Below, one piece after another: positions 1 through 23,162 of a stretch of DNA of 23,162 bases (position 1 is its first letter; each line of letters opens with the position of its first letter). Position numbers and translations under genes: made by a program. Below the pieces are notes generated by a model. It was not told the DNA's origin and did not search any database. It worked only from the letters and a program-made list of their open reading frames with translations. Source of the stretch: a virus; the IMG/VR virus record IMGVR_UViG_3300026276_000083, positions 1 to 23,162 of that record; one strand, given 5' to 3'.

Positions 1-660
1 TCAGACGTCAAGGTAATGCTTGAGCGTCATCCGCAAATCTGGCGTTAACTCTTTGATGTTATTCAACATCCAGCGTAAGTACATGGGATCGTCTTGTGCA
101 ATTTCCTCAATCTTCTTACCCCGGTATTTACCAAACATCATGGTAGTAACCAGTGCGGGACGCCCGGTAATGCCGACCATTTCTTCCGGCGTCCAGTCTG
201 ATTCCTCCATGATGCGGATCAGTAGCGCAGCGGTGATGTAACAGTCAAACAGCGCGCGGTGATGATGCAGTTCCGCGGGGGTTTTCACATCGAGCTTGAG
301 GGATTTGTATAACGCCATGTTGCTGTATTTGATCCCCGGCCACAGGCGGCGTGCCAGTTTGACGGTGCAAATCCAGTCACCCGGCATTTCCGGCAGCATC
401 CGCTGGTCGAAACTGGCGTTGTGGGCAACATAATAAGGGCTGCCGTGATAACGGGGGATCACCTCTTCAATCCACGGTTTGTCGGCTACCATCGCCTCAG
501 TGATTTTGTGGATCGCCATCGCCTGATGGCTGATAGGGCGATCGGGGCGCACCAGATTGCTCATCGGGTTGACGATTTGTCCATCCACGACATCGACCGA
601 GGCCACTTCAACAACGCCACCCTGCAATCCACAGGTTTCCGTATCAATTACTCGCAACAT
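1..660 (-). CDS. exoX: Exodeoxyribonuclease X (DEDDh 3'-5' exonuclease)
   Basis: Cytoplasmic 3'-5' DNA exonuclease of the DnaQ superfamily, which in E. coli contributes to mismatch repair and UV repair. The 219-residue protein is the family's usual length (about 220). Visible DEDDh residues are D6 and E8 in VIDTETCGL, D85 in AHNASFDQR, and H134 with D139 in HHRALFD (H-x4-D). The C-terminal FGKYRGKK segment is also typical of ExoX. GGAG lies 7 nt before the ATG at 660. The stop codon falls exactly on the left edge of the window, so the gene is complete. It is a host housekeeping gene outside the prophage. I recognise it by close similarity to the E. coli sequence. Confidence 0.95.
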   Translation of the reverse strand: MLRVIDTETCGLQGGVVEVASVDVVDGQIVNPMSNLVRPDRPISHQAMAIHKITEAMVADKPWIEEVIPRYHGSPYYVAHNASFDQRMLPEMPGDWICTVKLARRLWPGIKYSNMALYKSLKLDVKTPAELHHHRALFDCYITAALLIRIMEESDWTPEEMVGITGRPALVTTMMFGKYRGKKIEEIAQDDPMYLRWMLNNIKELTPDLRMTLKHYLDV

Positions 661-790
661 TTTCCACTCCAGAAGTCACCGGGCGCATGCCAGACCATTG
701 GGCCGATCCTAAGTTATCTTGCCGGTGAGTTCAATCCGGGGCATCCCGGCGCTATTGCGGGGAACATTTCCTTTATCCGTCAACGATATC

Positions 791-806
791 GTGGGGATAT
801 CCCCAC
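791..806. repeat. Perfect 16-bp palindrome GTGGGGATATCCCCAC
   Basis: The sequence GTGGGGATATCCCCAC is identical to its own reverse complement. It lies in the host intergenic region, with no T-run beside it, so it looks more like an operator-type site than a terminator. The binding protein is unknown. Confidence 0.5.
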
Positions 807-999
807 ACAATCACTCCGCCTATTTCCTGTACAGATCACACTTCGCCCTGCTTTCGTGAAAATGCTCACATTCCCCCGTGCAGATGCCCAAACATACGAC
901 GAAATTTTCGGCTTTTAGCCGTGGAAATGTGCAAATAAAGTGGCTAACTTCAATAATGAAACGCTATTTTATTAATGTTGGATTGCGGTTTTAACGAAG

Positions 1000-1015
1000 T
1001 GTGAGTGCGCTCACA
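1000..1015. promoter_or_regulatory. Predicted CRP-cAMP binding site
   Basis: TGTGAGTGCGCTCACA matches the CRP consensus TGTGA-N6-TCACA in all ten conserved positions. It is centred about 64-80 bp upstream of the two possible starts of the enolase-superfamily gene, which suggests catabolite activation of a sugar-acid or similar pathway. It could also act on the divergent exoX side, but that is less likely for a repair gene. Confidence 0.65.
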
Positions 1016-1086
1016 AAGCTGACGGAACCCGTAATCCCGGAGCGCCCTGACGGGCAGTCACTCTCTCAGTAATGGCAGGTATCGCT

Positions 1087-1737
1087 GTGAAAATAAGTTC
1101 TGTTGAAGTTTCTGTTTTTACTTTTCCGACGCGTCGTGTCTCAGACAGCGCGGGTCATTCACATCCGGGTGAAGAAAGTCTGGCAAAAATGGCGATGTTG
1201 ACCATTTCCACCGATGAAGGCGATTGCGGTTATTCGTTCGCGCCGCCGGAAGTCGTACGTCCGCACGTGGTCAATGCCTTCTTTAGAAAAGTGCTGATTG
1301 GTCAGAATCCGTTCGACCGCGAACGTCTTTGGCAGGATCTGGTTCACTGGCAACGCGGCAGTGCGCACCAGCTGACCGAGCGCGCGCTGTCGTTCGTCGA
1401 GCAGGCGCTGTGGGATTTAATTGGCCGCAAACTGAATATGCCGGTGCATAAACTGCTGGGCGGATTCCGCGAAAAAGTGCCGGCCTATGGCAGCACCATG
1501 TGCGGCGATGAGCTGAAAGGCGGGCTGTCGACGCCAGACGAGTTTGGGCAGTTTGCCGAAAAGCTGGTGTCGCGCGGCTATCAGGCGATCAAGCTGCACA
1601 CCTGGATGCCTCCGGTGGCATTCGCGCCGGACCCGAAAATAGACATCCAAGCCTGCGCCGCCGTGCGTGAAGCGGTCGGGCCGGATATCGAACTGATGCT
1701 CGACGGCTATCACTGGTACAGCCGCGCAGGAGGGTAA
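1087..1737 (+). pseudogene. Enolase-superfamily (mandelate racemase/muconate lactonizing-like) gene, 3' part cut off by prophage
   Basis: N-terminal half of an acid-sugar dehydratase/racemase-type enzyme. The capping domain spans roughly residues 1-125. The barrel begins afterwards, with the catalytic-lysine region YQAIKLHTW and the first metal-ligand aspartate in ELMLDGYHWYS. Full family members are about 360-400 residues; this frame has 216 and stops (RAGG-stop) just after entering phage DNA. The other metal ligands and the catalytic base are missing, so it should be inactive unless the phage excises. I chose GTG at 1087 (MKISSVEV, with AGG upstream); an in-frame ATG at 1072 is the alternative. 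The upstream CRP site suggests catabolite control. The exact substrate cannot be told. Confidence 0.75.
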
Positions 1738-1740
1738 AAT
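1705..1740. other. Left attachment site (attL) region
   Basis: Host coding similarity of the enolase-family gene runs through the codons for GYHWYSRA and then ends in an early stop. The lambda-type integrase gene begins its own territory about 75 bp further on. The recombination core therefore lies within roughly 1705-1735. Its exact extent needs the second copy at attR, which is outside this window. Confidence 0.55.
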
Positions 1741-1768
1741 ACTGTTATTTCTGATTAAAATACCTCTC

Positions 1769-1801
1769 CTGCAAAACCCCTGCAAAATTCCTCAGCAAAA
1801 C
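1769..1801. repeat. Three direct repeats, probable integrase arm-type sites
   Basis: CTGCAAAAC (1769-1777), CTGCAAAAT (1780-1788) and CAGCAAAAC (1793-1801) repeat in the same orientation with 11- and 13-bp steps. They lie between the attL core and the integrase stop. That is where lambda has its clustered P'-arm Int sites. Function is inferred from position and repetition. Confidence 0.5.
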
Positions 1802-1811
1802 CGCATAACAA

Positions 1812-2936
1812 TTAAACCGCCACTTCCTTCCATTCCTTACCGCGATCATCGTGATATTTTTCTGTCATCTGGCTGGTTTTGTGGCCCAAGAGACTCTGCG
1901 TATCTATCCCCTGAGCACTATATAAGCGTTCACATAAAGACCGTTGCTCATGGAATGTTGGGGGAGAATTAGCATCAAATTTAATACCTGACTGGTCTCT
2001 AGCCTTAGCGAAACCCCGAGATAAAGTATCCTGATTCAACTGGCCACCGCGTTCGCAGTTACTCAGTGATCTGTGATGATGCAGGATCCATTTACTCAAG
2101 ACGACATCACGACATTCGGCGATCACGTCCCGGAGACAAATATCTAAAACGTCACAGCGAATAGATAATGGGATCGCTACCTTTGCCCCGGTCTTTTGCT
2201 GGATCACGTGAAGTTTGTCATCCCAAATATCTGAGAATTTCATGGCCGCAATATCTCCGACCCGCTGCCCGGTGAGTATCGCAATCATCATGCCGCGCCG
2301 AACATAAGCAGGCTGCTCTGATGCCTTCGAATATATGGCTTTCCATTCATCGAGAGAAAGCCGTTGCCTGGTAACTTTTGCCCTTGGCTGTCTTGTAGCA
2401 ATTGCCGGGTTATATCCCACAGGGACTTCACCCATATGCTGAGCTTCTTTGAACAGATCGCTGAGAACGGAGCGCACCATTTGTGCCATTCTCCCTTTGC
2501 CCTGCTCAATGTATATATCTAAAATGCTGGCGATATCGCGCGCGCCAATCTCAGGCAAAGGCTTGATGCCGCACTGTTCTACAAATGCTTTTAGAGCCGG
2601 TTCTTTCCCGGCTGCGGTTTTGGGTTTTATTTCTCCGTTATTAACCTTTTCGTTCAACATTTTTCGATATTTATCTACCCAGGAGTTTGCCGTAATACCT
2701 TTATCAGTTTGCCTGCTGATATCGTTTCTGACTCTTATAAGATTTGCCATCTTCTGCTCATTCAGTTTCATATTCGCATCGATAGCTATTGCTCGAGCCT
2801 CCTTTTCGTTGTCGCCTAAGCCATGAAATTTGCCAGTAATCGGATGTTTGTAACGCCAGTAAACCTTTTTGGTTCTGGCGTCGGTATAGCAGGAAAGTCC
2901 GGGAATATTCACATTGTATTTACGTGGACGAGCCAT
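1812..2936 (-). CDS. int: Lambda-type tyrosine integrase
   Basis: Site-specific recombinase that integrates and excises the prophage. The 374 residues align along the whole length with lambda Int (356 residues). An N-terminal arm-binding domain (about 1-65) is followed by a core-binding domain (about 80-180) and the catalytic domain. The catalytic set is visible: R225 in TGQRVGD, K248, H329 and R332 in FHEQRS, H352 in LGHK, and the nucleophile Y361 in EKYHDD. The start overlaps the excisionase gene by 17 bp, as in lambda. It is the promoter-distal gene of the left operon, next to attL. Confidence 0.95.
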   Translation of the reverse strand: MARPRKYNVNIPGLSCYTDARTKKVYWRYKHPITGKFHGLGDNEKEARAIAIDANMKLNEQKMANLIRVRNDISRQTDKGITANSWVDKYRKMLNEKVNNGEIKPKTAAGKEPALKAFVEQCGIKPLPEIGARDIASILDIYIEQGKGRMAQMVRSVLSDLFKEAQHMGEVPVGYNPAIATRQPRAKVTRQRLSLDEWKAIYSKASEQPAYVRRGMMIAILTGQRVGDIAAMKFSDIWDDKLHVIQQKTGAKVAIPLSIRCDVLDICLRDVIAECRDVVLSKWILHHHRSLSNCERGGQLNQDTLSRGFAKARDQSGIKFDANSPPTFHEQRSLCERLYSAQGIDTQSLLGHKTSQMTEKYHDDRGKEWKEVAV

Positions 2937-3162
2937 CTTCGAGAATCCTCATTAAACGTGGATCTAAGTCCTTGCTGATCTCGGGCTTCTCGGCCATGCC
3001 AATAAAGCGCGCTGACGCTTCCACGCGCCAGCATCGCCCAGCCTTAACGGGAAGAGGGTAAATCATTCCGTTTTTGGCATACCTCATCAACGTTGCTCGA
3101 CTTGGTACTGGCGCTGAGAACTCTTCGAGAGCCCATTCATCTAACGTTAATGTTCTCGCCAT
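2920..3162 (-). CDS. xis: Excisionase (Xis-like)
   Basis: Small DNA-bending protein that directs the integrase towards excision. The 80-residue protein has the winged-helix layout of lambda Xis, including TLDEWALEEF near the start, SRATLMRYAKNGMIYPLPVKAGRCWRV in the middle (helix-turn plus wing), and a basic tail. It overlaps int by 17 bp and so is likely co-translated with it. The ATG at 3162 follows a GTGTGGAG-type ribosome binding site that belongs to a repeated hairpin element. Confidence 0.88.
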   Translation of the reverse strand: MARTLTLDEWALEEFSAPVPSRATLMRYAKNGMIYPLPVKAGRCWRVEASARFIGMAEKPEISKDLDPRLMRILEDGSST

Positions 3163-3205
3163 AAATCACTCCACACGTTTAGTTATAGCCGGCTGCACAC
3201 CGGCT
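3163..3205 (-). promoter_or_regulatory. TGTGCAG-loop hairpin plus GTGTGGAG ribosome binding site, copy 1
   Basis: In the leftward RNA, AGCCGG pairs with CCGGCT around the 7-nt loop TGTGCAG (3205-3187). It is followed by AACTAAACGTGTGGAGT and the xis ATG. The same loop and the same downstream sequence recur before two rightward genes (10586-10640 and 15368-15402), with different stems. It separates the stop of the upstream gene from xis. Confidence 0.6.
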
Positions 3206-3543
3206 TACAGATTTGAAAGTTTTTCGATTGCCTTGTCGAACGTCTTCACCGCAACATCGAGATCAGCAAAACGGACATTGGCTTTAATGGCGCGGACTTC
3301 TTCCGGTGACTTGGCCGCTTTAATCTGTGCCATCAAATCCAGAATGAAGCCTGGCGCTGAGTCAGGTGTTATGGCTGGCGCTTCCGCCCGGCGTAAAGCC
3401 AGCAGCTCTCTGGCCATGATGCGATCCTGCCTCTGCGTAAACATGTCCCCAGCGATAATGCATTCCAGTTCTTCTGCCGTAAATTTGTAGTCGTCAGGTG
3501 GAAAATTAACTTCAGCCCACATTGGTTCTTTCATCTTTTTCAT
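3205..3543 (-). CDS. Hypothetical phage protein, 112 aa
   Basis: I do not recognise the family. The protein is mixed-charge and largely helical, with EELECIIAGDMFTQRQDRIMARELLALRRAEA in the first half and a lysine/alanine-rich second half. There is no signal peptide or membrane segment. Its ATG overlaps the stop of the upstream gene as TAATG, so it is translationally coupled in the left operon. The gene ends directly against the repeated hairpin that precedes xis. Confidence 0.75.
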   Translation of the reverse strand: MKKMKEPMWAEVNFPPDDYKFTAEELECIIAGDMFTQRQDRIMARELLALRRAEAPAITPDSAPGFILDLMAQIKAAKSPEEVRAIKANVRFADLDVAVKTFDKAIEKLSNL

Positions 3544-3950
3544 TAGTTACCTTCCTTAACGATGCAGTTGCAGTGATGAGCAAAACAATTAGCGAATGCG
3601 TCGCGCTGGCTATCATCGATATCAAAATTATCTTCTAACCAGTCACAGAGCTTTTCTTTGTTGATCACTGGCTTCGTCTGGACGCTGGACAGGTGCATCC
3701 AAACTGTTCGAGCAACCGCCATATCCCAGGACATATAATCGTTACCGTCACCGTTCAGGCAGCGGCGCTGATCAATGCTGTCGCCAAAGCGCTGAGCCAT
3801 GAACCGTTCAAACTCTTCGCGTTCACCTTCACTATTGAATTGACGGCATCCCATTAATGTAAGGAGCGTCCGAGCCATTTCACGGCCTTCTTCCTCACTT
3901 TGGCGAACGCTGCCATAGGCAACTTCTTCCAGGCGCTTAGGGTTCAGCAT
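3543..3950 (-). CDS. Hypothetical phage protein, 135 aa
   Basis: The stretch DQRRCLNGDGNDYMSWDMAVARTVW (about 59-83) resembles a segment common in uncharacterised accessory proteins of enterobacterial phages. The C-terminus is cysteine/histidine-rich (CFAHHCNC), which might bind metal. No enzyme motif is evident. It overlaps the upstream gene by 14 bp and its stop forms TAATG with the next start. It is probably an accessory early protein. Confidence 0.75.
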   Translation of the reverse strand: MLNPKRLEEVAYGSVRQSEEEGREMARTLLTLMGCRQFNSEGEREEFERFMAQRFGDSIDQRRCLNGDGNDYMSWDMAVARTVWMHLSSVQTKPVINKEKLCDWLEDNFDIDDSQRDAFANCFAHHCNCIVKEGN

Positions 3951-4653
3951 GATTACCCTCCGTTTTGACTATGTAGCCATCGGCCTTTATTTTATCTGCA
4001 ATAGATTTTAGTTCTGCCTCTGCGGTCGCACGCCACTCACTGCCATGAGTCAGATAAACCCCAATAAGCCAATGAATGACAAAAGCCTGCTCGTTCTCAG
4101 ATTTACGCTTTATGTCCGCTCCATTTCTTCTGAAAAGCCCAGCGATTCCAGAGCATGTGAAATTAGGTCGACCAAGAATATCAACTAAATCTTCGTTAAT
4201 TTCAGGCAACACGACCGGCTTTTGCGGGGCGGTGAATAGCTCACAAACGGCTTTCGCGTCTGCATACGCCTGTTCCTGCGTTGCAACCTTTCGAGTGTTG
4301 GCATGAATCCAGCAGCGATAAGAAGAAATCTCGTTGCTGTCCCCGACAAATTCAGGGAGAGCGGACGAATATTTCATACCTTCCGGTATGAGTTCGCTAG
4401 CCACCGGCACCTGCTCGCCTTTCAGCGCTGCAACGGCTTCAATAACTTCCTTCGGCAACGCGTTCACTGATAACTGGTCAGCGAGAACCCGAATACAATC
4501 GCGATACTCATCAGCCCGCTGGCGTTCTGCTTCGAGCTGATCGAGGAGTGACAGATATTTATTTGCCAGTTCAACGATGGCCGGGCCAAGAATCCCTGGT
4601 TCGTCTATGATTCCCTGAACAAATTCAGGGGTGATGTACGTTTTCTCAGTCAT
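3937..4653 (-). CDS. Ead/Ea22-like phage protein, 238 aa
   Basis: The first ~60 residues form a helix-rich, coiled-coil-like stretch (LLDQLEAERQRADEYRD) typical of Ea22-like left-operon proteins. The middle is a variable linker. The C-terminal block EDLVDILGRPNFTCSGIAGLFRRNG then EQAFVIHWLIGVYLTHGSEW resembles a module found in many enterobacterial phage proteins of unknown role. The gene starts in an ATGA overlap with the broken methyltransferase gene upstream. Function is unknown. The family assignment is by recognition, not search. Confidence 0.65.
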   Translation of the reverse strand: MTEKTYITPEFVQGIIDEPGILGPAIVELANKYLSLLDQLEAERQRADEYRDCIRVLADQLSVNALPKEVIEAVAALKGEQVPVASELIPEGMKYSSALPEFVGDSNEISSYRCWIHANTRKVATQEQAYADAKAVCELFTAPQKPVVLPEINEDLVDILGRPNFTCSGIAGLFRRNGADIKRKSENEQAFVIHWLIGVYLTHGSEWRATAEAELKSIADKIKADGYIVKTEGNHAEP

Positions 4654-4947
4654 GCAACCTCCTTCAGAAACAGGATCCAGTGAGTTTTGTCGCCTTTGCC
4701 GGTGCGCTGCCAGATTGTTGGCTTCTGGTCAGTCAGCGCGATCACCTGGGCAACTGGTATCTGCGTTTCGTTCCATTTGAAAACGAGCGTGCCGTGTGGC
4801 CGCAACACTCTGAACGCTTCGCGGAACCCTGCGGCGATGTCTTCACGCCACGTTGCTTTGTCCAGCGCGCTCATCCTGTTTATCGAGCCAGAACATGCGG
4901 GAGCCGCAGCACATATCGAGGATTGGCTTGCTGGTTGTCTCATTCAT
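4650..4947 (-). pseudogene. SAM-dependent methyltransferase gene with internal deletion and frameshift
   Basis: From ATG 4947 (TAATG overlap with the upstream stop) the frame reads MNETTSKPILDMCCGSRMFW, the SAM-binding start of a phage class I methyltransferase, then hits TGA at 4843-4845. In another frame the sequence continues as ATWREDIAAGFREAFRVLRPHG and FKWNETQIPV to the stop at 4650, which is the C-terminal part of the same family. The intact protein, as I recall it, has about 60 more residues between, including the catalytic DPPH-type motif. So an internal deletion removed the middle and broke the frame. An ATG at 4943 opens the 97-residue downstream frame but gives a non-native N-terminus. 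Confidence 0.75.
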
Positions 4948-5579
4948 TATCGGTGTCCTTCGCATGCCCAGTCCCGGCAGCCGTCAAAGTCGTAAGGGTT
5001 TTCCTGCCAGCTGATTTTTCCGCAGCATGGGCAGTTCCAGCGGGTCTTGCCTGATGATTTGCGGCGCTTCTGACGTTTAAACCAGTCAGGCTGGCGCAGG
5101 CCCGCACCTTGAATCATGGTTCGGCGGTCGAGCAGGTTGATGTTGAACGTCCTGCGCTTCACTGCGTCAGCAGTAGTGAACGGTAACCAGACCAGGTCGC
5201 TATCGGTTGTATCAGGCTGGGCAAAAACTCTGGCCTTGCTGAAATCATCGGTCGGCAGCAGATCTGACAGCCAATAAACATCATTCCCGTTCCACCTGCC
5301 TTTCACAAAAGCCACGTAACGTTCGCAACCTACTTCGAGAACGCTTTCACCCGGAATGTGCTGATGATCAACATGCCAAACAGCGGCGGCGTCGATTGCA
5401 TCTGCAGAAACAGGCAGGTCGATATCGCGGCCACGATTCCAACTGTTTTGAGCTTCTTCCAGTGTGTAAACGTGGGCTTTATTGATATCAGAGGCATAAC
5501 CCTGCCCGTTGTGACAGTGGAACGACATGTTGTTGCCGACAGTGTCGCGCAGGCATGCCATATAGAAACGGTCAGCCAT
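4947..5579 (-). CDS. Hypothetical phage protein with C-terminal zinc-ribbon-like motif, 210 aa
   Basis: The N-terminal half (MADRFYMACLRDTVGNNMSF) looks like a small beta-rich domain seen in phage early proteins. The C-terminus has WNCPCCGKISW followed about 17 residues later by GCRDWACEGH, which could form a treble-clef or zinc-ribbon site. It is therefore possibly nucleic-acid binding. Its stop overlaps the start of the methyltransferase remnant (TAATG), and its start overlaps the DUF4406 gene by 8 bp. No specific function can be assigned. Confidence 0.7.
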   Translation of the reverse strand: MADRFYMACLRDTVGNNMSFHCHNGQGYASDINKAHVYTLEEAQNSWNRGRDIDLPVSADAIDAAAVWHVDHQHIPGESVLEVGCERYVAFVKGRWNGNDVYWLSDLLPTDDFSKARVFAQPDTTDSDLVWLPFTTADAVKRRTFNINLLDRRTMIQGAGLRQPDWFKRQKRRKSSGKTRWNCPCCGKISWQENPYDFDGCRDWACEGHR

Positions 5580-5868
5580 TATTGCTACCCCTCTGTTCGA
5601 TCACTTCCAAACCCAACTTCAAGGCCAGCGCATGTTCAGCTCTGGCGCCTGCGCTGAACTGCCAGCCGGTCAGCAGGAAGATTGCATCTGCACGCTGCAG
5701 CATCGTAATGCCGACGGCCATGTAATCAGCTTCGGTCAGGCCGTCAGGCAGGATCGCCGGATTAAGCGGGACATGCTTTTCGAATGACAGATTCAGCGCA
5801 GCCTGGAGGAAAGCAGGGCGGTTGAATTGCGGCAGGCCGGTCATCGGCCCGGCGATGTACACTTTCAT
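5572..5868 (-). CDS. DUF4406 protein (nucleoside deoxyribosyltransferase-like fold)
   Basis: Starts MKVYIAGPMTGLPQFNRPAF, the typical opening of DUF4406. These small proteins resemble nucleoside 2-deoxyribosyltransferases. The LTGWQFSAGARAEHALALKLG segment near the C-terminus is also characteristic. I chose ATG 5868 because it makes an ATGA overlap with the upstream stop; the longer frame to 5919 adds 17 unrelated residues. It has 98 residues. It may act on nucleotides or nucleosides, but no member known to me has a proven phage role. Confidence 0.82.
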   Translation of the reverse strand: MKVYIAGPMTGLPQFNRPAFLQAALNLSFEKHVPLNPAILPDGLTEADYMAVGITMLQRADAIFLLTGWQFSAGARAEHALALKLGLEVIEQRGSNNG

Positions 5869-6575
5869 GGCTGCTCCCCTGCTGGCGCTATACGTTCGAA
5901 TTCGATCACCCAGACCCACGGGTTAGCCTGCCAACTGCCTTCGCCGTAAATCGACTCCCACAACCAGGAATAAACTTCTTTGGCGCTGTGGCTTGCACCA
6001 CCGAAATACTGGTCACCGGGGTTGATGCAGTAGCGGCCAGAAGCCGGAAGCTGGCAAATACCCTCGCGGACAGCATCACCTGAACTAATGTCCTGAAGCC
6101 GCTGAACGCCTACATTGGTTATTTCCAACTGTATCCGACTTACTGCGCGAGGCATGTGAATCGATGGCTTCCAACAAGACCGGCCATCTTCGTACCCGTC
6201 ATCATCGCCCCATGTGAAACTGCCATCGGCGGCATAGATGGCATGGCCGGAATAATATCCCTTGCCGAAAGGAAGCTCGTGGATGGCTGTTGCCGGTCTA
6301 TCCGGTTTCCAATCAATCATCATGCCATCGTCGTCAAATTCGTGGCTAACCACTCCCCACGTCTCACGGACCCATAGCTGGTCTCCGGGCATACCCAGCG
6401 GGAAGTTGCTGTAATCGCCAGCTTTAACCTCACCAGCCAATTCATTCCCGGCAAGTTCACACCCTATATTCTTATCGATGAGGGGCAGTTTGATAACACG
6501 CCGCGTCTGGGTCTTGCGACCGCTGAGAATGGCCTTAACCATCTCAGCGTTGAATAAAATAGGGCGCTCTTTCAT
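5865..6575 (-). CDS. ASCH/PUA-like phage protein, 236 aa
   Basis: The opening MKERPILFNAEMVKAILSGRKTQTRRVI is a hallmark of a common phage and prophage family with an ASCH-like (PUA-fold) domain, often named morphogenetic protein without evidence. Conserved segments seen here are GMPGDQLWVRETW (about 62-74), MPRAVSRIQLEITNV and NPWVWVIEFERI at the end. The ASCH fold suggests RNA or modified-base binding. The ATG overlaps the upstream stop as TAATG. Function is unproven. Confidence 0.8.
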   Translation of the reverse strand: MKERPILFNAEMVKAILSGRKTQTRRVIKLPLIDKNIGCELAGNELAGEVKAGDYSNFPLGMPGDQLWVRETWGVVSHEFDDDGMMIDWKPDRPATAIHELPFGKGYYSGHAIYAADGSFTWGDDDGYEDGRSCWKPSIHMPRAVSRIQLEITNVGVQRLQDISSGDAVREGICQLPASGRYCINPGDQYFGGASHSAKEVYSWLWESIYGEGSWQANPWVWVIEFERIAPAGEQP

Positions 6576-7066
6576 TATCCGACCCTCGTCGCTGTGCGCA
6601 GAACCTCATAAATCTGGTAAGCAGTGCTGCGCTCATTACCTACAGGGCAGGCTTTGAAATATTCGTGTGCAGCGGTGATCGCCACCTGATGCTTTTCCAG
6701 AAAATCAGACTTCAGACGTGCTATTTCTTGAAGCTCTTCGGTGATGCTGCGCAGCCACACGCTGTATGGGCCGTCTTCAGTATCGTGAATAGAAACCAAG
6801 AACCAACCTTCACCCGGCGGTGGCGTTGGCGCCCACGCTGACACGTCTGATTCGCCAGCCTCCCAAGCCAGCTGAATATCATCAGCACCTGGATCGGCTT
6901 CCATCGCCAAGGTGTAAACTTCGACGGCGTGAGCTTTTGCCCATGCTTCAAATTCGCCTGGCGCTGGGTATTCGTTACCGTTGGCAGGTTCGAAGAAATC
7001 AGGGTGAGTCCAAAAACCCAAGTTATCGGCGTTGCGTTCTGGTGTTATCGGTTGAATAAGTTTCAT
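6575..7066 (-). CDS. Hypothetical phage protein, 163 aa
   Basis: The N-terminal half is rich in acidic and aromatic residues (NADNLGFWTHPDFFEPANG). A central PPPGEGWFLVSIHDTEDGPYSVWLR is a recurrent module in enterobacterial phage early proteins. The C-terminal third is helical. No catalytic motif is seen. It starts in an ATGA overlap with a 24-codon membrane-peptide gene and ends in a TAATG overlap with the ASCH-like gene. An alternative minus-frame ORF at 6721-6951 is a shadow. Confidence 0.72.
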   Translation of the reverse strand: MKLIQPITPERNADNLGFWTHPDFFEPANGNEYPAPGEFEAWAKAHAVEVYTLAMEADPGADDIQLAWEAGESDVSAWAPTPPPGEGWFLVSIHDTEDGPYSVWLRSITEELQEIARLKSDFLEKHQVAITAAHEYFKACPVGNERSTAYQIYEVLRTATRVG

Positions 7067-7137
7067 GGCTGCATTCCTAAATAAGTGATTGCCATAACCA
7101 CGCCGAGAGCCAGAAAAAAGGCGATATCAATTTTCAT
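7063..7137 (-). CDS. Small membrane peptide, 24 aa
   Basis: The sequence MKIDIAFFLALGVVMAITYLGMQP is a single hydrophobic helix with a charged N-terminus. An AGGGG ribosome binding site lies 8 nt before the ATG at 7137. The stop overlaps the next start as ATGA, the same coupling used through the operon, which is strong support for translation. It probably sits in the inner membrane. Its role is unknown; similar tiny membrane proteins occur in other lambdoid left operons. Confidence 0.65.
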   Translation of the reverse strand: MKIDIAFFLALGVVMAITYLGMQP

Positions 7138-7256
7138 GAAATAACCCCTATGCTGATTTCGGCGTGAACGAATCCCTTGCCAGTGATGGCAATTTAATTT
7201 CATTAATAACGATTCACTAAATGCCCCAGCGGGTCAGGGCATTTAAGGCCGCGCTA
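7138..7256 (-). other. Operon gap with 8-bp hairpin after the DUF2303 gene
   Basis: A short gap on the left operon. AAATGCCC (7219-7226) and GGGCATTT (7237-7244) can form a perfect 8-bp stem with a 10-nt loop, starting 13 nt after the upstream stop codon. Only three T residues follow on the leftward RNA, so it is a weak terminator at best. RNA processing or 3'-end protection is also possible. Confidence 0.45.
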
Positions 7257-8084
7257 TCAGGCTTTAAATTCACCGATGAAGGTTTCAACTTCTACGTCGG
7301 TGAAGTTGGTTTCGAGCAGTTCGCGGAACTCTGTAGCCATATGCTCTTCTTCGGTTTCCAGCTGGACAATGCGCAGAACCAGCACCGGAGCATTGCCGCC
7401 GGTCAAGACGCTGTAGCGAAGGCGGAAGCGGCGATCACCCAGACCTTCATACGGCACGCACTTAAATTCAAAAGCCGCTGGCATGACTTCTTTGCTTTTC
7501 GCTTCCACGCTTTCCATTACTGACCGTTTGGCACCGAAATCACTGTCTTCATGATCCGCCGAGCTGGATGCTTCGATGGTGATCTTACGAACGCCGCCGA
7601 TCGCTTTCTTGATGTCCAGCACTTCGCCGTCAGCGGTGAAAGCAATCAGGAATTCAGACCAGTCTTCCAGCCACTCGGCCAGATCTTTCTGTGAGTTTTT
7701 GGCACCGTTGATATTTAGCAAAGCTTGGAATGGGGCAGTGCGTTTCAGCTTCAGTACAGCGGTGTTATCGGCGTGTCCTGGCATATCCAGTGTGCCGAGG
7801 TTGAATACTGTCACCGCTGCCATGTTGTCGGCATTGATGAAGCTGCGCACGCCAGCACCTGCATACTGTTTACAGTAGCGGCAGAAGTCGTGAATGCTGG
7901 CAGTTTCCATTTTCCCGCGGAAGCGAAAGCGGCCATCATGCAGGCTTTCGAGAGAATGAATGCGCACTGACTCTGGCAGAGCTACAGCGGGGCAATCAGC
8001 GGAGGAAAGACGCTCTTCCAGCAGCGTCGAAAAAGACATGTCGCGGACTTCTTTTATTGCTGATGCGTCTAAAACTTGAGACAT
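7257..8084 (-). CDS. DUF2303 family protein (YfdQ-like)
   Basis: A 275-residue protein of the DUF2303 family, common in left operons of enterobacterial prophages (E. coli YfdQ is a member). The opening MSQVLDASAIKEVRDM, the central FRGKMETASIHDFCRYCKQY and FQALLNINGAKNSQKDLAEWLEDW, and the C-terminal beta-rich region ending EVETFIGEFKA fit the family. It is soluble, with no signal peptide. It lies 35 bp downstream of the YfdP-like gene, as in other prophages. The biochemical role is unknown. Confidence 0.82.
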   Translation of the reverse strand: MSQVLDASAIKEVRDMSFSTLLEERLSSADCPAVALPESVRIHSLESLHDGRFRFRGKMETASIHDFCRYCKQYAGAGVRSFINADNMAAVTVFNLGTLDMPGHADNTAVLKLKRTAPFQALLNINGAKNSQKDLAEWLEDWSEFLIAFTADGEVLDIKKAIGGVRKITIEASSSADHEDSDFGAKRSVMESVEAKSKEVMPAAFEFKCVPYEGLGDRRFRLRYSVLTGGNAPVLVLRIVQLETEEEHMATEFRELLETNFTDVEVETFIGEFKA

Positions 8085-8119
8085 AACGATTTCCTTTTTC
8101 AGAAGGTTTAATGCGATGG

Positions 8120-8491
8120 TTATCGCGCGTCGCGGAGTTTGCCGTCAGCAGCACCCGCAATTGTGAACAGCTGGCCTTGGTCTTCCTGCATGATGGACAG
8201 CTTGCCGCCTTTGCCGACGTACATCGGGGTTTCGGTCGTGTCTTCTTCCGACGTTTTCCCGCGCGGCGTTGGTGCTGAGAACTTCAGTTTGTGAGCCAGC
8301 ATTACGCGTTTTTCTTCCATCGAATTACTGATGCGGGAAACATCAATCTCGATGGTCACTTTGCCTTTACCGCCGTTGTTGAGAACGCCCAGAGCAGCGG
8401 CATTCAGCGCAGCGGCGATTTTGTTTTCGAAAATACCGGCGTCCAGTTCGGAGAGAAACTCCGGGACGTTGGTCATACGACTTTCAGTCAT
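8120..8491 (-). CDS. YfdP-like phage protein, 123 aa
   Basis: Small acidic protein beginning MTESRMTNVPEFLSELDAGIFENKIAAALN, with a central beta segment GKGKVTIEIDVSRIS and a C-terminal GKLSIMQEDQGQLF. It usually accompanies DUF2303 in prophages, hence the YfdP-like label. I chose ATG 8491 because GAGG lies 8 nt upstream. ATG 8497 has that motif only 2 nt away, and 8518 has none. It is the first sizeable gene after the pL leader. Function is unknown. Confidence 0.68.
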   Translation of the reverse strand: MTESRMTNVPEFLSELDAGIFENKIAAALNAAALGVLNNGGKGKVTIEIDVSRISNSMEEKRVMLAHKLKFSAPTPRGKTSEEDTTETPMYVGKGGKLSIMQEDQGQLFTIAGAADGKLRDAR

Positions 8492-8504
8492 TTTCATGCC
8501 CTCG

Positions 8505-8630
8505 TTATCGCGGCGCACACCGCGGGAAATTACTCACACACATAGAAAAGGGCCACCGGTTACGCACTGGGTGTGCTGGTGGGGCCAGCGAACCCTTGTC
8601 TATGTCTGCGAAAAAATTGGCGGTGGTCAT
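8505..8630 (-). CDS. Leader ORF, 41 aa
   Basis: The frame starts MTTANFFADIDKGSLAPPAH, has the basic stretch VRNRWPFSMCVSN and ends RCAPR. It stops just before the ribosome binding site of the next gene. Its ATG (8630) lies 2 nt after a three-codon mini-ORF (ATG-TTC-TGA, 8641-8633). That mini-ORF has a good GGGGGAG site, so re-initiation is plausible. The frame can be extended to ATG 8708 (67 aa). It looks like leader peptides found in front of prophage early operons. Translation is not proven. Confidence 0.45.
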   Translation of the reverse strand: MTTANFFADIDKGSLAPPAHPVRNRWPFSMCVSNFPRCAPR

Positions 8631-8686
8631 GATCAGAACATTATCTTCGCTCCCCCTTGGGTAGGTTGAAGAGTCATGCCACCGCC
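8619..8686 (-). repeat. Inverted repeat GGCGGTGG / CCACCGCC in pL leader
   Basis: An 8-bp perfect inverted repeat (8619-8626 and 8679-8686) encloses the GGGGGAG site, the mini-ORF and the start of the 41-codon leader ORF. If it forms in RNA it would place the leader start codon at the base of a large loop, which could regulate leader translation. Significance is uncertain. Confidence 0.4.
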
Positions 8687-8727
8687 GAAAGACAACTACA
8701 CACAGCAATTATCGAGTTCCACGTCGA

Positions 8728-8790
8728 TCTGGTCGGGCGGCGGGAGTTGAACCCGCAACAGGGTTAGGAGCCCTGCCATCACCGGATGCT
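8728..8790 (-). ncRNA. tRNA-like anticodon and T arms in pL leader RNA
   Basis: In the leftward RNA, CAGGG-CTCCTAA-CCCTG forms a 5-bp stem with a 7-nt loop, exactly an anticodon arm (CCT at anticodon positions). GCGGG-TTCAACT-CCCGC forms a canonical T arm. It is followed by CGCCCGA and then CCA, like a tRNA 3' end. No matching 5' acceptor strand (TCGGGCG) or D arm is seen, and only 2 nt separate the two arms. It is therefore not a working tRNA. Possible roles are an RNase P signal, an antisense loop with anti-Shine-Dalgarno CTCCT, or a remnant. Confidence 0.6.
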
Positions 8791-8792
8791 TG

Positions 8793-8877
8793 GCACAACG
8801 TTAAGAGCACTGATTCTGTGGTTCAGAAGGTTGATTGTTAGTGAGACGCTCAACAACCAGTGCTCTTAACGTTGTGC
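8793..8877 (-). ncRNA. Structured pL leader element: 20-bp stem enclosing two hairpins
   Basis: 8793-8812 and 8858-8877 are perfect 20-nt reverse complements, separated by 45 nt. The enclosed RNA can form TTCTG-AACCA-CAGAA and a second hairpin with TTGTT/AACAA ends. The predicted pL start (about 8884) leaves only a few unpaired nucleotides before the stem. The 3' arm contains TGCTCTTAAC, close to rrn and lambda boxA. No T-run follows, so it is not a simple terminator. Candidates are a nut/put-type antitermination site or a C4/P4-CI-like regulatory RNA. Confidence 0.65.
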
Positions 8878-8890
8878 TGCTGATGGGATA

Positions 8891-8919
8891 ACTATGACCT
8901 GAGTAATAAGTAGTGTCAA
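8891..8919 (-). promoter_or_regulatory. Promoter pL
   Basis: On the minus strand TTGACA (8919-8914), a 17-bp spacer and CATAGT (8896-8891) form a strong sigma70 promoter pointing into the left operon. An operator-like ATTAC-N4-GTCAT sequence overlaps the -10 box. This is the same arrangement as at pR on the other side of the repressor gene. Confidence 0.8.
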
Positions 8920-8952
8920 TAAGTCATAGAAAATATTTATTACATAGGTAAT
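8894..8952. promoter_or_regulatory. Left operator sites (OL)
   Basis: ATTACTCAGGTCAT (minus strand, 8907-8894) and the fully symmetric ATTACATAGGTAAT (8939-8952) match the right-hand sites ATTACCCAAGTCAT and ATCACCTAGGTCAT. A half-matching copy ending AAGTCAT lies between (8914-8927), giving steps of 20-25 bp. The consensus is ATYACNYARGTCAT. The binding proteins would be the CI and Cro homologues. Confidence 0.65.
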
Positions 8953-9160
8953 AAGTGAGGGTGTGAATATTTTTAAAAAAAACGTTACCAAGTGCGCATG
9001 AGGTGTTTTACTATATAAATATACAGTAGTTCGGCACATGAGATGAAAAATGTGATTTACGAATGAAGATCAAACAGGGTGGGTTTGGGATGGGGATTTT
9101 ACTTAAGAAAAATAACCAAGGCGGCTATGACCATACCCTGGTTGATGATGAGGAGATTGT
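8953..9160. other. AT-rich region between OL and the 3' end of the repressor gene
   Basis: Holds the LexA-like box (9009-9028) and the first third of a small plus-strand frame. No rex-like gene is present, and no strong promoter is apparent on either strand besides pL. Confidence 0.5.
9009..9028. promoter_or_regulatory. LexA-box-like site
   Basis: TACTATATAAATATACAGTA matches the SOS box TACTGTATATATATACAGTA closely. The essential CTGT-N8-ACAG is CTAT-N8-ACAG, one core mismatch, with symmetric flanking TA. It lies in the immunity region beside a repressor that appears unable to self-cleave. The AT-rich context lowers specificity. Confidence 0.5.
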
Positions 9161-9299
9161 TTATTTGCGCAATTTGCGGACAAATATTTGTTCTGCAACG
9201 CCGAGAATGCAGGATGGGTCAGTGATCTCTGATAATGGAATTCGAGTGTCATCAACCTCTAAAAAACCAAGGCCGTTGCCGCCTTCAAGAAATCGATAG
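9063..9299 (+). CDS. Possible small ORF convergent with the repressor gene, 78 aa
   Basis: The frame begins MKIKQGGFGMGILLKKNN and its first ~33 codons lie outside the repressor gene. The rest runs antisense through the last ~140 bp of cI. An internal ATG (9093) is preceded by a G-rich AGGGTGGG. The LexA-like box lies 35 bp upstream, so an SOS-induced antirepressor or antisense role is conceivable. No family is recognised and the antisense overlap makes chance openness likely. Confidence 0.25.
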   Translation: MKIKQGGFGMGILLKKNNQGGYDHTLVDDEEIVYLRNLRTNICSATPRMQDGSVISDNGIRVSSTSKKPRPLPPSRNR

Positions 9300-9757
9300 G
9301 TTGAAATCTCATTATGAATTTTAGTAACAATTAGTTCCCCGTTACCAGGCTTTGCTGTTGGATCAACAACAACAATGGCCCCAGCTGGCGCTTCAGCAAC
9401 CCCTGAATTCTTTTTCATGATGTAGGCTCGGAAATGTTTAGGAAGTTGCTCCATCCAAAGCACTGCATCACCGGTTTGCCCATTCTCGTCCCATACATCT
9501 ACCTGCATAGAAACGTCGATTTTCTTCAGCTCCGCTCGATCCGAGCCTTGCATTGAGCCAACACCGTTTATCAGCCAATCAGCACTAATCCCCAATGCCG
9601 CAGCCAGTCTCCCAGAGAACTTCGATGTCTCATTTTTCCCAGAAAGTATTTTAGAAATAATCGATTGTTGGACACCAGAACGCCGAGCCAGCTCGGTTTG
9701 AGAGCTAATGCCCAGCTCAGTCATCGCGTGGTTAAGTCGTTCAGATAGTTTTTTCAT
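9161..9757 (-). CDS. cI: CI-type prophage repressor with degenerate S24 domain
   Basis: Maintains lysogeny by binding OL and OR. The N-terminal HTH covers about residues 8-60 (TELARRSGVQQSIISKILSG), and the C-terminal domain has the LexA/CI S24 fold (AIVVVDPTAKPGNGELIVTK). A serine is kept (S118 in KKNSGV), but the glycine and methionine of the usual GxSM are changed. The lysine region expected as FKKL reads TYRFL (154-157), with no lysine. I see no Ala-Gly cleavage site in the linker. Self-cleavage therefore looks impaired. The protein has 198 residues. The gene is divergent from cro. Confidence 0.88.
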   Translation of the reverse strand: MKKLSERLNHAMTELGISSQTELARRSGVQQSIISKILSGKNETSKFSGRLAAALGISADWLINGVGSMQGSDRAELKKIDVSMQVDVWDENGQTGDAVLWMEQLPKHFRAYIMKKNSGVAEAPAGAIVVVDPTAKPGNGELIVTKIHNEISTYRFLEGGNGLGFLEVDDTRIPLSEITDPSCILGVAEQIFVRKLRK

Positions 9758-9792
9758 GCCTGAAAAATATTCCTTACGTCATCACCAGTCAA

Positions 9793-9831
9793 ATCACCTA
9801 GGTCATTGACTTTTTCTATTACCCAAGTCAT
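9793..9831. promoter_or_regulatory. Right operator sites (OR)
   Basis: ATCACCTAGGTCAT (9793-9806) and ATTACCCAAGTCAT (9818-9831) lie 25 bp apart. They match the left operators and overlap the -35 and -10 boxes of pR. A weaker ATCACC-containing sequence at 9781-9794 may be a third site. Confidence 0.65.
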
Positions 9832-9834
9832 ATT
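9806..9834 (+). promoter_or_regulatory. Promoter pR
   Basis: TTGACT (9806-9811), a 17-bp spacer and CATATT (9829-9834) point into cro. Start of transcription is expected near 9841, about 24 nt before the cro ATG. Both hexamers overlap operator sites, as at pL. Confidence 0.78.
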
Positions 9835-9864
9835 TATGCTTCATTATGCCTTAAGGAATGGAAC

Positions 9865-10104
9865 ATGAACGACGTTATTCAGAAGGCAATCAACATTGCC
9901 GGTTCGCAATCAGAGTTGGCTCGTCGAGTGGGCGTTGACCAGTCTGCTGTAAGCAAGTGGCTTTTCGGCGGTGGCATTCGGGCTCATTACATACCAGCGA
10001 TTGTAAAAGCAACTATGGGTGAGATTTCAGTAAATGAAATCCTTGCCTCTTTGGGTAGTTCTGTCGTTGCTGAAAATATTACCTCAACCCAGCCCCAAGC
10101 ATAA
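9865..10104 (+). CDS. cro: Cro-type regulator (YdaS-like HTH)
   Basis: A 79-residue DNA-binding protein with one HTH domain, SQSELARRVGVDQSAVSKWL (about 13-33), followed by GGGIRAHYIPAIVKAT. The layout matches the YdaS/Cro family that opens lambdoid right operons. It is the first gene after pR and divergent from the repressor. AAGGA lies 7 nt before the ATG. It probably represses cI transcription and tunes early promoters during lytic growth. Confidence 0.85.
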   Translation: MNDVIQKAINIAGSQSELARRVGVDQSAVSKWLFGGGIRAHYIPAIVKATMGEISVNEILASLGSSVVAENITSTQPQA

Positions 10105-10123
10105 CTACCGAAGGAAAATCGAA

Positions 10124-10654
10124 ATGGTAGACCTGAAATCAACAGTTAAAGCGATGTGCAAAGCATTCCCCGGAGGTCGTTCTGCAATGGCTGGCGCTTT
10201 GGGTATCTCCGAAACAAAGTTCGACAACAAGCTTTATCAAAAGAATGGATGTCGCTTCTTTGAGTTGGATGAGCTTAAAGCCATGGAAGACTTTTCAAAT
10301 ACAAATCTGCTCGCCGATTACTTCGCCAAGCGTCGCGGATGTTTGCTGGTTGACCGACCAAAATTTGAAGAGCTGGACCGCGTTGACCTGTATTCGAGAG
10401 CGGTCCGGACAGCTGCTGCTCGTGGTCACGTTGACCAGATAATCGAAGAAGCACTCGAGGATGGGGTTATTGATGATAAGGAGGCTGAGGAAATCGAGTT
10501 TTATCATCGTCGCCACATGATCGCCCGCGAGGAAGAAGTACAGGCGTTAACTTCATTACTTTCAAGAAAGAAGGCTGGAAAAGGTGACGCCCCAAGTGTG
10601 CAGCTCGGGGCGTCGGTCGCATCAACTAAACAGTGTGGAGTAATTAACGCATGA
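10124..10654 (+). CDS. CII/YmfL-like phage regulatory protein
   Basis: Regulatory CII family (Phage_CP76, YmfL-like), 176 residues. The N-terminal part VKAMCKAFPGGRSAMAGALG and then SETKFDNKLYQKNGCRFFELDEL is the characteristic HTH-containing region. The C-terminal half is acidic and helical. The start is ATG 10124 with AAGGA 8 nt upstream; the longer frame from 10034 overlaps cro. By position it corresponds to lambda cII, but it is not homologous to it at the sequence level I can see. Its last 70 bp contain the third TGTGCAG hairpin. Confidence 0.82.
   Translation: MVDLKSTVKAMCKAFPGGRSAMAGALGISETKFDNKLYQKNGCRFFELDELKAMEDFSNTNLLADYFAKRRGCLLVDRPKFEELDRVDLYSRAVRTAAARGHVDQIIEEALEDGVIDDKEAEEIEFYHRRHMIAREEEVQALTSLLSRKKAGKGDAPSVQLGASVASTKQCGVINA
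10586..10640 (+). promoter_or_regulatory. TGTGCAG-loop hairpin plus GTGTGGAG ribosome binding site, copy 3
   Basis: GACGCCCCAAG (10586-10596) pairs with CTCGGGGCGTC (10604-10614) as an 11-position stem with one A-C mismatch around the loop TGTGCAG. AACTAAACAGTGTGGAGT follows, then the ATG at 10651. The loop and downstream sequence match copy 1, while the stem sequence is wholly different yet still paired. It lies in the 3' end of the CII-like gene. Confidence 0.65.
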
Positions 10655-10998
10655 ACAGTTTACTCATAAAAGCCGGAGTTCCGCAAATCCGCTGTGTAGC
10701 GACTGGCGGTGCCGCTGGCTCTCTTTCGTACGAAGTGATGATAGGCAACCGCTGGATCGCGTGCAACTACCAGTTCGCCGCTTGGTGGGTAGGTTACGTC
10801 TGTGAGCACAGCCGGAAGGTGAGCGCATGTCTGAAGAAATCCAAAAGCTGGACCGGCGTTACAAGGATTGGCGGGGCGTTGTGGTACACGTCGTGGGCTT
10901 CGACCGATCGGGCGGCAGAGTCATCTTCATGCGCGCCGGTTACCCGCATGAGTGCGCACAGCCGGTTGAGTTATTCCGATCGCGGTTTGAGAGGTTGA
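10651..10998 (+). CDS. Hypothetical phage protein, up to 115 aa, 3' end uncertain
   Basis: Starts in an ATGA overlap with the CII-like gene and has the repeated GTGTGGAG ribosome binding site. Both support translation. The first ~55 residues (MNSLLIKAGVPQIRCVATGG, then YEVMIGNRWIACNYQFA) look like a small phage protein. After about residue 58 the frame runs through the DUF4222 gene in another phase and looks like shadow sequence. A TGA sits in a different phase just before the DUF4222 start, so a small indel may have removed the original stop. Confidence 0.55.
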   Translation: MNSLLIKAGVPQIRCVATGGAAGSLSYEVMIGNRWIACNYQFAAWWVGYVCEHSRKVSACLKKSKSWTGVTRIGGALWYTSWASTDRAAESSSCAPVTRMSAHSRLSYSDRGLRG

Positions 10999-11018
10999 TT
11001 GATGAGCCGGATATTTGA
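10827..11018 (+). CDS. DUF4222 family protein, 63 aa
   Basis: Small conserved phage protein. EEIQKLDRRYKDWRGVVVHV followed by GFDRSGGRVIFMRAGYPHEC and FRSRFERL matches the DUF4222 pattern well. GGAAGGTGAG lies just before the ATG at 10827. It overlaps the preceding frame by 172 bp in another phase and the replication gene by 17 bp. It occurs at this position, between CII-like and O-like genes, in other enterobacterial prophages. Its function is unknown. Confidence 0.82.
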   Translation: MSEEIQKLDRRYKDWRGVVVHVVGFDRSGGRVIFMRAGYPHECAQPVELFRSRFERLIDEPDI

Positions 11019-12114
11019 TGTTGTTCAGTCTCTTTCAGGCCAGAGGAATGCGATTGTTATTCCTCGCCCGTACGTTCGCTTTTTTGCTGGTGATCAGCAG
11101 GCGTATGTTCTCGGCGCGATTTTAAATCAAATTGTCTTTTGGTCTGGCGTCGATTCATCTGCTGGCGAAGGTTGGTTCTATAAGAGCCACAAAGAAATGG
11201 GTGATGATTTAGAGGGGCTCAGTGAAGATCAGGTTTCTCGCCTGACCAATAAACTGTGCACGAAGTATTTCCCTGGGATAATTGAGACCAAAAGCCGGAA
11301 AGTAAACGGCACTCCAACGATGCATTATCGCGTTGATGGTGATGCGTTAATCGCTAAAATATTCCCGTCCTCTTTGGACTCCGCGAAAGTGCGGAATCCA
11401 AATCGCGAAGTTGCGGGATCCAAATCGCAGAAGTGCGGAACGGAAATCGCAGAAGTGCGGAATGATGGAAACCGCGAAAGTGCGGAATCCTATCTCTATA
11501 CAGATCATTACTCAGATCAAAACAAACAGATCATAAAACCCTCTTGTCCGCCGGCTGCGCCGACACACGGGGAGGGATTTATTTCTGAACGTTTGACGAG
11601 AGAAGCCACTGAAATCATTCAGCACCTGTCGAACCTGACCAGCGTGAAGTTCGAAACCACAGACGGCAACCTGCAACACATCCGCGCCCGTCTGCGTAAC
11701 GCTACCGCGACCAAGGCTGAAATGCTGGTTGTTGTTGATCACCTTGTTGCCAGCTGGCTCGGCACGAAGTATGCGCGCGGCCTGAACCCTGCAAAGATTT
11801 TCTCTTCCGAAAAGTTCTCTTCCAACCTGCTGGCAGCCAAAGCATGGGACGCCGCTGGCCGCCCGGCTTGTTCCAGCGAAGCCACCGCAACAGGAAATGA
11901 CTCCACCGTCGATTCTGCTGAACGGGACGCAGCATACCGCCGCTTTACCTCTGGCGTCGGGGCAACGAAAAAGCCGAGTGAGCTGGAGAAAATGGTCCGT
12001 GTAGAAGCGGACAGAGCGAACGTAAGAAACATGGGGCCTGCGTATTCACAGCCGCGCTGGAACCAGATTTGGAAAGACTGCGCCCAGCGCCAGCAGGGAG
12101 TGAAAGCAGCATGA
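11002..12114 (+). CDS. O-like replication initiation protein
   Basis: Probable origin-binding initiator, 370 residues. The N-terminal domain (about 1-125) looks like a winged-helix DNA-binding region (FYKSHKEMGDDLEGLSEDQVSRLTNKL). A central linker is encoded by the iterons. The C-terminal domain (about 195-285) matches the conserved phage Phg_2220_C type (ATEIIQHLSNLTSVKFETTD, then GLNPAKIFSSEKFSSNLLAA). I chose ATG 11002, with GAGAGG 7 nt upstream. As in lambda O, the origin lies inside the gene. No separate helicase or loader gene is recognised nearby. Confidence 0.8.
   Translation: MSRIFDVVQSLSGQRNAIVIPRPYVRFFAGDQQAYVLGAILNQIVFWSGVDSSAGEGWFYKSHKEMGDDLEGLSEDQVSRLTNKLCTKYFPGIIETKSRKVNGTPTMHYRVDGDALIAKIFPSSLDSAKVRNPNREVAGSKSQKCGTEIAEVRNDGNRESAESYLYTDHYSDQNKQIIKPSCPPAAPTHGEGFISERLTREATEIIQHLSNLTSVKFETTDGNLQHIRARLRNATATKAEMLVVVDHLVASWLGTKYARGLNPAKIFSSEKFSSNLLAAKAWDAAGRPACSSEATATGNDSTVDSAERDAAYRRFTSGVGATKKPSELEKMVRVEADRANVRNMGPAYSQPRWNQIWKDCAQRQQGVKAA
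11382..11490 (+). repeat. Five origin iterons inside the replication gene
   Basis: Five 18-bp copies of CGCRRAAGTGCGGAATCC start at 11382, 11404, 11426, 11448 and 11473, with steps of 22, 22, 22 and 25 bp. The first and last are identical (CGCGAAAGTGCGGAATCC). The 22-bp step is about two helical turns and not a multiple of three, so successive copies are read in different frames. Selection is therefore on DNA. This closely parallels the lambda ori iterons inside O. Confidence 0.88.
11491..11540 (+). other. AT-rich region beside iterons, probable unwinding element
   Basis: About 50 bp directly after the last iteron are AT-rich (TATCTCTATACAGATCATTA, then AAACAAACAGATCATAAAA). The lambda origin has its AT-rich melting region in the same relative place. 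Function is inferred from position and composition. Confidence 0.6.
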
Positions 12115-12410
12115 AATCATACCCAGAGTTAGTTCTCGAAGAGCTACAACGCGATAACACCCCGCGTACATCGGCACAGATTGAAGCCCAGATCACCGCC
12201 AGAACAGGCGTTACTCCGCACAAGACAGCAGTGCATGGCGCAATCATCGCACTGAGAAAGCGTCCTAACGTGCATCTGATTCATACGTTGACCAATCCGC
12301 GCAAGTACAGCCTGGCAGTTCCATCAGCAACAGTGAAAACCCCGGCTGAAATCAATGCTGAGTTTGAACGTAATTTGTGGGCAGTACGTCAGGGAAGGGG
12401 AAAGGCATGA
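12111..12410 (+). CDS. Small winged-helix-like phage protein, 99 aa
   Basis: The start MKSYPELVLEELQRDNTPRT and the following SAQIEAQITARTGVTPHKTAVHGAIIALRKRPNV look like a winged-helix fold, with the wing near HLIHTLTNPRKYSL. The ATG overlaps the stop of the replication gene (ATGA), and the stop overlaps the methyltransferase start in the same way. The position after the O-like gene would suit a replication accessory or regulatory DNA-binding protein. No family name is certain. Confidence 0.7.
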   Translation: MKSYPELVLEELQRDNTPRTSAQIEAQITARTGVTPHKTAVHGAIIALRKRPNVHLIHTLTNPRKYSLAVPSATVKTPAEINAEFERNLWAVRQGRGKA

Positions 12411-14590
12411 ATATTCGATACGGATCTGTATGCAGCGGCATTGAAGCGGCCAGCTGTGCATGGGAATCGCTGGGCTGGCAGCCAGCATGGTTCTCTGAGA
12501 TCGAACCATTCCCGTCAGCAGTACTTGCACACCACTGGCCGGAAGTAGCCAACCTTGGTGACATGACCAAAATAGCCGCGGCAATCTCTTCGGGAAATGT
12601 TGAGGCACCAGACGTACTTGTCGGCGGCACACCATGCCAGGCCTTCAGCGTCGCGGGACTACGTGCAGGACTTGAAGATGCCCGCGGGCAATTAACCCTT
12701 TCATATGTGGAATTAGCCAATGCCATTGACAGCAAGCGTCGCGAAAACGGACAACAGCCCGCAATCATCGTCTGGGAAAACGTGCCCGGAGTCCTCTCAA
12801 GTAAAGACAATGCCTTCGGGTGCTTTTTGGGAGCACTTGCCGGCGAAAGCTGTGAGTTGCAGCCAGCAGGGAGAAAATGGGCGAACGCAGGTTGTGTGTC
12901 TGGACCAGAAAGGACTATTGCCTGGCGAACCCTTGATGCTCAATTTTTCGGAGTGGCCCAACGCCGCCGACGTGTGTTCGTTGTCGCAAGTGCTCGTCAG
13001 GACGTCGATCCCGCCTCAATACTTTTTGAGTTCGAAAGCGTGCGCCGGGATACTCCGCCGAGCCGAAAATCGCAACCGGCAGTTGCCGCTCTTACTGCAA
13101 ACGGCGTTGGAACATGTGGTGCAGATGACAACCAAGCACAAGCTGGTCATTTAGTTGCGGGAACTTTGCTGAACAATGGCAAGGCTGCTGGTTCAGCCAC
13201 TCAGCAAGACGCAGAGAACGGACTTCTCGTTACTGAAACTTATAGTTCCAATGGTCATGGATCTTTTGTGCAAGGCATTAGCGCTTTACGTGCCAAGGCT
13301 GGTGCCGACCATGAAAGCTTGGAAGTGTGTATCACAGGTGATGTTACCCATACGCTAAAAGGTGAAGGATTCGATGGGTCAGAAGATGGTACAGGCAGGG
13401 GGCAACCGATCGTGGCTTTTGCTGAAAATAGCCGCAGTGAGGTCAGATACGAAGGAAAAGATGGCGAAATTACCGGCGCATTATCTACTGGCGGCGGAAA
13501 GCCGGGGCAGGGTATTCCGTGTGTTCTCGAACCATTCACTCTTTCTGTCCGTGGTCGTGCAGATGGGTCCAGCTTTGAGTACAGGCAAGATGGAACGGCC
13601 AACGCATTACTCACGCCGAGCGGAGGCCGCGCAGGCATAAATGTTGGTGCAGTTGCTTTTGGAATGCAGGTCCGCCGCCTGATGCCCGTTGAATGTGAAC
13701 GCCTTCAGGGCATGCCCGACAACCACACCCTGATCCCTTGGCGTGGAAAGTCCGCTGATAAATGTCCAGACGGACCACGTTATAAAGCGATTGGAAACAG
13801 TATGGCTGTACCGGTAATGGCATGGATAGGAACCCGTATTGATATGGCGATATACATAAGCGTTGAGTCCATAGAACAAATCGTAACTGAAGATGTTAGC
13901 GAAATAGCCGAGTCGGATTCAACCGCGCTGAGTAACAAATATGTGCTGGCGTTGCATGAGTTGCGTGATAAGCCAGCCCATAAATTGAAAGAAGTTGGCG
14001 ATCAATGGCGCACGCCGGACTCACTTTTCTGGGGTATCAATGCCATGTTCGGCCCGTTGGTTCTCGATCTCTTTACCGATGGTGAAAACAGCAAATGCCC
14101 GGCTTTCTATACCGCCGAAGACAATGCAATCACTCAGGACTGGTCAGCTCGCTTAAGTGAATTGAATGGTGCTGCATTTGCTAATCCCCCTTACTCCCGA
14201 GCCAGCAAACACGATGGTCAATACATTACCGGCATGAGCCATATCATCAATCATGCATTCCAGATGCGTGAGCTGGGTGGCCGCTACGTGTTCTTGATTA
14301 AAGCAGCAACGTCAGAAACATGGTGGCCAGAAGGCGCGGATCACGTCTCATTTGTTCGCGGGCGTATTGGTTTTGATGCTCCATCTTGGTTTGTGCCTGC
14401 AGATAAAGACCAGGTTCCGACTGGCGCTTTCTTTGCTGGCGCGATCGTCGTGTTTGATAAGACATGGCGTGGCCCGGCAATCAGTTATGTCAGCAGAGAA
14501 CAGCTGCTGGCGCAGGGGGAGGCATTCCTTGAGCAAATCCGCTGGCAGGCGGCGCGCCTTAACAATTCAACGTCGGAGGTGGCAGCGTGA
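12407..14590 (+). CDS. Fused DNA cytosine-C5 and adenine-N6 methyltransferase
   Basis: A 727-residue two-enzyme protein. Residues 1-480 are a C5-cytosine methyltransferase, with motif I YGSVCSGIEAA, motif IV GGTPCQAFS (catalytic C77), motif VI ENV (124-126), motif VIII QRRRR (185-189), a long recognition region (about 215-420), motif IX RRLMPVECERLQGMPD and motif X AIGNSMAVPV. After a ~50-residue linker, 530-727 is a phage N-6-adenine methyltransferase (Dam type), with QWRTPDSLFWGIN, LDLFTDGENSKCPAFYTAEDN and catalytic NPPY (593-596). It starts and ends in 4-bp overlaps. The likely role is to methylate phage DNA against host restriction. No cognate nuclease is seen. Confidence 0.9.
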   Translation: MNIRYGSVCSGIEAASCAWESLGWQPAWFSEIEPFPSAVLAHHWPEVANLGDMTKIAAAISSGNVEAPDVLVGGTPCQAFSVAGLRAGLEDARGQLTLSYVELANAIDSKRRENGQQPAIIVWENVPGVLSSKDNAFGCFLGALAGESCELQPAGRKWANAGCVSGPERTIAWRTLDAQFFGVAQRRRRVFVVASARQDVDPASILFEFESVRRDTPPSRKSQPAVAALTANGVGTCGADDNQAQAGHLVAGTLLNNGKAAGSATQQDAENGLLVTETYSSNGHGSFVQGISALRAKAGADHESLEVCITGDVTHTLKGEGFDGSEDGTGRGQPIVAFAENSRSEVRYEGKDGEITGALSTGGGKPGQGIPCVLEPFTLSVRGRADGSSFEYRQDGTANALLTPSGGRAGINVGAVAFGMQVRRLMPVECERLQGMPDNHTLIPWRGKSADKCPDGPRYKAIGNSMAVPVMAWIGTRIDMAIYISVESIEQIVTEDVSEIAESDSTALSNKYVLALHELRDKPAHKLKEVGDQWRTPDSLFWGINAMFGPLVLDLFTDGENSKCPAFYTAEDNAITQDWSARLSELNGAAFANPPYSRASKHDGQYITGMSHIINHAFQMRELGGRYVFLIKAATSETWWPEGADHVSFVRGRIGFDAPSWFVPADKDQVPTGAFFAGAIVVFDKTWRGPAISYVSREQLLAQGEAFLEQIRWQAARLNNSTSEVAA

Positions 14591-14742
14591 ACGAACTTCA
14601 GAAAATTTGGCTTGATGCCTATCGCAGCTATCTCAAGGCTGCATCACCTACTGGCGAGCTTTGCCCGTCGGATCACGATAGTGCGCTTGATCATGCCGAT
14701 GCTGTGCTGAATAGCCTGCTCAAAGCAGGGGAGGTGAAATAG
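14587..14742 (+). CDS. Hypothetical phage protein, 51 aa (GTG start)
   Basis: The GTG start overlaps the methyltransferase stop (GTGA) and the TAG stop overlaps the next GTG (TAGTG). Such continuous coupling argues for a real gene. GGAGG lies 9 nt before the start. The product begins MNELQKIWLDAYRSYLKAAS and is acidic and helical. No family is recognised. Confidence 0.6.
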   Translation: MNELQKIWLDAYRSYLKAASPTGELCPSDHDSALDHADAVLNSLLKAGEVK

Positions 14743-15017
14743 TGAAAACGGGAACGGTAAATATAAATAACTGCGTCAAAGTAAAACTGAACGAATTTGG
14801 CCTGGCTGTCATGAAATCCCAGCGTGAAAAGCTTCAGGTATTAGCGCCAAGCCTGCCTGACTTCACGCCTCCCGCAGTCGATTCAGAAGGTTATTCAAAG
14901 TTTCAGATATGGGAATTAATGCAGACCTTCGGACCGGTTCTATATCTGGGTGGTGAGCTTCCGTTCGATAGCGAAATTCACTTCACCAACGTAGCGGTTA
15001 CCGAGGTGGCTGAATGA
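14742..15017 (+). CDS. Hypothetical phage protein, 91 aa (GTG start)
   Basis: Begins MKTGTVNINNCVKVKLNEFG and contains YSKFQIWELMQTFGPVLYLGGELPF. Similar short proteins sit next to RusA in other enterobacterial phages, without known function. It overlaps the upstream gene by TAGTG and rusA by 4 bp (ATGA). AGGGGAGGTG just upstream is the ribosome binding site. No signal peptide or catalytic motif is seen. Confidence 0.72.
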   Translation: MKTGTVNINNCVKVKLNEFGLAVMKSQREKLQVLAPSLPDFTPPAVDSEGYSKFQIWELMQTFGPVLYLGGELPFDSEIHFTNVAVTEVAE

Positions 15018-15388
15018 ATCTCACACTCCCATTCCCACCGAGCATGAATGGTTATTGGCGCTCACCCGGTAAGGGGGCAAAGATCAGCGAACGCGGGAGA
15101 ATCTATCGGTCAAACGCCATCGGTGCGGTGTATGAACAGCTGCGCCGCCGCCCTCAGCCATTACAGCAGGATGTGCAGGTCACGGTCATCCTGTACCCGC
15201 CGAACCGTGCAAAGCGCGATCTGGATAATTTCTTCAAAGCACTGTTCGACAGCCTGACACACGCGGGCGTGTGGGCAGACGATAGCCAAATTAAACGGAT
15301 ATCTGCTGAGTGGGGACCTGTAACAAAGTTGGGAAGAGCTGAATTAACAATCACTGATTTCAAACCTGCCGGTGTGCAGCCGGTTTAA
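15014..15388 (+). CDS. rusA: RusA family Holliday junction resolvase
   Basis: Homodimeric endonuclease that cuts Holliday junctions during phage recombination and before packaging. The 124 residues match the family length (about 120). The start MNLTLPFPPSMNGYWR, the acidic metal site RDLDNFFKALFD (D69, D71, with K75) and DDSQI (D90) correspond to E. coli RusA D70, D72, K76 and D91. It overlaps the upstream gene as ATGA. Its last codons overlap the second TGTGCAG hairpin. Confidence 0.93.
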   Translation: MNLTLPFPPSMNGYWRSPGKGAKISERGRIYRSNAIGAVYEQLRRRPQPLQQDVQVTVILYPPNRAKRDLDNFFKALFDSLTHAGVWADDSQIKRISAEWGPVTKLGRAELTITDFKPAGVQPV

Positions 15389-15402
15389 CGTGTGGGGTAT
15401 TT
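15368..15402 (+). promoter_or_regulatory. TGTGCAG-loop hairpin plus GTGTGGGG ribosome binding site, copy 2
   Basis: GCCGG (15368-15372), the loop TGTGCAG and CCGGT (15380-15384, outer pair G-T) form a hairpin across the rusA stop. It is followed by TTAACGTGTGGGGT and the ATG at 15403. It shares the loop and the trailing sequence with the copies before xis and at 10586. Confidence 0.6.
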
Positions 15403-16098
15403 ATGTCGAACAGTTTGCTGACAGGAAAAGTGGTAACGATGTCGAGCCGAGAGATAGCGGCGCTGGTGCAAAGTAAGCACAGCGATGTGAAGCGCTCGGC
15501 TGAACGGCTTGTAGTTGGTGGAATTTTAAGCGCGCCATTGGCGCACACCCCCTATTTGCATGAGCAAAACGGTCAGGAATATCAGGAATACTGGTTCAAT
15601 AAACGTGATTCTCTGGTGTTGGTCGCTCAGCTGTCTCCGCAGTTTACGGCGGCGGTTATTGACCGTTGGCAGAAATTGGAAGAACAGACTCAGGTTCCGC
15701 AGTCACTACCTGAAGCGCTACGCCTCGCTGCTGATCTGGCAGAGGAAAAACAGGTTCTTGAATCTCAACTGGCGCTGGCGGCGCCGAAAGTGGAATTCGT
15801 TGATCAGTATGTCATTGCCAAAGGTTCGATGGGTTTCCGTTCTGTGTGCAAGCTGCTCAAGGCAAAAGAGCCAGAATTCAGGTTGTTCATGATCGATGAA
15901 AAAATCGTATACCGGCAAGACGGGCAATTTACGCCATACAGCATGCACACCGATGCTGGTCGGTTCGAAATGAAGACCGGCACAAACCCGGCCAATCAGC
16001 ATGCGTTCCGTCAGGCTCGTTTTACTCCCAAGGGGATCCAATGGATTGCCGGATTGTGGGCTGAATATCTTCGGAAGAAACAGGAGAACGCCGCGTGA
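15403..16098 (+). CDS. Rha-type phage regulator with C-terminal antirepressor (ANT) domain
   Basis: A 231-residue two-domain protein. The N-terminal Rha domain (about 1-90) reads VVTMSSREIAALVQSKHSDVKRSAERL and later WFNKRDSLVLVAQLS. The C-terminal ANT/KilA-C-type domain (about 125-230) contains FVDQYVIAKGSMGFRSVCKLL and ARFTPKGIQWI. Such proteins act as antirepressors or regulators of lytic growth in other phages. That is notable here because the repressor seems not to self-cleave. The ribosome binding site belongs to the repeated hairpin element, so its translation may be specially controlled. Confidence 0.87.
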   Translation: MSNSLLTGKVVTMSSREIAALVQSKHSDVKRSAERLVVGGILSAPLAHTPYLHEQNGQEYQEYWFNKRDSLVLVAQLSPQFTAAVIDRWQKLEEQTQVPQSLPEALRLAADLAEEKQVLESQLALAAPKVEFVDQYVIAKGSMGFRSVCKLLKAKEPEFRLFMIDEKIVYRQDGQFTPYSMHTDAGRFEMKTGTNPANQHAFRQARFTPKGIQWIAGLWAEYLRKKQENAA

Positions 16099-17108
16099 GA
16101 GTATTACTAAAGACATACCCACAGAGGGATTTGGGGATCGTGCTGTTGCGGCCGCCGGGCGACATGCTGCAGCACTTTAGCGGTAAACGTCTGCTGATCA
16201 CCGACGAGCCAGCAGACCTGCGCGGCGTGCCCGACGGTCTGGTACCGGTAGAGGCTCAGCCGTTATCGCGTGATCCGCGTCTCGCGCCCTTTCTTTCGTC
16301 AGAGCGCGTGATTGGTCTGGCTGGTGGCTGGGATGCGCTGAAGCTTTGGGTTAAGCGTAACCGCGGCTGTCAGTGCACCGACTTCGGCGGTCAATATCAT
16401 CATCATGAGCTGGTGCAGGTGCGCCGGGCGCGCGGCATGGTGTCCCTGTGCTGGTCTCACGACAATGAATACCGCGACAAAGAATCAGCCAAACTGGACG
16501 CCGCGGCGCTGGCGAACGTCACTGAATTCGTGACAGAAGCAATCCGCGCGAGGTCTCGGCTACCAGACGGCCACCGCCTGACTTTACCGGAATTGTGCTG
16601 GTGGGCAACGAGTAAGGGGCTGGCCACACAGTTGCCGGAGGAAATCATTTGCGAGGCTCTGGGCGTGAAATACCGTGTACCTGGTACCCAGATGAAAGAA
16701 TCCGACACCAACCCTTATGAGAAAGAACCGCGAGAGGCGCTGGTAAGCAACATCAAACCGGTGCTGGCGCTGGCTGTCGATCCGGAGACGAACGAGTCCT
16801 ACATGCTGCGCCCGAAGCGCCGCCGGTACGAGAACACGAAATACACCCAGTGGGTAAAGCGCCAGCCATGCTGTGCCTGTGGTAACGGGTCTGATGATCC
16901 GCACCACATCACCGGCAACGGATTTGGTGGAATGGCGACAAAAGCGCATGACCTGTTCGTGATCCCGCTGTGCAGACGGTGTCATGACTCCCTTCATGCG
17001 AATACCCAGGATTGGGAAGCAGAACACGGTACACAGGAACATCTGTTACTGACGACATTAGACCGCGCGCTGGCGATGGGTGTTATCGCTACCGGCAAAG
17101 CAAAATAA
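16095..17108 (+). CDS. DUF968 family protein, HNH-like cysteine/histidine cluster
   Basis: A 337-residue protein with a GTG start overlapping the upstream stop (GTGA). The C-terminal third carries the DUF968 signature: QPCCACGNGSDDPHHITGNG, then HDLFVIPLCRRCHDSLH. This is a zinc-bound beta-beta-alpha (HNH-like) arrangement with two CxxC pairs and an HH, suggesting a nuclease or recombination role. The N-terminal part (LLRPPGDMLQHFSGKRLLIT) is common to these phage proteins. It lies between the antirepressor and Q, where NinB/NinG-type recombination genes sit in lambda. Confidence 0.85.
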   Translation: MRVLLKTYPQRDLGIVLLRPPGDMLQHFSGKRLLITDEPADLRGVPDGLVPVEAQPLSRDPRLAPFLSSERVIGLAGGWDALKLWVKRNRGCQCTDFGGQYHHHELVQVRRARGMVSLCWSHDNEYRDKESAKLDAAALANVTEFVTEAIRARSRLPDGHRLTLPELCWWATSKGLATQLPEEIICEALGVKYRVPGTQMKESDTNPYEKEPREALVSNIKPVLALAVDPETNESYMLRPKRRRYENTKYTQWVKRQPCCACGNGSDDPHHITGNGFGGMATKAHDLFVIPLCRRCHDSLHANTQDWEAEHGTQEHLLLTTLDRALAMGVIATGKAK

Positions 17109-17121
17109 GTGTGGAGACCGC

Positions 17122-17940
17122 ATGAACCTTGAAACGATTTTGAAGCATTTTTCTCCGAAAGGCCTGTCAATCAGCGACAGTTCCCGCGCTACCGCGAGTG
17201 ATGCGCTGAATATCACTGACATTATGGCGGCGCTGGGCATGACGCAGAGCGGCGCTGAATTCGGGCTGCGCTTGTTCCTGGCAAAAGCAGGGATCAGCGA
17301 TCAGGACCGTGCGATAGCGATCGGCATGCTTACTCAGTACGCCAAACAACACGCGCCCAAGCATATCGGGAAGGTCGCCGGGCGCCGCATGGCCCAATGT
17401 CTCCGCATTATGGCCACAATGGCGTTTGAAGATTATGCGCGGTCGGCAGCGGCCACGTCTGATTGTCCGTGCTGTTCCGGTACCGGTTTTCTGAAAGAGA
17501 AGAGAACCTTTATAAATCAGTTGGCAATTGACCGTCGCGAATATCTTGAGGCGTTGCCGGGCAATTTAGGCCTGCTTTACCGCGATGAAATGAAGTCTAA
17601 AACGGAAGGCGAAGAGATAGTTGATGTCATTTGCCAGCCGTGCAAAGGAAAGGGTGTTATATCGAGCCGATGCCGTTGTAACGGGACCGGAAAAGTAGTC
17701 GATCGGGAGAAGTCGATTCTGATGGGGCTGCCGGTAGAAAAGGAATGCCCGCGCTGTCATGGTGTTGGTTATTCCCGCCTGCCAGCGTCAGTAGCGCACC
17801 GCGCCGTGAAAGCTTTGCTCCCAGACCTGCCAGAGAGAACGTGGAACAACAGCTGGAAACCATTTTACGAAAAGCTAATAACCAAATGCTTCATTGAGGA
17901 GTCGGCAGCAGAGTCGGAATTTAAAAAGGTAACCCAGTGA
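17122..17940 (+). CDS. Late antiterminator Q, zinc-finger type
   Basis: Antitermination protein of the Antiterm family (phage 82 Q type), 272 residues. The middle carries four DnaJ-like cysteine repeats: CPCCSGTG, CQPCKGKG, CRCNGTG and CPRCHGVG. It loads on RNA polymerase at the late promoter just downstream and lets it pass terminators such as tR' and those in the late operon. I chose ATG 17122 with GTGTGGAG upstream; the longer frame from 17080 overlaps the DUF968 gene. It is the last gene of the right early operon. Confidence 0.88.
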   Translation: MNLETILKHFSPKGLSISDSSRATASDALNITDIMAALGMTQSGAEFGLRLFLAKAGISDQDRAIAIGMLTQYAKQHAPKHIGKVAGRRMAQCLRIMATMAFEDYARSAAATSDCPCCSGTGFLKEKRTFINQLAIDRREYLEALPGNLGLLYRDEMKSKTEGEEIVDVICQPCKGKGVISSRCRCNGTGKVVDREKSILMGLPVEKECPRCHGVGYSRLPASVAHRAVKALLPDLPERTWNNSWKPFYEKLITKCFIEESAAESEFKKVTQ

Positions 17941-17948
17941 TTTAGACG

Positions 17949-17977
17949 TTGCAAAAGTTGCCGAATCTGGCTAGATT
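17949..17977 (+). promoter_or_regulatory. Candidate late promoter pR'
   Basis: TTGCAA (17949-17954), a 17-bp spacer and TAGATT (17972-17977) lie 9 bp after the Q stop, where lambdoid late promoters sit. Transcription would start near 17984 and meet the terminator at 18010-18040 after a short leader, as in the lambda pR'-tR' pair. Confidence 0.6.
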
Positions 17978-18009
17978 TATCCCAATGATGGAAAATTATA
18001 CCTGATATC

Positions 18010-18040
18010 AAGCCTCGGCACTCGCCGGGGCTTTGTCGTT
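18010..18040 (+). terminator. Terminator tR' in the late leader
   Basis: AAGCCTCGGC pairs with GCCGGGGCTT (one G-T pair) around the loop ACTC. The T-rich TGTCGTTTCT follows. In lysogens it should stop late transcription; Q should override it. Confidence 0.7.
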
Positions 18041-18265
18041 TCTGGAGGATAGTAAAATGCACCAGTAAACGGATAGACCGCAGGCGTCAGCCAACGCAGC
18101 AGTAGTGATGCTGCTCCGAGTCCCCATAGTGGGAGCCAGATGCAGGTCCGAACTGCAATATGCGCTGGTGAGGGTTAATAAAGAAAAAGACATACCGGTA
18201 GAGCAGCTCGAACGCCAAACGAGCACCGGTTATTAGCGGCGGAGAGCGACAGAACACTCAAGGGC
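18041..18265 (+). other. Late-leader region without a clear gene, rich in hairpins
   Basis: GGAGG followed by ATG at 18058 gives only a three-codon frame. A 42-codon frame (18108-18236, MLLRVPIVGARCRSELQYAL) has no ribosome binding site and may be a decayed gene. Several RNA stems are possible: CCC/GGG near 18122-18133, TGCAG/CTGCA with a 7-nt loop (18141-18157), and the nested stem at 18194-18230. No tRNA passes inspection. I cannot assign a function. Confidence 0.45.
18194..18230 (+). repeat. Nested stem-loop in late leader
   Basis: ACCGGT at 18194-18199 pairs with ACCGGT at 18225-18230. Inside, GCTCG pairs with CGAGC around AACGCCAAA, leaving a one-sided bulge AGAGCA. It has no T-run, so it is not an intrinsic terminator. 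Confidence 0.45.
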
Positions 18266-18397
18266 ATGAGCGCGGCCACTGCGAAAAGTGGTATGGAATT
18301 AGAATATGCACATACTACTCAACCGTCATGTTTGAGATTCAATCTAACCGCTTTATCTGGGATAGTGGCGATACCTTACTATTCCAGAGAATTTATA

Positions 18398-18685
18398 ATG
18401 ATTGAGTGGGTGCAGGAGTGTTTTTTTAAAATTATTCAACATTACAGAGGAATGACAACATTTCTCTTTATTGTTGCGATGATTAAACTGATATATCCGA
18501 CTGTTTTTTTAATATTAAATAAAAGATTAGATATCTCAGAGCGCAAAAGAAGAATTAAGATTCTGACAGATAAAGGTTTTTCTCAAGAAATAGCGAAGGT
18601 TATGGTTAAACAAGAGTTTAATTTAGCCAAAAAACCTAGTTGGATCGTAAGGCTTTTCACGAAAGTTTTTAGAACCAAAAAGTAA
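18398..18685 (+). CDS. AT-rich moron: small membrane-anchored protein, 95 aa
   Basis: The protein starts MIEWVQECFFKIIQHYRG, has one hydrophobic segment TTFLFIVAMIKLIYPTVFLIL (about 19-39), then a basic cytoplasmic part (NKRLDISERKRRIKILTDKG) and a basic tail. AGAGA lies 7 nt before ATG 18398; the longer frame to 18266 lacks a better site. The gene is clearly more AT-rich than its neighbours and ends with its own strong terminator. Both are marks of a recently gained moron expressed in the lysogen. I do not recognise the family. Exclusion or toxicity functions are possible but unsupported. Confidence 0.65.
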   Translation: MIEWVQECFFKIIQHYRGMTTFLFIVAMIKLIYPTVFLILNKRLDISERKRRIKILTDKGFSQEIAKVMVKQEFNLAKKPSWIVRLFTKVFRTKK

Positions 18686-18694
18686 ACAAATTGC

Positions 18695-18718
18695 GGTCCG
18701 CTTAGGCGGGCCTTTTTT
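18695..18718 (+). terminator. Intrinsic terminator after the AT-rich moron
   Basis: GGTCCGC pairs with GCGGGCC (one G-T pair) around TTAG and is followed by six T residues. It isolates the moron from the lysis genes unless polymerase carries Q. Confidence 0.85.
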
Positions 18719-18768
18719 ATGCCCTCAATTCGGTTGTGAGGACACCAACAGCGATAAGGGGTTTATCA

Positions 18769-19152
18769 ATGTCTGATCCATTGTCTGGCGCTGCTGGTGC
18801 CACTGTGGCACTTGCTGGCGTCAGTATATTCGGATGGGTTAGCGGTCTGGACTATGGCGTAGTTTTCGGTTCCTTTGCTGGCGCCATGTTCTATGTCACC
18901 TCAGCCACTGACCTTACTCTTCTTCGCCGGGCCTCTTATTTCTGTGTGTCCTTCATGGTAGGGCTTTTCGGGGCTGGCGTGACGGGTTCGAAATTATCTT
19001 CATGGCTCGGATACAGCGATAAACCATTGGATGCTCTGGGCGCGTTAATCATTGCAGCAATAGCAGTTCAGCTGCTGACCTTTGCGAGCAACAGAGCGAA
19101 AAACCCAACATCACTGATTGATCGGTGGAGGGGGAACAGTGGTAATAAATGA
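18769..19152 (+). CDS. Holin-like membrane protein, 127 aa
   Basis: Several hydrophobic segments are visible: GAAGATVALAGVSIFGWV, YGVVFGSFAGAMFYVTSA, ASYFCVSFMVGLFGAGVT and LGALIIAAIAVQLL. A basic tail (DRWRGNSGNK) follows. It fits putative phage holins found upstream of GH19 endolysins. AAGGGG lies 7 nt before ATG 18769. It would form inner-membrane lesions that release the endolysin at the end of the lytic cycle. It overlaps the second membrane protein by 14 bp. Confidence 0.78.
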   Translation: MSDPLSGAAGATVALAGVSIFGWVSGLDYGVVFGSFAGAMFYVTSATDLTLLRRASYFCVSFMVGLFGAGVTGSKLSSWLGYSDKPLDALGALIIAAIAVQLLTFASNRAKNPTSLIDRWRGNSGNK

Positions 19153-19426
19153 CCCGCTGGTGATTGGCAACGTAGTGCTTTGCAGCCTGGTTGTCATTCG
19201 CCTCAGCTTCTTCCGTAAGAAGGGCGCTACCCATCGGACATGGGCTTCATGGCTGGCATACCTGCTGATCCTGGCATATGCGACGGTTCCGCTCCGATTC
19301 ATGTTCGATCACTACACCAGCACCCACTGGGCGGCTTTCGCAATCAACGCGATCATCTGCGTTGCTGTGTATCGAACCGGTGGCAACGTCGCCAAACTAT
19401 TCAGCGCCCTGAGACATCCACAATGA
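19139..19426 (+). CDS. Phage_holin_3-type membrane protein, 95 aa (GTG start)
   Basis: Begins MVINDPLVIGNVVLCSLVVI, then RTWASWLAYLLILAYATVPLRFMF and THWAAFAINAIICVAVYRTGG. It has three membrane segments, as in the 3-TM holin family (Phage_holin_3_7). GGAGG lies 7 nt before GTG 19139, which fixes the start; the upstream in-frame ATT or ATG-like codons have none. It overlaps the first holin and is coupled to the endolysin by ATGA. With two holin-like proteins, one may act as antiholin. Confidence 0.8.
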   Translation: MVINDPLVIGNVVLCSLVVIRLSFFRKKGATHRTWASWLAYLLILAYATVPLRFMFDHYTSTHWAAFAINAIICVAVYRTGGNVAKLFSALRHPQ

Positions 19427-20049
19427 CAAAAGAACAATTTACCAAGGCGGCTTCCCTCAGCGCCGACTTAGCCGCGCGCTGGTATCCGCATGTGGTGTCC
19501 ACGATGGCTGAATTCGACATTTCCACCCCGGCGCGTCAGGCAGCATTCATTGCGCAGGTGGGGCATGAGTCCGGTGGATTTAAAACCCTGGTCGAGTCTT
19601 TCAACTATTCGATAGCCGGGCTTTCAGTGTTTACGCGCCTCACGGCATCACAGCGTGAACAGCTTGGGCGCCGGAATGGTGAAGGTCCGCTGCCTGTTGA
19701 GCGCCAACGCGCCATTGCCAATCTTGCCTATGGTGGCCGGTATGGCAACAAAGCGGCGGGTGACGGATATAAATTCCGTGGACGGGGACTGAAACAAATC
19801 ACGTTCCTCGATAATTATCTGGCCTGTGGCCGCGCGCTGGGCATCGACCTAATCACCGATCCTGACCTGCTCCTTAAAGATGAATACGCGGCGCGGTCGG
19901 CGGGCTGGTTCTGGAAAGCCAATAACTGCAACAGCTTTGCCGACTCCAGCGACTTTGTGGGCCTGACCAAACGCATCAACGGTGGCGTGAATGGTCTGGC
20001 CGATCGGCAGGCTCGTCTGGCAATTGCCCAGAAAGCGCTGAGCATCTGA
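19423..20049 (+). CDS. GH19 family endolysin
   Basis: Muralytic glycosidase (chitinase-class-I-like fold), 208 residues. FIAQVGHESGGFKTLVESFNY holds the catalytic glutamate E49 and a second acidic residue E58. YKFRGRGLKQITFLDNY is the conserved substrate-cleft motif, and INGGVNGLADR near the C-terminus is typical. It has no signal peptide, so export would depend on the holins. The ATG at 19423 overlaps the holin stop; a longer frame from 19240 is shadow. Confidence 0.92.
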   Translation: MTKEQFTKAASLSADLAARWYPHVVSTMAEFDISTPARQAAFIAQVGHESGGFKTLVESFNYSIAGLSVFTRLTASQREQLGRRNGEGPLPVERQRAIANLAYGGRYGNKAAGDGYKFRGRGLKQITFLDNYLACGRALGIDLITDPDLLLKDEYAARSAGWFWKANNCNSFADSSDFVGLTKRINGGVNGLADRQARLAIAQKALSI

Positions 20050-20059
20050 GAGGCATGAC

Positions 20060-20593
20060 GTGGAAACATCATTGTTCGCTGCTGTGCTTAAGGCTTATTG
20101 GAAATCGGCTGTTGCCATATTACTGGCCGCCGCGCTGGTCTGGTGGATTGAGGGGCTGCGCTGGGACGCCGACGTGTCAAAGCTGAAAGCAACCCACACT
20201 GCAGAGCTGAAGAAAATCAGTGATCAGGCAGTGATTGACCTGACCAACCAGAGGAAGCGCACCGAAGCGGCACAAACCGCGCTGGCGGAGCTGGATGCAA
20301 AACACACGAAGGAATTAGCCGATGAACAAGCCAAAAATGACAGGCTGCGCGCTGATGTCGCTGCTGGTACTCGCCGGGTGCGGATCGCCGCGGCAAATCT
20401 TGCCACCTGCGAGCTCGTCGGGAGTAGCACTACCGGAACCGGCGGCGTGGGCGATGCAGCACAAGTCGAACTCTCTGGCGCTGGTGGACGGGCTGTTCTT
20501 GATCTCCGAGCCAGCGCCATCAAAGACGACAAAGTAATCCAATACCTTCAGGGCTATGCCGCTGAAGCCCAGAAGCGTTGCAAAATTAACTGA
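20060..20593 (+). CDS. Inner-membrane spanin Rz
   Basis: i-spanin, 177 residues, with a GTG start and GAGAGG upstream. An N-terminal signal anchor (YWKSAVAILLAAALVWWIEGL) is followed by a long helical, coiled-coil periplasmic region (KATHTAELKKISDQAVIDL and on). A glycine/threonine-rich stretch interrupts it near residues 120-130. It pairs with Rz1, nested inside in another frame, to fuse inner and outer membranes in the last step of lysis. The lysis order holin-endolysin-Rz/Rz1 is standard. Confidence 0.88.
   Translation: METSLFAAVLKAYWKSAVAILLAAALVWWIEGLRWDADVSKLKATHTAELKKISDQAVIDLTNQRKRTEAAQTALAELDAKHTKELADEQAKNDRLRADVAAGTRRVRIAAANLATCELVGSSTTGTGGVGDAAQVELSGAGGRAVLDLRASAIKDDKVIQYLQGYAAEAQKRCKIN
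20322..20537 (+). CDS. Outer-membrane spanin lipoprotein Rz1, nested in Rz
   Basis: A 71-residue lipoprotein encoded wholly within Rz in a different frame. MNKPKMTGCALMSLLVLAGC gives a signal peptide with lipobox LAGC (lipidated C20). The mature part is proline-containing (PRQILPPASSSGV, LPEPAAW), as in Rz1 proteins. It would sit in the outer membrane and bind the Rz C-terminus across the periplasm. Confidence 0.88.
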   Translation: MNKPKMTGCALMSLLVLAGCGSPRQILPPASSSGVALPEPAAWAMQHKSNSLALVDGLFLISEPAPSKTTK

Positions 20594-20607
20594 TAAAGGA
20601 ATGATTG

Positions 20608-20844
20608 ATGAGCGAAGCAAAACCGCAAGACGGCAGCACAGTCAAAGGCTACCGCACCTTATCTGAGCAAGATATTGCCGACATGAACTCACTGAAGGCG
20701 CTTAGCCGCCAATTTGTCTCGCATTTAGAAAGACTGCGCAGTGATGGAGCGGACCCGCGCTGGCTGGCGATCGCCAAAACGGATATGCAAACTGCATGCA
20801 TGGCTGCGTGCCGTGCTGTGGCGCAGCCAGATGGCGACTGCTAA
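20608..20844 (+). CDS. Acb2/Tad1-hairpin family protein (cyclic-nucleotide sponge, anti-CBASS)
   Basis: A 78-residue helical-hairpin protein with the family pattern KGYRTLSEQDIADMNSLKAL, then DPRWLAIAKTDMQTACMAACRAVAQP. Acb2 proteins bind cyclic di- and trinucleotides as a hexamer and deny CBASS (and some Thoeris) effectors their signal. Y15 and K30 here have the same 15-residue spacing as the ligand-contacting Y11 and K26 that I recall for the founding Acb2. The family's usual GFMALxRAVAQPE is altered (ACMAACRAVAQPD). AAAGGA lies 7 nt before ATG 20608. It follows Rz in the late operon. Confidence 0.8.
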   Translation: MSEAKPQDGSTVKGYRTLSEQDIADMNSLKALSRQFVSHLERLRSDGADPRWLAIAKTDMQTACMAACRAVAQPDGDC

Positions 20845-20855
20845 GGCATTACAGC

Positions 20856-20874
20856 AGGCATTCACTGAGTGCCT
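20856..20874 (+). terminator. Hairpin after the Acb2 gene, weak terminator
   Basis: AGGCATTC pairs with GAGTGCCT (one G-T pair) around ACT, 12 bp past the stop. Only a loose T-rich stretch follows (GCTTTCTT after 11 nt), so termination is uncertain. Confidence 0.4.
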
Positions 20875-20892
20875 GTGATAATGCTTTCTTCA

Positions 20893-20898
20893 TATAAT
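20893..20898 (+). promoter_or_regulatory. Candidate promoter -10 box for the next gene
   Basis: A perfect TATAAT lies 46 bp before the ATG at 20944. No good -35 hexamer is present at 16-18 bp, nor an extended -10, so strength is doubtful. Confidence 0.35.
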
Positions 20899-20943
20899 TC
20901 ACAAGAGTAATCTGCAATCTTCAATTAAGAAAAGGAGATTGTG

Positions 20944-21231
20944 ATGTCTGAACTAGACTTTGAAGCGATGGGCCGCTGCCAGCATATAGGTAAGCAGTTA
21001 GAGTCTGCATTACGTGATAGATTTACGGAATATAGCCGCATGACCAGCTGCTTTAAAGCAAACGGAAATGGGCAATACAACAACTCTGTTACAACGACAG
21101 ATCTGGATAAGATGCAAAAGCATTTTGAAGAATTGAAAGTTTTCGAGAAAAAAATATTAGAGCTGGTTACAGAATATAATGAATGGGCTCCGAAAGCTGG
21201 CATTACAATAATCAAGCTCAGTAAGTATTAA
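20944..21231 (+). CDS. Hypothetical small helical protein, 95 aa (possible moron)
   Basis: The protein begins MSELDFEAMGRCQHIGKQLE and has a charged helical C-terminal half (DKMQKHFEELKVFEKKILEL), likely coiled-coil. No membrane segment or known motif is seen. AAGGAG lies 6 nt before ATG 20944. The gene is flanked by a perfect -10 box upstream and a strong terminator downstream. This unit structure suggests expression from the lysogen independently of Q. Family and function are unknown. Placement next to an anti-defence gene is suggestive only. Confidence 0.65.
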   Translation: MSELDFEAMGRCQHIGKQLESALRDRFTEYSRMTSCFKANGNGQYNNSVTTTDLDKMQKHFEELKVFEKKILELVTEYNEWAPKAGITIIKLSKY

Positions 21232-21255
21232 GTTGATTGATTACAAAAAAATCTC

Positions 21256-21279
21256 AGCCTCGCATTTGCGGGGCTTTTT
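21256..21279 (+). terminator. Intrinsic terminator after the 95-aa gene
   Basis: AGCCTCGC pairs with GCGGGGCT (one G-T pair) around ATTT, followed by TTTTT. It would end the small transcription unit in the absence of Q. Confidence 0.85.
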
Positions 21280-21381
21280 ATTGGAGCCAATATACAGGTC
21301 ACTTTAGATGGCGCCCCGTATGAGTCTGTGTGCAAATTGGGTTCGGGGTTTGCCTACTGGCGGATAATTATTGGAGCTTAT

Positions 21382-21924
21382 GTGTTACACGTCTTTTATC
21401 TAACACCCTTCAAAGCCGGTGATATAGGTGGTGGGATCAACGATTCAATATCAAGACTACCAGCTGATGCGTGGGTGTGTATTCGTGACGCTGACACGAT
21501 GTTCCTCACACCTCAGCAGCAGAAACAAATCGCGGATATTGCTGGCGCTGATCCTGAATTCGATGTGATCGGATGTATGACAAACCGGCTCCGATCGCCA
21601 TACCAGACGCATGGCGGTCAACTCAGCGATGAACCGGATATTCGAGCTCACCTGCAGATTGCCGAAGAGCTTGAAAGCCGTCACTGGGGCGAATTGGTAG
21701 AACTTCCAGCGCCAGAAGTGGTTGCCGGGATGCTGATGCTATTTCGCGTTTCTCTCTGGCAGAAAATCAAGTTTCAGCAGCGTTCCATTTATTTCGATAA
21801 ACAGTTCTGCGTTGCAGTGCGGGCCGCTGGCGGTAAGTTGGCAATAGCGCGCGGCGTCTACCTGTTTCATCTTTACCGGTTCGGGAAGCCGAATCCCTGC
21901 GATTACACGGCGCATTTAACATGA
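21382..21924 (+). CDS. Glycosyltransferase-like protein, 180 aa (GTG start)
   Basis: GT-A-type protein: FYLTPFKAGDIGGGINDSIS near the start, the sugar-nucleotide/metal motif WVCIRDADTMFL (DAD), and HWGELVELPAPEVVAGMLMLFR before the C-terminus. GGAG lies 5 nt before GTG 21382; the in-frame extension to 21328 has no site. It is coupled to the next glycosyltransferase by ATGA. The acceptor is unknown. Serotype conversion of the host surface, or modification of virion or DNA, are open options. Confidence 0.75.
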   Translation: MLHVFYLTPFKAGDIGGGINDSISRLPADAWVCIRDADTMFLTPQQQKQIADIAGADPEFDVIGCMTNRLRSPYQTHGGQLSDEPDIRAHLQIAEELESRHWGELVELPAPEVVAGMLMLFRVSLWQKIKFQQRSIYFDKQFCVAVRAAGGKLAIARGVYLFHLYRFGKPNPCDYTAHLT

Positions 21925-23162
21925 CAAAGATTGGTATCGGGGTCACCACACACAACCGCTATGACGTGTTCAGTAAGACGCTGGCGGAAATAAAACGTCT
22001 GGCACCTGCTGGCGCTGAAATCGTTGTTGTTGATGATGCGAGTGATAAGCCGGCACCAGAGGCAACCTTTCGTTTCGCGCGGAACGTGGGCATCGCCGCG
22101 GCAAAGAATAAGTGCTTCGAGCTGCTGGAAGATTGCGATCATATCTTTCTGTTTGACGACGACACTTACCCGCTGGTTCAAGACTGGCATCAGCCATACG
22201 TCTCCAGCCATGAGCCGCACCTGATGTACATCTTTCAGGACTTTGCGACCGGCACCAAACTTAACGATACCATCAAGATTTATCAGGACAGCGAGATCAC
22301 CGCCTGGTCACACGCGCGCGGCTGCATGCTGTACTTCAAGCGCATCTGTCTCGATGTTGTCGGCGGTATGGATCCGGTGTTCGGTAAGTGGGGTTGGGAA
22401 CATCCGAACCTGTCCGAGCGAATTTATAACGCTGGCCTGACGTCATTTCGTTATAGCGACGTGACGAACAGCGCTGGCCTGTTCTGGTCTGCTGACGAAC
22501 ATCAGTTAGTTCAGTCCACAGTTGCCGGTCCTGACCGTTCAGTGATGATCACCCGCAACCGGCCAATCTATGAGGCGAACCGAGACAGTGACCGGTTCGT
22601 GGCATACAAACCGGCAGCAGGTGAAGACGTGATCATTACCACCTACTTCACTGGGCAACCTGACCCACAGCGCGGTGAAGCGTGGAAGGCTGACTATGAA
22701 GAACTGCGACCGCTGATTGACTCAATGCGCGGTCAGAAGCTGGTGATCCTGCATGACTGCTTCGATGTTGCAGACAGCGACACAGTGCAGCACATCAGGG
22801 TTGAGACCAGCCTTTCACCTTACTGGCAACGATGGGTAAGCATCCTTCAATACCTCCACCGGAACCCGACCACGCGTCGGGTTTTTTGTGTCGATGGTAC
22901 CGACGTGGAGATGCTCAACAATCCATTCGACAGCATGGGCGCTTATCTCTACACCGGTGATGAACCGGAGAAGGTTGACTGTCCGTGGATGCGCAACCAT
23001 CACCCGGCTGCTTTCCTTCAATCATTCATGCGCAGCAATGCGAACCACACGCTGCTGAATGCTGGCCTGCTGGGTGGCAACCGTGACGTGGTGATCGCGT
23101 TCATTACGAAGATGCTGCGTTACTGGGCGGACAACGTGAGCGATGTGCATTACCGCAAGGCG
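21921..23162 (+). CDS. Family 2 glycosyltransferase, two-domain, incomplete at the right edge
   Basis: ATG 21921 opens a frame that runs to the window edge (414 codons without a stop). Domain one (about 1-190) is a GT2 fold: KIGIGVTTHNRYDVFSKTL, then EIVVVDDASD, the DxD region IFLFDDDTYP (79-81), and GGMDPVFGKWGWEHPNLSER with the acidic GWE motif. Domain two (from about 230: DVIITTYFTGQPDPQRGEAW) looks like a second transferase-type domain. It has no signal peptide. It overlaps the first glycosyltransferase, and the two probably act together. An intrinsic-terminator-like hairpin lies inside it. Confidence 0.8.
   Translation, partial: MTKIGIGVTTHNRYDVFSKTLAEIKRLAPAGAEIVVVDDASDKPAPEATFRFARNVGIAAAKNKCFELLEDCDHIFLFDDDTYPLVQDWHQPYVSSHEPHLMYIFQDFATGTKLNDTIKIYQDSEITAWSHARGCMLYFKRICLDVVGGMDPVFGKWGWEHPNLSERIYNAGLTSFRYSDVTNSAGLFWSADEHQLVQSTVAGPDRSVMITRNRPIYEANRDSDRFVAYKPAAGEDVIITTYFTGQPDPQRGEAWKADYEELRPLIDSMRGQKLVILHDCFDVADSDTVQHIRVETSLSPYWQRWVSILQYLHRNPTTRRVFCVDGTDVEMLNNPFDSMGAYLYTGDEPEKVDCPWMRNHHPAAFLQSFMRSNANHTLLNAGLLGGNRDVVIAFITKMLRYWADNVSDVHYRKA
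22863..22887 (+). terminator. Terminator-like hairpin inside the glycosyltransferase gene
   Basis: AACCCGAC pairs perfectly with GTCGGGTT around CACGC and runs into six T residues. Its form is that of a strong intrinsic terminator, yet it is in the coding frame (HRNPTTRRVFCVD). Without Q it may cut the transcript short. Confidence 0.6.

Follow-up and report, generated by a model that had tools for sequence, protein, structure and literature searches.

Gene layout of the window and its left operon

The window, by which we mean the whole stretch of 23,162 nucleotides analysed, is a lambdoid prophage. Cro, CII, O, an antirepressor and Q lie to the right of the CI gene, while the leftward operon opens with a phrog_204 gene and closes with xis and int. 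The genes around the start of this operon and its predicted promoter are as follows.

9161-9757, minus strand: CI
8919-8914 and 8896-8891, minus strand: predicted pL promoter, -35 TTGACA and -10 CATAGT separated by 17 nt (consensus scan, 10 of 12 matches)
8120-8518, minus strand: phrog_204, first gene of the left operon (comparison of the window open reading frames with PHROGs)
7257-8084: DUF2303/YfdQ, next after phrog_204 in the left operon

The nearest relatives of this prophage are Rahnella prophages and copies borne on Rahnella plasmids. Used as a DNA query, the leader matched Rahnella plasmids in part and returned no phage or E. coli matches. An initial annotation of this DNA had recognised no N gene in the left operon. 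In agreement with this, comparison of the 30 window open reading frames with PHROGs yielded only a Q-like protein and nothing N-like, although a small divergent N could escape such a comparison. An untranslated region 3' of Q (17940-18266, plus strand) carries a terminator-like GCCTCGGCACTCGCCGGGGC hairpin; a motif scan of this region found no cassette of the type described below for pL.

A covarying hairpin at the 5' end of the predicted pL transcript

The pL leader begins with a long hairpin, the parts of which are listed here.

8858-8877, minus strand: 5' arm, GCACAACGTTAAGAGCACTG (inverted repeat and covariation)
8837-8857 (approximate), minus strand: first small internal hairpin (minimum free energy fold; absent from the centroid)
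8814-8828, minus strand: second small internal hairpin, TTCTG-AACCA-CAGAA (minimum free energy and centroid folds)
8793-8812, minus strand: 3' arm, CAGTGCTCTTAACGTTGTGC (inverted repeat and covariation)

The perfect 20-nt inverted repeat with a 45-nt interior that had been described at this site lies exactly where it was placed. The arms GCACAACGTTAAGAGCACTG and CAGTGCTCTTAACGTTGTGC are perfect reverse complements and form, by a wide margin, the longest and best inverted repeat in the 23-kb window. Folded as RNA of the leftward strand, the element reaches -45.1 kcal/mol, compared with -22.2 kcal/mol for shuffled sequences (z = -7.2; 0 of 200 shuffles as low). Both of the small hairpins reported within the stem are present in the minimum free energy structure, while the centroid retains the second only. 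The hairpin base lies 14 nt beyond the -10 element, which places the predicted RNA start about 7 nt upstream of the hairpin, as had been proposed, and the 14-nt spacing is kept in the Rahnella relatives L084 and L085, whose promoter sequences are different.

Conservation of the stem was analysed in two sets of relatives. Among 28 distinct perfect-register hairpins, which were found by the pairing itself, 96.8% of cells are paired, and both partners have changed in 14 of the 19 base pairs. Covariation scores 0.661, whereas shuffles reach 0.201 and slid versions no more than 0.153. A further alignment, in which a wrong stretch of L366 had been placed, was left out of the analysis. The covariation named earlier as a check on the element is therefore present. 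An independent set comprised 71 loci picked solely by the start of an adjoining tRNA-like part, with the hairpin disregarded. Here ungapped pairing gave too low an estimate of the hairpin, because the commonest relatives have a bulged A and a U-U mismatch, and a duplex-energy test with a swapped-arm control was used instead. A stem of -20 kcal/mol or better was present at 65 of the 71 loci, as against 27% when arms were swapped between dissimilar loci and 9% when arms were shuffled. In many relatives the bulge and the mismatch fall at positions that are perfectly paired in the window, the pairing of which is an extreme case rather than the rule. On the sense strand, G-U cells outnumber A-C cells by 34 to 1, as expected of RNA, although G-U pairs were permitted when the hairpins were selected. 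An exact-pattern search of 395 genomes of the order returned no matches, either because the pattern allowed too little variation or because the sample was too wide. These results show that an RNA structure is under selection, and they support the hairpin as a genuine structure at the start of the predicted pL transcript. The hairpin interiors differ among relatives, so that no conserved seed for a target in trans is apparent.

The hairpin runs into a tRNA-like fold and a terminator-like hairpin

The hairpin makes up the first module of the untranslated pL leader. A tRNA-like fold follows it, and a hairpin resembling an intrinsic terminator closes the leader; another hairpin then precedes the first gene. 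The downstream parts of the leader are the following.

8730-8799, minus strand: tRNA-like fold (tRNA-Sec model, 28.1 bits, E 0.0016, below the gathering score)
8788-8777, minus strand: short D-like arm of the tRNA-like fold
8776-8758, minus strand: anticodon-like arm, loop CTCCTAA
8756-8740, minus strand: T arm, loop TTCAACT
8611-8686, minus strand: terminator-like hairpin, GGCGGTGG (8686-8679) with CCACCGCC (8626-8619), then AATTTTTT
8533-8612, minus strand: second long hairpin, just upstream of the first gene (-39.0 kcal/mol)

The initial annotation was thus right about the presence of an RNA element but overlooked the adjoining tRNA-like fold, the terminator-like hairpin and the copies of the cassette in late leaders (see below), and these missed parts suggest a processed non-coding RNA no less strongly than a control site specific to pL. 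The tRNA-like fold of the window ends 3' in CGCCCGACCA, and its acceptor stem is a poor, degenerate match. Neither ARAGORN nor the Rfam tRNA model at its gathering score reported a tRNA gene in the window; the T-arm segment resembles annotated phage tRNA-Leu genes with weak E-values.

The GTTGTG that closes the 3' hairpin arm is shared with the 5' strand of the tRNA-like acceptor. Relatives conserve a second partner for GTTGTGGTG, the terminal part of the 3' arm: its complement CACCACAAC lies downstream, and a perfect downstream complement of at least 7 nt was found at 78% of 65 loci, compared with 7% of shuffles. A helix-length test of the acceptor strand that allowed G-U pairs was uninformative and was redone with Watson-Crick pairs only. 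The GUUGUGG strand of relatives can accordingly pair with the hairpin 5' arm upstream or with CCACAAC downstream. Because both partners are conserved, the hairpin base and the tRNA-like acceptor are probably mutually exclusive, and they appear to compete for one strand; in the window itself, the acceptor strand is poorly matched.

The loop of the terminator-like hairpin (8657-8633, minus strand) contains a Shine-Dalgarno-like GGGGGAG followed by ATG TTC TGA (8641-8633). A second long hairpin is also present in SfV and ST64B, with related arms and an interior, GACGGGCTCATAACCCAATCC, common to the upstream hairpin of L012; this interior motif was found in 144 of 251 leaders.

Hairpin and tRNA-like cassettes form a family in enterobacterial prophages

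Cassettes of hairpin and tRNA-like part constitute a family that enterobacterial lambdoid prophages carry in early-left as well as late leaders, and they recur in hundreds of prophages of gut bacteria. They occur singly or in tandem in the pL leaders of YfdQ-type prophages (Rahnella, SfV, ST64B and mEp460), and the leader plan, with one to several hairpins, recurs in Rahnella, Serratia, Shigella SfV, Salmonella ST64B, coliphage mEp460 and Hafnia yong2. Cassettes are also found in late leaders, between Q and holin. The phrog_204 gene lies downstream in 31 of 120 contigs that carry one form of the tRNA-like part; in several examined others, the tRNA-like part lies between a Q-type antiterminator and holin, again with terminators 3'. 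No terminator was seen between cassette and gene in the Hafnia group.

A nearly intact tRNA lies directly 3' of the hairpin in L074-L077 (around 2891-2964) and in yong2 (L099, 1691-1763, minus strand), and these tRNA-like parts are recognised as tRNA by Rfam or ARAGORN. The anticodon arm varies among these relatives, being different in L075, for example, and the L074 loop is without U33, which makes decoding by the tRNA-like part unlikely.

The long hairpin itself matches no curated Rfam family at the gathering score. The closest likeness to a known RNA is to STnc100 (RF02076), a prophage non-coding RNA whose model contains a UGGUGAAU...GGCACCA fold and ends at a terminator. In SfV and ST64B, this fold lies directly 3' of a member of the hairpin family, and the model scores 39.5 and 35.1 bits, respectively, against their tRNA-like parts, below the gathering score of 47 bits. 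In contrast, the long hairpin falls outside the paired region of the Rfam model, and the window gave no STnc100 match between 8480 and 8960 at E values up to 5. Previous studies have shown that STnc100 copies are expressed in EHEC, with one verified by Northern blot (PMC5331693), and that one copy lies downstream of stx2 (PMC12370729); the prophage sRNA PasD is reported to be related to STnc100 (PMC13192938).

Candidate functions of the leader cassette

For function, we favour a processed, structured non-coding leader RNA over an RNA antiterminator, at a probability of roughly 0.45. The cassette would be a structured non-coding RNA gene embedded within the leader. Most pL transcripts would stop at the downstream terminator-like hairpin, and read-through past it would supply the left operon. 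The hairpin is a possible substrate of RNase III and the tRNA-like fold of RNase P, and processing would yield a stable, STnc100-type small RNA; exclusive pairing of the hairpin base or the tRNA-like acceptor would couple folding to processing. We infer this from the occurrence of the cassette at two promoters, in tandem and before terminators, from folds that RNases could recognise and from the accumulation of related RNAs in cells. In its favour we count the covariation, the terminator-followed cassettes in pL and late leaders, the STnc100 matches in SfV and ST64B, the near-intact tRNAs of L074-L077 and yong2 and the downstream complement of GTTGTGGTG. Against it stand the tRNA-like fold of the window, which has a poor acceptor and is matched by neither ARAGORN nor STnc100, the variable hairpin interiors and the Hafnia group, where no terminator is visible before the gene. 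The STnc100 literature, moreover, concerns other copies, among them the one downstream of stx2 (PMC12370729).

The main competing account is that a cis-acting RNA antiterminator, formed by the hairpin with or without the tRNA-like fold, modifies the polymerase from pL, reads through the terminators and replaces N, which we consider unlikely. Its position is suggestive: the hairpin lies at about +7 of pL and a terminator-like hairpin stands before the first gene, and HK022 putL is likewise an RNA element just downstream of PL and ahead of terminators (PMC9378689). The apparent lack of an N-like protein also fits, as do the length of the stem and its sequence blocks, ACAAC/GTTGT at the base and AAGAGCA/TGCTCTT higher up, which are similar among relatives while interiors vary, although the upper stem sequence is not invariant. 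However, a put site is about 70 nt long with two tandem stem-loops (PMC9378689), whereas the window has one 20-bp stem around two small hairpins, and the parallel to put drawn in the initial annotation was not borne out in sequence. The window leader scores 25-26 against put, which 76-87% of shuffles equal (fractions 0.87 and 0.76), while putL against putR, as a control, scores 55 with 0 of 200 shuffles as high; the put sites were located by self-comparison of the HK022 record (L381), where they are unannotated (minus strand near 28282, plus strand near 29479). In HK022, put antitermination works through the zinc-binding domain of the RNA polymerase beta' subunit. Unlike in HK022, no pR copy was found, and no further hairpin of the 20-bp pL type was found on the pR side or elsewhere in the window. 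The cassette also occurs in late leaders, where Q acts already. A broader version, in which a widespread class of RNA-only antiterminators or fold switches, with hairpin and tRNA-like fold sharing one strand, replaces N in a large lambdoid group and is used in late leaders too, seems to us equally doubtful. An antiterminator would explain early gene expression in phages without N; mEpimmI phages have an N-like protein, Gp17, in a study that does not mention mEp460 (PMC11893012).

Competition for the GUUGUG strand could also act as an attenuation switch, the choice between hairpin and tRNA-like fold deciding whether the terminator works and perhaps responding to a ribosome, to a protein or to an enzyme of tRNA processing. 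The two conserved, mutually exclusive partners of this strand in relatives and the Shine-Dalgarno-like sequence with ATG TTC TGA in the terminator loop, in Rahnella and others, argue for such a switch. What makes it improbable is that inspection revealed no pairing of either partner with the terminator arms that relatives have kept, that the SD...RTARTGTTC motif occurs in just 36 of 251 leaders, some of which lack the stop codon, and that the acceptor stem is weak in the window. P1/P7 C4 and P4 CI are phage leader RNAs processed by host RNases, including RNase P, and the leader RNA of the window could similarly give rise to an antisense immunity or regulatory RNA that targets a superinfecting phage or antirepressor mRNA. 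It is tRNA-like, weak isrK/c4-a1b1 matches lie at the equivalent place in mEp460, and CCCGGCACC, the STnc100-like 3' end in SfV and ST64B, is complementary to GGTGCCGGG, which lies within a regulator/antirepressor gene, some 370 nt from its start (L382, 27618; L383, about 5473; L384, about 6020). We nevertheless give this reading little credence. The Rfam search proposed earlier for C4 returned neither C4 nor any other curated family at the gathering score, the C4 model (RF01695) found no match in the window at E values up to 5, and the mEp460 leader is without the complementary motif. Target complementarity is unconvincing for the window leader: 11-nt complementarities to the rest of the phage reach at most about two to three times chance, with none common between phages. 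The phage also has a protein CI. Very improbable, finally, is a nut-type site at which NusB/S10 would bind TGCTCTTA of the 3' arm as a functional boxA. Like lambda nutL (boxA-boxB), which works with N, the element follows pL, and the boxA-like letters TGCTCTTAAC noted in the initial annotation are indeed present in the 3' arm; the window matches YGCTCTTW, as do 29 of the 61 distinct arms of the anchor-selected set. Unlike in nutL, these letters are fully base-paired within a stable stem and are not conserved in the hairpin family, boxA being retained in just 7 of 53 distinct perfect-register arms, and no N gene was found.

If the favoured reading of a processed leader RNA is correct, it would show where STnc100-type sRNAs originate, which promoter drives them and how they mature. 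Independently of function, a covarying hairpin that is absent from curated Rfam opens the early operon of common prophages, where it adjoins a tRNA-like RNA. A single form of the tRNA-like part, the mEp460 type, is carried by 843 of 5,426 complete E. coli genomes, indicating that prophages with the cassette are common, and the five E. coli matches listed have no annotation at the tRNA-like part. In the complete E. coli genomes, 237 of the 947 places at which the mEp460-type part occurs are on plasmids.
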